Positions 1 through 64,000 of a stretch of DNA of 64,000 bases are shown one piece after another. Position 1 is the first letter of the stretch; each line of letters begins with the position of its first letter. The stretch spans positions 434,001-498,000 of the forward strand of contig NZ_JAJMLW010000003.1 of the NCBI RefSeq assembly GCF_022669055.1, in the 5' to 3' direction. The notes under the pieces were generated by a model. That model was not told the origin of the DNA. It ran no database searches and worked only from the letters and a program-made list of their open reading frames with translations. This DNA comes from Adlercreutzia faecimuris. Its GTDB lineage: Bacteria; Actinomycetota; Coriobacteriia; Coriobacteriales; Eggerthellaceae. The position numbers were made by a program, and so were the translations under genes.

Positions 1-210
1 GCAGTTCATCATGAGGATGTAGTTGCCGGCCGTGGCCGACCATCCCTCAAGGGTGAAGCCGTCCACGCCGATCTTCTCGGAGAGCTCGGCGCGGGAGTCG
101 GGGTGCTTGGCTATCTCGTAGAACTGCTCGATGGACTCGATGCCCGCGTCCTTCAGCTTGGCGATGTCCTCGGGGCTCACGCCGTAGAGCTTGTCGATGT
201 CGGAGGCCAT
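1..210 (-). CDS. DUF4332-like helix-hairpin-helix protein (partial, runs off left edge)
   Basis: The reading frame begins at an ATG ending at 210, preceded on the minus strand by a good ribosome site (GAGAAAGGA), and stays open to base 1, so the C-terminus is missing. The N-terminus reads MASDIDKLYGVSPEDIAKLK and continues with a second half-hairpin around GVDGFTLEGW, the pattern of DUF4332 proteins (pairs of helix-hairpin-helix units). It lies 82 nt downstream of a molybdoenzyme gene on the same strand and is probably cotranscribed with it. DUF4332 has no settled biochemical role; a helper or binding function for the molybdoenzyme is only an inference from position. Confidence 0.7.
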   Translation of the reverse strand, partial: MASDIDKLYGVSPEDIAKLKDAGIESIEQFYEIAKHPDSRAELSEKIGVDGFTLEGWSATAGNYILMMNC

Positions 211-246
211 GGCTCGTCCTTTCTCTCGGGTGTGCAGGTATGCACC

Positions 247-279
247 CGGGCACCCGGGCGGCGCGCGCCCGGGTGCCCG
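247..279 (-). terminator. GC-rich stem-loop between molybdoenzyme and DUF4332-like gene
   Basis: A perfect 13-bp inverted repeat (arms 247-259 and 267-279, CGGGCACCCGGGC) encloses a 7-nt loop. There is no U-run on the minus strand after it, so it may be an attenuator or mRNA-stability element setting lower expression of the downstream small gene rather than a full terminator. Confidence 0.45.
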
Positions 280-292
280 AGGATCTCGGGGC

Positions 293-2551
293 CTAGTACT
301 CGCCCTCGGCGCAGCGGTAGACCTTGGCGGCGACGCCGGTCTGCTGCCAGGCGCCGATCAGCTGGTCGAGCGAGTCGGGATCGTCGTCCAGGATGACGTT
401 GACGCTCGACTCGAACACGCCGAACAGCGACGGGTACGCCTCTTCCTTCTCGGGGAACCACCAGTCATGCTGCACGCTGATGACGCGCGGGTCGACGCTG
501 GAGGTCTTGCGGGCGCGCTGCTTGATGCGCCCGACGGCGGTCTCGATCCAGCACCAGTCGCCGTCGCGGATGTCCAGGTCGATGGCCGTGTCCGGGTGGA
601 TGTCGAAGATCGGGTCCGGATGCAGGTCGCGGTAGGGGCCGGGCTGCCGGTGCTCGGAGTGGTAGCACGGCATGAAGCGGGCGCCGGCGATCATGACCAG
701 CGGGTACTCGCCCTCCCACTCGGGGTGCTTCTCGACGCTGAGCCCCGGGTACTCGAAGAAGGGCAGCGGGTCGAAGTTGCCGCCGATCTCCTCGGAGAGC
801 TTCTCGATGACCGAGGAGTACAGCTCCACCTTGCCCGACGGGGTGAGGAACTTGTAGCCGGGCTCCTTGTACTTCTCGAACTTCTTCTGGCCCACCATGT
901 ACTTCACGTCGTTGTAGAACTTCTCGTGGGTGAGCCCCATGGGCGCCAGCTGGAAGTCGAGCATGTCCTCGGCCTTGGGGCCCCACCACTGCTCGGTCTG
1001 GCCGAGGCGGCTGGCCAGGCCGTAGAAGAACTCGTAGTCGTCGCGGAAGTCGATGTCCGCGCCGCCCTCGAAGCGGTCGAGCACGCGGGCCTGGGCGCCG
1101 AAGTACATCGGGCGGTGGTTCATGACGGTGTAGCAGTTGTCGGGGCGCTCGAGCCAGGTGGCGGCGGGCAGCACGTAGTCGGCCAGCGCGCCGGTGGGCG
1201 TCATGAAGTAGTCATGGACGACCAGGAGCTCCAGGTTCATGAGGGCCTCGACCACCAGCTTGGTGTTGGAGAACGCCACCACGGGGTTGTCGGCCTGCAC
1301 GATGAGGGCCTTCACCGGGTAGGGGTCGCCGTCGCGCATGGCGCGGAACAGCAGCGGCGCGTTGGCGTAGGGGTAGAAGGACGGGTAGGCCTGGGAGATG
1401 ATGTCCCAGCCCTTGTAGGTGAGGCCCGGGAACCGGTCGTTGCCGATCATCTTGTCGCGCTGCTCCTGGGGCAGGGCGTAGTGCTCGTAGAACGACGGTG
1501 GGAAGCGGCTCGGCGGGGCCAGGAGGTCGCCGCCCTTGCGGTCGATGTTGCCGGTGATGGCGCGCAGGATGGCCTTGGCGCGGATGGTGGAGGTGGCGTT
1601 GATGCCGTTGGCGTCGCCGCCCTTCTGGCCCCACGGCAGGCAGGCCGGCTTGATGGTCGCGTACATGCGCGCGGCCTGGACGATCTTCTCGGCGGGAACC
1701 CAGGTGATCTCGGCGACCTTGTCCACCGGGTACTCGGCGGCGCGCTCGGCCAGCTTGTCGAAGCCCACGCACCACTCGTCCACGAACTCATGGTCGTAGA
1801 GGTCCTCCTGGATGATGACGTTGATCATGCCCAGGGCCAGCGCCGCGTCGGTGCCGGGGCGCAGCTGCAGCCAGAGGTCGGCCTGCTGGGCCACCTCGGA
1901 GCAGCGGGGGTCGATGACCATGAGCTTGGCGCCGCGATCCTTGCGGTTGGTGGTGACCCAGTCCCACAGGAGCGGCTCGGAGGCGTCGGTGTTGCGCCCC
2001 CACAGGATGACGAGGTCGGCGTTGACCCAGTCCGACTTGTCGGAGCAGAAGCCGCCGTAGGTGCAGGGCTCGAGCCACATGTCGGAGCTGTAGCAGATGG
2101 TGCCGTTGCCGCCGGTGTTGGGGCTGCCGAAGAGGTTGGTGAACTTGTAGTGCAGCCAGCTCCAGGTGCGGGCCGTGCCCTCGGTGAAGGCGAGCGTCTC
2201 GGCGCCGTACTTGTCACGCAGCTCGGCCAGCTTGGCGGCTATCTCGTCGAAGGCCTGGTCCCAGGTGATCTCCTCCCACTGGCCGCCGCCGCGCTCGCCG
2301 GCGCGCTTGAGCGGCCTTCTCAGGCGGTTGGGGTTGTAGACGAAGCCCTCCAGGTAGCGGCCCTTCTCCAGGCGCGAGCAGACGAAGCCCTTGTTGTGGG
2401 GGCAGTCCGGGTCGCCCTTGATGTCGATGATGCGACCGTTCTTCTTCGTGACCAGCACGCCGCAGCGCACGTGGCAGAAGAAGCAGCCGGCTCGCAGGAC
2501 CTCCACGCCCTCCTCGTCGGTCGCGACGGTCTCTACCGTGTTGTCAGCCAT
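293..2551 (-). CDS. Molybdopterin-dependent oxidoreductase (DMSO reductase superfamily), no export signal
   Basis: A 752-residue enzyme carrying an N-terminal [4Fe-4S] motif Cys23-x2-Cys26-x3-Cys30-x27-Cys58 followed by the usual molybdopterin-binding body and a C-terminal molydopterin dinucleotide-binding domain. The start at 2551 was chosen because GGAGAAGGAGAGAACC precedes it and translation upstream gives a basic, unrelated stretch. There is no twin-arginine leader, so the enzyme is expected in the cytoplasm, and no ferredoxin or membrane subunit gene is adjacent; the only same-strand partner is the DUF4332-like gene. It is divergent from a TetR regulator, its likely controller. Substrate cannot be read from sequence; catechol dehydroxylases, acetylene hydratase and transhydroxylases of gut and anaerobic bacteria belong to the same broad superfamily, so a redox or hydration/dehydroxylation reaction on a small organic molecule is possible. 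Confidence 0.88.
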   Translation of the reverse strand: MADNTVETVATDEEGVEVLRAGCFFCHVRCGVLVTKKNGRIIDIKGDPDCPHNKGFVCSRLEKGRYLEGFVYNPNRLRRPLKRAGERGGGQWEEITWDQAFDEIAAKLAELRDKYGAETLAFTEGTARTWSWLHYKFTNLFGSPNTGGNGTICYSSDMWLEPCTYGGFCSDKSDWVNADLVILWGRNTDASEPLLWDWVTTNRKDRGAKLMVIDPRCSEVAQQADLWLQLRPGTDAALALGMINVIIQEDLYDHEFVDEWCVGFDKLAERAAEYPVDKVAEITWVPAEKIVQAARMYATIKPACLPWGQKGGDANGINATSTIRAKAILRAITGNIDRKGGDLLAPPSRFPPSFYEHYALPQEQRDKMIGNDRFPGLTYKGWDIISQAYPSFYPYANAPLLFRAMRDGDPYPVKALIVQADNPVVAFSNTKLVVEALMNLELLVVHDYFMTPTGALADYVLPAATWLERPDNCYTVMNHRPMYFGAQARVLDRFEGGADIDFRDDYEFFYGLASRLGQTEQWWGPKAEDMLDFQLAPMGLTHEKFYNDVKYMVGQKKFEKYKEPGYKFLTPSGKVELYSSVIEKLSEEIGGNFDPLPFFEYPGLSVEKHPEWEGEYPLVMIAGARFMPCYHSEHRQPGPYRDLHPDPIFDIHPDTAIDLDIRDGDWCWIETAVGRIKQRARKTSSVDPRVISVQHDWWFPEKEEAYPSLFGVFESSVNVILDDDPDSLDQLIGAWQQTGVAAKVYRCAEGEY

Positions 2552-2765
2552 GGTTCTCTCCTTCTCCTCGTTGGGGATGATGCCCGGCCGGATGCGCCGG
2601 CGGGGCCTTGGAACCGCAGATGGTGGGCCGCTTGCCTCCTTCCCCCATGCCCGGGGCCTGGCTTGGTTCGCCATGCCCCCGTTCTACGCGCCGGCGGGGG
2701 TGGCTGGCAACGGGCACCGCGCGCGGCGTGGGGCGGCGCGATGGACAGACGGCGCCGGATGACCA

Positions 2766-2794
2766 TTGCGGATGGGCAGGCCGTGTGGTTAGAT
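2766..2794 (+). promoter_or_regulatory. Candidate promoter of the TetR gene
   Basis: TTGCGG (2766-2771), 17-nt spacer, TTAGAT (2789-2794). It lies 54 nt before the TetR start codon in the 296-bp divergent gap 2552-2847. The -35 resembles the TTGCGC boxes found before several tRNA genes in this window. No other strong structure was seen in the gap. Confidence 0.5.
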
Positions 2795-2847
2795 GGCGGT
2801 GAGGTTCCACGGCACGGGCGTACACGTTCCGAGGGGGAGGACGACCC

Positions 2848-3507
2848 ATGGAGAACCCGATGATGAAGCGGCGCATCGCCGACGCGTTCATCGCGCTGGC
2901 CGAGGAGAAGGACCCGGCCAAGGTGTCGGTGCGCGACGTGTCGAACGCGCTCGGCATCAACCGCAAGACGTTCTACTACCACTTCCCCAGCAAGGAGATG
3001 CTCGTCAACTGGATCTTCCGGCGCGACCTGGGCCACGCGCTGCGCGACGCGTTCCCCCAGTCGTGCCTGGTCTTCGAGCCGCGGGACTCGTCGCCCTGCG
3101 CCAACTACCCCTACTACGTGCACATCGTGGACGGGTCGGGGCGCCTGTCCCACGCGGAGTTCTTCATGCTGGTGTCCCGCTGCCTGAAGGCGCGGCCCGC
3201 GCTGTACCCGCCGCTGCTCAAGACCGCCGACCTGGGCAGTCTCCAGGCCTACCTGTTCGACCTGTACAAGCGCGCCTTCGAGCAGGACATCCTGTTCATC
3301 TTCCGCGGGGCGGAGCCCGGTCCTGAGGCGCTCGACTTCATGGCCGAGTTCTACGCGGCGGCCTTCATCGGGCAGATCGTGCGGCGCGTGCTGTCGTCGC
3401 GGGGCTGCCGGACGGTCGACGACGTGCGGCCCTTCGAGAACATCATCCACGGGTCGCTGTACCTGATGAGGAGGGAGCTGGACGAGTCATGTGCATCCCC
3501 TGCGTGA
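2848..3507 (+). CDS. TetR/AcrR family transcriptional regulator
   Basis: A 219-residue protein with an N-terminal TetR helix-turn-helix (KVSVRDVSNALGINRKTFYY, about residues 30-50) followed by an all-helical ligand/dimerisation domain with a YYVHIV segment. The start ATG follows GAGGGGGAGGACGACCC. It is divergent from the molybdoenzyme gene at 293-2551, the standard arrangement for a local repressor, and its last 19 nt overlap the next small gene. The effector is unknown; a substrate of the adjacent molybdoenzyme is the obvious candidate but this is inference. Confidence 0.88.
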   Translation: MENPMMKRRIADAFIALAEEKDPAKVSVRDVSNALGINRKTFYYHFPSKEMLVNWIFRRDLGHALRDAFPQSCLVFEPRDSSPCANYPYYVHIVDGSGRLSHAEFFMLVSRCLKARPALYPPLLKTADLGSLQAYLFDLYKRAFEQDILFIFRGAEPGPEALDFMAEFYAAAFIGQIVRRVLSSRGCRTVDDVRPFENIIHGSLYLMRRELDESCASPA

Positions 3508-3665
3508 TGTGCGGCGCCTGCATGGCCGACGCCGCCGGCGCCGCCCGCGATGGCCGCTGCCCGGCCTGCGGCGCCGAGGTGGCACCCGACGCCGTCAGCT
3601 GCCCGGAGTGCTACACCCTCCTCGCGCGCCCCGCGGCCGCCGAGGAGGCGGGGGAGGAGGGCTAG
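3489..3665 (+). CDS. 58-residue zinc-ribbon/cysteine-rich protein overlapping the TetR gene
   Basis: Starts at ATG 3489, 19 nt before the TetR gene ends, and stops with TAG at 3663-3665. The protein begins MCIPCVMCGACM and then has two CPxC-type knuckles, CPACG and CPECY, so it contains ten cysteines if the initial CxxCxxCxxC run is included, enough for a zinc ribbon plus a further metal site. The tail is acidic and alanine-rich. Translational coupling to TetR is likely; an AGGAGGGAGCTGGAC ribosome site lies inside the TetR end. Function is unknown; candidates are a metal-binding accessory to the regulator or to the divergent molybdoenzyme. Confidence 0.7.
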   Translation: MCIPCVMCGACMADAAGAARDGRCPACGAEVAPDAVSCPECYTLLARPAAAEEAGEEG

Positions 3666-3748
3666 GCGCCGGATCGCACCGGGCGCAAGACGGCCCGCGC
3701 CATCCCCTCCCTCGACATCCGGGGAGTCGGGGGCTCCCCGGATGCAAA

Positions 3749-3777
3749 GCGGCCCCGCGCCTTCTGCGCGGGGCCGC
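3749..3777 (-). terminator. Intrinsic terminator of tmRNA
   Basis: A 12-bp perfect stem (3749-3760 with 3766-3777, GCGGCCCCGCGC) with a 5-nt loop sits just after the tmRNA 3' end on the minus strand and is followed by TTT. Confidence 0.75.
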
Positions 3778-3787
3778 CCTTCTCAAC

Positions 3788-4163
3788 TGGTGGAGGCGCG
3801 GAGAATCGAACTCCGGTCCATACTAGACCCTTGACGAGGCCCTACAGGCTTAGTCGGCGATCAGGGTTCGGGGCGGATCGGCTCGCTGACGGGCGTCCGC
3901 GCCCCTAGCCGGTTCGATCTTTGCCTTGGCCATACCGGCTACGTGCCAAGGCGCATTCCCCTAAAATGACGCCTTCCGAGGATCGGGGAACCTCCAGGGT
4001 CGGCGATCGCGACAGCTGCTAGGCAGCCATGGCGGCCGGCATGTAGTAGCCGGACTTAGAAGAAGGTTTGCCAATTAACTTGACGTTACCCCTGTTTAAC
4101 GTGGCGAGGAGACCACGACCTGCTCCTCATCTCAAGCCTACCATGTCGAAACCAGTCGCCCCC
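3788..4163 (-). ncRNA. ssrA: tmRNA (SsrA), trans-translation RNA
   Basis: The minus strand gives a tRNA-like acceptor stem GGGGGCG (from 4163) pairing with CGCCTCC before the encoded A-CCA end at 3788, and a canonical T-arm (GGTTCGATTCC-type, CCGGAGTTCGATTCTCCG). The mRNA-like part lies at 4019-4072 and reads GKPSSKSGYYMPAAMAA followed by TAG, ending in the small hydrophobic MAA typical of proteolysis tags. Together with SmpB it rescues stalled ribosomes. The resume codon appears to be GGC (Gly); an alternative frame beginning GCA has no nearby stop, which supports the Gly-starting tag. Confidence 0.92.
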
Positions 4164-4242
4164 GAACATGCCGGCGGCCGGGGAGGGGGCTCGCGTCGCG
4201 TGCCGCGTCCGTCCCGCCGCGGGTAACCCGAAGGGATGACCC

Positions 4243-4270
4243 ATTCTATCCCTGCGCGCGCCCCTGTCAA
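4243..4270 (-). promoter_or_regulatory. tmRNA promoter
   Basis: On the minus strand: TTGACA (4270-4265), 16-nt spacer, TAGAAT (4248-4243), about 80 nt upstream of the mature tmRNA 5' end. Both boxes are near consensus. The rest of the 262-bp gap to 4425 shows only a weak plus-strand TACAAT at 4364-4369 that may serve the next gene. Confidence 0.75.
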
Positions 4271-4425
4271 GCGAGGCGTGGATTGATCGTGATGAATGCC
4301 CCGCCCCAGCTGGCGCGCGCCCTCCGTATGCCAAAGTACGCGCGATAGGGCGAACGGTTTGGTTACAATGGTGGGATGCCGTCTGCAGACGGCGGCCACG
4401 CACGCTGAGAGCTACGAGAGAGACC

Positions 4426-6147
4426 ATGGCGAAGAGCAAGGGAATGCACGGAAAGAAGAAGGCGGAGTCCGCGAAGGCGGCACCGGCCGCCGCGACCCAG
4501 AGGGCCAAGGCCAGCCGGCACGCCAAGCCGGCCCCGGGCGAGCCGATGACGGCCGCCAAGGCCGCCGCGCCCGCCAAGGGCGGCAAGGGCGCCGCGTCTG
4601 GCAAGGGCGCCGCGAAGGCCGCCAAGGCCGCTGCCCCCGCGAAGGGCGGCAAGGCCCCCGCGTCCAGCAAGGCCGCCGCGCCCCAGCCCCCGAAGGGCGG
4701 GCGCGAGGTGAGCATGAAGGACGCCGACCGGCGCCGGGGCGCCCTCAAGGTGGCCGGCATCACGCTCGGCGCCATCGTGGGCACCGTGGCCGCCGTGTAC
4801 CTGATCGGCGTGGCCGTCTTCGCCAACCTGTTCTTCCCCAACACCGTCATCGCCGGCACCGACATCTCGCTCAAGACCTCCGACGACGTCCACGCCATCC
4901 TCGAGGAGAAGGTGGGCGGCTACTCGTTCACCGTCAAGGGCCAGGGCATCGACCTGGCGCTGACCTCGCAGTCCGCCGGCATGTCGCTGGACGGCAAGAC
5001 CATCGCCCAGGAGATGCACTCCCGCGTCGACCCGTGGCGCTGGCCGGTCGAGGTGTTCCGCGACCACGACGAGACGGCGAGCCTGGTGGCGTCGTACCAG
5101 ACCACCGAGCTGGCCGACGCGCTCGCGGCCGCCGCGGCCGCGGTGAACGAGACGGCCGAGCCGCCCGTGAGCGCCACCGTGGCCTTCGACGAGCGCAAGG
5201 GCGCCTTCGTCGTGGTGCCCGAGCGCTACGGCACCGCCATCGACCCCGACAAGCTCATCGAGGAGGTGTCGGCCCAGGCTGCCGTCCTCAAGCCGGCCAT
5301 CGCCGTGTCGACTGACGTGCTGGCCCTGCCCGAGGTGCTCCAGGACGACCCGCGCGTGGCCGACGCGCTCGCCCAGGCCAACGCCCTCATCGCCGCCGAC
5401 TTCGACCTCACCATGAACGGCATCGTGGGCGCCCAAGTGACCCCGGAGCTCATCGCCTCGTGGGTGACGGTGGGTCCCGACCTGTCCGTGGCGCTCGACG
5501 ACGGGCTGCTGGTCGCGTGGGCCAAGGGCGTGGCCGCCACCAACTCCACCATCGGGTCGGAGCGCGCGTGGACGCGGGCGTCCGACGGCAAGGCGCTCAC
5601 CGTGTCGGGCGGCGACTACGGCTGGCGCGTGGACGCCGACGCCCTGGTGGCGACGGTGCGCGACAACGTGGGCGCGGGCCAGACCGCCGCGGTGGAGATG
5701 CCGCTCAAGAGCAAGGCGGCCGCCTGGAACGGCGCCGGCGCGCCCGACTGGGGCGTGCGCTACGCCGAGGTGGACCTCAGCCAGCAGCACGCGTGGCTCT
5801 ACGGCGACGACGGCGCGGTCATCTGGGAGAGCGACGTCGTCACCGGCAACCCCAACCAGAACAACGGCACGCCCCCGGGCGTCTACTACATCAAGTCCAA
5901 CGCCGGCGCCTCCGAGCTCATCGGGCTCAAGCCCGACGGCACCGAGGACTACCGCACGCCCGTGGACTTCTGGATGCCCTTCAAGGGCAACTCCATCGGC
6001 TTCCACGATGCCGGCTGGCAGTCGTCCTTCGGCGGCAACCGCTACACCTACGCCGGCAGCCACGGCTGCGTGAACCTGCCGCCGGCCAAGGCCAAGGAGC
6101 TCCACGACCTGCTCCGCGTCGGCGACCCCGTCGTGGTGCACTACTAG
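4426..6147 (+). CDS. Membrane-anchored L,D-transpeptidase (YkuD domain)
   Basis: A 573-residue type II membrane protein. Residues 1-100 are an intracellular Lys/Ala/Gly-rich tail with repeated PAKGGK and KAAAP units; a single membrane span lies at about 107-137; the exterior part has a peptidoglycan-binding-like domain (about 140-410) and a C-terminal YkuD catalytic domain with SHGCVNLP, catalytic Cys548. Such enzymes form 3-3 cross-links in peptidoglycan using tetrapeptide donors and resist most beta-lactams except carbapenems. The start follows GAGAGACC directly. It is followed by a strong terminator, so it is monocistronic. Confidence 0.93.
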   Translation: MAKSKGMHGKKKAESAKAAPAAATQRAKASRHAKPAPGEPMTAAKAAAPAKGGKGAASGKGAAKAAKAAAPAKGGKAPASSKAAAPQPPKGGREVSMKDADRRRGALKVAGITLGAIVGTVAAVYLIGVAVFANLFFPNTVIAGTDISLKTSDDVHAILEEKVGGYSFTVKGQGIDLALTSQSAGMSLDGKTIAQEMHSRVDPWRWPVEVFRDHDETASLVASYQTTELADALAAAAAAVNETAEPPVSATVAFDERKGAFVVVPERYGTAIDPDKLIEEVSAQAAVLKPAIAVSTDVLALPEVLQDDPRVADALAQANALIAADFDLTMNGIVGAQVTPELIASWVTVGPDLSVALDDGLLVAWAKGVAATNSTIGSERAWTRASDGKALTVSGGDYGWRVDADALVATVRDNVGAGQTAAVEMPLKSKAAAWNGAGAPDWGVRYAEVDLSQQHAWLYGDDGAVIWESDVVTGNPNQNNGTPPGVYYIKSNAGASELIGLKPDGTEDYRTPVDFWMPFKGNSIGFHDAGWQSSFGGNRYTYAGSHGCVNLPPAKAKELHDLLRVGDPVVVHY

Positions 6148-6169
6148 CGAGCAGCGCCGAATACGAGAA

Positions 6170-6200
6170 GCGGCCCCCGTGCGGAAGGCACGGGGGCCGC
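6170..6200 (+). terminator. Terminator after L,D-transpeptidase gene
   Basis: A 13-bp perfect stem (6170-6182 with 6188-6200, GCGGCCCCCGTGC) and 5-nt loop, 22 nt after the stop codon. The trailing sequence is GTTGCG, so the U-tract is weak. Confidence 0.7.
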
Positions 6201-6313
6201 GTTGCGTCGGGGCGGCACTACCGTGGCGCTCCGCCGGTGCGGGGCGAGCGCGTTCGCGGGGCGGGGGCGACGCCCTCGCGGCGCCCGGCGTTGCCGGGGG
6301 CGAGAGGGCGCTC

Positions 6314-6322
6314 TGCTAGAAT
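6314..6322 (+). promoter_or_regulatory. Extended -10 promoter before small membrane peptide
   Basis: TGCTAGAAT (TGn plus TAGAAT at 6317-6322), 50 nt before the 6373 start codon. A TTGCCG lies 20 nt upstream, too far to count firmly as a -35. Confidence 0.5.
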
Positions 6323-6372
6323 CGGATGAGGTGCTCCGTCACGTCCGGGCAGCTTCGAGAAGGGAGCGGCCT

Positions 6373-6459
6373 ATGGACGCACAGACAGTCATCGCGCTCT
6401 GCGACATTCTGCTCGTGCTCATCGGAATCATCGGGCTCGTCCTGATGCGAAGGGAGTGA
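6373..6459 (+). CDS. 28-residue single-span membrane peptide, holin-like/type I toxin-like
   Basis: The peptide MDAQTVIALCDILLVLIGII ends GLVLMRRE: a short polar N-terminus, one hydrophobic span and a basic tail. The ribosome site is strong (AGAAGGGAGCGGCCT). Size and layout match the putative holin-like toxin peptides known mainly from Firmicutes, whose genes are likewise followed by a compact, hairpin-rich RNA region; here two hairpins follow directly at 6482-6557. No antitoxin RNA can be proven from sequence. Alternatives are a small regulatory membrane peptide of unknown partner. Confidence 0.6.
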   Translation: MDAQTVIALCDILLVLIGIIGLVLMRRE

Positions 6460-6481
6460 CGGACGGCGTTGGGAAAAGAGA

Positions 6482-6557
6482 AAGCCGGGCCACTTGTCTA
6501 GGGCGGACCCGGCTTAACTAACAACCGATGCTGCCCGGCCAGGCGGGGCACCGATTG
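6482..6557. ncRNA. Structured RNA region 3' of the small peptide gene
   Basis: Hairpin 1 pairs AAGCCGGG (6482-6489) with CCCGGCTT (6508-6515). Hairpin 2 pairs imperfectly CCGATGCTGCCC (6525-6536) with GGGGCACCGATTGG (6544-6557). Between them is CTTAACTAACAAC, unpaired. On the opposite strand a TAAGAT (6566-6561 region) could start an antisense RNA across this segment. Either the toxin mRNA 3' end or a convergent antitoxin RNA would fit. Confidence 0.4.
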
Positions 6558-6598
6558 GCCTCATCTTACCATATTCGCGCGCCTCCCGCCACGGGCGC

Positions 6599-7084
6599 CT
6601 AGGCCGTCAGGTCGGCGTAGGCGAGGGGGACGATGCGGGCCAGGTCGTCGGGGGCCATGGTGATCTGGCAGCCGATGCGGCCGCCCGAGAACGTGATGGC
6701 GTCGAAGAGCTGCGCCGTCTCGTCCACGCGCGTGACCAGGAGCTTCCTCTGGCCGATGGGCGAGCAGCCGCCGTGGACGTAGCCGGTGAGGGGCAGGAGC
6801 TCCTTGGACTTGACCATGGCCACGGCCTTCTCGCCGACCGACGCGGCCGCCTTCTTCAGGTCGAGCTCGGCGGCCACGGGGATCATGAACACGTAATGCT
6901 CGCCGGACTTGCCCACGGTGACGAGCGTCTTGAATACGCGGTCGGGGTCGAGCCCGAGCATCGCGGCCACCTCCACGCCCGAGGGCGCGCCCTCGCAGTC
7001 GAAGACGCGGAACTCGTGCGGTATGCCCGCGGCGTCCAGCTCGCGCAGGGCGTTGGTCTTGGCCTCCTTGGCGTGCTTGGCCAT
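6599..7084 (-). CDS. ybaK: Cys-tRNA(Pro)/Cys-tRNA(Cys) deacylase YbaK-type
   Basis: A 161-residue protein of the YbaK/EbsC family: an N-terminal TNALRELDAAGIPHEF helix-strand, the conserved VFKTLV strand, the lysine-bearing VKSKEL element and a GYVHGGCSPIG loop that forms the aminoacyl-binding pocket. These trans-editing enzymes hydrolyse Cys mischarged on tRNA-Pro. Length equals the family norm. It starts at ATG 7084, 6 nt after the stop of the flavodoxin-fold gene, so the two form an operon. Confidence 0.93.
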   Translation of the reverse strand: MAKHAKEAKTNALRELDAAGIPHEFRVFDCEGAPSGVEVAAMLGLDPDRVFKTLVTVGKSGEHYVFMIPVAAELDLKKAAASVGEKAVAMVKSKELLPLTGYVHGGCSPIGQRKLLVTRVDETAQLFDAITFSGGRIGCQITMAPDDLARIVPLAYADLTA

Positions 7085-7090
7085 GGGAGC

Positions 7091-7738
7091 CTACGCCTCC
7101 AGCAGGTCGTCGCGCACGAAGTTGGTCATGGGCTTGGGCTCGAGCGCCGGCGGCTCGATGCCGGCGGCGCGCCCGGCGTCGAGGCACTTGGCGAGCCAGG
7201 CGAGGTTGCGGCCCAGGGTGCGCAGGGTGTGCATGCCCTCGGCGTCGGCGGCTGCCTCGCCCTCGGCGCGGCCGTGGGCGAGCGCCCAGTAGGTGGACGA
7301 CGCCACCGGCATGCAGTTGATCTGGAAGTACTTGTTGATCTGGTCGACGGTGAGCGTGGTGCCCGCGCGGCGCGCCACGGCCACGCCCGCGGCCGGCTTG
7401 AAGCGCATGAGCGGGCCTCCGGCGTAGAACATGCGGTCGAGCAGGCTGATGAGGCTGCCGTTGGCGCCGGCGTAATACACCGGCGAGCCGATGACGAGCG
7501 CGTCGGCCTCGGCGGCCTTGGCGATGAGCTCGTTGCACGGGTCCTCGGTAAAGACGCAGCGGCCGTCGCCGTTGCGCGAGCAGATGCCGCAGGCGATGCA
7601 GCCGCGGATGGGCTTGTTGCCGATCCAGGCGATCTCGGTTTCCAGCCCCTCGGCCTCGAGCGCGGCGGCCACCTCCTCCAGCGCGCGGTTGGTGTTCCCC
7701 TTCCAGCGGGGGCTTCCGTTGATGAGCAGCGCCTTCAT
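7091..7738 (-). CDS. Flavodoxin-fold NAD(P)H-dependent FMN reductase-type protein
   Basis: A 215-residue protein opening with the FMN phosphate loop LLINGSPRWKGNTNRALEEV, followed by a compact cysteine group CIACGICSRNGDGRC (about residues 48-62) and the SPVYYAGANGSLISLLDR motif of the flavodoxin_2/iron-sulfur flavoprotein group. The cysteines resemble those of iron-sulfur flavoproteins and could hold a cluster, but other family members use them for disulfides. It is expected to be a soluble electron-transfer or quinone/nitro reductase. The start is preceded by GGAGGGAGACGCC. It leads an operon with ybaK. Confidence 0.85.
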   Translation of the reverse strand: MKALLINGSPRWKGNTNRALEEVAAALEAEGLETEIAWIGNKPIRGCIACGICSRNGDGRCVFTEDPCNELIAKAAEADALVIGSPVYYAGANGSLISLLDRMFYAGGPLMRFKPAAGVAVARRAGTTLTVDQINKYFQINCMPVASSTYWALAHGRAEGEAAADAEGMHTLRTLGRNLAWLAKCLDAGRAAGIEPPALEPKPMTNFVRDDLLEA

Positions 7739-7907
7739 GGCGTCTCCCTCCTGGGCGCGGGCGCCCGTCGTCGTGTTCCGCCGCCGATTGTACTCCATGG
7801 AGCCGGCTTCAGGGAAAGGGCCCGGCGGCGCGGAGGCGGTGAGGGCGCGGCCGTGGGTTCCTCGTGCCGTCTGGCGCCGGCGCGGCGCGGCAGGGCGGCG
7901 GCGGGGG

Positions 7908-7913
7908 TATACT
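7908..7913 (+). promoter_or_regulatory. -10 box of murI, possibly leaderless transcript
   Basis: TATACT ends 8 nt before the murI ATG, and no ribosome-binding site lies between them, so the transcript may begin at or next to the start codon. No convincing -35 is visible. Confidence 0.45.
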
Positions 7914-7921
7914 TCCGTCCC

Positions 7922-8839
7922 ATGGACATCCTCGAAAGCCTCCCGGCCGCGGTGCGCGACGACCGGCCCGGCACCTACGACAACGCGCCCATCGGCATCT
8001 TCGACTCCGGCTACGGCGGCCTCACCGTCATGCGCGAGGTCATGGCCGCGCTGCCCGAGGAGGACATCATCTACGTGGGCGACTCGGCCCGCTGCCCCTA
8101 CGGCCCGCGCGACCTGGCCGAGGTGCGCGGCTTCGTGCGCCAGATCTGCCGCGTGCTGGTGGACCGCGGCTGCAAGCTCATCGTCATCGCGTGCAACACC
8201 GCCACCGCCGCCGGGCTCGAGCAGGCCCAGCGCGAGTTCTCGGTGCCCGTCATCGGCGTGGTGGAGCCGGGCGCGCGCGCCGCGGCCATGACCACGCGCA
8301 ACCGCCGGGTTGGCGTGGTGGCCACGCGCGCCACCATCGACTCGAACGCCTACGCCGACGCCATCCGCCACATCGACGCGGGCATCACCGTGTTCTCGAC
8401 GGCGGCGCCGCGCTTCGTCGAGATCGCCGAGCTGGGCATCCGCATGGCCGAGGGGCCCTTCGAGAGCTACCTGTCCGAGGCGTCGAAGGTCTACATCCGC
8501 CCGGAGTTCGAGGCCATCGCGCGCGAGTACCTCGAGCCCCTGCGGCGCTGCGCCATCGACACGCTCGTGCTGGGCTGCACCCACTACCCGCTGCTCAAGG
8601 CGCTCATCGGGGGCGTCGTGGGGCGTGAGGTGACGCTCATATCCTCGGCGGAGGAGACGACGCGCGACGTGGCCGAGATCCTGCGCCGCCGCCACGGGCT
8701 GGCGCGGCCGGGCAACGTGGCCGCCTACGAGTTCTACACCACCGGCGCCGACGTGGCGGAGTTCGCCCAGTTCGGCAGCCGGGTGCTCAACATGGACATG
8801 ACGCGGGCCGCGCAGCTTGCGCTGCCGCCCGTGGGATAG
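7922..8839 (+). CDS. murI: Glutamate racemase
   Basis: A 305-residue enzyme converting L-glutamate to D-glutamate for peptidoglycan. Family marks are IFDSGYGGLTVMRE (phosphate/substrate loop), YVGDSARCPYG, the first catalytic cysteine in ACNTATAAG and the second in GCTHYPLL. About 25 residues precede the canonical core start, a little longer than usual. The chosen ATG has no Shine-Dalgarno but sits 8 nt after a TATACT box. It is followed 84 nt later by rdgB on the same strand. Confidence 0.96.
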   Translation: MDILESLPAAVRDDRPGTYDNAPIGIFDSGYGGLTVMREVMAALPEEDIIYVGDSARCPYGPRDLAEVRGFVRQICRVLVDRGCKLIVIACNTATAAGLEQAQREFSVPVIGVVEPGARAAAMTTRNRRVGVVATRATIDSNAYADAIRHIDAGITVFSTAAPRFVEIAELGIRMAEGPFESYLSEASKVYIRPEFEAIAREYLEPLRRCAIDTLVLGCTHYPLLKALIGGVVGREVTLISSAEETTRDVAEILRRRHGLARPGNVAAYEFYTTGADVAEFAQFGSRVLNMDMTRAAQLALPPVG

Positions 8840-8923
8840 GAGGGCCGCCGCCGGCCGCTGCCGGGGGCGTCCGAGCCGGCGCCCGCCGGCGCCCGACAAC
8901 CGAGAAGGAGGGGGATTCGCCCG

Positions 8924-9532
8924 ATGAAGACCGTCGTCATCGCCACCAACAACGCCCACAAGGTGGCTGAGATCACCACCGCGCTCGACTTCGAGGGCTG
9001 GGAGTTCAAGACCCTGCGCGAGGCGGGGCTCGTCTCCGACCCGGAGGAGGACGCCGGCACCTTCGAGGGCAACGCTCGCATCAAGGCGCTGGCGGCCCGC
9101 GCCGCGGCCGAGGAGGCGCTCGGGCACCCCGTGGCGGCGCTCGCCGATGACTCGGGGCTCGAGGTGGACGCCCTCGGCGGGGCGCCGGGCGTGTACTCGT
9201 CGCGCTACGCCGGTGCCGACGGCGACGATGCGGCCAACAACGCCAAGCTCCTGCGCGAGCTGGCCGGGGTGGCTGACGCGGATCGCGCGGCGCGCTTCGT
9301 CTGCACGCTCGTGTTCGTGGACGAGGACGGATCCGAGGCCGTGGCCCGCGGCACCATCGAGGGGCGCATCGGCCACGAGGAGCGGGGGAGCGAGGGCTTC
9401 GGCTACGACCCGCTGTTCCTGCCCGACGCGTTCGACGACGGCCGCACGCTCGCCGAGGTGAGCCAGGACGACAAGAACGCCATCTCGCACCGCGGCAACG
9501 CCCTGCGCCAGCTGCGGGAGCTGCTGGGATAG
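8924..9532 (+). CDS. rdgB: XTP/dITP diphosphatase (non-canonical purine NTP pyrophosphatase)
   Basis: A 202-residue Ham1/RdgB protein: VIATNNAHKVAEI at the N-terminus, FEGNARIKA, the ADDSGLEVDALGGAPGVYSSRYAG active-site block, and GFGYDPLFLP near residue 160. It hydrolyses ITP, XTP and dITP to monophosphates, preventing their incorporation into nucleic acids. The start follows GAGAAGGAGGGGGATTCGCCCG. The murI-rdgB order is common in many bacteria. The following 58-nt gap carries the tRNA-Pro promoter. Confidence 0.96.
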   Translation: MKTVVIATNNAHKVAEITTALDFEGWEFKTLREAGLVSDPEEDAGTFEGNARIKALAARAAAEEALGHPVAALADDSGLEVDALGGAPGVYSSRYAGADGDDAANNAKLLRELAGVADADRAARFVCTLVFVDEDGSEAVARGTIEGRIGHEERGSEGFGYDPLFLPDAFDDGRTLAEVSQDDKNAISHRGNALRQLRELLG

Positions 9533-9567
9533 CGTCTCGGCGCGCTGGCGGGCGGCCGGGCGGCTTC

Positions 9568-9576
9568 TGCTATAAT
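9568..9576 (+). promoter_or_regulatory. Extended -10 promoter of tRNA-Pro
   Basis: TGCTATAAT: a TGn element joined to a perfect TATAAT (9571-9576), 14 nt before the tRNA. No -35 is recognisable, consistent with extended -10 dependence. Confidence 0.7.
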
Positions 9577-9590
9577 CAAGCGCGCCTCAT

Positions 9591-9667
9591 CGGGATGTGG
9601 CGCAGTCTGGTAGCGCGCCTGCTTTGGGAGCAGGATGCCGCAGGTTCGAATCCTGTCATCCCGACCA
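9591..9667 (+). tRNA. tRNA-Pro(TGG)
   Basis: 77 nt including the encoded CCA. Acceptor CGGGATG pairs with CATCCCG; anticodon loop TTTGGGA gives TGG; T-arm GCAGGTTCGAATCCTGT. A terminator follows at once. Confidence 0.96.
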
Positions 9668-9676
9668 GCTATCTTC

Positions 9677-9705
9677 GAGGGGGCCGGCTGCGCGCCGGCC
9701 CCCTC
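9677..9705 (+). terminator. Terminator of tRNA-Pro
   Basis: A 12-bp perfect stem (9677-9688 with 9694-9705, GAGGGGGCCGGC), 5-nt loop, trailing TCTTGC. Confidence 0.8.
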
Positions 9706-9806
9706 TCTTGCGTCCGTAACGGCTCGGCGCCCGATGGGGCGCGGGCGGGCGCGGGGCGCGGCGACGAGGGTATCGTGGGCGGAGTCCACGAGGAAGGAGC
9801 CCGGCC

Positions 9807-10370
9807 ATGGAAGGTGGAACGCCCCACGTGCTGTTTGTCTGCGGGTCGCTGCGCGCCCGATCGCTCAACCGTCAGGCGGGGGAGCGGGCGCGGGAGCTGC
9901 TGGCCGGCCGCGCCGAGACGCGCTGGCTCGACTACGCCGACGTGCCGTACATGAACCAGGACGCCGAGTTCCCGGCGCCCGATGCCGTGCGCCGCGTGCG
10001 CGATGAGGTGATGGCGGCCGACGCCGTGTGGGTGTTCTCGCCCGAGTACAACCACGGCATCCCCGGCGTGCTGAAGAACCTGATCGACTGGCTGTCGCGG
10101 CCGCTCGAGCCTGGCGGCGCCGAGACGGCCCTGCGCGGGAGGCCAGTGGCCGTCACCTGCGCGGCCGGCGGATCGCGCGGGCGCTACTGCGCGGCCGACC
10201 TGGCCGAGGTGCTCGCCACGGCCCGCGCCGAGCTCGTGGACACGGCCCGTGCCCTCGTCGCCCTCGACCGCCGGGCCTACACGACCGACGAGCTCGCCCT
10301 CACCCCCGCCGAGCAGGCCGCCCTCGCCGCCCAGGCCGACGTCCTCATGACCCGCCTGGGCTCAGCGTGA
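9807..10370 (+). CDS. NADPH-dependent FMN reductase family protein
   Basis: A 187-residue flavodoxin-fold protein. LFVCGSLRARSLNRQ is the FMN phosphate-binding loop and FSPEYNHGIPGVLKNLIDWL is the diagnostic YNHGxPGxLKNxIDW motif of the NAD(P)H-dependent FMN reductase/chromate- and azo-reductase group. It should be a soluble flavoenzyme reducing FMN, quinones or similar acceptors. The start follows AGGAAGGAGCCCGGCC. It is isolated: upstream is tRNA-Pro with its terminator and downstream is the hipBA locus. The natural substrate is not defined. Confidence 0.92.
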   Translation: MEGGTPHVLFVCGSLRARSLNRQAGERARELLAGRAETRWLDYADVPYMNQDAEFPAPDAVRRVRDEVMAADAVWVFSPEYNHGIPGVLKNLIDWLSRPLEPGGAETALRGRPVAVTCAAGGSRGRYCAADLAEVLATARAELVDTARALVALDRRAYTTDELALTPAEQAALAAQADVLMTRLGSA

Positions 10371-10488
10371 CGCCTGTCCCGACGGGTGCCTCGAGCGGCG
10401 CGCGACCGGCTCGGGCGCGTACCGGCGCGGCTCGGCGCTCCACTCCGCCGCGGCGCGCTTTCCCATGGGGATAAGCCGGGTGATTTAT

Positions 10489-10543
10489 GGATAAAATATT
10501 ATCCATTTTTATGAAAAAGCGGATAATAAGCTAAAATATTAGC
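10489..10543 (+). promoter_or_regulatory. Paired palindromes, likely hipB operators
   Basis: Two inverted repeats with the same AATA centre: GGATAA-AATA-TTATCC (10489-10504) and GCTAA-AATA-TTAGC (10530-10543), the second abutting the hipB start codon. The AT-rich block stands out from its GC-rich surroundings. HipB proteins autoregulate by binding repeated TATCC/GGATA sites, which the first palindrome contains. The second also supplies a TAAAAT -10 seven nt before ATG. Confidence 0.6.
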
Positions 10544-10544
10544 C

Positions 10545-10856
10545 ATGATTTCCCTTGACCAAAAGACTGCTCCCGAGATAGCGCGCGAGGTGGCCGGGCG
10601 CGTTCGCGCGCGGCGCAGGGAGCGGGGGCTCACCCAGGAGGAGCTCAGCCGTCGGGCCGGCATGTCTCTGGCCTCCTACAAGCGCTTCGAGCAGAAGGGG
10701 CTCATCGCCTTCGACTCCCTCGTGCGGGTGGCCCTCGCGCTCGGCTGTGAGCGGGATCTGGGGGGACTGTTCGCGCAGCGCAGCTACCAGTCCATCGACG
10801 AGGTCATAGCCGACCGCCTCCGCGCCGAGGGCGGCCGGGCGCAGAGGGGACGGTGA
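10545..10856 (+). CDS. hipB: HipB-type antitoxin / XRE regulator
   Basis: A 103-residue protein with a Cro/CI-type helix-turn-helix (RRRERGLTQEELSRRAGMSLASYKRFEQKG, about residues 21-52) of the variety found in HipB antitoxins, in which the usual R..S..E reads ASYKRFEQKG. It starts immediately after an operator palindrome with no ribosome site. It overlaps the start of the hipA remnant. In an intact system HipB neutralises HipA and represses the operon; with hipA broken here it may be a lone repressor. Confidence 0.85.
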   Translation: MISLDQKTAPEIAREVAGRVRARRRERGLTQEELSRRAGMSLASYKRFEQKGLIAFDSLVRVALALGCERDLGGLFAQRSYQSIDEVIADRLRAEGGRAQRGR

Positions 10857-11795
10857 TCCGGATGGCGGCGGAGCCCCTCGACCTGGGCATGACGGCCCTC
10901 GACGTGACGATGGGCGGCCGGCCCGTGGGCAGGCTCGCGCTCACGGTCGACGACGACATCGCGTTCGAGTACGACGACTCCTGGCTCGCCGAGGGCTTCT
11001 CTCTGAGTCCCTTCAGCCTTCCCCTCGAGAAGCGCGTGTTTCGCGCGCGGCATCGTCCCTTCGACGGGTTGCACGGCATCTTCGACGACAGCCTCCCCGA
11101 TGGGTGGGGGCGCCTCCTGGTCGACCGGCTCCTCCGGCGGCGCGCGCCCCAAGATACTCACGGCCATTGACGGCGAGGAGTGGATCGTGAAGTTCCCCTC
11201 CTCTCATGATGGGGAGGGCATCGGGGCCCATGAGCATCGCGTCGCCCAGGCGGCTCGCTCCTGCGGGATCATGATGCCCGAGACGCGCCTGCTGCCCTCG
11301 CGTCGGTGCCCCGGCTACTTCGCCGTGCGCCGCTTCGATCGCCCCGGCGGCGGGGAGAAGGTGCACATGGCCTCGGCGGGCGCGCTCCTGGAGACCTCGC
11401 ATCGCATCCCCAACCTCGACTACGACCTGCTCCTCAAGCTGACGCTGCGGCTCACAGATGACATGGCCCAGGTGGAGGCCCTGTTCCGGATCATGGCCCT
11501 CAACGTGTGCATCGGCAACCGCGACGACCATGCGCGCAACTTCTCGTTCCTCTACGATGAGCGTGCCGGCCAATGGCTCCTCTCGCCGGCCTACGACCTG
11601 ACGAGCAACCCCGGGATGAACGGCGAGCATGCCACCACGGTGAACGGGAGGGGGCGCGGCATCACGGCTGAGGACGTGGTGGCCGTGGGGGAGCGTGCCG
11701 GCATCTCCGGCCGACGGGCTCGCTCGATCGAGCGTGAGGTGCGCGACGTCGCCGGCGACGCCGGCCTGCTCGTGGAGGATGAGGCGGCCAGCTGA
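10853..11795 (+). pseudogene. hipA: hipA toxin kinase remnant with internal deletion and frameshift
   Basis: Two reading frames carry consecutive parts of a HipA kinase. The first (GTG 10853 or ATG 10862 to TGA 11168-11170) has the N-terminal domain through DDSLPDGWGRLLVDRLLRR. The second picks up in another frame from about 11115 with GSSGGARPK, then IVKFPSSHDGEGIGAHEHR (ATP lysine), FAVRRFDR, the catalytic loop GNRDDHARNFSF and SPAYDLTSN, to TGA at 11795. HipA proteins normally have about 70 or more residues between the DGWGRLL and SSGGARPK blocks; here they are fused over a shared GGCTCCTCCGG-like stretch with a frame change. The gene should therefore be inactive unless frameshifting occurs; a sequencing error alone would not explain the missing segment. 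Confidence 0.75.
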
Positions 11796-11962
11796 GGCGT
11801 CTGGCGTCGTGTGCCGCCGGGAAACGCGGCGCGGTGCCCGTCCCGGCGGGCGCTCCATCCCGCCTCGGCGCGCAACGGCGCGTTTCTTTACGGGAGGGGG
11901 CGGGCGTGGTTGAATGGGGTGGCCGGCGCATCCCGCGCCTTCCTACCGAGAGGAGCCTTCCC

Positions 11963-12547
11963 ATGACCGCCATCGCCCAAGCCGCCCCGAGCGCTGCTGC
12001 CGCCGCCGTTCAGACCGACCCGGGTGCCGCCGCGCCCGCCCCCTCCGCCGATCAGGCCGCCCCCAAGCTACGGGAGCCCGCCTTCGGAATGCCCGTGGCC
12101 GAGCTTCTGCCCCGCCTGCGCGAGGAGCGCGGGATGACCCAGCAGCAGCTCGCCGACCGCCTCTATGTCACGCGCCAGGCCGTCTCGCGCTGGGAGCGCG
12201 GCGAGACGCGGCCGGGCATCGACATGCTCAAGCTCATCGCCGCCACCCTCGGCGTGCCCGTGACCATGCTCCTGGAGATGCCGCCCGAGGGCGCGTTCTG
12301 CCAGAGCTGCGGCATGTACCTCACCGACGATGAGGAGCGTGCCCGCAATACGGACGGCGCGCCGTCGGACGAGTGGTGCAAGTGGTGCGTGGACGAGTCC
12401 GGCGCCTATGCCGTGGACTGCACCCTGGACGAGATGGTCGAGTTCTGCGCGCCGATGATGGCCCAGGCCAACGACGTGTCGCCCGACGAGGCGATATCCC
12501 TCATGCGCACCGTGCTCCCCCAGCTCAAGCGCTGGCGCGAGGACTAG
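11963..12547 (+). CDS. XRE regulator with C-terminal zinc-ribbon domain
   Basis: A 194-residue protein: an Ala/Pro-rich start (1-40), a helix-turn-helix at about 60-95 (GMTQQQLADRLYVTRQAVSRWERGE), and a C-terminal putative zinc-ribbon domain with FCQSCGMYL and WCKWCVDESGAY, ending in CTLDEMVEFCAPMM. The same zinc-ribbon occurs alone or fused to regulators in many anaerobes. The start ATG follows GAGAGGAGCCTTCCC. It is monocistronic and convergent with a small membrane protein. Target genes are unknown; a transcription regulator sensing metal or redox state is plausible. Confidence 0.85.
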   Translation: MTAIAQAAPSAAAAAVQTDPGAAAPAPSADQAAPKLREPAFGMPVAELLPRLREERGMTQQQLADRLYVTRQAVSRWERGETRPGIDMLKLIAATLGVPVTMLLEMPPEGAFCQSCGMYLTDDEERARNTDGAPSDEWCKWCVDESGAYAVDCTLDEMVEFCAPMMAQANDVSPDEAISLMRTVLPQLKRWRED

Positions 12548-12559
12548 CGCCCCGCCAGC

Positions 12560-13123
12560 CTAGTCCCCCAGCTCGGCCTCGAGGGCGTGGCGGCGCTTGA
12601 TGGCGGCGTTGAAGACGCCGGCGAGGACGATGATCCCCAGCACGAAGGCCATGACGAAGTAGACGGCGCCCATGGCCAGGTCGCCCGCCCACGTCACCTC
12701 GGCGATGCCGACTATCTGGATCTCCGCCAGGATGCGCATCCCGGCCGTGACGACGCCCAGGCTCGCGCCGCATATCAGCGCGAGCACCGCCACGTAGTCC
12801 CAGGGGATGGTGTCGACCGAGGCGATCCGGCTGTGCTCGTCGAAGGCGCCGGCGCGCACCTCGAGCCCGAGCGGCACGAAGCACGCCGCCAAGATGACGA
12901 CGAGGAGCACGTTGTTGGAGGGAACCACCGACGCTCCGAGCGGGGTGAGGAGCGGGTTGCCGGTGGTCTCGGCCACCTGCTGCAGCATGATCCCGTAGTA
13001 CAGGCACAGCGACGCCCCGATGAGCAGCATGCAGAAGCCCACCTTGACGTAGCGCCCCGACTCGGCGGCCAGCCGCTCGTCGACAGGCCCCAGGTACTCG
13101 CGCCAGCGCTCGATCATCCTCAT
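12560..13123 (-). CDS. Four-span membrane protein paired with small XRE regulator
   Basis: A 187-residue protein with hydrophobic spans at about 28-45, 70-88, 106-130 and 145-172, and a charged C-terminus (NAAIKRRHALEAELGD). I cannot place it in a family with known function; small poly-span proteins of this kind are frequently encoded directly after a 60-70 residue XRE regulator, as here (9 nt gap), and are often described as DUF membrane proteins. The start ATG at 13123 follows GAGGATGCC, a moderate ribosome site. Cotranscribed with 13133-13333. Confidence 0.75.
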   Translation of the reverse strand: MRMIERWREYLGPVDERLAAESGRYVKVGFCMLLIGASLCLYYGIMLQQVAETTGNPLLTPLGASVVPSNNVLLVVILAACFVPLGLEVRAGAFDEHSRIASVDTIPWDYVAVLALICGASLGVVTAGMRILAEIQIVGIAEVTWAGDLAMGAVYFVMAFVLGIIVLAGVFNAAIKRRHALEAELGD

Positions 13124-13132
13124 GGCATCCTC

Positions 13133-13333
13133 CTAATCCCAGAACAGGTCGTCGAGGGTCACGCCCAGCGTGCGGCAGATGGCCGTGCAGAGCCGCAGGC
13201 TCGGGTTGTAGCGCCCGGCCTCGATCAGCCCGATGGTCTGCCGCGTCGCGTCCACCCGCGCCGCCAGCTCGGCTTGCGAGAGCCCCGCCGCCTCGCGCGC
13301 GTCCCGCATCCGCAGGTTCCTTCCGTCTCCCAA
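13133..13333 (-). CDS. Small Cro/CI-type transcriptional regulator
   Basis: A 66-residue helix-turn-helix protein with LRMRDAREAAGLSQAELAAR and the hallmark TRQTIGLIEAGRYNPSLRLC, ending in LDDLFWD: the short YozG-like group. A TTG start at 13333 (with AAGGGAACAGGCG upstream) keeps the usual residues before the first helix; an ATG at 13309 is possible but would trim them. It lies 15 nt from a long perfect inverted repeat, its probable operator, and is followed by a membrane protein gene. Confidence 0.8.
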   Translation of the reverse strand: MGDGRNLRMRDAREAAGLSQAELAARVDATRQTIGLIEAGRYNPSLRLCTAICRTLGVTLDDLFWD

Positions 13334-13348
13334 CGCCTGTTCCCTTCA

Positions 13349-13386
13349 TGCAATATATATCGGTCATTTGCAAAGTATATATTGCA
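13349..13386 (-). promoter_or_regulatory. Perfect inverted repeat at promoter of XRE/membrane-protein operon
   Basis: TGCAATATATA (13349-13359) and TATATATTGCA (13376-13386) are exact inverse copies separated by 16 nt. The AT-rich arms contain -10-like TATAT sequences just upstream of the minus-strand operon. Most likely the operator through which the small regulator controls itself. Confidence 0.6.
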
Positions 13387-13388
13387 TT

Positions 13389-13566
13389 CGGGGGAAGTCA
13401 AGGAGAAAGTTGGGAAGGGATCTAGGGAGGGAGGGGAGGCCAGAGAGAAGGCAGGAAGGGATCTGAGGAGGAAGGGGAGGGCAGAGAGGGGAAGCTGCGA
13501 AGGTTGAGGGAGTGGGGGAGGGAAAGCCGGGGAGAGAAAGCCGGGAAGTCGGGGGGCGAGACGGTA
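13389..13566. repeat. Purine-only tract with a 41-nt tandem duplication
   Basis: About 180 bp in which the plus strand is almost all G and A. GGAAGGGATCT at 13413-13423 recurs at 13454-13464 with similar flanks (AGGGAGGGAGGGG versus GAGGAGGAAGGGG), and GGGAAAGCCGGG-like words repeat at 13520-13555. No gene is visible in it on either strand. Confidence 0.7.
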
Positions 13567-13583
13567 GCGCGAGAACCCGGGTG

Positions 13584-14099
13584 CTACCGCAGCGGGCGCT
13601 CGAAGGCCAGGCGGGGCTCGCCGGCCTCGGCGCCCTCGGCGAGGGTGATGACGCCGCAGGGCGCGAACCCGGCCTTGGCCACGGCGCGGCGCATGGGCGC
13701 GTTGTCGGCGTGGGTGTCGATGCGCACCGACGCCAGGCCCTCAGCGGCGGCCCGGTCGCAGGCGAAGGCGAGCAGCGTGCCGGCCAGGCCGCCCCCGCGC
13801 CGGTCGGGGTCGACGGCCAGCCGGTGGACCGAGGCGTAGGGGCCCGCGGTCAGCCACGCCCCGTCGATGGAGGCGTAGGACGGGTCGGAGCCGGTGCAGT
13901 AGCACATCATCCCCGCCACGCGCCCCGCGTCCAGGGCCACCCAGGCCCGTTCGGCGACGACGTCCGCCTCCCATACCGCGCGGTTCGGATACCCGCTCTG
14001 CCACTGGTCGAGCCCCAGGGCGGCCATGGCGGCCTGGGCGCGCTCGGTGACGGCGACCAGGGCGTCCAGGTGCTCCGGGCGTGCGACGATGATATCCAT
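13584..14099 (-). CDS. GNAT family N-acetyltransferase
   Basis: A 171-residue protein with the GNAT fold: SVHRLAVDPDRRGGGLAGTL is the acetyl-CoA pyrophosphate-binding segment (motif A, about residues 100-118), followed by VRIDTHADNAPMRRAVAKAGF (motif B). The upstream in-frame extension is excluded because GAGGAGGCCCC places the start at ATG 14099. The acceptor substrate is unknown. It is divergent from the ArsC-like gene across a mirrored promoter pair. Confidence 0.9.
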   Translation of the reverse strand: MDIIVARPEHLDALVAVTERAQAAMAALGLDQWQSGYPNRAVWEADVVAERAWVALDAGRVAGMMCYCTGSDPSYASIDGAWLTAGPYASVHRLAVDPDRRGGGLAGTLLAFACDRAAAEGLASVRIDTHADNAPMRRAVAKAGFAPCGVITLAEGAEAGEPRLAFERPLR

Positions 14100-14124
14100 G
14101 GGGCCTCCTCCTCGGCTGCGGCAT

Positions 14125-14213
14125 CCGCCCATTATAGGCGACCGCGCGCCTCTGAGCCCGCCTTCGTCGGCCACGTCCCTCTCGCGTCCCGCAGGGGAGC
14201 CTATAATGGGCGG
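14125..14213. promoter_or_regulatory. Mirrored divergent promoters
   Basis: CCGCCCATTATAGGC (14125-14139) and GCCTATAATGGGCGG (14199-14213) are perfect inverse copies. Each contains a TATAAT -10 facing outward: the left one toward the acetyltransferase (minus strand), the right one (14203-14208) toward the ArsC-like gene. The two genes probably share control. Confidence 0.6.
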
Positions 14214-14263
14214 AAGCCCCGCGGCGCGCCGACCCGCGCCGCCCGACGACGCGAGGAGGGCCC

Positions 14264-14635
14264 ATGGCCGCAGACGTCCTGTTCCTGGAGTACCCGAAGT
14301 GCTCGACGTGCCGGAAGGCGCGCGCGTGGCTCGACGGGCACGGCGTGGCCTACGAGGCGCGCCACATCGTGGAGGACGCCCCCACGGCCGACGAGCTGCG
14401 CCGCTGGCATCGGGCGAGCGGCCTGCCCCTGCGGCGGTTCTTCAACACGAGCGGCATGCTCTACCGCGAGATGGGGCTCGCCGCGAAGCTGCCGGACATG
14501 GGCGAGGACGCGCAGTACGACCTTCTGGCCACCGACGGCATGCTCGTCAAGCGCCCGCTCCTCATCACCCCCGACGCCGTCATCCCCGGCTTCAGGGAGC
14601 CCGCCTGGGCCGCCGCCCTCGGGCTGTCCGACTAG
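14264..14635 (+). CDS. ArsC/Spx-family thioredoxin-fold protein
   Basis: A 123-residue protein beginning FLEYPKCSTCRKARAWLDGH, with the CxxC of Spx-type and YffB-like ArsC-family proteins at residues 13-16, then FFNTSGMLYREM and LLATDGMLVKRPLL, the conserved central and C-terminal blocks. Real arsenate reductases have CxxxxxR; the CSTC form points to a thiol-redox or Spx-like role instead. The start ATG follows GAGGAGGGCCC. Function in this organism is unresolved. Confidence 0.88.
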   Translation: MAADVLFLEYPKCSTCRKARAWLDGHGVAYEARHIVEDAPTADELRRWHRASGLPLRRFFNTSGMLYREMGLAAKLPDMGEDAQYDLLATDGMLVKRPLLITPDAVIPGFREPAWAAALGLSD

Positions 14636-14723
14636 CGCCCCGCCGGGCCGACCGCCCCGAAGGGCTCGACGGGCCGGATCCCCTCGCTCTGCGCCCATCG
14701 CCTGCGGGCGCGGGGCGGCGTGC

Positions 14724-15668
14724 CTACGAGTAGTCCGGGCACTTCTCGGCGATGTAGCGGCGCAGCACGCGAATCGTGTGGCGCGCCTGCGGGGACAGCG
14801 TCGTCCTCGCAGGCAGGAGGAAGCCCACCTGCGCCACGGACTTGAGCGTGGCGAGCGGCGTGAAGTGCAGGCCCTGCACCTCGGGCAGCCCGTTCTTCCG
14901 CATGATGTAGTAGCTGAACGAGTCCGAGAAGGCGAGCACGTCGGAATCGGCCATCTGCACGTACTCGACGAGCATGCGCTGGCTCGAGGTGCCCATTCGC
15001 ACGTTGCGCAGCGGATGCTCCGCAAAGAGCAGGTCGATGAGGCGCCCCGCCTCGGGGTTCGTGTCGATGGCGACGGGCAGGTCGCAGACCTCGCCGCGAT
15101 GCAGGGCCGCCTTGCCCCGCAGGTGCGCGCCCTCCTTCCCGATGAACCCGTAGCGGGTCTGGATGATAGGCTCGAAGCTGACGTCGGGACTGTCGGCGAC
15201 CTGCCCGACTGACGGCCCGAACAGGTCGGTGAAGGCGAGGTCGGTCCCGTCGGATGATCGGGCGCGCATGAGCAGCTTGGCGAAGGGCTCCTCCACGTAG
15301 AAGGTGTTCGTGGAGAGCAGGCGCACGTACTCCGGGTCGATGGAGGCGATCTGCGCCGCATAGTGGCTCACGAACACGTTGATGCGGTACCGCGAGAGGT
15401 CGTCGATGCTCTCCAGCTCGAGCAGGCGCTCGGTCATGCGCTGGTGCTCGGCCACGATGCCCCGCGCGGATTCGAGCACGATCCGGCCGGCGTCGGTGAG
15501 CGAGGTTCCCCGCAGGCTGCGCGTGACGAGCGGGCAGCCCAGCTCGGCTTCGAGCGAGGCGATGGCCTTGCTCATGCCCTGCTGCGAGATGCGCGCCTGG
15601 CGCGCCGCGGCGTAGAGCGATCCCGTACGCTCGAGCTCGATGAGATAGTGCAAGGTCTTGACGTTCAC
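14724..15668 (-). CDS. LysR family transcriptional regulator
   Basis: A 314-residue LysR protein: winged helix-turn-helix at 1-60 (GSLYAAARQARISQQGMSKAIASLEAELG), a linker helix, and a periplasmic-binding-protein-like effector domain to about 300. It is divergent from the molybdoenzyme/ferredoxin pair at 15800-18641 with a 131-bp shared gap, the classic LysR arrangement, so it is the likely activator of that pair, with the enzyme's substrate a plausible co-inducer (inference). Confidence 0.92.
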   Translation of the reverse strand: MNVKTLHYLIELERTGSLYAAARQARISQQGMSKAIASLEAELGCPLVTRSLRGTSLTDAGRIVLESARGIVAEHQRMTERLLELESIDDLSRYRINVFVSHYAAQIASIDPEYVRLLSTNTFYVEEPFAKLLMRARSSDGTDLAFTDLFGPSVGQVADSPDVSFEPIIQTRYGFIGKEGAHLRGKAALHRGEVCDLPVAIDTNPEAGRLIDLLFAEHPLRNVRMGTSSQRMLVEYVQMADSDVLAFSDSFSYYIMRKNGLPEVQGLHFTPLATLKSVAQVGFLLPARTTLSPQARHTIRVLRRYIAEKCPDYS

Positions 15669-15799
15669 GGGTACCTCGTCTCAATACGCAACTTATGGTT
15701 GTAATGCTACCTCAAATCTCGTTAGTAGATGCATCAAACGCTTGTATATAGACTGGCAGGTGCCATGATGTCGATGCAAGCAGGAGAGAGGAGCAAGGC
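15669..15799. promoter_or_regulatory. Shared LysR/molybdoenzyme control region
   Basis: AT-rich gap holding CAAC-TTATG-GTTG (within 15680-15696), a short dyad of the size expected for a LysR site, and TTGTATATAG with a TATATA -10 at 15745-15750 pointing to the molybdoenzyme gene 50 nt away. The plus-strand gene has the ribosome site GGAGAGAGGAGC. Confidence 0.5.
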
Positions 15800-18220
15800 A
15801 TGTCGGAAGAATCGTTCGTCTACACCGCCTGCCCTGGCTGGGGCGATCACGACTACTGCGCGCTCAAGACCATCGTGAAGGATGGCAAGATCGAGCGCAT
15901 GGAGCGTATCGTCTACTCGGCTCCGGAGGAGCCCGACGGGCACATCTGCCAGAAGGGCTGCCTCGCAGGCCGCCAGCCCTATGACCCCAAGCGCCTGAGG
16001 AAGCCGCTCAAGCGCGTCGGCGAGCGCGGCGAGGGCAAGTGGGAGGAGATCAGCTGGGATCAAGCCCTCGACGAGATCGGCGAGAAGCTCTGCAGGATCC
16101 GCGACGAGTACGGCCCGGACAAGGTCGTCCTCTGGAACCTCGGCGCCGGCGTTCCCGCCCAGTACAGCTTCGAGAACCTGATGCCGTTCCGCTTCGCGAA
16201 CACCTTCGGCGTCACCGTCCCGCTCGGCTCCATTGGCCTGGACAACGGTCCGTTCTACGCCGAGTTCTACAACGCCGGCAGCGAGTTCCCGCGCACGGTC
16301 ATCGACCCGCGCATCATGGTCGGCACCGACCTCATCTACGTGTGGGGATGCAACCCCATCGAGAACCAGATGCGCTGCGCCCAGAACCTCGTGCGCGCCC
16401 GCGAGGCCGGCGCCCGCATCGTCGACCTCGGCCTCATCTTCGATGGCACCGCCGGCTTCGCCGACGAGTTCGTCGCGATGAAGCCTGCCTCCGATGGCTA
16501 CCTTGCGATGGCGATGGTCAACTACATCCTCCAGAACGACCTGCAGGCGAGCGAGTACCTGCTCGCGCGTTCCATCGCCGCCTACCTCGTCGATGACGAG
16601 ACGGGCCTGCTCGCGCGCAGCGAAGACGGGGGCTTCCTTGTGTGGGACGCCAACGCCGGCGCTCCTGCCGCCGTCGCGGCGAAGGCCGGAGCCTATCCGG
16701 AAGGCGCGGACATTCCGCTGCTCGGCACCTTCGAGGCGAGCGGGCGCAGCTACGCCACGGCGCTGCAGAAGCTCAAGGACGCGGCGGCCGCCTACACCTT
16801 CGAGCTCGCCGCCGAGAAGTGCGGCATCAGCGCCGAGGACGCCGAGCGCCTCGCGCGTGATTGGGTCGAGGCTGAGAACGCCTTCATCTTGTCGGGCTAC
16901 GGCCTGCGCTACCGCAACTCCAACGAGACCTACCGCCAGTTCCTCCTGCTCGGCGCCCTCACGGGCCGCCTGGGCAGGCCCGGCAGCGGCGTGTTCGAGG
17001 CCCTGCAGCTCCAGAGCTGGCCGCTCGTCTTCAACGACCTGCCCATCAGCTGCCCCGACGGCGTGGCCGGCGTGAAGTCGAAGGCCGTGCGCATGGCCGA
17101 GTGGTTCGCGGCCGCCGAAGCCGACGACAGCCCCTACAAGGCGCTCATCGTGTGCTCGGGCAATCCCGTGCACCAGCAGCCCGACCGCCAGCGCTGGCTC
17201 GACGTGGTCAAGGACATGGAGCTCGTCGTCGATTACGACGTCTGGCTCACCGACACCGGCGAGATCGCCGACTACGTGCTGCCCGACCTCATGTCCTTCG
17301 AGCGCGAGGACCTCATCACGGGCGCGTGCTACAACCACCTCATCCTGCAGGAGCCGGCCATCGAGCCGCAGGTCGACGGCCACGAGCCCGTCTGGGTCTT
17401 CAGCGAGCTGGCCAAGCGCGTCGGCCTGGGCGACTACTTCACGATGGGCATCCCCGAGTACATCGACATCCGCCTGCAGACGCCCTACCCGCTCATCGCC
17501 GGCATCCAGCCGCCCGTCACCTACGAGCGCCTCAAGACCGAGAAGATGATTCGCGCCGCGGCGCCGCCCGAGCCCAAGTACACGCCGTACCTCAACCCCG
17601 CCGAGGTGCTCGACAACGAGACCGGCCGCATGGAGATCATCTACTCCGAGAAGCTCGCCGACCTCGGCATGGCCACGACCAAGGTGCTCGAGCCGAACAA
17701 GATCGGCAAGTCGACCGAGTACCCGTACCAGCTCTTCACCGGCCGCCAGCGCTTCTTCATGCAGTCGAGCTTCACCGACGACCCCATCACCGTGAAGCTG
17801 TCGGGCGAGACGCCGGCCACCCGGCTCAATCCCGCCCAGGCGGCGCGCCTTGACCTGGCCGAGGGCGACATGGTCGAGGTCTTCAACGAGCGCGGCCATG
17901 TCGTCACGCGCCTCGTGCTCGACGAGAGCGTGCCCGACGGCACCGTGCACGTGTGGTTCGGCTGGCGCCGCCGCCAGTTCGAGGAGGGCACCTACGCCGA
18001 GATCACGCACCAGTGCGCCGGGCAGGATTCGCAGGGGCCGCTCGAGGACAAGTGGTTCGCCGACTGGCTGGCCGCGGGCCATCATCCCAACCCCTACGTC
18101 GAGGCGATGAGCTCGCTCACGGGCTCGACCGACTGCTACTGGGATTCATGGTGCGACATCCGCAAGTTCGAGGGCGAGGTGACCCCCAACCCGCAGGGCG
18201 TCATCGTGAAGGAGGCTTAG
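15800..18220 (+). CDS. Molybdopterin oxidoreductase large subunit with altered Fe-S motif
   Basis: An 806-residue DMSO-reductase-superfamily enzyme without a TAT leader, therefore cytoplasmic. The N-terminal region has CPGWGDHDYC (Cys11, Asp16, His17, Cys20) and Cys50 instead of the canonical C-x2-C-x3-C, so the large-subunit [4Fe-4S] cluster is either ligated unusually or absent. The downstream body (WGCNPIENQMR, VCSGNPVHQQPDR) and C-terminal dinucleotide-binding domain are intact. The next gene, 4 nt away, is a two-cluster ferredoxin subunit, giving a soluble two-subunit enzyme like pyrogallol-phloroglucinol transhydroxylase and some catechol dehydroxylases. LysR control suggests an inducible pathway for a specific aromatic or similar compound; the substrate is inference only. 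Confidence 0.9.
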   Translation: MSEESFVYTACPGWGDHDYCALKTIVKDGKIERMERIVYSAPEEPDGHICQKGCLAGRQPYDPKRLRKPLKRVGERGEGKWEEISWDQALDEIGEKLCRIRDEYGPDKVVLWNLGAGVPAQYSFENLMPFRFANTFGVTVPLGSIGLDNGPFYAEFYNAGSEFPRTVIDPRIMVGTDLIYVWGCNPIENQMRCAQNLVRAREAGARIVDLGLIFDGTAGFADEFVAMKPASDGYLAMAMVNYILQNDLQASEYLLARSIAAYLVDDETGLLARSEDGGFLVWDANAGAPAAVAAKAGAYPEGADIPLLGTFEASGRSYATALQKLKDAAAAYTFELAAEKCGISAEDAERLARDWVEAENAFILSGYGLRYRNSNETYRQFLLLGALTGRLGRPGSGVFEALQLQSWPLVFNDLPISCPDGVAGVKSKAVRMAEWFAAAEADDSPYKALIVCSGNPVHQQPDRQRWLDVVKDMELVVDYDVWLTDTGEIADYVLPDLMSFEREDLITGACYNHLILQEPAIEPQVDGHEPVWVFSELAKRVGLGDYFTMGIPEYIDIRLQTPYPLIAGIQPPVTYERLKTEKMIRAAAPPEPKYTPYLNPAEVLDNETGRMEIIYSEKLADLGMATTKVLEPNKIGKSTEYPYQLFTGRQRFFMQSSFTDDPITVKLSGETPATRLNPAQAARLDLAEGDMVEVFNERGHVVTRLVLDESVPDGTVHVWFGWRRRQFEEGTYAEITHQCAGQDSQGPLEDKWFADWLAAGHHPNPYVEAMSSLTGSTDCYWDSWCDIRKFEGEVTPNPQGVIVKEA

Positions 18221-18224
18221 GGCC

Positions 18225-18641
18225 ATGGCTTACAAGATGTTGGTCGACATCGACCGCTGCATCGGCTGCTGGACGTGCGCGATGGGCTGCAAGGTCGGCA
18301 ACCACCTGGAAGACGATGAGTATCGCGTCGAGGTGACGACCCATGGCTCGGGCGCTGGCATCGATCGCCCGGCGGGCGTCTACCCCGACTTGCGCATGTG
18401 GTGGCAGCCCGTCTACCTGCCGAGCTGCACCTTCTGCGCCGAGCGCATGAAGGAGGGCGAGCCGCAGTTCTGCGTCATGGATTGCCCGACGCAGGCGCTC
18501 GCCTTCGGCGACGCCGCCGACCCGGAGTCCGGCTACTCGCAGGCCCGGGCGCGCGTCGAGGCGCGCGGCGCCAGGATCTGGGCGCTTGACGACGCCGGAT
18601 CGGGCACGCGCGCGGGCGTCGAGTACGCGTCAGCCCGCTAG
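18225..18641 (+). CDS. Two-cluster ferredoxin-type subunit of molybdoenzyme
   Basis: A 138-residue protein, shorter than the usual 190-280 residue DmsB/NrfC-type subunits. It has Cys12-x2-Cys15-x2-Cys18-x3-Cys22 and Cys68-x2-Cys71-x11-Cys83-x3-Cys87, enough for two [4Fe-4S] clusters; the middle clusters of four-cluster relatives are missing. It begins 4 nt after the large subunit (GGCTTAGGGCC before ATG) and is followed by a large hairpin, so the operon has just two genes and no membrane anchor. Confidence 0.92.
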   Translation: MAYKMLVDIDRCIGCWTCAMGCKVGNHLEDDEYRVEVTTHGSGAGIDRPAGVYPDLRMWWQPVYLPSCTFCAERMKEGEPQFCVMDCPTQALAFGDAADPESGYSQARARVEARGARIWALDDAGSGTRAGVEYASAR

Positions 18642-18656
18642 CCGCAAGGAGGGGAC

Positions 18657-18735
18657 GGGGCACCCCATGAGGCGGGGTGCCCCGCGACGGGGTGCCCCGC
18701 CTCATGGCGACAGCGTGCCATTAGGGGTGCCCCTT
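18657..18735. terminator. Long hairpin with four copies of GGGGYRCCCC between convergent operons
   Basis: CATGAGGCGGGG (from 18666) pairs with CCCCGCCTCATG (to 18706); with two G-U pairs and an inner CCCC/GGGG the stem is 18 bp with a GCGAC loop. The self-complementary word GGGGTGCCCC or GGGGCACCCC occurs four times (around 18657, 18674, 18689 and 18724). It ends the plus-strand ferredoxin operon and the minus-strand membrane-subunit operon, the final copy being followed by TTTG on the plus strand. Confidence 0.6.
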
Positions 18736-18767
18736 TGTCACTTGCCGGGGTAAGATGCCGCGGCGCG

Positions 18768-19928
18768 CTACTTGCGCAGCAGCTTCTGGCAGAGCACGGT
18801 GAAGGCACATACGCCCAGGGCGAAGATGCCCACGGTGAGCATGACCTCGGGCACGGTGGGCGCGTACACGCCCATCAGCGCCCACATGTCGGCCGCGCCG
18901 CCGGCCTGGGCCGCCGTGGTGCCCAGGGTGATGCCGTTCGCGCCCACGATGTTGGGCACCGCGAAGCCGGTGAACATGAGCCAGCAGCGCTTGCAGAACA
19001 CGCCGGCCACCACAAGGGCGCTCGCCACGCCGACGACCTTCATGTTGCGGCGGTTCTTCGCGAACACGAGCAGGCAGAAGGGAACGGCCAGGCCGCAGAT
19101 AACCTCGAACCAGAAGAACGGAGCCGTACCGCCGAACAGCAGCGTGTCGATCACGGCCATGCCGCCCTCGGTGCCGTTGTAGGCCGTGGTGAGGATCTCG
19201 CAGCCGATGAAGTAGGCGTCCACGGCGATGCAGGTGCACAGAAGTCCCGCCAGGCTCGTGATCAGCTCGTCGGCCGTCTGGAACACGCCGCGCGAACGCA
19301 GGCCGAACAGGGCCAGCACCAGCAGCGCCAGGCCCGAGTCCAACGCCGACGCCACGAAGATGGGCGCCAGAATGGCCGTATGCCACGCCTCGCGGGCCAC
19401 TTCCAAGCCGAAGATCCACGCGGTCACGGAGTGCACCAGGATGGCCACCGGCAGAGCGAAGCGCGACACCACGGCCACCTTCGCCGGATCGGCCTTCTTC
19501 GAGCACATGAAGTACAGGTACAGCAGGTTGATGACCAGGTAGCAGGTAATCACGATCATGTCCCAGGCCAGAGGCGACATGAAGTTCAGCCCCGTGACCA
19601 TGCGCCAGATGCGCTGGATGCCGCCGAGGTCCACGAGCACGCACACTCCCGCGCAGCAGATGCACGTAAGCGACAGGATGACGGCGGGCAGCGCCACGGC
19701 CTTGTACTTCTTAATGCCGAAGATGGAGGCCGACGAGGCCACGATGAGACCGCCGGCGGAAAGGCCCACGAAGAACATGAAGCAGGTGAGGTACAAGCCC
19801 CAGCTCGTGGAGTTGTTCATGCCGGTCACGCCGAGGCCGAACATCAGCTGGTACGCGTACACGCCGGCGCCCACGAGGGCCAGCACGCCCGACCCGACGA
19901 CGAGCGGGTTTTTCATCAACGAAGTCAT
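18768..19928 (-). CDS. NrfD/PsrC/DmsC-type membrane anchor subunit
   Basis: A 386-residue integral membrane protein with about ten hydrophobic spans, conserved WGLYLTCFMFFVGLSAGG near the N-terminus and LDSGLALLVLALFGL in the middle, as in NrfD/polysulfide-reductase membrane subunits. Such subunits exchange electrons between the quinone pool and the ferredoxin subunit. It is the third gene of a minus-strand operon after the exported molybdoenzyme and the four-cluster ferredoxin, so the complex is an anaerobic respiratory reductase or dehydrogenase of the CISM class. Confidence 0.92.
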   Translation of the reverse strand: MTSLMKNPLVVGSGVLALVGAGVYAYQLMFGLGVTGMNNSTSWGLYLTCFMFFVGLSAGGLIVASSASIFGIKKYKAVALPAVILSLTCICCAGVCVLVDLGGIQRIWRMVTGLNFMSPLAWDMIVITCYLVINLLYLYFMCSKKADPAKVAVVSRFALPVAILVHSVTAWIFGLEVAREAWHTAILAPIFVASALDSGLALLVLALFGLRSRGVFQTADELITSLAGLLCTCIAVDAYFIGCEILTTAYNGTEGGMAVIDTLLFGGTAPFFWFEVICGLAVPFCLLVFAKNRRNMKVVGVASALVVAGVFCKRCWLMFTGFAVPNIVGANGITLGTTAAQAGGAADMWALMGVYAPTVPEVMLTVGIFALGVCAFTVLCQKLLRK

Positions 19929-19943
19929 AGTCGCAATCCCTCC

Positions 19944-20561
19944 CTAGCGAACGTAGAACACCTGCGGGCGCGTGCCCTTCTCTTCCAGCAGAACCTCGGC
20001 GCGGCCGTCGCGACGCAGCTGCGACACGGCGGAATTGGGGTCGTCCAAGTCGCCGAACACGCGGGCGTCGGCCGGGCAGCAGCGCACGCACAGGGGCTCT
20101 TCGCCCTCGTCGGTGCGCTCCTTGCACAGCGTGCACTTCTCCATGACGCCGCGGCCGCGCTCGGGCACCCGCGCGTCGCCGTAGGCGGCGCCGGTGGCGC
20201 GCACCGGCTCGTTCCAGTTGAAGGTACGCGCGTTGTAGGGGCAGGCGGCCATGCACATGCGGCAGCCGATGCACTTGTCGTAGTCGATCTCCACGCGGCC
20301 CTTATCGTCCTTGTAGGTGGCGCCGGTGGGGCACACGCGCTCGCAGGCCGGGTTCTCGCAGTGCTGGCAGGCCAGCGGCAGGTAGGTGCGCGTCAGGTGC
20401 GGGTAGGTGCCCTCGGCGCCGTCGAACTGCTCGCAGCCCTCGGTGAGCACGCGGTTCCACAGCATGCCGTCGGGCACGTTGTTCTGCATCTTGCAGGCAA
20501 GGGCGCAGGTGTTGCAGCCGATGCAGCGGCGCAGGTTCACGCCAATGGCAAGTCTCGTCAT
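19944..20561 (-). CDS. Four-cluster ferredoxin subunit (DmsB/NrfC-like)
   Basis: A 205-residue electron-transfer protein with four cysteine groups: CIGCNTCALAC (residues 13-23), CQHCENPACERVCP, CIGCRMCMAACP and CTLCKERTDEGEEPLCVRCCP. It links the molybdoenzyme active site to the membrane subunit. It has no signal of its own and is expected to be co-exported with the TAT-bearing catalytic subunit. Its ATG lies 2 nt after the upstream stop codon and its own stop is 15 nt before the membrane subunit. Confidence 0.95.
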   Translation of the reverse strand: MTRLAIGVNLRRCIGCNTCALACKMQNNVPDGMLWNRVLTEGCEQFDGAEGTYPHLTRTYLPLACQHCENPACERVCPTGATYKDDKGRVEIDYDKCIGCRMCMAACPYNARTFNWNEPVRATGAAYGDARVPERGRGVMEKCTLCKERTDEGEEPLCVRCCPADARVFGDLDDPNSAVSQLRRDGRAEVLLEEKGTRPQVFYVR

Positions 20562-20563
20562 GG

Positions 20564-22963
20564 CTATTCACCAGCCTTCTTGATCTCGATGAGCGTGTCG
20601 TTGAAGGGAATCATGGGGCCGAAGGGCAGGGCGTAGCCGCGCTCGTTCAGCGTGTCGTTGGACACGGCCTGCATGATGGTGCCGTCCAGGTACTGGCGGT
20701 AGGTGCTCTCCACCATGAAGGCGCTCTCGGGCCGCACGGCCTCGTTCAGGCGCAGCACCGTGCGGAAGGAACCGCGGTCGTTGAACACCTCCACGGCGTC
20801 GCCGTCGGCGAGGCCGCGGGCAGCGGCGTCCACGGGGTTCAGCTCGATGTGGGGCTCGGCCACCTCCTGGATCCACTTCGCGCCGGAGTAGGCGGAATGC
20901 ACGCGGAAGCGGGAGCGGGCCTGGTTGAACTGCAGCGGGTACTGCTCGCGCAGCGGGTTCTCCGGGTAGGCCTCGCAGGGCGCCTCCCAGGCGGGGAAGG
21001 CCTGGCCGAACGGAAGCAGCGCCTCGTAGTAGGGCTCCTGGCGCCCCGAGGCGGTGCCGTAGGTGTAACCCACCTCCGGCGCGATGAGGTCCTCCGAGCC
21101 GATGAGCCTGAGCGCCCCGCCGGCCTCCTGCAGCCTCTCCAGGGTGAAGCCGGCCATCTGCGGGTCGTCGGTGTCCAGCAGGGCCCGGGCGTACTCCTCG
21201 CCATCGGCCGGGAACAGGTCTCCCAGGCCCATGGCCTCGGCGATGCCCTTCTCGATGTAGAAGTCCGACTTGCTCTCGAACAGCGGGTCGAGCACCTTCA
21301 GATTCGCCAGGATGTGGGCGTTGGCGCACTTGATGCCGCCCACGGCGTCGGCGCACTCGAACTTGCTGCACACGGGCAGCACCATATCCACGAAATCGGT
21401 CACCGAGCTGTGGTAGATGTCGGCCAGGCACACGAAGTCGAGCGAGTCGAGCCATTCCAGGGTCTTGTTCCAGTTCGCGGCCTTCTGGGTGGGAATGTCG
21501 CCGAAGAACATCGCGCCGTGGATGGTGTCGCCCTTCACGATGTCGTAGAAGCCCTGGGGGCTCGGCGCGGGCGCCATTCCCTCGGGGAGCTTCCAGGCGC
21601 CGAGGTGCGCCTCGTAGGGAGTGACGTGGTAGCCGTAGATGCCGCAGCCGGTGCCGCGCTTGCCGTAGTTGCCCGTGAGCGACGCGATGAGCGCGTAGCA
21701 GTGGCCGGCGACGTCGTTGTTGCCGAACTTGTCGATGCCGCCCACGCCGTTGTCGATGATGGAGGGGCCGGCCGCGTACTGCTCGGCCACGTCGGCCACC
21801 ACCTCGGCGGGAATGTCGCAGGTCGCGGCGGTCCATTCCAGGGTGTAGGGCTCCATGTCCTTGCGCAGGCGCGTGAACTGGGTGATGTAGCGCTTGCCGT
21901 CCACGGTGAACTCGCCCTCCAGGGCCGGCGTGGCACCCTCGGCGGTGTGGGGCACGGCGGCGCCCGTGGCCTCGTCCCACAGGTAGAAGGTCTTCACCTC
22001 GGTGGGCTCACCGGTCTTAGGGTCGGTGCCCGCGGCCACGTCGGCCAGGCAGGCGCCCGTCTCCGGGTCGATGAGGAAGGGCAGCGCCGTGTGGGCGAGC
22101 ACGTGCTCGCGGTCGAAGAGGCCCTCGTCCAGGATGTACTTCGTCATGCCGAGGAAGAACGCCGGGTCGGTGCCGGCCCGCAGGTTCACCCATTGGTCGG
22201 CCTTGCCCGCCGTGGGGCTGAAGCGCGGGTCCAGGCAGATGAACTTCGTGCCCGCCTCCTGGGCGTCCAGCATGCCGCGTGACCAGGTGAGACTCGTCTC
22301 CACCAGGTTGGTGTTGGCCAGGATGACCACCGCGGCCTCGGGCCACTCCCACATGGTGTTCTGGGCGAACATGCCGATCCACGGCGCGAAGGCCATGATC
22401 TGGCCGTTGCCCTGGCCCATGTCGTAGCCGTTCATGCCGCCGGCCTGGGCCCCCAGCACGCTGGCGAGCAGCGGTGGGAAGCGCTGGGAGGCCTCGGTGG
22501 AGAACTGGATCCACAGGGCCTCCTTGCCGTACTTGTCCTGGATGGCCTTGAAGTTCTCGGCGATGGTCTGGAAGGCCTCCTCCCAGGTGATGCGCTCGAA
22601 CTGGCCGCTGCCGCGCTCGCCGGTGCGCCGCAAGGGGTACTGGATGCGGGCGTCGCCGTAGATGTTCTGCACTTCCGAGATGCCCTTCAGGCACACGTTC
22701 TGGAAGCGGTGGTCGTCGTTGGGGCGCGGCTGGATCATGGCCAGGCGATCGTCGCGCACGGTGCACTGCAGCATGCAGTTGCATAGGCAGTGCTCGTTGT
22801 GATAGGTGTAGCCGAGCGTCTCGCCGCCGCCCTCGTCGGCCCGGGCGCCCGCAGCCGTCAGGCCGGTCAGCCCCGCGCCTGCCAAGCCGGCCGCGCCCAG
22901 GGCGGCCGATGCCCTCAGGAAGCCGCGGCGGCTGATCGCGGCGCCCGTGATTCTCTGCTCCAT
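20564..22963 (-). CDS. TAT-exported molybdopterin oxidoreductase, catalytic subunit
   Basis: A 799-residue DMSO-reductase-superfamily enzyme. The leader has the twin-arginine motif SRRGFLRA (residues 11-18), a hydrophobic core and a likely cut after GARA. The cluster motif is crowded, HCLCNCMLQC, offering C-x3-C-x3-C or C-x-C-x3-C spacing, with the distal Cys in NVCLKG. The ferredoxin and membrane subunits follow, making a periplasm-facing (outer side) complex. Electron donor or acceptor substrate is not evident; DMSO, TMAO, polysulfide and organic acceptors are all possible within the family. A divergent TetR regulator is the likely local control. Confidence 0.93.
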   Translation of the reverse strand: MEQRITGAAISRRGFLRASAALGAAGLAGAGLTGLTAAGARADEGGGETLGYTYHNEHCLCNCMLQCTVRDDRLAMIQPRPNDDHRFQNVCLKGISEVQNIYGDARIQYPLRRTGERGSGQFERITWEEAFQTIAENFKAIQDKYGKEALWIQFSTEASQRFPPLLASVLGAQAGGMNGYDMGQGNGQIMAFAPWIGMFAQNTMWEWPEAAVVILANTNLVETSLTWSRGMLDAQEAGTKFICLDPRFSPTAGKADQWVNLRAGTDPAFFLGMTKYILDEGLFDREHVLAHTALPFLIDPETGACLADVAAGTDPKTGEPTEVKTFYLWDEATGAAVPHTAEGATPALEGEFTVDGKRYITQFTRLRKDMEPYTLEWTAATCDIPAEVVADVAEQYAAGPSIIDNGVGGIDKFGNNDVAGHCYALIASLTGNYGKRGTGCGIYGYHVTPYEAHLGAWKLPEGMAPAPSPQGFYDIVKGDTIHGAMFFGDIPTQKAANWNKTLEWLDSLDFVCLADIYHSSVTDFVDMVLPVCSKFECADAVGGIKCANAHILANLKVLDPLFESKSDFYIEKGIAEAMGLGDLFPADGEEYARALLDTDDPQMAGFTLERLQEAGGALRLIGSEDLIAPEVGYTYGTASGRQEPYYEALLPFGQAFPAWEAPCEAYPENPLREQYPLQFNQARSRFRVHSAYSGAKWIQEVAEPHIELNPVDAAARGLADGDAVEVFNDRGSFRTVLRLNEAVRPESAFMVESTYRQYLDGTIMQAVSNDTLNERGYALPFGPMIPFNDTLIEIKKAGE

Positions 22964-23157
22964 GATGTCCTCCTGCTCTCTTCCTGCCGCCCCGACGTGC
23001 CGCGGGCGCCCCTCCGCTCCCCGGCGGACATGCGGGGCGCCCTCGCGGGCGGGGTGGCGCGCGCCTGACGGCTGCGGCGCCCCGCCCGCGTGGGCGGCTT
23101 CTGGGGTGAAGTCTAGGAAGCGCCGCGGGCGAAGTCGCTATCCAGTCGCGGCGATGC

Positions 23158-23186
23158 GTGGCTTATGCCACACTTTCCGGAATGTG
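23158..23186. promoter_or_regulatory. Adjacent palindromes between molybdoenzyme operon and TetR gene
   Basis: GTGGC-TTAT-GCCAC (23158-23171, perfect) abuts CACTTTCC-GGAATGTG (23171-23186, one mismatch at the T/T pair). They lie in the 305-bp gap 22964-23268, about 85 nt before the TetR start, and are typical of TetR operator size. The rest of the gap shows only GC-rich sequence without a clear -10. Confidence 0.5.
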
Positions 23187-23268
23187 AACGCGCCCGGCTC
23201 GGGCTTGGAGGCGGCTCGAGGCGCTAAGATGGGGAAGACGAGAAGGGGAGACGGCGAGGGGGGGTCGG

Positions 23269-23856
23269 ATGGCGGATGGCAAGGGCGACCTGCGGGTGGC
23301 GCGCACGCGCGCCGCGCTGCGGTCGGCGTTCGAGGAGCTGATCGCCGAGACCACCCTCGACAAGATCACCGTGAAGGCCCTCACCGAGCGCGCCGGGGTC
23401 AACCGCCGCACGTTCTACCTGCACTACGACGCCCTCGAGTCGTTCTACGACGACATCATGAACGGCATCATGGACGAGTTCTTCGCCCATCACGAGAAGA
23501 CGCCCGACGACCCGTGGGACATGGACGGCCACGCGCGGCGCTTCTTCCGCTTCCTCGCCGCCCAGCCGCCCATGATCGAGCAGCTCGTGTGCTCCCCCAA
23601 CTTCTACGACTTCGGCGGGCGCATCTACGCCGCGCAGATGGACCGCTACCGCGCGAAGGCGGGGGAGGGGTTCTGGCGCTACGCCATGACACCCGAGCAG
23701 GAGGAGCTCGTCTGCGCCCTCATCCGCAACATCGCCCTGGACTTCTACCGCCAGTGGGTGCGGCGCGGCAAGCCGATGGCCGCCGAGGACGCCGCCCGCC
23801 TGATCGGATCGGTCACCCTCCACGGCACCGAGCACCTCCTCACCCCGCGCCCCTAG
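23269..23856 (+). CDS. TetR/AcrR family transcriptional regulator
   Basis: A 195-residue TetR protein with an N-terminal helix-turn-helix (LDKITVKALTERAGVNRRTFYLHY, residues 29-52) and a C-terminal effector domain typical of the TetR_C group found in anaerobic Actinomycetota. Divergent from the exported molybdoenzyme operon, with palindromes in the gap, so it probably represses that operon. Ribosome site AGGGGGGGTCGG is weakly spaced. Ligand unknown. Confidence 0.9.
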   Translation: MADGKGDLRVARTRAALRSAFEELIAETTLDKITVKALTERAGVNRRTFYLHYDALESFYDDIMNGIMDEFFAHHEKTPDDPWDMDGHARRFFRFLAAQPPMIEQLVCSPNFYDFGGRIYAAQMDRYRAKAGEGFWRYAMTPEQEELVCALIRNIALDFYRQWVRRGKPMAAEDAARLIGSVTLHGTEHLLTPRP

Positions 23857-24096
23857 CCCGCAGCGCGCAAGCGCGGGCGGCGGGATGCCTCGCCCCAAGC
23901 GCTTCCGCGCGTCCCGTTCTCCTTCCGGGGCGTGCCGGCCTCGTTTCCTCCTCTTCCCCTGCGCAACGCCAATGGTTACCAACGGGTACCTACCGCACTT
24001 TATTGTGCCTACTTTCCCTCTGATACCGCAGATTCTATGCTGGGCGGCGTCAGGAGGCAAGCGCGCCGGGAAGGGCGCGCGAGAGAAAGGCATGTC

Positions 24097-24900
24097 ATGA
24101 ACAAGAGCGACTACGTGGAGAAGAAGCTGGCGAAGGGGAGCGTGCGCGTCTACGAGCGCGACGGCGTGCGGCTCCACGCCTACCAGACGAACGACCCCAT
24201 CGACGACGAGGTGTTCGTCGTCGAGCGCGGCGGGCGCGGGCTCGTCATCGAGTACCCGCCCTTCTTCGAGAACATCGAGGAGCTCACGCGGTACCTGGCC
24301 GACGCGGGCGTCGAGGTCGAGGGCATCCTGGCCGCCTACCACATGGCCGGCGCCAGCTTCCTGCCCGGCACGCCGGTCTACGCGACGGCCTCGGCCGACG
24401 CCTACGGTCACGAGGGCGGCGGCAAGGCGCTCATCGACGGCTTCGCCGCCGCCTTCGGCGACGCGTTCGACAGCGCGGTCCCCGCAGTCACGAACGTGCT
24501 CGGGGCGGGCCCCGTTGAGATCGCCGGCATCACCGTGAACGTCCTGCCCAACGACGAGGCGTTCGACGTCGAGATCCCCGCGCTGGGCGCCGTGTACATG
24601 CACATGCTCGGGCACGACTGCCACTCCATCGTGGCGGGCGCCGCCCACGCCGACGCGATCATCGCGCAGCTTGAGGGCTACCTGGCCGACGGCGTCGACC
24701 TCGTGCTCACGAGCCACTACACGCCGGAGGACCTGAAGGACGTGCAGGCCAAGATCGACTACCTCGAGGACCTGAAGGCCATCGCGGCCCGAAGCGCCGA
24801 CGCCGCCGCGTTCAAGGCCGCCGTCGAGGGGGCCTACCCCGCCTACGCGGGCCAGAACTACCTGGACATGACGACGGGCTTCTTCTTCCCGGAGGGCTAG
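24097..24900 (+). CDS. Metallo-beta-lactamase-fold-like protein lacking the metal motif
   Basis: A 267-residue protein whose strand order resembles the beta-lactamase superfamily: VFVVERGGRGLVIEYPPFFE, then AAYHMAGASFLPG where HxHxDH would lie, MLGHDCHSIV in the position of the second ligand and LTSHYTPEDL near the C-terminus. The canonical HxHxDH is absent, so hydrolase activity is doubtful. The start ATG 24097 overlaps another ATG at 24092 in a different frame and is preceded by GAGAGAAAGG. It is followed 4 nt later by a nitroreductase and then a sirtuin remnant, forming an operon. Function unknown. Confidence 0.65.
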   Translation: MNKSDYVEKKLAKGSVRVYERDGVRLHAYQTNDPIDDEVFVVERGGRGLVIEYPPFFENIEELTRYLADAGVEVEGILAAYHMAGASFLPGTPVYATASADAYGHEGGGKALIDGFAAAFGDAFDSAVPAVTNVLGAGPVEIAGITVNVLPNDEAFDVEIPALGAVYMHMLGHDCHSIVAGAAHADAIIAQLEGYLADGVDLVLTSHYTPEDLKDVQAKIDYLEDLKAIAARSADAAAFKAAVEGAYPAYAGQNYLDMTTGFFFPEG

Positions 24901-24904
24901 CCGC

Positions 24905-25558
24905 ATGAACCAGCCCAACGAGGGGCCGACGCTGGAAGGGGGGTTCCCGAGGAGGGGCATCGGGAATCCTCCCCACGTCGCCGAGGCTCCCAACGAGACC
25001 ATAGGCACGCTCCTGGATCGGCGCACCATACGCCGCTTCCGGGACGAGCCCGTCGACCCCGGGTGCCTGGACGTCATCGTCGACGTGGGCCTGCGCGCGG
25101 CCAACGCCGGCGGGTGCCAGGCACCGATCCTCCTCGTCAGCCAGGACGTGGAGGCGAACCTCATGCTCGGCCGCATATCGAACGACCTGTACGACGAGGG
25201 CTACTACCCCGTCTCGAGCGCGCAGCCCTCGACGGCGTGCATGGCCGGGCGGCGAAACGCCTTCTACGACGCGCCCGTGGTCATCACGGTGTTCACGCCG
25301 CGGGGCTGGTCCTACGCGCCGCTCGACGCGGGCGTGTGCGTCGCGAACATGATGAACGCCGCGTGGTCGCTCGGGCTGGGGAGCTGCGTCGTCAGCCGCG
25401 CCGCGCGCACCTTCGCGACCGACGCGGGCCGGGGCCTCGCGGCGCGCGCGGGCATCCCGGACGACTACGAGGCGCAGGTCCACCTGGTGGTCGGCGTGCC
25501 CGAGAGCACCGACGCCGACCCCCGCGGGCTCTACCCGAACCGGGTGGCGTGGCTATGA
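24905..25558 (+). CDS. Nitroreductase family protein
   Basis: A 217-residue protein with the RRTIRRFRDEPVDPGCL N-terminal block of FMN-binding nitroreductases, AANAGGCQ in the FMN site, and DAGVCVANMMNAAWSLGLGSC helix (residues 140-160). It is expected to be a homodimeric FMN enzyme using NAD(P)H on nitro, quinone or unsaturated substrates. About 35 extra residues precede the core; an internal start is possible but the chosen ATG lies 4 nt after the previous stop, in keeping with coupling. It overlaps the following sirtuin remnant by 4 nt (ATGA). Confidence 0.88.
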   Translation: MNQPNEGPTLEGGFPRRGIGNPPHVAEAPNETIGTLLDRRTIRRFRDEPVDPGCLDVIVDVGLRAANAGGCQAPILLVSQDVEANLMLGRISNDLYDEGYYPVSSAQPSTACMAGRRNAFYDAPVVITVFTPRGWSYAPLDAGVCVANMMNAAWSLGLGSCVVSRAARTFATDAGRGLAARAGIPDDYEAQVHLVVGVPESTDADPRGLYPNRVAWL

Positions 25559-25914
25559 GCACGGCGGGAAGGGCGGCGCGGCTGGCCGAGGAGCTCGCGG
25601 CGGCCGAGGCGGTCGTGGTCGGCGCCGGCGCGGGGCTCTCCACGGCGGCCGGCCTCGCCTACTCGGGCGAGCGCTTCGAGCGCTACTTCGGCGACTTCGC
25701 GCGGCGCCACGGCTTTTGCGACATGTACTCCGGCGGCTTCTTCCCCTACGAGACGCCGGGCGAGCGCTGGGCGTTCTGGAGCCGCTACGTCTGGATCAAC
25801 CGCTACGCGCCCATCCCGGGGAGCGCCTACGACGACCTGCGCGACCTCGTCGCGGGCAAGGACGCCTTCGTCATCACCACGAACGTGGACAACGGGGGGA
25901 CAACGGGGACGTAG
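25555..25914 (+). pseudogene. Truncated sirtuin (Sir2 family, class M-like), cut by REP sequence
   Basis: The 119-residue frame has an N-terminal sirtuin half: VVVGAGAGLSTAAGLAYSGE (NAD-binding GAG), DMYSGGFFPYETPGERWAFW, WSRYVWINRYAPIP and FVITTNVDN, where intact proteins read TTNVDHQF and go on for another 150 or so residues. Directly after TTNVD the frame enters a REP-type repeat (25887-25924) and stops at TAG inside it. The zinc-binding and C-terminal parts are missing from the region, since the next gene ends at 25960. The segment resembles class M sirtuins, linked elsewhere to protein ADP-ribosylation, though that subgroup call is moderate. Overlap with the nitroreductase stop suggests the gene was once functional and coupled. 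Confidence 0.75.
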
Positions 25915-25924
25915 GATGTTGTCC
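25887..25924 (+). repeat. REP-like repeat copy A
   Basis: Core GGACAAC (25898-25904), GGGGACGTAGGAT, GTTGTCC (25918-25924): a 7-bp inverted repeat around a conserved 13-nt centre, preceded by an extra GGACAACGGGG. The same core lies at the RAYT gene ends (copies B and C) and at copy D. It sits at the end of the truncated sirtuin and between convergent genes. Confidence 0.85.
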
Positions 25925-25959
25925 GCTCGCCGTTGTCCGCGCGCGCCGGGCGCCGGCGG

Positions 25960-26745
25960 CTAGCCCTCCTCGCGGCCCTCGGCCAGCTCGTTGCGCTCGA
26001 GGGCCGTCATGACCTGGGCCGTCACCAGGGATATGAGCGCCAGGCTGGCGCTGCCCACATCCCCGGCCGAGCAGTCGACGGCCACGACCCCCAGGACGCG
26101 CCCCTTCATGCCCAGGGGCAGGTACTTCTCCCTGCCCTCGCCGCCCGGCTCGCCGTAGCCGGTCGGGGAGCGCTGCTCGAAGCACTCGCGGGCCGCGGCG
26201 GGCTGGTCGGGCCCCGGCTCTCCCAGGGTGATGGCGACGTCGCGGCCGAGGGCCGGCGCCAGGAAGTCGCGCGCGACGCGGCAGGCCTCCTGCGGGGTGG
26301 CGCTCTCGTAGAGCCCGGTGGCGAGCCGGCCCAGCTGGCCGAGGGCCCGCGACAGCCGCTCGGCCTCCTGCAGCTGCCGGCTCATCCGGTGGGTGATGAC
26401 GCCCATGATGAGTGCCACGGCCAGGAAGACGGCCAGCGCCACCACGTCGGTGCGGCTCAGCACCTTCAGCTCCATGACGGGCGCGGTGAACAGGAAGTCG
26501 TAGGACAGCAGGTAGGCCACGCCGAGGACGGCGCCGCACAGGCCCGAGTCGGTCTCGAGGCTGGCGATGAGCACCCCCAGGACGAAGACGGGGAAGACCG
26601 TGAGCGTGCTCACCCCCAGGAGGGAGAGCCCCCATACGGCGGCCAGGCCGGCGGCGTAGAGCAGGGCGAGGACGATCGCGTCGCGGACGAGGCGCCGCGC
26701 GGGGGCGGCGAGCCGCGGCTTTCGGGACGTGGCGCTAGCGGCCAT
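25960..26745 (-). CDS. KdpD-like membrane protein with DUF4118 and GAF-like domain, no kinase
   Basis: A 261-residue protein: four membrane spans in residues 15-120 (DAIVLALLYAAGLAAVWGL and TDVVALAVFLAVALIMGVI among them), as in the DUF4118 membrane unit of KdpD, then a helical linker and a GAF-like domain (about 140-255). The histidine-kinase domains that follow in KdpD are absent. The start at 26745, with GGAGAGGAG upstream, lies inside the 3' end of the Trk channel gene (11-nt overlap). Its position as the last gene of a potassium-uptake operon suggests a role sensing ions or modulating transport, unproven. Confidence 0.8.
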   Translation of the reverse strand: MAASATSRKPRLAAPARRLVRDAIVLALLYAAGLAAVWGLSLLGVSTLTVFPVFVLGVLIASLETDSGLCGAVLGVAYLLSYDFLFTAPVMELKVLSRTDVVALAVFLAVALIMGVITHRMSRQLQEAERLSRALGQLGRLATGLYESATPQEACRVARDFLAPALGRDVAITLGEPGPDQPAAARECFEQRSPTGYGEPGGEGREKYLPLGMKGRVLGVVAVDCSAGDVGSASLALISLVTAQVMTALERNELAEGREEG

Positions 26746-28270
26746 GGCTGGCTCCTCTCCGGATGAGGGACACAAGGCCCTCGATTCCCAGGAACAGGGG
26801 GATGATCTCGAGACGGCCCAAGAGCATGCCGGCGGATCCTATCAGAAGCGGCGCCGGGGCGCTCTCGGCGCCGAGGAAGCCGGTGCCGACCCCGGTGCTG
26901 CCCAGGCACGACGCGAAGTCGAAGACGCCCTCCTGGAGGCTGGCGCCGCACAGGATGAGCAGGAACGCGCCCCCGCCGAGCACCAGCAGGTACAGCGCGA
27001 CGAACGTCTGGGCCTCGGCCACGTCGTCGTCGGAGAGCGCCGAGCGCCGGCCGAAGCGGTTCACCTTGACGCTGGTCACGTGGCGCCGGTTCCCGTAGCG
27101 CCGGCGCAGGTCGTGGCCGAGGCCCAGGCTGGCGACGGCCACGCGGTAGAGCTTGATGCCGCCCGAGGTGGAGCGCGCCTCGGCGCCCACGAGCATGAGC
27201 AAAAGGATCACGAACAGCGGCGCCGGGCCCAGCGCGGCGAAGGAGGGGATGGTCTGGAACCCCGTGGACGTCAGCACCGACACGGCCTGGAAGGCGCCCT
27301 GGCGCAGCGCCGCGCCGACGTCTCCGCTGATCCCCTCCGCCAGGAAGAACCCCGCCAGCACCAGGGCGGCGAGCGCGGATATGCCGAAGAGCATCGGCGT
27401 CTCGATGTGGGTGGCAAACGCCTTGAGCCGGCCCCTCAGCAGCAGGAACAGCAGCAGGAAGTTCGTCCCGCCGGCCAGCATGAGCACGATGGTGATGACC
27501 TCTATGGCGGGGCTGTCCCAGTAGGCGATGCTGTCCCCGTGGGTGGCGAACCCGCCCGTGGGCACGGCGCACATGGATATGTTGAGGGCGTCGAAGGGGG
27601 TCATGCCGGCCAGCCAGTACGCCACCGCCCCGCCGATGATGAGCCCGTTGTAGATGAGCAGGATCATGCGGGCGGTCTTGGCGGCGCTCGGCAGCAGGTG
27701 GTCGGTGTGGCCCTCGGCGTTGTAGACCCCCAACCCGCCCGTCTGGGTGACCAGGCAGGTGAGGATCAGCACCAGGCCGACGCCGCCGAGGTAGCAGGTC
27801 AGGCTGCGGTGAAACAGGAAGATGGCGGGGCAGCTGTCGACGTCGACGACGCTCAGGCCGGTGGTGGTCAGCCCGCTCGTCGACTCGAACAGCGCCTGGG
27901 CGGGGGAGAGCATCCCGGCGGCCAGGTAGGGCAGCGCGTAGACGGCGATGGCGAAGAGCCAGACGAGCACCGTGCAGGCGGCGGCCTGCCTCCGCGAGAG
28001 GCGCGCGCCGGGGTCGGGGCGGGGCGAGGCGAAGTACACGAGGTAGCCCGCGACGGCGGCGCCGAGGCCCGGGAAGATGAAGCACGGCGCGAGGGACGCC
28101 TCGTCGGGGTAGGCGGGGATCACCGCCAGCGGGACGAGGCCCGCCATGCCGACGAACATGGCGGCGACGCCGAGGTAGCGGGCGAGGAGGGGGAGGCACC
28201 GCGGGCGGCCTCCCTCCGGCTTGCCGAGGACGAGGGCCGGCAGGGCCGTCGTGTTGCCGGGGCGCGCCAT
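26735..28270 (-). CDS. trkH: Potassium uptake membrane subunit, TrkH/KtrB family
   Basis: A 511-residue integral membrane protein with the four-fold pore-loop pattern: STSGLTTTGLS, AVPTGGFATHG, SVLTSTGFQT and SCLGSTGVGTGF, each with the TGF/TTG glycine of the filter. TrkH/KtrB channels import K+ under control of cytoplasmic TrkA-type RCK proteins. The start at 28270 (ATG after GCGCCATGGCGC) was preferred because the upstream in-frame extension runs inside the preceding TrkA gene; a 4-nt gap separates it from that stop. The operon is trkA1-trkA2-trkH-KdpD-like. Confidence 0.93.
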   Translation of the reverse strand: MARPGNTTALPALVLGKPEGGRPRCLPLLARYLGVAAMFVGMAGLVPLAVIPAYPDEASLAPCFIFPGLGAAVAGYLVYFASPRPDPGARLSRRQAAACTVLVWLFAIAVYALPYLAAGMLSPAQALFESTSGLTTTGLSVVDVDSCPAIFLFHRSLTCYLGGVGLVLILTCLVTQTGGLGVYNAEGHTDHLLPSAAKTARMILLIYNGLIIGGAVAYWLAGMTPFDALNISMCAVPTGGFATHGDSIAYWDSPAIEVITIVLMLAGGTNFLLLFLLLRGRLKAFATHIETPMLFGISALAALVLAGFFLAEGISGDVGAALRQGAFQAVSVLTSTGFQTIPSFAALGPAPLFVILLLMLVGAEARSTSGGIKLYRVAVASLGLGHDLRRRYGNRRHVTSVKVNRFGRRSALSDDDVAEAQTFVALYLLVLGGGAFLLILCGASLQEGVFDFASCLGSTGVGTGFLGAESAPAPLLIGSAGMLLGRLEIIPLFLGIEGLVSLIRRGASHGR

Positions 28271-28274
28271 GGCG

Positions 28275-28802
28275 CTACGCCCGGTCTTTGCCGATGCGGT
28301 GCCAGGATCCGAGGATCGAGCGGATCGAGGGCTCACCGCCATCGTCGGCGTCGGCGGGCGCGCCCGCGTTGGGGCCGGCGCCCTCTGGGGCCTCCCAGGC
28401 GGCCGGATCCATGGCGGAGCGGATGGCCTGGGCCACGGTGGCCGTGGCGCTGATGGCCGCCGTGACGCCCAGCTGGCGGAAGATCCGCGTGTTCTCGGGG
28501 TTGGACACGATGCACAGCTGGAGCCGGATGCCCAGGAAGCGCTTGGCGATCTGGCAGATGGCCAGGTTGTCGGCGTCGAGGCCGGTGAGGGCCACGATGG
28601 CGTCGAAGCCGGCCACGCCCGCGTCCTCCAGGACGGAAAGCTTCATCCCGTCGCCCCAGATCACCGTTCCCTCGTGGCGGCTCGAGAGGTACTCGCAGAA
28701 GCGGCGATCGTCGTGGATGACCACCACGGTGTCGGCCGTCTCGGCCAGGGCGCCCATGAGGTAGTCGGTCCGGGCGCGCCCGCCCACGATGACCACCCTC
28801 AT
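28275..28802 (-). CDS. TrkA-type RCK protein, second copy
   Basis: A 175-residue protein with a single TrkA_N/RCK nucleotide-binding fold: VVIVGGRARTDYLMGAL, VVVIHDDRRFCEYL (acidic residue after the second strand), VALTGLDADNLAICQIAKRF. The glycine motif is degenerate (GGRART instead of GxGxxG), so NAD binding may be weakened. A 45-residue Ala/Gly-rich tail replaces the usual TrkA_C domain. Its ATG overlaps the stop of the first TrkA gene (ATGA). Confidence 0.87.
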   Translation of the reverse strand: MRVVIVGGRARTDYLMGALAETADTVVVIHDDRRFCEYLSSRHEGTVIWGDGMKLSVLEDAGVAGFDAIVALTGLDADNLAICQIAKRFLGIRLQLCIVSNPENTRIFRQLGVTAAISATATVAQAIRSAMDPAAWEAPEGAGPNAGAPADADDGGEPSIRSILGSWHRIGKDRA

Positions 28803-29230
28803 CGCCCCTCGCCTCCCCGCGCAAGCCCGGTGAGGCTGAAGAACTCCTCCTCGCAGACGCGGTGGGGGCAGATGGGGGAGATGCCCCGGTCCTCGAGGAT
28901 CTGCACGAGGGCCTCGTCCTCCACGAGCGGCAGCACGTGGCGGACTCCGAACACCTCGCTGGCGAGCTCGGCGATGAGGAGGTTGGTGGCGTCGTCGCCG
29001 GTGGCGGCCACCAGGTGCGTGGCCTCGCGGACGCCGCACTCCTCCAGCGCCTGGGCGCTCCTCCCGTCCCCGGTGAACGTCTCGCCGTCGAAGTCGGGGC
29101 CCAGCTCGTCGAGGGCGTCCTCCTGCATGTCGACCGCTATGACGTCGCCGCCCCCGGCCGACAGGGCCAGGGCCACGCCGGCCCCGAACGTGCTGCATCC
29201 CACCACGATGATCCGCGCGCGCCTCGCCAC
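28799..29230 (-). CDS. TrkA-type RCK protein, first copy
   Basis: A 143-residue single RCK domain: IIVVGCSTFGAGVALALSAGGGDVIAVD with GxSxxGAG, and LVAATGDDATNLLIAELA. There is no TrkA_C domain. Being the operon's first gene and followed by a second single-domain copy, the two may form a hetero-octameric ring in place of one double-domain TrkA. Start ATG 29230 follows GGAGGTGGAGGGCC on the minus strand. Confidence 0.9.
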   Translation of the reverse strand: MARRARIIVVGCSTFGAGVALALSAGGGDVIAVDMQEDALDELGPDFDGETFTGDGRSAQALEECGVREATHLVAATGDDATNLLIAELASEVFGVRHVLPLVEDEALVQILEDRGISPICPHRVCEEEFFSLTGLARGGEGR

Positions 29231-29460
29231 GGCCCTCCACCTCCTCGTAGTCTTCTTCGGGAGGCAACGCTAAGGCTTCCGCGGGCGCCCCGGCGGCGGA
29301 TCGGGCAATTGTTACTGAGGTCTTTTCGACGGGTTTCGCGCCTGTTTCCCCAGGCGGGCGGCGCGCGGCGCGATCGCGGCCGCGCGGGCGCGCGGGCCTG
29401 GCGGGGGCGTGGGCGCCGCGCGGGCCGGCGGCTGCCGGCCGCGCAGTCGGGGGAGGGGCG

Positions 29461-29805
29461 TCAGCGCCAGATCTTCTGGGCGCGGGGGTCGGCGGCCAGG
29501 CAGAGCTCGCGCAGGGCCTCCAGGTCGGGGCCGTAGTCCTTGTCCGGGTCCTCGCACTCGAGCGTCTCCAGGACGACGAAGTCGAACCCGTCCTCGCCGT
29601 AGCGCTCCCACAGCGCGCTCAGCTGGCGGTTGGGGTGGCCGCCCAGCTCGAGCTTCGCGCGGGCGCTGTTGAAGTCGGCGGGCACGTCCCGCGAGGCGCC
29701 GAGGAACGAGTCGCCCGTCTCGCGGCAGCGCAGCGCGATGACGCCCATCTCCGGGCGGCGGTTCCGGTACGCCTCGATCAGCTCTTTCCGTCGGCTCTTG
29801 TCCAT
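29461..29805 (-). CDS. GIY-YIG-like nuclease-family small protein
   Basis: A 114-residue protein similar in outline to a small GIY-YIG-family group found in Firmicutes and Actinomycetota (RKELIEAYRNRRPEMGVIAL, SFLGASRDVPADFNSARAKL, GGHPNRQLSALWERYG). The literal GIY and YIG tripeptides are replaced (MGVIAL, FLGAS), so nuclease activity is uncertain. Start follows GAGGAGGGGCC. It stands alone, divergent from the FetA-type gene. Function unknown. Confidence 0.75.
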   Translation of the reverse strand: MDKSRRKELIEAYRNRRPEMGVIALRCRETGDSFLGASRDVPADFNSARAKLELGGHPNRQLSALWERYGEDGFDFVVLETLECEDPDKDYGPDLEALRELCLAADPRAQKIWR

Positions 29806-29984
29806 GGCCCCTCCTCACTCGGCATCGTGCGTGACAGCTTAGCAGACTTCCGCCCCGGGGCGCGCGGCGCGGGGCTCTGCTAAACTGGGCGGACGTGGGA
29901 GGCGGCGCCGCCGGAGGAAGGCGGGCGCGAGCGATGAGGCGGCGCGCCAGCCCGGCCGGCACCGCCTCGTGGGAAGGAGTCCCT

Positions 29985-30668
29985 ATGCCGCTTTTCGAGG
30001 CCTGTGACCTGAGCGTCGCCTACGTCGGCGGGGGAGACGGCGCGCCCGTGCGGCTCGCGGGCGTGTCCTTCGGCCTGGAGGCCGGGGCCGTCTACGACCT
30101 CACCGGCCCCTCGGGCGCGGGGAAGTCCATGCTCCTGCGGGCCTGCGCCCGGATGATGCCGCTCGCGGCCGGCCGGCTGCTGCTGGACGGCACGGAGGGC
30201 AACGCCCTCACGTGCCAGGAGTGGCGCCGGCGCGTCTGCCTGGTGCCGCAGCGGGCGTCGCTCGTCCCCGGCACCGTCCGCGACAACCTGCTGGTTCCCT
30301 GGGCGCTCAAGGTGAACCGGGGCCGTCCCGCGCCCTCCGACGCCCAGCTCGCGCAGCTGATGGACGCGGCGCTCCTCGACGTGCCCCTCGACCGGGACGC
30401 CGCGCGGCTCTCGGGCGGCCAGGCGGCCCGCGTGGCGCTCCTGCGCGCCTTCGCCACCCGGCCCCCGGTGCTGCTGCTCGACGAGGTAGACGCCGCGCTC
30501 GACGACGAGTCGGCGCGGGCGGTGGGCGCGCTCACGGCCTCCGTCGCGGCCGAGGGGGCGACGTGCCTGCGCATCCGCCATCGGCCGCCTGACGGCTTCG
30601 CGCGGGGCGTCTTCCGCCTGGAGGGCGGCCGGCTGCGCCCCGGGCTCGGCGCGGAAGGAGACGCGTGA
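29985..30668 (+). CDS. ABC transporter ATP-binding protein, FetA-like
   Basis: A 227-residue ABC ATPase with Walker A GPSGAGKS (about residues 42-49), signature LSGGQAARVALLRA and Walker B VLLLDEVDAALDD. It directly precedes and overlaps a YbbM/FetB membrane protein (TGATG), which with FetA forms an ABC-type exporter connected in E. coli with iron homeostasis and peroxide resistance. ATG 29985 follows GGGAAGGAGTCCCT, a strong ribosome site; the in-frame upstream extension is not conserved-looking. Confidence 0.9.
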   Translation: MPLFEACDLSVAYVGGGDGAPVRLAGVSFGLEAGAVYDLTGPSGAGKSMLLRACARMMPLAAGRLLLDGTEGNALTCQEWRRRVCLVPQRASLVPGTVRDNLLVPWALKVNRGRPAPSDAQLAQLMDAALLDVPLDRDAARLSGGQAARVALLRAFATRPPVLLLDEVDAALDDESARAVGALTASVAAEGATCLRIRHRPPDGFARGVFRLEGGRLRPGLGAEGDA

Positions 30669-31459
30669 TGGACGGCGGCGTCATCGACATCGGCTACCCC
30701 CAGCTCTTCGCCGCCAGCGCCCTCATGCTGGTGGCCGGCTTCGTGTCGTGGAAGCTGGAGCTCGGCCAGGAGAAGAGCATCGCCGTGGCGGCCGTGCGCG
30801 CCTTCGTCCAGCTGCTGGCCATGGGGTTCCTGCTCGTCTACCTGTTCCGCTACCAGACCTGGTGGCTCGTGGCGCTGGTGCTGCTGGCCATGACGCTGTG
30901 CGCCGCGCAGATCGCGGTGAGCCGCGTGCGCAACCAGGTCGGCGGCCTGTGGCTGCCGGTCTTCGCGACGCTGCTCGCGTCGTCCATGACCATCGCGTTC
31001 ATCGTGGTGGAGGGGGTCGTCCAGCCTGACCCGTGGTACAGCGCCCGGCAGCTGGTGCCCATCGCCGGCATGGCGCTGGGCAACACCATGTCGGCCACGG
31101 CCGTGGCCGTCGACCGGCTCTTCGCCGATCTGGACGCCCGCTCCGACGAGATGTTCGCGCTCGTCGCCCTGGGGGCCACGCCGCGCGAGGCGGCCTTCCC
31201 CTCCATCAAGGCGGCGGTGGGCGCGGGGATCCTACCCACGCTGGCCACCATGTGCGCCGCCGGCATCGTGCAGATACCGGGCATGATGAGCGGGCAGATC
31301 CTCGCCGGCGCCGACCCGGTGGTGGCGGCGAAGTACCAGATCGTGGTTCTGCTCATGATGTCGGCCGCCACCACGCTGGCCATCGTGATGATAAGCCTGC
31401 TCACCTTCCGCAAGCGCTTCTCGAGGGAGGGCTACTTCCTCGACCCCGGCCTGCGTTGA
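30668..31459 (+). CDS. FetB-like iron export ABC permease (UPF0014)
   Basis: A 263-residue membrane protein with seven or so spans and the UPF0014 signature: VRAFVQLLAMGFLLVYLF, VPIAGMALGNTMSATAVA, ALGATPREAAFPSIKAAV and QIPGMMSGQILAGADP. The pair with the upstream ATPase matches FetAB. The ATG at 30668 sits inside the ATPase stop (TGATG). RAYT repeat copy B begins 59 nt after its stop and may act as a transcript end. Confidence 0.92.
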   Translation: MDGGVIDIGYPQLFAASALMLVAGFVSWKLELGQEKSIAVAAVRAFVQLLAMGFLLVYLFRYQTWWLVALVLLAMTLCAAQIAVSRVRNQVGGLWLPVFATLLASSMTIAFIVVEGVVQPDPWYSARQLVPIAGMALGNTMSATAVAVDRLFADLDARSDEMFALVALGATPREAAFPSIKAAVGAGILPTLATMCAAGIVQIPGMMSGQILAGADPVVAAKYQIVVLLMMSAATTLAIVMISLLTFRKRFSREGYFLDPGLR

Positions 31460-31517
31460 TCCGCGCCGCCGGCAGGGGAGGGGGAAAGGGGCGCATCCTG
31501 GCCATGCTGGACGGGAC

Positions 31518-31575
31518 AACGGACAACGGGACAACGGGGACGAACGGGACAACGGGGACGTAGGCTATTGTCCCG
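31518..31575 (+). repeat. REP-like repeat copy B (left end of RAYT element)
   Basis: Two tandem GGGACAACGGGGACG units (31528-31542 and 31546-31560) lead into TAGGCTATTGTCCCG; the core hairpin GGGACAA (31546-31552) pairs with TTGTCCC (31568-31574). The last codons and the stop of the RAYT gene lie inside it. Confidence 0.85.
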
Positions 31576-32335
31576 CCTTCGCCCGCGCCTTCGCGACGAC
31601 GCTCTTCGACACGCCCGTCAGGCGCTCGACCTGCCTCACCGAGAGCCCCGCCGCCTTGAGCCGGCAGAGGGCCTCGTCGCGCCGTTCCCTAGGGAGGGCG
31701 GCCACCTCCTCGACGCGAGTCGGCGCGAGCAGCAGGCGCGCGGCTTCCAGCGCGCTGTCGTCGTCCAGCACCCGACGTCCGCGGTTCTCGTCTACGCAGG
31801 GCGCGGATGCGTCACTTGCCTCATGGAAGCGCTTGAATCCCGAGACGCCCCCGAGCATCTCGAGCACGAGAGAGGTGTCGGCCACGGCGGGCTCGCCTGC
31901 ATACTCGCGGTAGCTGCTCCAGGGATAGGACGCCGCGGCGCCGATGCCGGCCTTCTCCGGATTCTGGTGGATGTAGCGGATTACGGTCAGGAGGTACTCG
32001 TCCGTATCCACCGGCTCGCTCTTGAACCTGCCCTGCATGAGGTGGCCGACCCTCCCGTGCCTCTTGTTGAAGCGGAGCGCGTAGGCCGAGTTGACGAGGC
32101 GCATGGACTCCGACAGGTCGGCGAGTCCCATCTTCAGCAGAAGATGTGTATGGTTGCCCATGAGGCACCAGGCGAGGACGGATCCGCCGTGGCCCTCGAC
32201 CTCCCGTTGGAGCAGGTCGAGATAGCACTGGCGGTCGCCGTCGTCCTCGAAGATGAGCTGGCGGCCGACCCCGCGCGACACGACATGGTAGATTCCCGCC
32301 TCGCTCTCACGGCGCGATCTCGACGTCCTGACCAT
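31565..32335 (-). CDS. REP-associated tyrosine transposase (RAYT, Y1_Tnp family)
   Basis: A 256-residue HUH-type transposase. Residues 1-25 hold SEAGIYHVVSRG, the usual RAYT opening; the metal-binding pair is in MGNHTHLLL (His62, His64); QGRFKSE (101-107) and RYIHQNP with candidate catalytic Tyr121 follow. A C-terminal helix-turn-helix-like unit (LSVRQVERLTGVSKSVVAKA) ends two residues before the stop. Start at 32335 was preferred because GGGAGGGACG precedes it and family proteins begin about here; an extension to 32419 would read into the right-end repeat. RAYTs nick and join single-stranded REP DNA and are thought to spread REP sequences. Confidence 0.93.
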   Translation of the reverse strand: MVRTSRSRRESEAGIYHVVSRGVGRQLIFEDDGDRQCYLDLLQREVEGHGGSVLAWCLMGNHTHLLLKMGLADLSESMRLVNSAYALRFNKRHGRVGHLMQGRFKSEPVDTDEYLLTVIRYIHQNPEKAGIGAAASYPWSSYREYAGEPAVADTSLVLEMLGGVSGFKRFHEASDASAPCVDENRGRRVLDDDSALEAARLLLAPTRVEEVAALPRERRDEALCRLKAAGLSVRQVERLTGVSKSVVAKARAKAGQ

Positions 32336-32394
32336 CGTCCCTCCCATCGCTCGATTGCCAAGGAGAGGCGAGCATACCATTGCGCCGCTAGTGA

Positions 32395-32466
32395 GGACAA
32401 CATCCAGCGAGGACAACACCCTACGTCCCCGTTGTCCCGTTCGTCCCCGTTGTCCCGTTGTCCGTT
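32395..32466 (-). repeat. REP-like repeat copy C (right end of RAYT element)
   Basis: GAGGACAACATCC (32393-32405) is followed by GGACAACACCCTACGTCCCC and GTTGTCC in the core hairpin, then CGTTCGTCCCCGTTGTCCC. The stretch 32421-32466 is an exact inverse copy of 31518-31563. Confidence 0.85.
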
Positions 32467-32577
32467 CCGCACGCCATCACCTTGGAGCCATGCGTTCCCG
32501 AAGGCAGAACATCGGCGCAACGGAGAGAGGTGAAGCTCCCGGCCTTTGAGTCGGAGGGTTTTTCATTCCCCTTGCGA

Positions 32578-32583
32578 TATACT
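32578..32583 (+). promoter_or_regulatory. -10 box of yjdF transcript
   Basis: TATACT, followed by a 130-nt leader before the yjdF start codon. No firm -35. The 380-bp span between the RAYT start and yjdF is thus filled by REP copy C, this promoter and the structured leader. Confidence 0.45.
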
Positions 32584-32589
32584 CTCCCC

Positions 32590-32708
32590 GAAGGTAAAAA
32601 CACGACCCCGTCGGGTAGTCGGGGTGCGGCCGCGCTCTTGCGACGAGCCGTCAGTAACCTGCCTCCTTGGTTGTCCCTCCTTCAGGTTCGTCACCGACAT
32701 AAAGGAGG
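32590..32708 (+). promoter_or_regulatory. Structured leader of yjdF, candidate yjdF-type riboswitch
   Basis: Hairpin ACCCCG/CGGGGT (32605-32610 with 32620-32625), then GACGAGCCGTCAG, then AACCTG/CAGGTT (32656-32661 with 32683-32688). The loop contains CCTCCTT twice (32662-32668 and 32676-32682), each able to mask the AAGGAGG ribosome site (32702-32708). The yjdF RNA motif is a known riboswitch class that responds to aza-aromatic compounds and precedes yjdF genes, mostly in Firmicutes. Assignment here is by gene context and the anti-Shine-Dalgarno logic, not by a covariance match. Confidence 0.55.
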
Positions 32709-32715
32709 AACAGCG

Positions 32716-33132
32716 ATGAGCCTGTGCAAACTCACCGTGCGCTTTAAGGAGCCGTTCTGGATCGGCCTCGTCGAGGTGGAGGACGGCGGCAGCTACAGCG
32801 TGGCGAGGCACGTCTTCGGCGCGGAGCCCACCACACCCGAGGTGTTCGACTTCATCCGCGACCATTGGAACGACCTGCGCTTCACGCACGAGGTCCAAAT
32901 CGAGACCCGGGAGGCCAAGCGCATCAACCCCAAGAGGCTCCGCCGCATGATCGAGAAGGAGATGCGGTCGGACGCCTGGCGCGGAACCAAGGCGCAGCAG
33001 ACCCTCGCAGAGCAACGCGAGGCGACTGCAGAGGCCGGCAAGACCTCGTCCCGGCAACGGAAGGAAGAGCACAAGCGCGAGCAGTTCGCCAAGCGGACGG
33101 AGAAGCGCAAGCAAAAGCATCGCGGCCGTTAG
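32716..33132 (+). CDS. yjdF: YjdF family protein (DUF2992)
   Basis: A 138-residue basic protein: CKLTVRFKEPFWIGLVEVED opens a small N-terminal fold, VARHVFGAEPTTPEVFDFI follows, then INPKRLRRMIEKEM and a Lys/Arg/Gln-rich helical tail ending KRKQKHRGR, the well-conserved YjdF C-terminus. Length equals the family norm. Function is unknown; genes of this family are commonly controlled by a riboswitch for azaaromatic molecules. ATG 32716 follows AAAGGAGGAACAGCG. Confidence 0.93.
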   Translation: MSLCKLTVRFKEPFWIGLVEVEDGGSYSVARHVFGAEPTTPEVFDFIRDHWNDLRFTHEVQIETREAKRINPKRLRRMIEKEMRSDAWRGTKAQQTLAEQREATAEAGKTSSRQRKEEHKREQFAKRTEKRKQKHRGR

Positions 33133-33281
33133 AAGACTTCCAGGGTCGCATAGTCTCGCCGTAGATTCTCAAGCCTCGTCCCCGCATGAACACCCCGCGA
33201 ATCGCAGGTGCTTTAGGGGGCCGCGTCCTGACGGCCTTGGACGCCGGCGAAGATCGTGGGCGCGGGGCGGGGCGAATGGGG

Positions 33282-33287
33282 TATAAT
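33282..33287 (+). promoter_or_regulatory. -10 box of tRNA-Gly
   Basis: Perfect TATAAT, 12 nt before the tRNA; no recognisable -35. Confidence 0.6.
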
Positions 33288-33299
33288 CTCCCTCGCCCT

Positions 33300-33373
33300 G
33301 CGGGCGTAGTTCATCGGTAGAACCGCAGCCTTCCAAGCTGCTGAGGCGGGTTCGACTCCCGTCGCCCGCTCCA
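33300..33373 (+). tRNA. tRNA-Gly(TCC)
   Basis: 74 nt with encoded CCA. Acceptor GCGGGCG pairs with CGCCCGC; anticodon loop CTTCCAA gives TCC; T-arm GCGGGTTCGACTCCCGT. Confidence 0.95.
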
Positions 33374-33385
33374 TAAGACGCAAGC

Positions 33386-33413
33386 GCGGCCCCCGTCATC
33401 CGACGGGGGCCGC
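33386..33413 (+). terminator. Terminator after tRNA-Gly
   Basis: A 12-bp perfect stem (33386-33397 with 33402-33413, GCGGCCCCCGTC) and 4-nt loop; trailing CTCATGT. Confidence 0.7.
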
Positions 33414-33483
33414 CTCATGTCAGGGGCGCGCGGGGCGCCTCGGTCTCGTGGGGGAGGGGAGGGCCGTCGCCCTCCGCCCCTTC

Positions 33484-33732
33484 CTAGGCTGCGGGGATCT
33501 TGTCGCGCAGGTAGGCGATGATGTCGTCGGACTCGTAGAGCGCCCGGCCGTTCACGACCAGGCACGGGACCTGCTTCTTGCCGCCGATGCGCACGAGGTC
33601 TTCCTGGTTGCCCGGCTGCAGGGTGTCGCGCTTGTCCATGGTCAGGCCGTTGGCGTCCATGAACCGCAGCACCTTCACGCAGAACGGGCAGCTCTTCTTG
33701 TAGTACAGGGTGTGGTCTTGCAGGTAGTTCAT
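33484..33732 (-). CDS. Glutaredoxin-like protein
   Basis: An 82-residue thioredoxin-fold protein with the CPFC active site (residues 15-18) in LYYKKSCPFCVKVLRFMDAN, the cis-proline in KQVPCLVV and ESDDIIAYL for substrate binding. The upstream in-frame reading is excluded because GGAGAAGAGCC places the start at 33732. It probably reduces disulfides or carries an iron-sulfur cluster; glutathione dependence is not established in Coriobacteriia. It stands alone between two tRNA genes. Confidence 0.93.
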   Translation of the reverse strand: MNYLQDHTLYYKKSCPFCVKVLRFMDANGLTMDKRDTLQPGNQEDLVRIGGKKQVPCLVVNGRALYESDDIIAYLRDKIPAA

Positions 33733-33850
33733 AGGCTCTTCTCCTTTGCGATCACCGACCCAGTGTAAGGGGCCGCGCCCGGAAACGACGAGCCGCCTGC
33801 TCATCTTGTTGCGCAACGGTTGCCGATCCTTAAGGCCCCGTAAGAGAGAA

Positions 33851-33877
33851 GGCCGGGCGGGGAGTCCCGGCCCGGCC
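33851..33877 (-). terminator. Terminator of tRNA-Arg
   Basis: GGCCGGG (33851-33857) pairs with CCCGGCC (33871-33877), with GGG/CCC extending inside; followed on the minus strand by TTCTCTCTTA. Confidence 0.7.
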
Positions 33878-33888
33878 GCTGCGGCGGA

Positions 33889-33964
<76 letters not shown>

Positions 33965-33973
33965 GTGACGGCC

Positions 33974-33979
33974 ATTATA
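33974..33979 (-). promoter_or_regulatory. -10 box of tRNA-Arg
   Basis: Perfect TATAAT on the minus strand, 9 nt before the tRNA; no clear -35. Confidence 0.55.
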
Positions 33980-34053
33980 GCGCAGCGCCCGCCCGCCCCC
34001 GGCGGGAAAGCCGCCCGGCGCCCCGGCGCCCCGGGCCCCGGCACGCGGGCGCG

Positions 34054-34080
34054 GGACAACATCCTACGTCCCCGTTGTCC
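34054..34080 (-). repeat. REP-like repeat copy D
   Basis: GGACAAC (34054-34060), ATCCTACGTCCCC, GTTGTCC (34074-34080), extended outside by GGGCGC/GCGCCC. It lies 22 nt after the PucR-type gene's stop and upstream of tRNA-Arg, and could end the regulator transcript. Confidence 0.85.
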
Positions 34081-34102
34081 GCGCCCGCGCGCGGCGGGCG
34101 CG

Positions 34103-35683
34103 CTACTCGGTCAGCAGGTAGAGCACGCGCAGGTACATCCGCAGGTCGGGGTCGTCCAGGCTGCCGCCCACGAGCCGCCGTATCTTCTCCAGGCGGTAGG
34201 TCACTGTGTTGCGGTGCATGTGCATGAGGTCGCACACCACGTTGACGCGCCCCTCGCTGTGCAGGTAGACGCGCAGGATCTCCAGGTCGTTGGTGCCGCG
34301 CTCCCGATCGGCGGCGCGCAGGGCGGAGAGCGGGTTGGGGGATGCCAGGAGCCGCGCCACGAACTTCTCGGACCGGGCGAAGGGGTCGGTGGCGAAGTAG
34401 GGGAAGTACCGGCGGAAGCGGAACACGTCCTCGGTGCCCGTCCCCGGCTCGTCGAAGGCCAGGTAGCGCCGCGACTTGCGCCGCCCGTACTTGAGCGCGA
34501 TGCGCGCCTTCTCCAGCGCCAGCGCCGCCTCGTCGAGCCGCTCGAACTTCTCGGAGACGCCCACTTCCACCCGCATGCGGTGCGCCAGGCTGAACACCTC
34601 TTCCTCCATCGCGGCGATGCGCCCGCGCCGCTCGTCGGGCGCGCACAGGAGCACGGCCACGCGCTGGCCGTTGATGGCCACCTTGCACGACGGCTCGCTC
34701 TCGAGCACCTTCTTGGCGAAGTAGTTGGGCGACCCGGCGCGCCAGGTGTTGTCGGACACGCACAGCTCGAACAGCCCCGTGAGCGGCAGCCCGTGCAGCT
34801 TGGCGTGCTCGGCCAGCTGGGGCTCGTCGTAGACGTTGCCGGTCAGGAGCTCGCGCAGGAAGTAGGAGTAGCTCTGCTCGAGCGGGTTCTCCAGGCGCCA
34901 GTGGCGCTCCAGGCACGCCTCCACCTTCTTGGCCAGCAGGTTGAACAGGAACAGCTGCGAGGTGGATATCTCGGAGGGCGACACCATGACCAGGTGGGCG
35001 GCGTAGCTGCCGCGCTGGTGGATGACGCGGTCGAGGGTGGGGTAGGGGCACAGCGCCGTGGGCGCGTTGTGCACGGCCGTCCACTCCTGGTGCTCCCAGG
35101 TGCGCATGAGCCCGTGCTCGCGCGCCACCCGGATGGTGTCGGGGCTGTAGCAGCCGTTCTTGACCAGGTAGGCGGTGCGCTCGTCGATCGGCGCTATGTT
35201 GGGCGTGTGGGCGATGTAGGAGAACGTGGAGTCGGACAGCGCCACGAAGCACCCGAGCACCGGCTCGGAGGCCTTGAGCAGGTCCTGGTTGATGCAGCCC
35301 TCTTCCAGCATGGCGCTCATCTGGTCGTTCCACTGGACGACGCGCATGAGGTGGCGCTGGACCCGGTCGGCCAGCAGCTCGGGGGAAAGGGCGCTGCGGA
35401 CGTAGACGTCGTCGTTGCCGGCGGCGAGCACCTCGGGCACCGGGTCGCGCGGGCCCAAGACCACCACGCGCCGGCCGGGGGTGCCGGCCTCGCGCAGCTC
35501 GGCGAGGGCGCGCGGGCCCATGAAGCGCAGGGTGTCGTCCTCGCCCTCCGCGACGGCGGGCGCCTCCTGGTCGAGGAAGGCGGACACCCACGAGAACAGG
35601 GCGCGGGGATGCTGGGGCTCCTTGACCACGGTGATGCCCTGGTCGAGGAAGTATCCCGTGAGCATATCGAGGGGGAACTGCAT
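34103..35683 (-). CDS. PucR/CdaR-type transcriptional regulator
   Basis: A 526-residue protein whose last 60 residues (ILRVYLHSEGRVNVVCDLMHMHRNTVTYRLEKIRRL) form the PucR C-terminal helix-turn-helix with the HRNTVTYRL signature. The middle is a GGDEF-like/CdaR domain and the N-terminus is a variable sensory unit. Start 35683 was chosen because AAAGGATG lies 8 nt upstream; an in-frame ATG at 35692 is an alternative. It is divergent from arcA across a 407-bp gap, so it probably regulates the arginine deiminase operon. The effector, perhaps arginine or a pathway intermediate, is inference. Confidence 0.88.
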   Translation of the reverse strand: MQFPLDMLTGYFLDQGITVVKEPQHPRALFSWVSAFLDQEAPAVAEGEDDTLRFMGPRALAELREAGTPGRRVVVLGPRDPVPEVLAAGNDDVYVRSALSPELLADRVQRHLMRVVQWNDQMSAMLEEGCINQDLLKASEPVLGCFVALSDSTFSYIAHTPNIAPIDERTAYLVKNGCYSPDTIRVAREHGLMRTWEHQEWTAVHNAPTALCPYPTLDRVIHQRGSYAAHLVMVSPSEISTSQLFLFNLLAKKVEACLERHWRLENPLEQSYSYFLRELLTGNVYDEPQLAEHAKLHGLPLTGLFELCVSDNTWRAGSPNYFAKKVLESEPSCKVAINGQRVAVLLCAPDERRGRIAAMEEEVFSLAHRMRVEVGVSEKFERLDEAALALEKARIALKYGRRKSRRYLAFDEPGTGTEDVFRFRRYFPYFATDPFARSEKFVARLLASPNPLSALRAADRERGTNDLEILRVYLHSEGRVNVVCDLMHMHRNTVTYRLEKIRRLVGGSLDDPDLRMYLRVLYLLTE

Positions 35684-36090
35684 GGGCAACATCCTTTCGC
35701 CTTCGTTTACCAACCGTTGACGAATCTTTTCCTCCATGAGGGGGAGGAGGAATGATATGGCAATTATACACAAATGATCTTTTAAGTGTTGTTCACCATG
35801 CACATATCTAATGGCCGATGGGCCCTCTAGAATGGGCGGCACAAGGCCGAGGGGCCGCACCCGTGGCAAGCACCGGCGAACCGCCGCCCGCACCCTGCGA
35901 CCTCCCGCCTCCGCCCGGTAACGCGGCGGTGTCGCGGGAGTTCCAAGTTGTCAAGGCAATGATCGCCGTGATTGTCCCGATCACCCTCCGGTGTCATCGT
36001 AGGACGTGCTGAGGCGCGGCCGCGGGACGCCGGGGCGCGGCGCCGAGGCGACAAGGAAACCCACAAGACACATGGATAGGAGGGCTCTTT
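35684..36090. promoter_or_regulatory. Divergent control region of regulator gene and arcA
   Basis: 407 bp without a gene. On the minus strand a TATAAT (35768-35763) serves the regulator. On the plus strand TAGAAT (35828-35833) would give arcA a 250-nt leader. A short dyad, GTGAT-TGTCCCG-ATCAC, lies near 35969-35985. The left 100 bp are clearly AT-rich, as expected of promoters. The arcA ribosome site is AGGAGGGC. Confidence 0.55.
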
Positions 36091-37311
36091 ATGGCTGGTG
36101 TGAACGTCCCTAGCGAGATCATGCCCCTAAAGAAAGTTCTGCTGCACCGACCGGGTGACGAGCTGCTCAACCTCACGCCGAACACCCTGGAGGAACTGCT
36201 CTTCGACGACATCCCGTTCCTGAAGGTCGCCCAGGAGGAGCACGACGCGTTCGCCAAGATCCTGCGTGACGAGGGCGTCGAGGTCGTCTACCTCGAGGAC
36301 CTGATGGCCGAGGTGCTCGACCTGTACCCCGAGCTTCGCGAGAAGTTCCTCAAGCAGTGGATCTTCGAGGCGGGCATCCGCACCGATCGCTACCAGAAGA
36401 TCATCTACGACTACCTGAACGACAACTATCCCACCAACAAGGAGCTCGTGCTCAAGACGATGGCGGGCATCAACCTGCAGGAGCTGCACACCGACAAGTC
36501 CAACTCCCTGGTCGACCTCGTCAGCGACGCCTCCAAGCTGGTGTGCGCCCCGATGCCGAACCTGTACTTCACCCGCGACCCGTTCGCGATGATCGGCAAC
36601 GGCGTGTCCATCAACCGCATGTACTCCGAGACCCGCAACCGCGAGACCATCTACGGCGAGTACATCTTCAAGTACCATCCGGACCTCCAGGACGTGCCGG
36701 AGTACTACAGCCGCTACAACACCTTCCACATCGAGGGCGGCGACATCCTCAACATCAACGACAAGGTGCTCGCCATCGGCATCTCCCAGCGCACCGAGCC
36801 GGATGCCATCGACCAGATCGCGAAGAACATCTTCGAGTCCGATTCCCCCATCGAGACGATCCTGGCCTTCAACATCCCGAACTCCCGCGCCTTCATGCAC
36901 CTCGACACGGTGTTCACCCAGATCGACTATGACAAGTTCACCATCCATCCCGGCATCATGGGCCCGCTGACGGTGTTCGAGATCAAGTCGGACGGCAAGG
37001 GCGGCATCAAGGTTCGCGAGCGCAACGAGACCCTCGAGGAGATCCTCACCGAGTACGTCGGGCGCCCCGTCACCCTGATCCCCTGCGGCGGCGGCGACCG
37101 CATCGCGGCCGAGCGCGAGCAGTGGAACGACGGTTCCAACACCCTGTGCATCCGCCCCGGTACCGTGGTCGTCTACGAGCGCAACGACGTCACCAACGCG
37201 GTGCTCGAGGAGGCCGGCATCAACGTCCTGCAGATGCCCTCCGCCGAGCTGTCCCGCGGCCGTGGCGGCCCGCGCTGCATGTCGATGCCCCTCTGGCGCG
37301 ACGCTGAGTAG
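36091..37311 (+). CDS. arcA: Arginine deiminase
   Basis: A 406-residue guanidino-group hydrolase converting arginine to citrulline and ammonia. Marks are PNLYFTRDPFAMIG (substrate loop), FHIEGGD (catalytic His), and the nucleophile Cys396 in RGGPRCMSMPL at the C-terminus. First gene of arcA-arcB-arcC-transporter, the anaerobic arginine pathway that yields one ATP per arginine. Length is the family norm. A stem-loop separates it from arcB. Confidence 0.98.
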   Translation: MAGVNVPSEIMPLKKVLLHRPGDELLNLTPNTLEELLFDDIPFLKVAQEEHDAFAKILRDEGVEVVYLEDLMAEVLDLYPELREKFLKQWIFEAGIRTDRYQKIIYDYLNDNYPTNKELVLKTMAGINLQELHTDKSNSLVDLVSDASKLVCAPMPNLYFTRDPFAMIGNGVSINRMYSETRNRETIYGEYIFKYHPDLQDVPEYYSRYNTFHIEGGDILNINDKVLAIGISQRTEPDAIDQIAKNIFESDSPIETILAFNIPNSRAFMHLDTVFTQIDYDKFTIHPGIMGPLTVFEIKSDGKGGIKVRERNETLEEILTEYVGRPVTLIPCGGGDRIAAEREQWNDGSNTLCIRPGTVVVYERNDVTNAVLEEAGINVLQMPSAELSRGRGGPRCMSMPLWRDAE

Positions 37312-37322
37312 CACCCCATCCC

Positions 37323-37368
37323 CCGGGATCGTCGGCCGGCCTTCCGGCCGCCGGTCCCGGCTTTTGGT
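37323..37368 (+). terminator. Stem-loop with T-run between arcA and arcB
   Basis: CCGGGATCGTCGGCCGG and CCGGCCGCCGGTCCCGG pair imperfectly around CCTT and are followed by CTTTTGGTTTT. It looks like a partial terminator or a protective mRNA 3' end that raises arcA over arcB levels. Confidence 0.6.
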
Positions 37369-37425
37369 TTTGCGCCGGGCCCCGCGCCCGGCCCCCCGTA
37401 CCCCTCCTATGAAAGGAAGCGCATT

Positions 37426-38421
37426 ATGCCCGTCAACCTCTCCGGCCGCAGCTTCACCAAGATCCTCGACTTCACCCCCGACGAGATCCAGTACCTCGTC
37501 GACGTGGCCAAGACGTTCAAGAACCTGAAGCGCAACGGCGTGCCGCACCGCTACCTCGAGGGCAAGAACATCGTCCTGCTCTTCGAGAAGACCTCCACCC
37601 GTACCCGCTGCTCCTTCGAGGTTGCCGGCTACGACCTGGGCATGGGCGTCACCTACCTCGATCCCGGCAGCTCCCAGATGGGCAAGAAGGAGTCCATCGA
37701 GGACACCGGCCGCGTCCTCGGCCGCTTCTACGACGGCATTGAGTACCGCGGCTTCTCCCAGGACCTCGTCGAGGAGCTGGCGAAGGTGTCCGGCGTGCCG
37801 GTGTGGAACGGCCTCACCGACAAGTTCCACCCCACGCAGATGATCGCCGACCTGCTGACCATCGAGGAGAACTTCCCGATGGGCGTCAAGGGCCTGAAGT
37901 TCGTCTTCTTCGGCGACCTGCGCAACAACATGGGCAACTCCCTCATGGTGCTCGGCGCCAAGATGGGCATGCACTTCGTGGGTTGCGGCCCGAAGGAGCT
38001 CATGCCCGAGCCCGAGCTGATCGAGACCTGCAAGGAGATCGCCGCCCAGACCGGCGCCACCATCACCTTCACCGATGACGCCAAGGAGGCCGCGAAGGAC
38101 GCCGACGTGCTCTACACCGACATCTGGGTGTCCATGGGCGAGCCGGCCGAGCTGTGGGCCGAGCGCATCAAGCTGCTCAAGCCCTTCCAGGTGAACAGCG
38201 AGCTCATGGGCCTCGCCCACAAGGACGCCATCTTCATGCACTGCCTGCCCTCCTTCCACGACACCCAGACCACCATCGGCGAGGACGTCCATGAGAAGTT
38301 CGGCCTGGAGGAGATGGAGGTCACCGACGAGGTGTTCGAGTCCGCCCAGTCCAAGGTCTTCGACGAGGCCGAGAACCGCATGCACACCATCAAGGCGATC
38401 ATGTACGCGACCCTGCGCTAA
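37426..38421 (+). CDS. arcB: Ornithine carbamoyltransferase, catabolic
   Basis: A 331-residue enzyme with the carbamoyl-phosphate motif FEKTSTRTRCSFE (STRTR), the ornithine loop HCLPSFHD and DPGSSQMGKKES. In this operon it works in the reverse direction, splitting citrulline into ornithine and carbamoyl phosphate. ATG 37426 follows GAAAGGAAGCGCATT. Codon use is strongly biased to C-ending codons, suggesting high expression. Confidence 0.97.
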   Translation: MPVNLSGRSFTKILDFTPDEIQYLVDVAKTFKNLKRNGVPHRYLEGKNIVLLFEKTSTRTRCSFEVAGYDLGMGVTYLDPGSSQMGKKESIEDTGRVLGRFYDGIEYRGFSQDLVEELAKVSGVPVWNGLTDKFHPTQMIADLLTIEENFPMGVKGLKFVFFGDLRNNMGNSLMVLGAKMGMHFVGCGPKELMPEPELIETCKEIAAQTGATITFTDDAKEAAKDADVLYTDIWVSMGEPAELWAERIKLLKPFQVNSELMGLAHKDAIFMHCLPSFHDTQTTIGEDVHEKFGLEEMEVTDEVFESAQSKVFDEAENRMHTIKAIMYATLR

Positions 38422-38451
38422 CCCCGCCTAAGACTCCCGCATCAGCCCGCG

Positions 38452-38496
38452 CGGGCCCCTCGGGGCCCGCAAAGGGGGAGGCCGAGCGCCTCCCCT
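38452..38496 (+). other. Two tandem stem-loops between arcB and arcC
   Basis: GCGGGCCCC/GGGGCCCGC (38452-38471) and GGGGAGGC/GCCTCCCC (38476-38496). Both are perfect stems of 8-9 bp without a U-run, pointing to RNA stability or processing signals. Confidence 0.55.
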
Positions 38497-38548
38497 GGGC
38501 CGCTGCGTCCCCTTTCCCGCCCCGAGACCCTAAGAGTGGTGATCAACC

Positions 38549-39505
38549 ATGGCATATCAGAAAGGCGACGGCAAGAGCGTCGTCATCGCCCTCGGCGGCA
38601 ACGCCCTGGGCAACACCCCCCAAGAGCAGCTGAAGCTGGTCGAGGGCACCGCCGTCCACATCGTCGACATGATCGCCGAGGGCATCAACGTCGTGGTCTC
38701 CCACGGCAACGGCCCCCAGGTCGGCATGATCAACAACGCGTTCGACTACGCCCACGACCACGACGGCAAGACCCCGGACATGCCGTTCCCCGAGTGCGGG
38801 GCCATGTCCCAGGGCTACATCGGCTACCAGCTGTCCCAGGCCATCCTGAACGAGCTGAAGCGCCGCTCCATCATGCGCTCCACGGCGTCGGTCATCACCC
38901 AGACCGTCGTCTACCCCGATGACCCGGCCTTCGCCGACCCGACCAAGCCCGTCGGCCCGTTCCTCACCGAGGAGGAGGCCCAGAAGCGGGCCGCCGAGAC
39001 CGGCGCCACCTACAAGGAGGACGCCGGGCGCGGCTGGCGCATGGTGGTCGCGAGCCCCAAGCCCCAGCGCATCGTCGAGTTCGACGCCATCAAGGACCTC
39101 ATGGACGACGGCTACGTCGTCATCGCGGCCGGTGGCGGCGGCGTGCCGGTGATCGAGCGCAACGACTCCTACGAGGGCGTGCCCGCGGTCATCGACAAGG
39201 ACCGCTCGAGCGCCAAGCTGGCCGCCGACTTCAAGGCCGACATGCTGGTGATCCTCACCGCCGTCGAGAAGGTGGCCATCAACTTCAACACGCCCGACCA
39301 GAAGTCCATCGACACCATGACCATCGCCGAGGCCAACAAGTACATCGAGGAGGGCCAGTTCGCGCCCGGCTCGATGCTGCCGAAGGTCCAGGCCTGCATC
39401 GAGTACCTGGAGGCCTACCCTCAGGGCAAGGCGCTCATCACGTCGCTCGAGTGTGCGGCCGCCGGCCTCAAGGGCGAGACGGGCACCGTCATCACGGCCG
39501 ACTAG
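38549..39505 (+). CDS. arcC: Carbamate kinase
   Basis: A 318-residue amino-acid-kinase-fold enzyme: VVIALGGNALG at the N-terminus, SHGNGPQVG, AAGGGGVPVI and VDKDRSSAKLA-type region (VIDKDRSSAKLAADFKADMLVILT) and KALITSLECAAAGLKGETGT at the end. It transfers phosphate from carbamoyl phosphate to ADP, the ATP-yielding step of the pathway. ATG 38549 follows AGAGTGGTGATCAACC, a weak ribosome site, so a hairpin-dependent or coupled mode is possible. Confidence 0.97.
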   Translation: MAYQKGDGKSVVIALGGNALGNTPQEQLKLVEGTAVHIVDMIAEGINVVVSHGNGPQVGMINNAFDYAHDHDGKTPDMPFPECGAMSQGYIGYQLSQAILNELKRRSIMRSTASVITQTVVYPDDPAFADPTKPVGPFLTEEEAQKRAAETGATYKEDAGRGWRMVVASPKPQRIVEFDAIKDLMDDGYVVIAAGGGGVPVIERNDSYEGVPAVIDKDRSSAKLAADFKADMLVILTAVEKVAINFNTPDQKSIDTMTIAEANKYIEEGQFAPGSMLPKVQACIEYLEAYPQGKALITSLECAAAGLKGETGTVITAD

Positions 39506-39560
39506 GCCCCACCGGGCCCGGCGGCCGTGGGAGCCGCCCGAGCCCCCGATCGCACCACCT

Positions 39561-39591
39561 GGGCGCCCCGGCCCCCATGGCCGGGACGCCC
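39561..39591 (+). other. Stem-loop between arcC and transporter gene
   Basis: GGGCGCCCCGGCC (39561 on) pairs with GGCCGGGACGCCC (to 39591) with one mismatch around CCCAT. No U-run. Third of three intergenic hairpins in this operon. Confidence 0.55.
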
Positions 39592-39691
39592 GCCCTCCAT
39601 CGACGACGGTCATCCTGCTCACATGACGTCGCCGATGCAGGGCGAGCCCACCGGATCTGTAACCGAAAAGCTTGAAAAGGAGGGGTAACCT

Positions 39692-41293
39692 ATGACAGCT
39701 GATGAGAAGAAGAAGGATCGCAAGCGGCGCAGCATATCGTCGTTCTCCATCCTGCTCATCATCCTGGTGATCTTGGCGATCATCACCATGATCATGGCCG
39801 CCACCGGCACCGAAGGCGTGACCGGCGCGACGCTCGCCAACATCACCACCGCACCTGTGAAGGGTTTCACCGACGCACTACCCGTCTGCCTGTTCGTCCT
39901 GATCCTCGGCGGCTTCCTGGGGATCGTCACCGAGACGGGCGCCCTCGACGCCGGCATCGCCGCGCTCGTGAAGAAGCTGCATGGCAATGAGCTCGTCCTC
40001 ATTCCCATCCTGATGTTCATCTTCTCCATCGGCGGCACCACCTACGGCATGTGCGAGGAGACCGTACCGTTCTACCTGCTCCTGGCCGCCACCATGGTGG
40101 CCGCGGGCTTCGACAGCCTGACCGGCGCGGCCGTCGTGCTGCTCGGCGCCGGCTGCGGCGTTCTGGGCTCCACGGTCAACCCGTTCGCCGTCGGCGTGGC
40201 CGTCGACTCGCTGTCGGGCACCGGCATCGAGATCAACCAGGGCATCATCATGGGCCTCGGCGTGATCCTGTGGCTGGTCACCCTGGCCATCTCCATCGTG
40301 TTCGTCATGAAGTACGCCAAGAAGGTCAAGGCCGACAAGGGCTCCACCATCCTGTCGCTGCAGGAGCAGCAGGACATGATGCAGGAGTGGGGCATGGACG
40401 AGTCCACCCAGGAGGAGATGACCGATGACACGGCCAAGCTCCCCGCGATGACCGGCCGCCAGAAGTGGTCGCTCGTCGTCTTCGCGCTGACCTTCGTCAT
40501 CATGATCGTGTCCTTCATCCCGTGGGAGGACCTCAACGTCGACTTCTTCAACGCCGGCGCCACCTACGAGGAGGTCGTGACCCCCGTCACCGCCGAGGAC
40601 ATCACCGCCGTCTACGATGAGGCCACCGAGTCCGAGCTGGCCCTCGACGGCAACGTCGACGGCGTGGCCGTCGCCGAGGAGCAGGTCACCGACGGCTGGT
40701 CCGCCTTCCTCACCGGCCTGCCGCTCGGCCAGTGGTACTTCGACGAGGCCTCCACCTGGTTCCTGCTGATGGCGCTCGTCATCGGCCTCATCGGCGGCCT
40801 GTCCGAGGCCCGCTTCGTGAAGGCCTTCATCAACGGCGCCGCCGACATGATGTCGGTCGTGCTCATCATCGCACTCGCCCGCTCCATCACGGTGCTCATG
40901 GGCGAGACCGGCCTGGACCTGTGGATCCTCGACAACGCGGCCAACGCGCTGGCGGGCATGTCGGCCATCATCTTCGCGCCGCTGTCCTTCCTGCTCTACA
41001 TCGTGCTGTCCTTCCTGATCCCCTCGTCGTCCGGCATGGCCACCGTGTCCATGCCCATCATGGGCGGCCTGGCGTCCCAGCTGAACTTCTCGGTTGAGAC
41101 GATGATCATGATCTACTCCGCCGGCAACGGCCTGGTGAACCTGTTCACCCCGACCTCCGGCGCCATCATGGGCGGTTTGGCCCTGGCCAAGATCGAGTAC
41201 ACCACGTGGCTGAAGTTCGGCGCCAAGCTGTTCGTCGTGCTGGGCGTGGTCTGCATGATCATCCTGACCGCGGCCATGATGATCCTCTCCTGA
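39692..41293 (+). CDS. YfcC family transporter, probable arginine/ornithine antiporter
   Basis: A 533-residue membrane protein of the YfcC/AbgT-like superfamily with about 12 spans; key segments are GGFLGIVTETGALDAGI, FIFSIGGTTYGMCEETVPFY and IPSSSGMATVSMPIMGGLAS. Members of this family replace ArcD in many arginine deiminase operons and exchange external arginine for ornithine. A charged cytoplasmic or external loop lies at residues 215-260, and a second acidic insertion at about 290-345. ATG 39692 follows AAAAGGAGGGGTAACCT. The operon ends with a terminator. Confidence 0.9.
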   Translation: MTADEKKKDRKRRSISSFSILLIILVILAIITMIMAATGTEGVTGATLANITTAPVKGFTDALPVCLFVLILGGFLGIVTETGALDAGIAALVKKLHGNELVLIPILMFIFSIGGTTYGMCEETVPFYLLLAATMVAAGFDSLTGAAVVLLGAGCGVLGSTVNPFAVGVAVDSLSGTGIEINQGIIMGLGVILWLVTLAISIVFVMKYAKKVKADKGSTILSLQEQQDMMQEWGMDESTQEEMTDDTAKLPAMTGRQKWSLVVFALTFVIMIVSFIPWEDLNVDFFNAGATYEEVVTPVTAEDITAVYDEATESELALDGNVDGVAVAEEQVTDGWSAFLTGLPLGQWYFDEASTWFLLMALVIGLIGGLSEARFVKAFINGAADMMSVVLIIALARSITVLMGETGLDLWILDNAANALAGMSAIIFAPLSFLLYIVLSFLIPSSSGMATVSMPIMGGLASQLNFSVETMIMIYSAGNGLVNLFTPTSGAIMGGLALAKIEYTTWLKFGAKLFVVLGVVCMIILTAAMMILS

Positions 41294-41339
41294 TAGGGGA
41301 GGGGGCGCGGCCCCTGAGCAAGGCCTGTGCCTGACCGAG

Positions 41340-41371
41340 GCGCACCCGGGGCTTCCCGGGTGCGCCTTTTT
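41340..41371 (+). terminator. Terminator of the arginine deiminase operon
   Basis: GCGCACCCGGG (from 41340) pairs with CCCGGGTGCGC (to 41365) around GCTT, followed by CTTTTTC. Confidence 0.85.
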
Positions 41372-41401
41372 CATGCCCTACCTGCCGGTTCTGCCGTTTG
41401 G

Positions 41402-41410
41402 TGGTAGAAT
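41402..41410 (+). promoter_or_regulatory. Extended -10 promoter of argS
   Basis: TGGTAGAAT: TGn joined to TAGAAT (41405-41410), 31 nt after the operon terminator. No -35. An in-frame ATG lies 7 nt downstream at 41418, but the favoured argS start is 41484. Confidence 0.55.
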
Positions 41411-41483
41411 CGGGCCCATGTGTCCCGCCCCGCCTCGCCCGAGGTCGCGGGCCGTTCAGCCGACGAAGGAGAGACCGCATACC

Positions 41484-43211
41484 ATGGAGATCCGCGAACA
41501 GCTTGAGAACATCATCGACGAGGCCATCGCCGCGGCCCGCGCCGACGGCACGCTCGTCATGGACGAGGCCCCCGCCGCCGCGCTGGAGCGCCCGCGCGAC
41601 GAGGCCAACGGCGACTGGGCGTCCACCGTCGCCATGCGCTCGGCCAAGCTCGCCAAGAAGAGCCCCCGCGACGTGGCCCAGGCCATCGTCGACCACATCC
41701 CCACCAACGAAGTCATCGCGTCGGTGGAGATCGCTGGCCCCGGCTTCATCAACATCCGCCTGTCCGACGCCGTGCTCCAGGGCGTCGTGCGCGAGGTGCG
41801 CGCCGAGGCCGAGGACTTCGGCCGCGGCACCGTCCCCGAGGGCGAGCGCAAGATCAACCTGGAGTACGTCTCGGCCAACCCCACCGGCCCCTTCCACGTG
41901 GGCCACGGCCGCTGGGCGGCGCTGGGCGACGCCATGGCGCGCGTGATGGAGCACGCCGGCTACGACGTGTACGAGGAGTTCTACATCAACGACCACGGCA
42001 CCCAGATGGACGTGTTCGGCAACTCCGTGGCCGTGCGCTATATGCAGCTGCTCGGCCATGACGTGGAGATGCCCGAGCAGTGCTACGGCGGCTCGTACGT
42101 GGCCGACATCGCCCAGGGCATCATCGACCGCGAGGGCCGCAAGTACGAGGACATGACCGACGAGGAGCGCATGAGCGCGTTCCGCGAGATCGCCTACCAG
42201 GAGATGCTCGACCTGCAGCACCGCGTCATGAGCCGCATGGGCACCACCTTCGACCGCTGGTTCAGCGAGCGCAGCCTCTACGTCGAGGACGAGACCGGTG
42301 AGAGCCCGGTGTCGCGCTCCCTCAAGGCCATGGAGGACAAGGGCTACGTCAAGGAGGAGGACGGCGCCATCTGGTTCCGCTCGTCGGCCCTCGGCGACGA
42401 GAAGGACCGCGTCATGATCAAGGCCAACGGCGAGATGACCTACTTCATGTCGGACGTGGCCTACCACTACGACAAGAAGATGCGCGGCTTCGACCACCTC
42501 ATCAACATCTGGGGCGCCGACCACCACGGCTACGTGAAGCGCTGCGAGTGCATGCTCGAGGCGTGGGGCTGGCCGGGCGCGCTCGAGATCGTGCTCGGGC
42601 AGCTCGTGAACCTCTACCGCGACGGCGAGGCCGTGCGCATGTCCAAGCGCACCGGCGAGATGGTCACGCTCGAGGAGCTCATCGACGAGGTGGGCGTGGA
42701 CGCCACGCGCTACCTGATGCTGTCGCGCTCCTCCGACCAGCCCATCGACTTCGACATCGAGGCCGCCAAGAAGAAGGACTCGTCCAACCCGGTGTACTAC
42801 GTGCAGTACGCCCACGCGCGCATCTGCTCGATCCTGCGCAAGGCCGCCGACCCGGCCGATGCTGCGGCCGCCGAGGCGGGCGAGATCACCATGGGCGAGC
42901 TGGCCGCCCGCATCATCCCCGAGGACTGCGACCTCAGCCCGCTCACCCACGAGTCGGAGCTGGCGCTCATGCGCAAGATGGCCGACTTCGGTAACCTGGT
43001 GGCGCTGGCCGCCCGCGACCGCGCGCCGTTCCGCCTGACCCACTACGCCCAGGACCTGGCGGCGCTGTTCCACCAGTTCTACACCAACTGCCACGTGCTG
43101 GTGGACGACGCCGCGGTGCAGACCGCGCGCCTGGCGCTGGTGGACGCCACCCGCATCGTGCTGGCGCTGACGCTCAGCCTGCTCGGCGTGAGCGCGCCCG
43201 AGAAGATGTAG
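41484..43211 (+). CDS. argS: Arginyl-tRNA synthetase
   Basis: A 575-residue class I enzyme: N-terminal Add1 domain (1-110), HIGH-type GPFHVGHGRWA at about 130-140, VRMSKRTGEMVTL (KMSKS equivalent) around 395 and a C-terminal anticodon-binding domain (residues 450-575). Start 41484 follows GAAGGAGAGACCGCATACC and gives the usual MEIREQL opening. Its place behind the arginine-catabolic operon, with its own promoter, may couple tRNA charging with arginine supply; that is inference. Confidence 0.96.
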   Translation: MEIREQLENIIDEAIAAARADGTLVMDEAPAAALERPRDEANGDWASTVAMRSAKLAKKSPRDVAQAIVDHIPTNEVIASVEIAGPGFINIRLSDAVLQGVVREVRAEAEDFGRGTVPEGERKINLEYVSANPTGPFHVGHGRWAALGDAMARVMEHAGYDVYEEFYINDHGTQMDVFGNSVAVRYMQLLGHDVEMPEQCYGGSYVADIAQGIIDREGRKYEDMTDEERMSAFREIAYQEMLDLQHRVMSRMGTTFDRWFSERSLYVEDETGESPVSRSLKAMEDKGYVKEEDGAIWFRSSALGDEKDRVMIKANGEMTYFMSDVAYHYDKKMRGFDHLINIWGADHHGYVKRCECMLEAWGWPGALEIVLGQLVNLYRDGEAVRMSKRTGEMVTLEELIDEVGVDATRYLMLSRSSDQPIDFDIEAAKKKDSSNPVYYVQYAHARICSILRKAADPADAAAAEAGEITMGELAARIIPEDCDLSPLTHESELALMRKMADFGNLVALAARDRAPFRLTHYAQDLAALFHQFYTNCHVLVDDAAVQTARLALVDATRIVLALTLSLLGVSAPEKM

Positions 43212-43236
43212 CCCGCGCGGCGACGCGCGAATGCGA

Positions 43237-43270
43237 GAGGGGGCGCCCCGGCGGGGCGCCCCCTCTTTTT
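43237..43270 (+). terminator. Terminator of argS
   Basis: A 13-bp perfect stem (43237-43249 with 43253-43265, GAGGGGGCGCCCC) with a 3-nt loop and TTTTT. Confidence 0.9.
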
Positions 43271-43324
43271 GCGCGTGCTGGCGGGGCAGGTGAGCCCTCG
43301 CGGACGTGCCCCGCGGGAGGGGCG

Positions 43325-45370
43325 CTAGACGTTGTCCTCCAGGTCGAGCTGCATGAGGTTGACGTTCTCGCGCATGCGCTTGGCGCCCTCGCGGGAGAGG
43401 CACTCGTCCTCGTACTTGGCCTGGATCTGCTCGAGCTCGAGCCTCAGGGCCAGCCGGCGCACGTCCTCGGCGCGGTTCACCACCTTGAAGGCGGTGGTGA
43501 TGGTGGGGCGCTGCTCCTGGAGCGTCAGGCGCGCGTTCTGGTACTCGAGCAGAAGCGCCGTGGCGTCCTCGGTGGGTACCGAGCTGTCCGACAGGGTGAT
43601 CTCCAGAAGCGCGATGGCGTAGTTCACGCAGTCGAGCTGGAGCTGGCGCAGCTCATCGGCCCGGGCGGGGGTGGCGGCGCTCGGCAGCTCGCGGATGAAG
43701 GCGTGCAGGCCGCGGCGCAGGAGCGCGCGCAGGCGCAGGACGTAGCGCTGGAACGACGTGCGGTCGCTGCTGTGGCGCAGCAGCCGCTCGGTGCGGTCGA
43801 GGCGGCCGAGGTACTGGTAGCCCACCACGGGCGCCACGGCGTCCTCCTCGATGAGCTCGAGCGCCCGCTCGCGCTCCCAGGCCAGGGCCTGGAGGCGCAG
43901 CCCCACGTCGGACTCGCTCTCGATGTCGTTGTTCTCCTTGATCTGCTCGATGCGGTCGCTGTACGACCGGATGACGGCGCGGGTGGCGCCGCGGTTCTCC
44001 GGCGTCTGCCGCGCCGTGAGCTCCTCGATCACCGCGCGCAGGATGTCGATGTAGCAGGCGGTGTCGCGGTCATGCACCTCCTGCTCCGACTCCTTGCGGG
44101 CCGGCTTGGGCGAGAGCAGCGGCACGACGAAGGTGGCCAGCAGCAGCGTGCACACGATGACGCCGCAGGCCAGGAAGATGAGCAGGTCGCGCTGGGGGAA
44201 CCGGATGGCCGGGTGGTCGACCGTGGCGTAGGACAGGTACATGGGGATGGTGAACATGATGGACAGCGTGATGGTGCCCTTCGCGCCGCACAGCGTCGTG
44301 ACGAGCGCCATCTTGGCGTCGTGGGCGGTGAAGCGGCGCCGCTCGCCGCGGCGCGCGTGCACCCAGTCCATGGCGAGCACCCAGGCGAAGCGGATGGCCA
44401 GCAGCAGGAACGTGAGCCCCACCACGTAGGCGATGAGGGTGCCGTTGGAGATGGACACGTCGTCCCAGGTGCGGCGCATGGCGTTGGGCAGCTGCGTGCC
44501 CAGGAGCACGAACACCACCCCGTTGAGCGCGAAGGACAGCACCCGCCACACGCTCGACGACACGATGTTCATGCGCGACACCGACGGCCCCATCATCCGC
44601 GGCGAGATGACGTTCATGAGCCCCGCCACCACCACGGCGATGATGCCGCTCACGTGGAGCGCCTGGGAGATCAGGTACACGAGGAAGGGGATGAACACCT
44701 CGAACAGCACGTGGAAGGTGGTGTTCTCCACGCCGATGGCGCGCACGCGGCGCACGATGAAGTTGCCGATGAGGCCGAGCACCACGCCCGCCGCCAGGCC
44801 GCCGAAGAACTCGAGGAGGAACACCTCGGTGGCGTTGAGCAGCGAGAACGACCCGGTCACGCCCGCTGCGATGGCGAACTGGAACGACACGATGCCCGAC
44901 GCGTCGTTCAGGAGCAGCTCGCCTTTGAGCACCGACTTCTGGCGCGCGGGGATGTTGACCTCCTTGGATAGCGACGTGACGGCCACCGCGTCGGTGGGGC
45001 CGAGCGCCGCGCCCAGGGCGAAGGCGGCGAACAGCGGGATGGAGGGGATGATGAGGTTGAGGGTGAAGCCGATGATGAGGGCGGTGGCCACCACCAGCCC
45101 GATGGCGAGCGAGAGAACCGGCTTGATGTGGGCCCACAGGGCCGCCTTGTCGGCGTTCTTCGCCTCGTCGTAGAGGAGGGGCGCGATGAACAGCACCAAG
45201 AACAGCTCGGGGTCGAGCGCGATGGTGATGTTGGTGGAGGCGATCAGCGCGATGACGAGCCCCAGGCCGATCTGGATGAGCGGCAGCGATACCTTGGGGA
45301 CGATCTGGTCGATGACGGAGGAGACGAGGACGGCGGCGAGCAGCAGGAGGCACAGGGTGAGCGTCGCCAC
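43325..45370 (-). CDS. CPA1 family Na+/H+ antiporter with long cytoplasmic domain
   Basis: A 681-residue protein: about 12 membrane spans to residue 420, including GAALGPTDAVAVTS and ELLLNDASGIVSF, the paired motifs of NhaP-type exchangers (Asp-bearing ion site). The last 250 residues are a helical, charged cytoplasmic domain beginning PARKESEQEVHDRDTACYID. It exchanges Na+ or K+ for protons. The start is GTG at 45370 with AAAGGGGGAATCAGCCC upstream. It is monocistronic. Confidence 0.93.
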   Translation of the reverse strand: MATLTLCLLLLAAVLVSSVIDQIVPKVSLPLIQIGLGLVIALIASTNITIALDPELFLVLFIAPLLYDEAKNADKAALWAHIKPVLSLAIGLVVATALIIGFTLNLIIPSIPLFAAFALGAALGPTDAVAVTSLSKEVNIPARQKSVLKGELLLNDASGIVSFQFAIAAGVTGSFSLLNATEVFLLEFFGGLAAGVVLGLIGNFIVRRVRAIGVENTTFHVLFEVFIPFLVYLISQALHVSGIIAVVVAGLMNVISPRMMGPSVSRMNIVSSSVWRVLSFALNGVVFVLLGTQLPNAMRRTWDDVSISNGTLIAYVVGLTFLLLAIRFAWVLAMDWVHARRGERRRFTAHDAKMALVTTLCGAKGTITLSIMFTIPMYLSYATVDHPAIRFPQRDLLIFLACGVIVCTLLLATFVVPLLSPKPARKESEQEVHDRDTACYIDILRAVIEELTARQTPENRGATRAVIRSYSDRIEQIKENNDIESESDVGLRLQALAWERERALELIEEDAVAPVVGYQYLGRLDRTERLLRHSSDRTSFQRYVLRLRALLRRGLHAFIRELPSAATPARADELRQLQLDCVNYAIALLEITLSDSSVPTEDATALLLEYQNARLTLQEQRPTITTAFKVVNRAEDVRRLALRLELEQIQAKYEDECLSREGAKRMRENVNLMQLDLEDNV

Positions 45371-45427
45371 GGGCTGATTCCCCCTTTCGTTGCTTCCGTG
45401 CGGGCGATGATTACCCTTATTGTAAGG

Positions 45428-45465
45428 GAAGAGCCCGCGCCTCCGGGTCGGGGCGCGGGCTCTTC
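45428..45465 (-). terminator. Terminator of the NYN-domain gene
   Basis: A 14-bp stem GAAGAGCCCGCGCC (45428-45441) with GGCGCGGGCTCTTC (45452-45465) and a GC-rich loop; followed on the minus strand by CCTTACAATAAGG. It can end the minus-strand gene. Confidence 0.75.
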
Positions 45466-45496
45466 ACGGTTTGAGCGGGGTTGAGGGCGCGGCCGG

Positions 45497-47002
45497 CTAG
45501 CGGGCGCGGACGGTGAAGGTGCGCCCCTCCTTCTCGACGGCGAAGCCGGGCTGGCCCTCGAGGTAGGCGCGCATCTGGGGGAAGCCCAGGTCGCGCACCT
45601 TGAAGTCCTTGAATCGGGCGCGCACGTCGTTGCTCAGCTGGGTGACGCCGATGCCCTTGGCGCCGGCCTTGCGGACGAGCTCGGCGATGTAGTCCTCGGG
45701 CGAGGACGCGGGCTGCGCCTTGCGCGGGCGGCCCACCGGGCGCTTGGGGGCGTCGTCCTTCTTCGCCGCGGCCGGCTTCTTCTCGGCTGCCTTCTTGGCC
45801 GGGGCCTTGCGGGCGCGCTTGGGCTTGGCGGGCGCCGGGGCGGCCTCGTCGGCCGCGGGCGCGGGCTGCGCCTCGGGCTCGGGCTCGGCGGCCGGGGCGG
45901 CCTCCTCGGCGGGCGCGGCGTCCTCGGGCACCGGCGCCTCGGCGGCGTCGCCTCCGCTGCGGCGCCGGCCCCCGCGCCGGCCGCGGCGGGTCGGCTTGCG
46001 CTTGGGCGCATCCTCGGGCGCGGCCTCCTCCTCGGCGACGGCCTCGGCCGCGGCCTCGTCGATCGCCTCGAGCGCCTCCTCGACGGCCTCCACGACGGTC
46101 TCCTCCTCGGCCGCGGCCTCCTCGTCGCGGGTGCGGGCGTTGACGCGGCGCCCCGAGCGGCCGCGGCGCGAGCGGCGGGCGGCGCCGTCCTGGGAGGCGG
46201 CGTCCTCGGCCGCGGGGGCCTCCTCGGCGGGCGCGGCCTCGGCGGCGGCCGGCTCCGGCGCGGGCGCGGCCTCGTCGTCGTGGTGGCCGTCGGCCAGCTC
46301 CACCGTCACCGAGCTGCGGTCCTTGGTGATGACCACGCGCGTGAACTCGTCGAGGAGCTTGGAGAGCAGGTTCGTCCCGTAGTTGCGCACGTCGAAGTCG
46401 GGGTAGCGCTTCTGCAGGCGGCTGCCCACCTCGCCGAGCCCCGTGGACTTGCCGTTGTTCTGGTTGTCGGTGATGATGTCGACGACGGCCTGCTCCACCT
46501 CGGCCTTGCTGATGGCCGGGGCGCCGTTGCCGTTGCCGCGGTCGCCCTTGCGGCTGTCGAGCAGAAGCTCGAGGGTGGTGAAGATGTCGCAGGCGCGGCG
46601 GAAGGGGGTGGGCGTCTTCTTCTCGCCCATGCCGATGACCGTGCGCCCGCTCTCGCGCAGGCGGCTGGCCAGGCGCGTGAAGTCGCTGTCGGACGACACG
46701 AGGCAGAACCCGTCCACGTTGTCGCCGTAGAGGATGTCCATGGCGTCGATGATCATGGCCGAGTCGGTGGCGTTCTTGCCGTAGGTGTAGCCGAACTGCT
46801 GGATGGGGGTGAGCGAGTTCTCCAGCAGGGCGTCCTTCCACTTGGCGTGCAGGGTGAGCGTCCAGTCGCCGTAGATGCGCTTGATGGTGACGGTGCCGTA
46901 CTTCGACAGCTCGTTCAAGATGGGCTTGATGTACTTGGCCGATACGTTGTCGGCGTCGATGAGCAGCGCGAAGCGCTTGTCCGACGAAGACTTGGGTTCC
47001 AT
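45497..47002 (-). CDS. NYN (PIN-like) RNase-type protein with OST-HTH/LOTUS domains
   Basis: A 501-residue protein. Residues 10-150 are a NYN domain of the LabA/DUF88 group (FALLIDADNVSAKYIKPILN, GKNATDSAMIIDAMDIL, FCLVSSDSDFTRLASRLRE), which carries the Asp residues of PIN-like nucleases. An OST-HTH/LOTUS domain follows (about 160-250, LGEVGSRLQKRYPDFDVRNYG). A 170-residue Ala/Glu/Pro/Lys/Arg-rich, disordered linker with RRGRRGGRRR stretches leads to a second OST-HTH-like unit (430-500). NYN-LOTUS proteins are implicated in RNA cleavage or silencing, but the substrate is unknown. ATG 47002 follows GGAGCCCGCTCACCC. Confidence 0.9.
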   Translation of the reverse strand: MEPKSSSDKRFALLIDADNVSAKYIKPILNELSKYGTVTIKRIYGDWTLTLHAKWKDALLENSLTPIQQFGYTYGKNATDSAMIIDAMDILYGDNVDGFCLVSSDSDFTRLASRLRESGRTVIGMGEKKTPTPFRRACDIFTTLELLLDSRKGDRGNGNGAPAISKAEVEQAVVDIITDNQNNGKSTGLGEVGSRLQKRYPDFDVRNYGTNLLSKLLDEFTRVVITKDRSSVTVELADGHHDDEAAPAPEPAAAEAAPAEEAPAAEDAASQDGAARRSRRGRSGRRVNARTRDEEAAAEEETVVEAVEEALEAIDEAAAEAVAEEEAAPEDAPKRKPTRRGRRGGRRRSGGDAAEAPVPEDAAPAEEAAPAAEPEPEAQPAPAADEAAPAPAKPKRARKAPAKKAAEKKPAAAKKDDAPKRPVGRPRKAQPASSPEDYIAELVRKAGAKGIGVTQLSNDVRARFKDFKVRDLGFPQMRAYLEGQPGFAVEKEGRTFTVRAR

Positions 47003-47198
47003 GGGTGAGCGGGCTCCTTCGGAGTAGGGGGGCGTTCGCCCGGCCGCGGCGGCGCGGGCGGCGAGGGGCGCGGGGCAGGGGAGGGGCCGGAAGGGCCGCC
47101 ATCTGGGCGCGCTAGCCTCTGATAATACCCCTTGATCGGGGCTTTCACCCGGTCAATCGCCAATTCGGATGAGATTCTTATAATTTGGGGAACGCCCC

Positions 47199-47227
47199 TT
47201 GCGCGAGCGGGGGCGAGGGCCTATAAT
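47199..47227 (+). promoter_or_regulatory. tRNA-His promoter
   Basis: TTGCGC (47199-47204), 17-nt spacer, TATAAT (47222-47227), 18 nt before the tRNA. Confidence 0.75.
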
Positions 47228-47244
47228 TTCGCCTTGCGCAAAAT

Positions 47245-47322
47245 GGTGGGTGTGGCCTAGTTGGCTAAGGCGCCAGATTGTGGCTCTGGAGATCGTGGGT
47301 TCGAGTCCCATCATCCACCCCA
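47245..47322 (+). tRNA. tRNA-His(GTG)
   Basis: Includes an encoded G-1 at 47245, the hallmark of tRNA-His, paired with C73, and the encoded CCA (47320-47322). Acceptor GTGGGTG pairs with CATCCAC; anticodon loop TTGTGGC gives GTG. Confidence 0.95.
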
Positions 47323-47343
47323 GCGCGCTTTTGAAATTGAGGC

Positions 47344-47372
47344 TTGCGCCCTCAAGGGGGTTCGCCTACAAT
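47344..47372 (+). promoter_or_regulatory. tRNA-Lys promoter
   Basis: TTGCGC (47344-47349), 17-nt spacer, TACAAT (47367-47372); same -35 as the tRNA-His and tRNA-Val promoters. Confidence 0.7.
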
Positions 47373-47397
47373 AGCAAGGCGCTTTGCGCAGACACGT

Positions 47398-47473
47398 GCT
47401 CCGTTAGCTTAGTTGGTAGAGCAGGGGACTCTTAATCCCAAGGTCGAAGGTTCGAGTCCTTCACGGAGCACCA
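47398..47473 (+). tRNA. tRNA-Lys(CTT)
   Basis: 76 nt with encoded CCA. Acceptor GCTCCGT pairs with ACGGAGC; anticodon loop CTCTTAA gives CTT; T-arm GAAGGTTCGAGTCCTTC. The last anticodon-stem pair is G-A, a minor oddity. Confidence 0.94.
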
Positions 47474-47482
47474 CGATTGACC

Positions 47483-47512
47483 AGGCCCGTCGCGCTCGCG
47501 GCGGGCCTTTTT
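47483..47512 (+). terminator. Terminator after tRNA-Lys
   Basis: AGGCCCGTCGC pairs with GCGGCGGGCCT (one G-U) around GCTC, followed by TTTTC. Confidence 0.85.
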
Positions 47513-47557
47513 CATGCCGCGCGGCCGCAGGGGCCGCGCCGACGACGAGGAGGGGCC

Positions 47558-48604
47558 ATGGCCAGCGATACCTTTGAGGCGAGCAGGAAGATCAGCGACG
47601 AGATCAAGGCGGACCTTCCCGTCCACCCCGAGAAGTACGTCATGCTCACGGGCGACCGCCCCACCGGCCGCCTGCACCTCGGCCACTACTTCGGCACCAT
47701 CCGTGAGCGCGTGCGCCTGCAGGACGCCGGCGTCACCTCGCGCATCATCATCGCCGACTACCAGGTCATCACCGACCGCGACACCACCGAGCACATCGCC
47801 GACAACGTGCGCAACATGGTCATCGACTACCTGGCCTGCGGCATCGACCCGGCGCGCACCATCATCTTCACCCATTCCGCCGTGCCGGCCCTGAACCAGC
47901 TCATGCTGCCGTTCCTCTCGCTCGTCACCGAGGCCGAGCTCCTGCGCAACCCCACGGTGAAGTCCGAGCAGGAGGCGTCGGGCCACGCGCTCACGGGGCT
48001 TCTGCTCACCTACCCGGTGCACCAGGCCTGCGACATCCTGTTCTGCAAGGGCAACGTCGTGCCGGTGGGCAAGGACCAGCTGCCCCACATCGAGCAGACC
48101 CGCCAGATCGCGCGCCGCTTCAACGAGCGCTACGGCCGCGTCTTCCCCGAGCCCCACGGCCTTCTGACCGAGGCGGTGGAGATCCCCGGCCTGGACGGCC
48201 GCAAGATGTCGAAGAGCTACGGCAACGCCATCGCGCTGTCGGCCACCGCCGAGGAGACGGCCAAGCTCATCAAGAAGTCCAAGACTGACTCCGAGCGCCT
48301 CATCACCTTCGACAAGGAGGCGCGCCCCGGCGTGTCGGCCCTGCTGACGACGGCGGCGCTGTGCACCGGGCGTGACGAGCAGGCCATCGCCGCCGAGATC
48401 GCCGACGCCGGCTCCGGCGCGCTCAAGACCTACGTGACCGAGGCCGTCAACGACTACCTGGCGCCCATCCGCGCCCGCCGCGCCGAGCTCGAGGCCGATC
48501 CGGGCTACATCGAGGAGATCCTGCGCGAGGGCAACCGCCGCGCCAACGAGATCGCCGACGCCACCCTGGACGAGGTGCGCGCCGCCATGGGCATGGTGTA
48601 CTAG
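47558..48604 (+). CDS. trpS: Tryptophanyl-tRNA synthetase
   Basis: A 348-residue class I enzyme: GDRPTGRLHLGHYFG is the HIGH region (about residues 32-46) and DGRKMSKSYGN the KMSKS loop (about 214-224). SEAELLRNPTVKSEQEASGH and TYPVHQACDILF mark the tryptophan/ATP sites. The in-frame upstream extension reads the tRNA terminator and is rejected; ATG 47558 follows GAGGAGGGGCC. Flanked by tRNA genes; convergent with tRNA-Ile2/Met. Confidence 0.96.
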   Translation: MASDTFEASRKISDEIKADLPVHPEKYVMLTGDRPTGRLHLGHYFGTIRERVRLQDAGVTSRIIIADYQVITDRDTTEHIADNVRNMVIDYLACGIDPARTIIFTHSAVPALNQLMLPFLSLVTEAELLRNPTVKSEQEASGHALTGLLLTYPVHQACDILFCKGNVVPVGKDQLPHIEQTRQIARRFNERYGRVFPEPHGLLTEAVEIPGLDGRKMSKSYGNAIALSATAEETAKLIKKSKTDSERLITFDKEARPGVSALLTTAALCTGRDEQAIAAEIADAGSGALKTYVTEAVNDYLAPIRARRAELEADPGYIEEILREGNRRANEIADATLDEVRAAMGMVY

Positions 48605-48637
48605 CCGCCCGGCCCGCGTCCGCACATATACATGCAA

Positions 48638-48663
48638 GAGGGGCGCCCCTGGGGGCGCCCCTC
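48638..48663. terminator. Bidirectional stem-loop between trpS and tRNA(CAT)
   Basis: GAGGGGCGCCC (48638-48648) pairs with GGGCGCCCCTC (48653-48663) around CCTG. It can serve trpS (trailing GTCTTC) and the convergent tRNA transcript (trailing TTGCATG on the minus strand). Confidence 0.75.
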
Positions 48664-48671
48664 GTCTTCGC

Positions 48672-48746
48672 TGGTAGGCCCGGCCGGGCTCGAACCGACA
48701 ACCAAGGGATTATGAGTCCCCTGCTCCACCATTGAGCTACAGGCCC
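48672..48746 (-). tRNA. tRNA with CAT anticodon, probably Ile2 (k2C) or elongator Met
   Basis: 75 nt with encoded CCA. Acceptor GGGCCTG pairs with CGGGCCT through two G-U pairs; anticodon loop CTCATAA. The CTTGGTTG variable region and GGGGA stem resemble tRNA-Ile2, in which TilS converts C34 to lysidine; an elongator Met assignment cannot be excluded without comparison. Confidence 0.85.
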
Positions 48747-48774
48747 GCGTCCGCCTCGCGGCGGCGCATCGGCT

Positions 48775-48803
48775 ATTCTAGCCTAAAAGCGCGCCGGGCG
48801 CGA
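48775..48803 (-). promoter_or_regulatory. Promoter of tRNA(CAT)
   Basis: On the minus strand TCGCGC (48803-48798), 17-nt spacer, TAGAAT (48780-48775), 28 nt upstream of the tRNA. Confidence 0.6.
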
Positions 48804-48868
48804 CGGACGCGGGCCGGCGGCGGGGAGGCGGGCGGCCCGCCCCCTTCGTTTCTCCACAAACTTACCCC

Positions 48869-48897
48869 TTGCGCCGCCGGCGGGGGAAGGCTAGAAT
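48869..48897 (+). promoter_or_regulatory. tRNA-Val promoter
   Basis: TTGCGC (48869-48874), 17-nt spacer, TAGAAT (48892-48897), 39 nt before the tRNA. Confidence 0.7.
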
Positions 48898-48936
48898 AAT
48901 CGAACGTCATCGGGCAGCAGCCCTGAGGACGCATCC

Positions 48937-49011
48937 GGTCGCTTGGCTCAGCGGGAGAGCATCGCCTTCACACGGCGGGGGTCACAGGTTCAAATCCTGT
49001 AGCGACCACCA
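48937..49011 (+). tRNA. tRNA-Val(CAC)
   Basis: 75 nt with encoded CCA. Acceptor GGTCGCT pairs with AGCGACC; anticodon loop TTCACAC gives CAC; T-arm ACAGGTTCAAATCCTGT. Confidence 0.94.
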
Positions 49012-49019
49012 TGAACAGC

Positions 49020-49045
49020 AGGCCCCTCCACGGAGGGGCCTTTCT
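49020..49045 (+). terminator. Terminator of tRNA-Val
   Basis: AGGCCCCTCC pairs with GGAGGGGCCT around a very short loop, followed by TTCTTAT. Confidence 0.8.
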
Positions 49046-49125
49046 TATGCCCCGCGCCCGCGGGGCGCCCACGCCCGCGGCCCCGCGCCGCCGCGCGGGC
49101 CCGACCAGGAAGAGGCTAGGGCGCC

Positions 49126-51198
<2,073 letters not shown>

Positions 51199-51241
51199 CG
51201 TGGATTTTCGGGGCGCGGCAGGAGTCGCGCCCCCGTTGGGG

Positions 51242-51247
51242 TACACT
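51242..51247 (+). promoter_or_regulatory. -10 box of the M50 protease gene, possibly leaderless
   Basis: TACACT ends 8 nt before the ATG at 51256, and no ribosome site lies between. Same geometry as murI. Confidence 0.45.
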
Positions 51248-51255
51248 GTCAAGCT

Positions 51256-51942
51256 ATGTCCAGCAACATCGAACTCATATATATCACCTGCTCCATCCTG
51301 AGCTTCGTGCCGGCCCTCGTGCTGCACGAGGTGGCCCACGGCTTCGCGGCGTGGAAGCTCGGCGACCCCACGGCCAAGCGCTCGGGGCGCCTGTCGCTCA
51401 ACCCCCTCAAGCACATCGACCCCTTCGGCACGGTGATCCTGCCCCTCATGCTCATGCTCATGAACATGCCCGTCTTCGGCTACGCCAAGCCCGTGCCCTA
51501 CAACCCGCGCTACTTCAAGGACCCGCGCAGAGGCGACGTCATCGTGGGCCTGGCGGGCCCGGCCGCCAACCTGGCCATGGCCTGCGTCGCGGCGGCGGTG
51601 GCGTGGCTGCTGCTCGACCCGGCGCGCGGCGGCCTGCTCTCCAACGATCTGTTCTCCTACTTCTACCTGTGGTTCCTTCCGCAGTTCGCGCTCGTGAACC
51701 TGTTCCTCATGTTCTTCAACCTGCTGCCCATCCCGCCGCTCGACGGCTCGTCCATCTTCGCCCTGCTCATCCCGGCTCGGTACCTGCCGAAGTACTACCG
51801 CATCCAGCAGTATGCCTTCCCCGTGTTCATGGTCGCGGTGGTGCTCCTGCCCTACCTCATCCACGTGAACCCGTTCTCGTGGTACCTGGGGGCGACGGCC
51901 GGCAACCTGGGCAACCTGCTGTTCCCGTTCCGCATCTACTAG
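51256..51942 (+). CDS. Site-2 protease family (M50) membrane protease
   Basis: A 228-residue intramembrane metalloprotease: VLHEVAHGFAAW (zinc-binding HExxH at about residues 24-28) and NLLPIPPLDGSSIF (third ligand, the LDG motif). Five or six membrane spans. This compact form lacks PDZ domains. Such enzymes are expected to cut membrane segments of regulatory proteins, but no substrate is visible. It heads scpA-scpB-rluB, a common order (ywhC/ypu operon type). Confidence 0.93.
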   Translation: MSSNIELIYITCSILSFVPALVLHEVAHGFAAWKLGDPTAKRSGRLSLNPLKHIDPFGTVILPLMLMLMNMPVFGYAKPVPYNPRYFKDPRRGDVIVGLAGPAANLAMACVAAAVAWLLLDPARGGLLSNDLFSYFYLWFLPQFALVNLFLMFFNLLPIPPLDGSSIFALLIPARYLPKYYRIQQYAFPVFMVAVVLLPYLIHVNPFSWYLGATAGNLGNLLFPFRIY

Positions 51943-51951
51943 GGGGCGCCC

Positions 51952-52746
51952 GTGTCGTACAAGGTTCGCATCGAGAGCTTCGAGGGCCCCTTCGACCTTC
52001 TGCTGTACCTGGTCAGCCGCCAGAAGGTGGACATTGGCGCCATCTCCATCACCGAGATCGCCGACCAGTACCTCGAGGAGGTCTCCCACATGGACGACCT
52101 CGACCTGGACGTGGCGAGCGACTTTCTGCTGGTGGCCTCGACGCTTCTGGAGATCAAGGCCCAGAGCCTCATCCCGCGCCCGCGCGACGAGGTGGACGAG
52201 GAGCTGGCCGAGCTCGCGCCGTCGGAGGCCCGCGACATCCTGGTGGCGCGCCTTCTGGAGTACAAGAAGTTCAAGAACGCGTCGGCGGCGCTCCACGCGC
52301 GCTTCATCGCCGAGGGCCGCATGCACACGCGCCCCTTCGGCCCGGACGCGCCGTTTCTGGCGCTCATGCCCGACTTCCTGCGCGGCGTGACCGTCGACTC
52401 GCTGGCGCTCCTGGCCGCGGCGGCCATGGCGCGGCGCGAGGTGTTCCTGCTGGAGTCCGAGCACATCGCCGCCAAGCCCATCCCCGTGGAGGTGCACGTG
52501 CGCGCCATCCACCAGCGCATCGTGAACCGCGGCCACCTCATGTTCTCCGACCTGGTGAGCGAGTCCACGGCGCCGGCCGTGGTGGTGGTCACGTTCCTGG
52601 CCATCCTGGAGCTGTACAAGCGGTCCATGGTGCGCCTCGAGCAGCGCGACGCGTTCGGCGACATCGCCATCGACTACATCGAGGGCTCGGGAGAGCTCAA
52701 CCTGGAGGGGGCCGACGGGCTCACCTCCGTGGGCGAGGAGGGATAA
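51952..52746 (+). CDS. scpA: Segregation and condensation protein A
   Basis: A 264-residue kleisin: YKVRIESFEGPFDLLLYLVSRQKVDIGAISI at the N-terminus (SMC-neck contact), a central helical region with a PRPRDEVDEELAEL linker and a C-terminal winged-helix (residues 180-250). It bridges the SMC head dimer with ScpB. Start is GTG at 51952 (GGGGGCGCCC upstream is a poor site; coupling to the protease stop 9 nt before is likely). Confidence 0.95.
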   Translation: MSYKVRIESFEGPFDLLLYLVSRQKVDIGAISITEIADQYLEEVSHMDDLDLDVASDFLLVASTLLEIKAQSLIPRPRDEVDEELAELAPSEARDILVARLLEYKKFKNASAALHARFIAEGRMHTRPFGPDAPFLALMPDFLRGVTVDSLALLAAAAMARREVFLLESEHIAAKPIPVEVHVRAIHQRIVNRGHLMFSDLVSESTAPAVVVVTFLAILELYKRSMVRLEQRDAFGDIAIDYIEGSGELNLEGADGLTSVGEEG

Positions 52747-52749
52747 GCC

Positions 52750-53646
52750 ATGTTCCAGGGACTGCAGGAGGCGCAGGTCAAGGGCGCCGTCGAGGCGATG
52801 CTCTTCGTCACTGACGAGCCGGTGGGCGTCATCGCGCTGGCGGACATGCTGGAGTGCGACCCGGCGCTGGTGGAGCGCGCCTGCCACGAGCTGCGCGACG
52901 ACCTGGCCGCGCGCGAGGGCGGCATCCAGCTGCGCGAGGTGGCCGGCGGCTGGCGGCTGTTCACGCACCCGGCCTACCACGAGCTGATCGAGCGCTACGT
53001 GCTGTCGTGGGACACGCGCAAGCTGTCGGGCGCGGCCATGGAGACGCTCGCCATCATCGCCTACACCCAGCCCGTCACCCGCGCCGGCATCGCGTCGGTG
53101 CGCGGCGTGAGCTCGGACAGCGCGGTCAACTCGCTGGTGGAGAAGGGGCTCGTGCGCGAGGCCGGCACCGCCGACACCCCGGGCAACCCGACGCTGTACG
53201 CCACCACCCGCGCCTTCCTGGAGAAGTTCGGGCTGCGCTCGCCCGCCGACCTGCCCGACCTGGCCGAGTTCGCGCCCGACGAGGAGACGCGCCGCCTCAT
53301 CACCGAGCGCCTGAGCGCCACCCGGTCCGAGGCCGGCGTCACCGATGAGCAGGCGCGCCTCATGGCCGCCGACCTGGCCGAGGGCGACGAGGAGGCCTTC
53401 CTGTTCGAGGAGGAGGCCCTGCTCGGCCCGGACGCCGCGGCGGCGACGCTGGGCGCCGTGGCCGCGGGGGGCGCCGTCGCGCTCGCCGAGGGGGCGGCCG
53501 TGGCGGCCTGGGCGCCGGCCGAGCCGGACGCGCCGGCGGGCGCGCGCTCGGCCGAGGCGATGTTCGCCGAGGCCATCGCCTCGACGCTCGGCGTGGTCGA
53601 CAAGATCGACTTCGACGCCCTCACCTTCGAGACCGACGATGAGTAG
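52750..53646 (+). CDS. scpB: Segregation and condensation protein B with C-terminal extension
   Basis: A 298-residue protein; residues 8-180 form the paired winged-helix core (VEAMLFVTDEPV, AMETLAIIAYTQPVTRAGI, LVREAGTADTPGNPTLYATT). ScpB is usually near 190-200 residues. The remaining 110 residues are Ala/Glu-rich (AAAATLGAVAAGGAVALAEG) and probably disordered or hydrophobic. ATG 52750 lies 3 nt after scpA's stop. Confidence 0.94.
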   Translation: MFQGLQEAQVKGAVEAMLFVTDEPVGVIALADMLECDPALVERACHELRDDLAAREGGIQLREVAGGWRLFTHPAYHELIERYVLSWDTRKLSGAAMETLAIIAYTQPVTRAGIASVRGVSSDSAVNSLVEKGLVREAGTADTPGNPTLYATTRAFLEKFGLRSPADLPDLAEFAPDEETRRLITERLSATRSEAGVTDEQARLMAADLAEGDEEAFLFEEEALLGPDAAAATLGAVAAGGAVALAEGAAVAAWAPAEPDAPAGARSAEAMFAEAIASTLGVVDKIDFDALTFETDDE

Positions 53647-53652
53647 CGCCCC

Positions 53653-54474
53653 ATGGGCGAGGTGAGGCTCCAGAAGTTCCTGGCGCGGGCCGGGGTGGCG
53701 TCGCGGCGCCATGCCGAGGAGCTCATCGCGGCGGGGCGGGTGACGGTGAACGGCGACGTCGCCGACGAGCTGGGCGTGAAGGTGGACCCGGATGCCGACG
53801 CGGTGGCGGTGGACGGCGCGCCCGTCGCCCCGCCGCGGGAGGCCGTCACCCTCATGCTCCACAAGCCGGCCGGCTACGTGACCACCATGGACGACCCCCA
53901 GGGGCGGCCCACCGTGGCCGGGCTCGTGCCCGCCGGCGAGCTGCCGGGGCTCTACCCGGTGGGGCGGCTGGACGCCGACACGACCGGCCTTCTGCTGTTC
54001 ACCACCGACGGCGAGCTGGGGCACGCCCTCATGCACCCGCGCCGCCACGTCCCCAAGACCTACGTCGCCCTGGTGGAGGGCACGCCCGACGAGGGCGACC
54101 TCGACCAGCTGCGCCGCGGCGTGCGCCTGTCCGACGGCCTGACGCTGCCCGCGCGGGCGCACGTGGCCCGCGGCGAGGAGGCCGCCTGGGCCGCAGCGGC
54201 GGTGGGGGACGGCGCCGGGGCGAGCGGGCGGGCGCGCCGCCACGGCGGCCGGCGCTCGCGGGAGGCGCTTGCGGGCGGGGGCTCCTACGTGGTGGTGGAG
54301 CTGCGCCAGGGCCGCAAGCGCCAGGTGCGCCGCATGCTCGAGGCGGTGGGCCATCCCGTGATCGCCCTGCACCGCCAGGCGCTCGGCCCGCTGGACCTGG
54401 GGGGCCTGCCGCGCGGGGAGTGGCGCGAGCTCACGTGCGAGGAGGTCCGCGCCCTGCGCGACGCCTCGGCCTAG
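53653..54474 (+). CDS. rluB: Pseudouridine synthase RluB/RsuA family
   Basis: A 273-residue protein with an N-terminal S4 domain (VRLQKFLARAGVASRRHAEEL), and the catalytic region LYPVGRLDADTTGLLLFTTDG with the Asp in RLDADTTG. RQGRKRQVRRMLEAVGHPV is the C-terminal family motif. Residues 190-215 hold an Ala/Gly/Arg insertion (AGASGRARRHGGRRSR). It modifies 23S (RluB) or 16S (RsuA) rRNA; which target is undetermined. It starts 6 nt after scpB's stop. Confidence 0.93.
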   Translation: MGEVRLQKFLARAGVASRRHAEELIAAGRVTVNGDVADELGVKVDPDADAVAVDGAPVAPPREAVTLMLHKPAGYVTTMDDPQGRPTVAGLVPAGELPGLYPVGRLDADTTGLLLFTTDGELGHALMHPRRHVPKTYVALVEGTPDEGDLDQLRRGVRLSDGLTLPARAHVARGEEAAWAAAAVGDGAGASGRARRHGGRRSREALAGGGSYVVVELRQGRKRQVRRMLEAVGHPVIALHRQALGPLDLGGLPRGEWRELTCEEVRALRDASA

Positions 54475-54725
54475 CGCGGGAGGAGGGCGCAGCGCGCCCG
54501 CGCCGCCCGCGGGGCGCGAACCGTGTGCGCCGTCCTCCGCCGTCCGCCCTGCTCCCTCCTCGCGCGCGCCCGCAGGGCGCGAACCGCGCGCGTCGCTCTT
54601 CGCCGCCCACCCCAAAGGTAAGCCGAAGGTTACGTTTTTCGCCATCCCTTCGTCTCGGTAACGAAACGGTACTAAACTGGGCGGTGGGAAGATCACGCCG
54701 CGGGAGCTTCGGGGAGGAGGGGCCT

Positions 54726-56917
<2,192 letters not shown>

Positions 56918-56921
<4 letters not shown>

Positions 56922-58264
56922 GCGCCCGCCCCCGCTTTTCCGCCCGCGCCGCCCGGCGCCTGGCCGCCCTCGCCGCCGCGGCGGCGCTCGCCTGCGCGCT
57001 TCTGCCCGCGGCCGGCTGCGGGCCGGCCGAGGAGCCGGTGCACCTGACCATCAAGGTGCCCCGCACGAGCCACAGCGTGTCCTTCGACCCGGACGTCACC
57101 CAGATCGACCAGGTGATCGCCGCCGCCGCCGAGGACTTCGCCGCCTCCTACGACGGGCCGCCGGTCGAGGTGGAGGTGGAGGTCTTCGAGCAGAACCGCT
57201 ACGACGAGGCCGTCGTGGGCTGCTTCGACACGCCGCGGGCCGCCGACGTGCTCTACGGCGACTACTTCAACATATCCACCTACGTCCACAGCGGGCGCGT
57301 GGTGTCGCTCGACGACGTCATCGACCCGGCCGTGCGCGCCGACGTCTACGACTACCTGTGGTCCATGAGCGAGGTGGGCGGTCGCACCTACCTCATGCCG
57401 TACCTGGCGCGGCAGAACGTGCTGGCCTACAACAAGGAGCTCTTCCACGCCGCGGGGCTCGACGGCTACGTGCGCGACGGCGTCATCCAGTCGTGGACGC
57501 GCGAGGAGTGGGAGCAGGTGCTCGACGCCCTGGCGGCCAACCTGCCCGAGGGCACGTTCCCGATGATGATGTACGCCCACAGCTCCCAGGGCGACACCCA
57601 CGTGATGACGCTCCTGCGCAGCGCCGGGTCGCCCTTCTTCGACGACGAGGGCCGCTTCGCCCTGTCCGAGCCCGCCGGCGTCGAGGCGCTGCGGTGGCTC
57701 CAGGACGGCGTGGCGCGGGGCTGGTACCCGCCCCATGCCGAGAACCTGGAGATCGAGGACTGCTCGAGCCTGTTCCGCAACGGCCAGCTGGCCATCTACA
57801 TGGTGAACAACGTGTCGCTCGGGCGCTACGGCGACAGCATCGGGCTGGTCAACTTCCCCGGCCCGGGCCCGGAGGGCTGCGCGACCACGTTCGTGTCAGG
57901 CTTCGAGGTGTTCGACAACGGCGACGCGCGCACGGTGCAGGCGGCCAAGGACTTCATCGCCTACGTCTACGGCGACGCCGGGTGGCTCGACTACGCGGCG
58001 GGGACGCTGCCGGCCTCCCAGGCGGTGGCCGAGCGCTACGGCGACGACATCCCCGGTTTCGACCTGTTCCGCGCCAACGCCCGCAACGTGGTGGACTTCA
58101 CCGGCACCAACCCCAACACCCGCGGCGTGCGCGAGGTGTTCTACCTGTGCATGGCCGACCTCCTGCGCGGGGAGGCGACCCCCGAGGAGGTGGCCGCGGC
58201 CATCGACGGGCAGTGCAACCGCGCCATCGACGAGGGCTGGGCCGCCAGCGAGCTGCACCCCTAG
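56918..58264 (+). CDS. Extracellular solute-binding lipoprotein
   Basis: A 448-residue protein with a lipobox: positively charged start, hydrophobic core and LLPAAGC, cut before Cys. The rest is a sugar-type ABC binding protein fold (SBP family 1), with DVLYGDYFNISTYV, YLMPYLARQNVLAYNKELF, NGQLAIYMVNNVSLG and FVSGFEVFDNGD. No permease or ATPase gene is near; it overlaps the hybrid kinase by 4 nt and probably supplies ligand recognition to the kinase rather than to a transporter. Ligand unknown. Confidence 0.92.
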
Positions 58265-58438
58265 CGCCGCAGCGCGGGCCCCGCAGCCCGGAAACTTGCC
58301 GGATTCGCGCCATTCGCCCTGGCCGCGCCCGCCGATGGTGCTACGATAGGGCGTCGCACGCGGGGCGGGGAGGCCCGCCCGCGCGCCGCGAGCGGGAAGG
58401 CCCGCCCGCGAGCCCCCACCCGAGGACGGAAGAGAACC

Positions 58439-59644
58439 GTGACCGATCCCATCGCGGCCCCCGCGGCCGCCGACACCCCCGGCGCCGACGCCGCGCGCCG
58501 CCAGCCCTTCGACGCCATCGCCATCGTGGGCCTGGGCCTCATCGGCGCCTCGCTCGCCGCCGCCGTCACCGAGGCCTTCCCCGACGCCGAGGTCGTCGGC
58601 GTCGACGTGGACGCCCGCGCCCGCGCCCTCGCCGCCGAGCGCGGCTGGACGGCCCGGGCCCTGGCCCCGGACGACCCGGCGCTGGCCGACTTCGTGCGCG
58701 AGCGCTGCGACCTGGTGGTCATCGCCACGCCCGTGGCCTGCGTGGACGACTACTTCCGCGCGCTGGCCGACTGGGGCTTCGACGGCGTCGTCACCGACAC
58801 CATCTCCACCAAGGCCCACGTGCTCGAGGCGGCCGCCGACCTTCTGCCCGAGCCGCGTAACTACGTGCCGGGCCACCCGATGACCGGGTCCGAGGTCAAC
58901 GGCGTCGACGGCGCGCGCACCGACCTGTTCAAGGGGACGAACTGGATCCTCTGCCCCGACGCCGACACGGTGCCCGAGCACTTCCAGCGCCTCCACGAGC
59001 TCATCACCGGGATGGAGGCGCGCGTCGTGTCGCTGCGCCGCGAGGAGCACGACCGCGCCGTGGCCATCGTGAGCCACGTGCCGCACATGGTGGCGTCCTC
59101 CCTCGTCGAGCTGGCCAGCCGCCACGCCGACGACACCCAGTCGCTCATGCGCCTGGCCGCGGGCGGCTTCAAGGACACCACCCGCGTGGCCGCCGGCTCG
59201 CCGAAGCTGTGGTGCGGCATCGCCTTCGACAACGCGGCCGCCCTGCGCGACGGGCTCGTGGAGATGCAGGGCATCATCGGGTCGTTCGTCGACGCGCTCG
59301 AGGCCGGCGACCGCGGTGCGTTCACCGACCTCCTCGTCCAGGCCGCCGACGCCCGCCGGGCGTTGCCGGCCGCCTGGGTGCCCTCCACCGACAACCTGCT
59401 GGAGGTGCGCGTGCCCATGGTCAACCGCGCCGGCGTCGTGGCCGAGGTGACCACCATCGCCAGCTCCGTCGGCTGCAACATCCAGTCCATCGAGATCGAC
59501 CACGTGTCCGAGGGCAACGCCGTGCTCTCCCTCATCCTCACCGACGAGGGGGACGTGGGCCAGCTCTCGCTCCAGCTCATCAAGGCCGGCTTCTCCGTGT
59601 CGTTCAGCCCCATCCTGGTGAAGGAGTACGCCCATGTCGACTAG
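58439..59644 (+). CDS. tyrA: Prephenate dehydrogenase with ACT domain
   Basis: A 401-residue enzyme of tyrosine synthesis. IAIVGLGLIGASLAAAVTEAF is the NAD-binding GxGxxG, PGHPMTGSEVNGVDGA the active site and SHVPHMVASSLVELA the C-terminal helices. The last 80 residues are an ACT domain (VRVPMVNRAGVVAEVTTIAS) likely binding tyrosine for feedback. Start GTG 58439 follows AGGACGGAAGAGAACC. It overlaps aroA by 11 nt. Confidence 0.96.
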   Translation: MTDPIAAPAAADTPGADAARRQPFDAIAIVGLGLIGASLAAAVTEAFPDAEVVGVDVDARARALAAERGWTARALAPDDPALADFVRERCDLVVIATPVACVDDYFRALADWGFDGVVTDTISTKAHVLEAAADLLPEPRNYVPGHPMTGSEVNGVDGARTDLFKGTNWILCPDADTVPEHFQRLHELITGMEARVVSLRREEHDRAVAIVSHVPHMVASSLVELASRHADDTQSLMRLAAGGFKDTTRVAAGSPKLWCGIAFDNAAALRDGLVEMQGIIGSFVDALEAGDRGAFTDLLVQAADARRALPAAWVPSTDNLLEVRVPMVNRAGVVAEVTTIASSVGCNIQSIEIDHVSEGNAVLSLILTDEGDVGQLSLQLIKAGFSVSFSPILVKEYAHVD

Positions 59645-60989
59645 CCCCGCCCCCGGCGCCCCGCGCGCCTTCGGCCCCGAGACCCTCATCGAGCCCCTGT
59701 GCGGCCCGCTCGCAGGCGAGGCGCGCGTGCCGGGGGACAAGTCCATCTCGCACCGCGCGGTCATCTTCGCCGCCATGGCCGAGGGCACGTCCCGCCTCAC
59801 CGGCGTGCTCGACTCCCAGGACGTGCGCTCGTCCATCGGCGCCGTGCACGCCCTCGGGGCCGCGCCCGACCTGGCCGTCCAGCCCGACGGCAGCCTGGCC
59901 GGCACCGTCACCGGCTGGGGCGCGGCCGGCCCGCGCCAGCCCGCCGGCCCCATCGACTGCGGCAACTCCGGCACCACGGCGCGCCTGCTCATGGGCGTTG
60001 TGGCCCCGTGGCCCGTCACCGTCGAGCTCACCGGCGACGAGTCGCTCCAGCGCCGCCCCATGCGCCGCATCACCGCGCCGCTCATGAAGATGGGCGCGCG
60101 CTTCGAGCCCGCCGGGCGCGAGACGCTGCCCCTCACGGAGACGGGCAGCGCCGCCCTGCGCGCCATCGACTACGACGCGCCCATGGCGTCGGCCCAGCTC
60201 AAGACGGCGGTGCTCCTGGCCGGCGTCTTCGCCCACGGCACCACGACGCTGCGCGAGCCCGCGCCGTCGCGCAACCACACCGAGCTCATGCTGCCGGAGT
60301 TCGGCGTGCCCACCACGGCCGCCGCGCGCCTGGCGTCGGTGACCGGGCCGGCCGCCATGACGGCCGCCGACGTGACGGTGCCGGGCGACCCCTCCTCGGC
60401 CGCCTTCCCCGTGTGCGCCGCCCTCATGCGGCCGGGCAGTCGCCTCACGGTGGAGAACGTGAGCCTCGCGCCCGCGCGCACCGGCTTCGTGCGCACCCTC
60501 GAGCGCATGGGCGCCGACATCGCGGTGCGCCACGAGGGCCAGGAGGGCAAGGAGCCCCGCGGCGCCATCGACGTGGCCTACACGCCCGTCCTGCGCGGCT
60601 GCGAGGTGCCGGCCCAGCACATCGCCTCGCTCGTGGACGAGGTGCCGGTGCTCGCGCTGGTGGCGGCCCGCGCCCGCGGCGTCACCGTCTTCAAGGACGT
60701 GTCCGAGCTGCGCGTGAAGGAGACCGACCGCCTGGCCGCCATCATCGAGGGGCTCGCGCTGCTCGGCGTGGAGGCCTGGGAGGACGGCGACGACCTGTGC
60801 GTCGAGGGCGACCCGGCGCTCGAGGTGCCCGCGGGGCTCGTCTTCGACTCCCGCGGCGACCACCGCCTGGCCATGACCTGGGCGCTGGTGGGCCTCACCG
60901 GGCAGGTGCCCGTCACGGTGCGCGACTTCGGCTGCGTGGCCGTGAGCTACCCGAACTTCCTCGACGACATGGAAAGGCTGGCGAAGTAG
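59634..60989 (+). CDS. aroA: EPSP synthase (3-phosphoshikimate 1-carboxyvinyltransferase)
   Basis: A 451-residue shikimate-pathway enzyme: VPGDKSISHRAVIFAAMAEG (catalytic Lys), DCGNSGTTARLLMG, LKTAVLLAGVFAHGTT and the C-terminal KETDRLAAIIEGL and DHRLAMTWALVG. It joins shikimate 3-phosphate and PEP. Starts inside tyrA and ends directly before cmk, forming tyrA-aroA-cmk. Confidence 0.97.
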   Translation: MSTSPAPGAPRAFGPETLIEPLCGPLAGEARVPGDKSISHRAVIFAAMAEGTSRLTGVLDSQDVRSSIGAVHALGAAPDLAVQPDGSLAGTVTGWGAAGPRQPAGPIDCGNSGTTARLLMGVVAPWPVTVELTGDESLQRRPMRRITAPLMKMGARFEPAGRETLPLTETGSAALRAIDYDAPMASAQLKTAVLLAGVFAHGTTTLREPAPSRNHTELMLPEFGVPTTAAARLASVTGPAAMTAADVTVPGDPSSAAFPVCAALMRPGSRLTVENVSLAPARTGFVRTLERMGADIAVRHEGQEGKEPRGAIDVAYTPVLRGCEVPAQHIASLVDEVPVLALVAARARGVTVFKDVSELRVKETDRLAAIIEGLALLGVEAWEDGDDLCVEGDPALEVPAGLVFDSRGDHRLAMTWALVGLTGQVPVTVRDFGCVAVSYPNFLDDMERLAK

Positions 60990-61664
60990 ATGATCATCGC
61001 GATCGACGGGCCCTCCGGGGCCGGCAAGTCCACCGTGGCCAAGGCGGTGGCGAAGAAGCTGGGGTTCTCGTGCCTGGACACCGGCGCGATGTACCGCGCC
61101 ATCGCCTGGCAGGCCGTGGCCGACGGCGTGCCCTTCGACGACGACGCCGCGCTCGGGCAGGTGGCGCGCACCCACGAGATCGCCTTCGGGCACGTCGAGG
61201 GCGACCCGGTGCCCAAGCGCGTCTTCATCGGCGGGGTCGAGGTGACCGACGCCATCCGCACCGCCGAGATCGACCGCGCGGTGAGCCCCGTGTCGGCCGC
61301 GCCCTCGGTGCGTGAGGCGCTCGTCGAGCAGCAGCGCCGCATCGGGCGCGCCGGCGACTACGTGGTCGAGGGCCGCGACATCGGCACGGTGGTGTTCCCC
61401 GAGGCGCCGGTGAAGGTGTTCCTCACCGCGTCGGACGAGGAGCGGGCGCACCGCCGCGTGCGCCAGAACGTCGACCGCGGCATCGGCTCCATCGACTACG
61501 ACGAGGTGCTGGCCGACCTGCGCCGCCGCGACGAGATCGACTCGAGCCGCGCCACGTCGCCCCTGCGCCCGGCCGACGACGCCGTGCGCCTGGACTCGAC
61601 GGGGCGCTACATCGAGGATGTGATCGACGAGATCTGCGCGCTGGCCGACGAGGCGCGCGCCTAG
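60990..61664 (+). CDS. cmk: Cytidylate kinase
   Basis: A 224-residue P-loop kinase: IAIDGPSGAGKSTVAKAVAKKLG, LDTGAMYRAIAWQA, VVEGRDIGTVVFP. It phosphorylates CMP and dCMP. ATG 60990 directly follows the aroA stop codon. Often followed by plsC and ispH, as here. Confidence 0.97.
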   Translation: MIIAIDGPSGAGKSTVAKAVAKKLGFSCLDTGAMYRAIAWQAVADGVPFDDDAALGQVARTHEIAFGHVEGDPVPKRVFIGGVEVTDAIRTAEIDRAVSPVSAAPSVREALVEQQRRIGRAGDYVVEGRDIGTVVFPEAPVKVFLTASDEERAHRRVRQNVDRGIGSIDYDEVLADLRRRDEIDSSRATSPLRPADDAVRLDSTGRYIEDVIDEICALADEARA

Positions 61665-61819
61665 GGCGGACGGCGCCGCGCCCGGCGCGCGGGTGCGCCG
61701 GGCACGGGCGAGGCGCTCTGGGCGTGCTGCGTCAGGCGGCGACGCGGGCGGGTGCGCCGAGTGCGCCGCGTTGGGCGTGCCGGGCGGCGCGTCGGGCGAT
61801 GGAAGGGAGGCGGGAGGCC

Positions 61820-62683
61820 GTGAGCCTGTTCCTGTCATCAGAGCAGATGTGGGACATGCCCCTGGGGGGCACGTCCGACGCCAGGCAGATGCCCCACTGG
61901 CTGGGCAACGTCCTGTGGGCGTTCCTCGGCGCGGTGTTCAAGGTGTGCTTCCGCTACCGGGTGGACAACCGCCAGGCCCTGCGCGGGTTCGCGGGCGAGA
62001 CGGGCGTCGTCGTCATCGGCAACCACACGTCGTTCCTGGACGTGGTGTTCATGTACCTGTCGGCCCGGCCCTCCCAGTGGATCCGCTTCATGGGCCGCGA
62101 CACCCTCTTCGCCAACGCCCACGGCCTGGTGGGGCAGATCCTCACGCGCGTGGGCGCCTTCCCCGTCAAGCGCGACTCGGCCGACCGCACCGCCATCAAG
62201 CGCGCCGCCGCCATGCTCAAGCGCGACGAGGTGGTGGGCATCATGCCCGAGGGCACCCGCCGCGGCAAGAGCGACACCGAGCCCGAGCTGCACGCCGGCG
62301 CCGCGTTCATCGCCCGCATGGGCCACGCGCCCATCCTACCCATGACCGTGCGCAACGCCGAGAAGATCAAGGAGAAGGGGCGCTTCTTCCGCTTCCCCAA
62401 GGTGACGATCGAGTACGGCAGCCCGCTGCTCCTGGGCGACTTCGACTTCCTGCCGAAGGACGAGCGGCTCGAGGGCTGCACCTGGTACGCCATGCGCGAG
62501 GTCTTCGCGCTGTCGCTGCGCATCCCCGCCGCCGAGGTGCGCATGGACGAGCTGTTCCCCCACGCCCGCGACTACGCGGCCGTCTTCGCCGAGCACCCGG
62601 TGCCGACCCACACCACCGAGGAGATCGTGGCCGGCATCCGCGCCCAGCGCGCCGCCCGCGAGCAGGCCGCCGCCGACGCATAG
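61820..62683 (+). CDS. plsC: 1-acyl-sn-glycerol-3-phosphate acyltransferase (PlsC-type)
   Basis: A 287-residue membrane-associated acyltransferase: GNHTSFLD (HX4D catalytic motif, about residues 70-77), MPEGTRRGKS (EGTR-type) and a hydrophobic N-terminal segment WLGNVLWAFLGAVFKVCF. It makes phosphatidic acid from lysophosphatidic acid. Start is GTG 61820 after AGGCGGGAGGCC; an ATG at 61799 would add seven residues and is possible. The reading then runs to 62683, before a repeat-rich gap. Confidence 0.92.
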   Translation: MSLFLSSEQMWDMPLGGTSDARQMPHWLGNVLWAFLGAVFKVCFRYRVDNRQALRGFAGETGVVVIGNHTSFLDVVFMYLSARPSQWIRFMGRDTLFANAHGLVGQILTRVGAFPVKRDSADRTAIKRAAAMLKRDEVVGIMPEGTRRGKSDTEPELHAGAAFIARMGHAPILPMTVRNAEKIKEKGRFFRFPKVTIEYGSPLLLGDFDFLPKDERLEGCTWYAMREVFALSLRIPAAEVRMDELFPHARDYAAVFAEHPVPTHTTEEIVAGIRAQRAAREQAAADA

Positions 62684-62779
62684 CCCCAAGCCCGCGGGCG
62701 TCTCGCGGAGCACTGCGGGCGCGGAGCCTGAGGCGCGCGGGCGGCCCGTCGGCGGGGGGGGATTGGCGGCGACGAGGTG

Positions 62780-62941
62780 ATTTCTGGCCGTTTTGGCCAT
62801 GAATTCCGCAGCGAAGGAGCGCTTCGGCGGCGCAGGGCCTCTTCTTCGCGCGCACGACCTGGGAAAACTCCGCGATGGCGAGCAGGGGAGGGGGGTTGCC
62901 CGCTAGACATCGCGGAATTCATGGCCAAAACGGCCAGAAAT
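62780..62941. repeat. Perfect 30-bp inverted repeat pair
   Basis: ATTTCTGGCCGTTTTGGCCA then TGAATTCCGC (62780-62809) returns as its exact inverse at 62912-62941, separated by 102 bp. Each arm also has an inner TGGCC/GGCCA palindrome. The centre has no recognisable gene. Confidence 0.85.
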
Positions 62942-62982
62942 CCCGTCTCCCGCCTTGTTCTGCGTAGGCGTCCCTTGCGTCC

Positions 62983-63424
62983 TCCGAAAGCACGCCGGAC
63001 GCATGCGTATCGTGAGGGCCCTCGCGTGCAGCGGTAATGTCCGTCCGTGGATTCGGGGGAGCCCCCGCTTCGCCTATGTCGCCCCATTCCCGCGTAGCCG
63101 GCCGCCCCGTTCCCGTCTGCGTTCCTCCATTCCCGTAAGCGCGCCGGGTGCATGCGCATCGTGAGGGTCATCGCGTACAGCGGTAATGTCCGTCCGTGGA
63201 TTCGTGGGATCCTCCGCACGCAGCGGTTGCGCCTGCGGATTCGGGCTCAGTCGGCTGTCGTGTGCCGCGTCGCCTCTGTCGCGCTTCTATGCCCCCATGC
63301 CCGCGCAACTCGCCGTTCCGTGCCTGCGCTGCGTCCCCTCCATTCTCGAGAGCGCGCCGGGTGTATGCGTGTCGTGGGAGCCCTCGCGCGCAGCGGGAGC
63401 GCCTGCGGATTCGGGAGAGCCCAT
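62983..63424 (+). repeat. Three imperfect direct repeats of about 85 bp
   Basis: Copies at about 62983-63067, 63131-63213 and 63342-63424 share the sequence order GCGCCGG, GCATGCG, TCGTGAGGG, CAGCGGTAATG or CAGCGGGAGCG and GGATTCGG. CAGCGGTAATGTCCGTCCGT then GGATTCG is identical at 63029-63055 and 63178-63204. A shorter fourth fragment (CGCAGCGGTTGCGCCTGCGG, 63220 region) lies between copies two and three. Confidence 0.75.
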
Positions 63425-63452
63425 GCGTCCGCCTCCGCGGGCGATGGAAGGG

Positions 63453-63649
63453 GTGATATCCCGTATTTTTTGGCAAGATCTGCCCGAAACCCCGCGATAT
63501 CACATCGTCATGCTGGAAAATGCGACTTATCACACCGCCGCGTGGGCAGCTTGGAAGGCCGGGAAGGCGTGCCGGGGCGTTTCGCCTGGAAAGAGCCGCG
63601 GCTAACTTCCCAGCGCGCCGAATCGCGGTGCTTTTCGGTGTGATAAGTC
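63453..63649. repeat. Nested dyads upstream of ispH
   Basis: GTGATATC (63453-63460) with GATATCAC (63496-63503) around GGCA-AGATC-TGCC; and GACTTATCACACCG (63524-63537) with its exact inverse at 63636-63649. The first unit resembles the inner part of the 30-bp arms (TTTTTTGGCAAGATCTGCCC versus TTCATGGCCAAAACGGCCAG). Confidence 0.7.
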
Positions 63650-63809
63650 GAGAAAAGCGGCAGCGGCGCCGAGGCGGCGTGCGCTGACAGGCGGGTCGAC
63701 GGCGGCTCCAGGGAGGGATGCGCTGTCGAGCGGGGCGGCGGGCGCGCCGAGGCGGGGCCGCCGCCGAGGATGCCGGGCCGACCCGGCCAGTTGGGCGAAG
63801 GGAGCAGCC

Positions 63810-64000
63810 ATGGAGGTCATACGCGCGGGCAAGGCGGGGGCGTGCTACGGGGTGCAGCGGGCCCTCGACATGGCCGACGAGGTGCTGGCCGCGGGCGGGC
63901 GCGCCTACACGCTCGGGCCGCTCATCCACAACCCGCAGGTGGTGGCCGACCTGGCCGCCCGCGGCGCCGAGGCCGTGGGGTCGGTGGGGGAGGTGGCCGC
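63810..64000 (+). CDS. ispH: 4-hydroxy-3-methylbut-2-enyl diphosphate reductase (partial, runs off right edge)
   Basis: The 63 visible residues read MEVIRAGKAGACYGVQRALD, with the first cluster cysteine (Cys12) in ACYGV, and TLGPLIHNPQVVADL, a core IspH motif. IspH is the [4Fe-4S] enzyme that makes IPP and DMAPP at the end of the MEP pathway. ATG 63810 follows GAAGGGAGCAGCC. The open frame continues past 64000. Confidence 0.95.
   Translation, partial: MEVIRAGKAGACYGVQRALDMADEVLAAGGRAYTLGPLIHNPQVVADLAARGAEAVGSVGEVA

Follow-up and report, generated by a model that had tools for sequence, protein, structure and literature searches.

The window, by which we mean the whole 64-kb stretch of DNA analysed here, carries the only Y1_Tnp gene of a 2.79-Mb genome, and this gene is boxed by inverted, GC-rich arms and accompanied in the window by further copies of a short hairpin unit (Table 1). 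An inverted-repeat comparison across the window delimited the arms as 31518-31573 and 32411-32466, each of 56 nt and 96% complementary to one another; read by eye, the perfect stretch within them extends over 31518-31564 / 32420-32466. The exact inverse copies that a preliminary description had placed around the gene are therefore real, but their perfect part measures 47 bp rather than 46 bp. Likewise, the stop codon of the gene (TAG, at 31565-31567 of the + strand), which had been assigned to the left copy, lies 1 nt beyond the perfect arm, though still within the 56-nt arm. The ATG occupies 32335-32333, with GGGAGG just upstream.

Table 1. Coordinates (window positions) of the element and of the dispersed repeat units in its vicinity.
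Feature	Position	Strand	Remarks
RAYT/TIRYT gene, Y1_Tnp HUH domain and C-terminal helix-turn-helix (HTH)	31565..32335	-	256 aa from ATG
Left terminal inverted repeat (TIR)	31513..31573	+	truncated 5' half-units followed by a complete hairpin unit, 31546-31573 (GGGACAACGGGGACGTAGGCTATTGTCC); includes the RAYT stop codon
Right TIR	32411..32466	-	inverse copy of left TIR; ~75 bp upstream of the RAYT start codon
Partial extra 3' half-unit	32389..32406	-	region of + strand TAGTGAGGACAACATCCA, on inner side of right TIR
Dispersed unit	25888..25938	+	full unit 25897-25923 plus truncated copies
Dispersed full unit	34053..34081	-	~20 bp beyond the end of a 596-aa ORF, 34103-35893 (-)

The identification of the gene product as a RAYT-type HUH/Y1 protein, already made in the preliminary description, was borne out by profile matches to Pfam Y1_Tnp (7.5e-11) and to NCBIfam REP_Tyr_transpos (NF047646; 7.3e-16, with a score of 58.4 bits that falls below the curated cut-off of 80). 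In its 259-aa translation the catalytic H-x-H is present as NHTH (H65 and H67), and Y124 lies within the motif YIHQNP. Across 48 homologs H65, H67, N64 and P129 are invariant, Y124 is conserved in at least 90%, and the NP of the Y---NP motif is nearly invariant and is followed by an HTH-like C-terminal segment. The C-terminus of the window protein matches HTH_3 and HTH_31 weakly (E about 0.04, below the cut-off), and in the AlphaFold model (pLDDT 89.9) it forms helices at 219-231, 236-243 and 247-252. A phmmer search of the protein against the PDB gave no match; with Foldseek the best PDB fold match was 4er8, in which the E. coli RAYT is bound to a REP hairpin (E 1.9e-7; identity 17% over the aligned part). 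The W that is conserved in GTAG-type RAYTs, located by means of the residue list in PMC6006769, is replaced by F in most homologs and by M in the window protein.

The repeat unit has the form GGGACAAC-GGGGACGTAGGAT-GTTGTCCC, a hairpin in which 8 bp of stem enclose an asymmetric loop of 13 nt (folding z=-2.9); as read from the dispersed copies, this functional-looking unit is longer than the 15-mer considered previously. Its repeat word, GGACAAC ... GTTGTCC, corresponds to no known sequence that we recognise, and it resembles the published TIRtron class. Dispersed copies had been claimed before, and we found them both within the window and across the genome. The 14-mer GGACAACGGGGACG has 6 exact copies in the window and 8 with up to 2 mismatches, against 1.3 expected and a maximum of 4 in 100 shuffles; genome-wide there are 17 exact copies and 27 with one mismatch, the reversed control giving 2. 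About 15-20 copies of the repeat unit lie elsewhere in the genome, frequently directly after stop codons, and occur singly, in tandem (G000:C4:77711-77840, G000:C1:797162-797280) or as inverted pairs, of which there are only two (G000:C1:797245/797318 and G000:C4:215618/215690). A second dispersed motif, GAGATCGCxxxTTTTTGTCC, stands beside TIR units in direct and inverted copies (around positions 1500-1760 of G000:C1:1185012-1188025 and 1380-1460 of G000:C3:81400-84413).

Tandem doubling of the repeat had been described as confined to the element ends. This is wrong genome-wide: dispersed copies are doubled at G000:C3:82883-82913, at G000:C4:77711-77742 and partly at window 25888-25911, and also in relatives. 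The argument from end-specific doubling fails because truncated 5' half-units precede full units at dispersed sites and element ends alike. A precise cleavage point after GGGGACG, suggested by the look of several doubled TIRs, was likewise rejected, and we deduce no cut site, because in an unbiased count the truncation points of the half-units are spread from after GGACAACG to after GGGGACGG, over lengths of 8-15. Such a spread fits slippage as well as enzymology.

A sirtuin-like gene (window 25555-25914, +) is truncated at TTNVD exactly at the start of a TIR unit. The dispersed copy at 25888-25923 starts where the homology of this ORF stops, all relatives align at most to residue 112-113 (TTNVD) of its 119-aa frame, and the in-frame TAG that ends the frame is supplied by the unit. 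Relatives have open frames of ~290-415 aa; ~170 C-terminal residues are missing from the window gene, and the rest of the gene is absent from the window. Behind the truncation lies either an insertion accompanied by a deletion or a breakpoint left by recombination.

For a comparison across the wider family we assembled 110 loci, counting that of the window, by drawing on 138 family genomes and scanning public ones; they span Coriobacteriia, Bacilli, Clostridia and others, and 109 had usable flanks. A TIR was scored where an inverted repeat across the gene reached at least 17, the control being left flanks paired with right flanks from other loci. By this measure 73 of the 109 loci have an inverted TIR of their own, as against 1.3% of the mismatched flank pairs, the few positives among which are mostly close relatives. 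Among hairpin-bearing TIRs, of which 57 are distinct, the motif GGG[AT]C is present in 40 and lacking in the other 17, and GGG[AT]C[AG]?G is found in 36; both GGGGACAG and GGGGACGG occur as cores in homologs. The stems vary widely between RAYTs (TGACAAG, TGAACA, CGTGAAA, CCCAAA and TGTCCC, among others), and TIR distance correlates with protein distance (Mantel r=0.30, p=0.0005, in a test that shared ancestry inflates). The metagenome-assembled genome RUG12647 has three RAYT paralogs with three different TIRs, two of these RAYT/TIR pairs being common to RUG12446; therefore, the TIR follows the enzyme and not the genome. A flanking TIR was not found at several Bacillus-group homologs or at many from Collinsella (L131-L133, L136, L138, L140-L143, L145, L146, L149, L151, L152), and the TIR-less Collinsella RAYTs are possibly a domesticated sub-branch. 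The RAYT of G066, at 138621-139385, has the same position as the match in Gordonibacter pamelaeae 7-10-1-b, and on this ground the family of the window was taken as Eggerthellaceae. The FetB-like flanking gene is absent from the same-genus genomes G058-G060.

Copy number was surveyed by counting matches to GGACAACGGGGACGTAG with at most 2 mismatches in the 137 other Eggerthellaceae genomes. Most have 0-3. The two richest genomes, G101 (57 copies) and G069 (28 copies), also encode the two closest RAYTs (59% and 53% identity, respectively), a pairing with a chance probability of about 1 in 9,300. There are exceptions: G137 (15 copies) and G083 (13) yielded no TIRYT, and G112 (about 10) has a RAYT that is 37% identical and whose flanks are without the unit. 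Another stem type, TGACAAGGGGACAGGTCANTTGTCA, is present in 118 copies in G030 (85% complete) and 22 in G096 (99% complete), and no Y1_Tnp gene was found in either genome. Copy number is thus associated with the cognate RAYT, though not strictly. The relation between repeat number and RAYT genes in relatives, which the preliminary description had made a test of its reading, holds for the cognate enzyme and is imperfect in that some genomes have repeats without a RAYT, plausibly because the RAYT was lost or falls in a gap of a draft assembly. Many copies in G030, G101, G069 and G130 form REPIN-like inverted dimers of conserved spacing, ~42-66 bp from start to start. Many of the 118 copies of TGACAAGGGGACAGGTCATTTGTCA in G030 are arranged in inverted dimers of ~89 bp whose spacer is conserved. 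At G130:C4:8230-9500 the RAYT is bordered left and right by a complete inverted TIR dimer, and the spacers of the two dimers are near reverse complements.

On these grounds the element is very probably a TIRtron, that is, a single-copy, HTH-bearing RAYT (TIRYT, subclass 2.1) whose inverted hairpin TIRs are its cognate substrate. Each TIR may be understood as an imperfect palindrome in which a lineage-specific stem, here GGGACAAC/GTTGTCCC, encloses an asymmetric loop, with a core GGGGAC(A/G) that appears to be widely common to the family. By analogy with E. coli TnpA-REP, which nicks and rejoins REPs (PMC8266576), the HUH/Tyr domain would most likely nick the TIR hairpin in its single-stranded form and rejoin it, presumably with a preference for one strand, and the HTH domain may help in recognising the repeat or a partner. 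The short TIR units would spread in trans by transposition, as singles, tandems or REPIN-like inverted dimers, settling mostly in intergenic regions. The earlier proposal that the ends are the enzyme's own substrate is thus most likely correct, to judge from the association of TIRs with homologous genes and from the link between copy number and cognate enzyme.

Of the other readings, one takes the locus for a classical REPtron of the Gammaproteobacterial kind, in which a TnpA-REP is paired with GTAG-footed REPs. GTAG is indeed present in the unit (within GGGGACGTAGGAT), the nearest fold is that of E. coli TnpA-REP and the dimers are REPIN-like; nevertheless, the repeat hairpin has no GT[AG]G as its 5' foot, the GTAG being in the loop, the units of relatives have GGAG or CAT, F or M stands where GTAG-type RAYTs have W, and the protein bears an extra HTH domain, all of which makes this reading extremely improbable. 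The description of the ends as REPs falls with it, since neither GTAG nor GTGG forms a foot on the 5' side of the hairpin, and membership of the GTAG or CGTC REPs was rejected with the tags lying away from the hairpin foot. The family-level RAYT label is right and the REP sub-class label wrong; TIRtron/TIRYT of TnpA-Y1 subclass 2.1 is a better classification for it than classical GTAG-REP RAYT.

It is also very unlikely that we are dealing with a self-mobile IS200/IS605-like insertion sequence that has the 56-bp arms as its ends and the dispersed units as its decayed remnants (MITEs), since the genome has one copy of the gene, its motifs are class-2 Y---NP and not the Y---Q of IS200, and its homologs in the family are divergent and mostly one or few per genome instead of near-identical and multicopy. 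What recommends this possibility is that inverted ends box the gene, that dispersed inverted dimers resemble internally deleted elements and that one unit sits at a gene-truncation point. The repeats might, alternatively, be hairpins with a regulatory or terminator role that have spread through recombination and slippage during replication, with a RAYT that was domesticated otherwise and arms that are tolerated. Units lying directly after stop codons, truncated tandem half-units with the broad spread of end-points that slippage would give, and repeat-rich genomes without a RAYT all agree with this; the TIRs, however, differ from one RAYT lineage to the next and vary together with the RAYT, and copy number tracks the cognate RAYT, so that we judge it unlikely.

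The TIRtron interpretation may be extended into a broader proposal, for and against which we see the balance as even: that subclass 2.1 RAYTs each read a private hairpin, comprising a lineage-specific stem that serves as an 'address' and the shared core GGGGAC(A/G), that stem and enzyme coevolve, and that in Coriobacteriia these enzymes drive REPIN-like populations of up to ~118 copies. If true, the stem-recognition code could be readable from natural variation. The ~57 distinct natural RAYT/TIR pairs speak to a gap left in 2018, namely, whether the HTH-RAYT subclass has cognate repeats at all, and would make it possible to dissect the specificity of a single-strand HUH nuclease. The data also document populations of REPIN-like repeats in an actinobacterial family of the gut, together with one likely gene truncation at a repeat.

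TIRtrons were defined as RAYT-like genes between terminal inverted repeats whose core, GGGGWSAS, is GGGG-rich; their TIRs often overlap the 3' end of the gene, and some TIR families are dispersed as singles, dimers or groups (Di Nocera 2013, PMC3733652). The present element agrees in having a RAYT-like Y1 gene between inverted repeats that bear no relation to GTAG REPs, in the conserved catalytic HUH and Tyr and in the dispersal of its TIR copies through the genome. It departs in its core, GGGGACG(T), which has G as the 7th base instead of the A of GGGGWSAS, although the same study also lists TIRs unrelated to that core, which is accordingly not defining; it departs further in the link between copy number and cognate enzyme, for which no obvious correlation was seen there. 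The text of PMC3733652 does not name Eggerthella, Slackia or 'Actinobacteria', and we found no earlier report of a TIRtron in Eggerthellaceae. Subclass 2.1 (Quentin 2018, PMC6006769; Bertels group 1), equated by its authors with the TIRYTs of PMC3733652, shares with our protein the class-2 Y---NP motif (YIHQNP), FQ in place of WQ, a length of ~256 aa and a C-terminal HTH-like segment; the HUH motif here is NHTH rather than NHVH or NH[YF]H, and most close homologs have hairpin TIRs, whereas that study detected nothing REP-like in the neighbourhood of subclass 2.1 and asked for further analysis. With E. coli TnpA-REP (4er8) the element shares the HUH/Tyr fold and hairpin repeats that flank the gene and are dispersed, but it has neither the GTAG foot nor the bulged stem and adds an HTH. 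The dispersed units of relatives recall REPINs (Bertels and Rainey 2011, PMC3116915) in their inverted dimers of conserved spacing, though built of TIR units instead of GTAG REPs, and the units in the window's genome are mostly single or tandem. In being single-copy the gene resembles other class-2 TnpA-Y1 genes and differs from IS200/IS605. The element thus joins an already known but poorly studied kind, the TIRtrons, and brings to it a family-wide data set.
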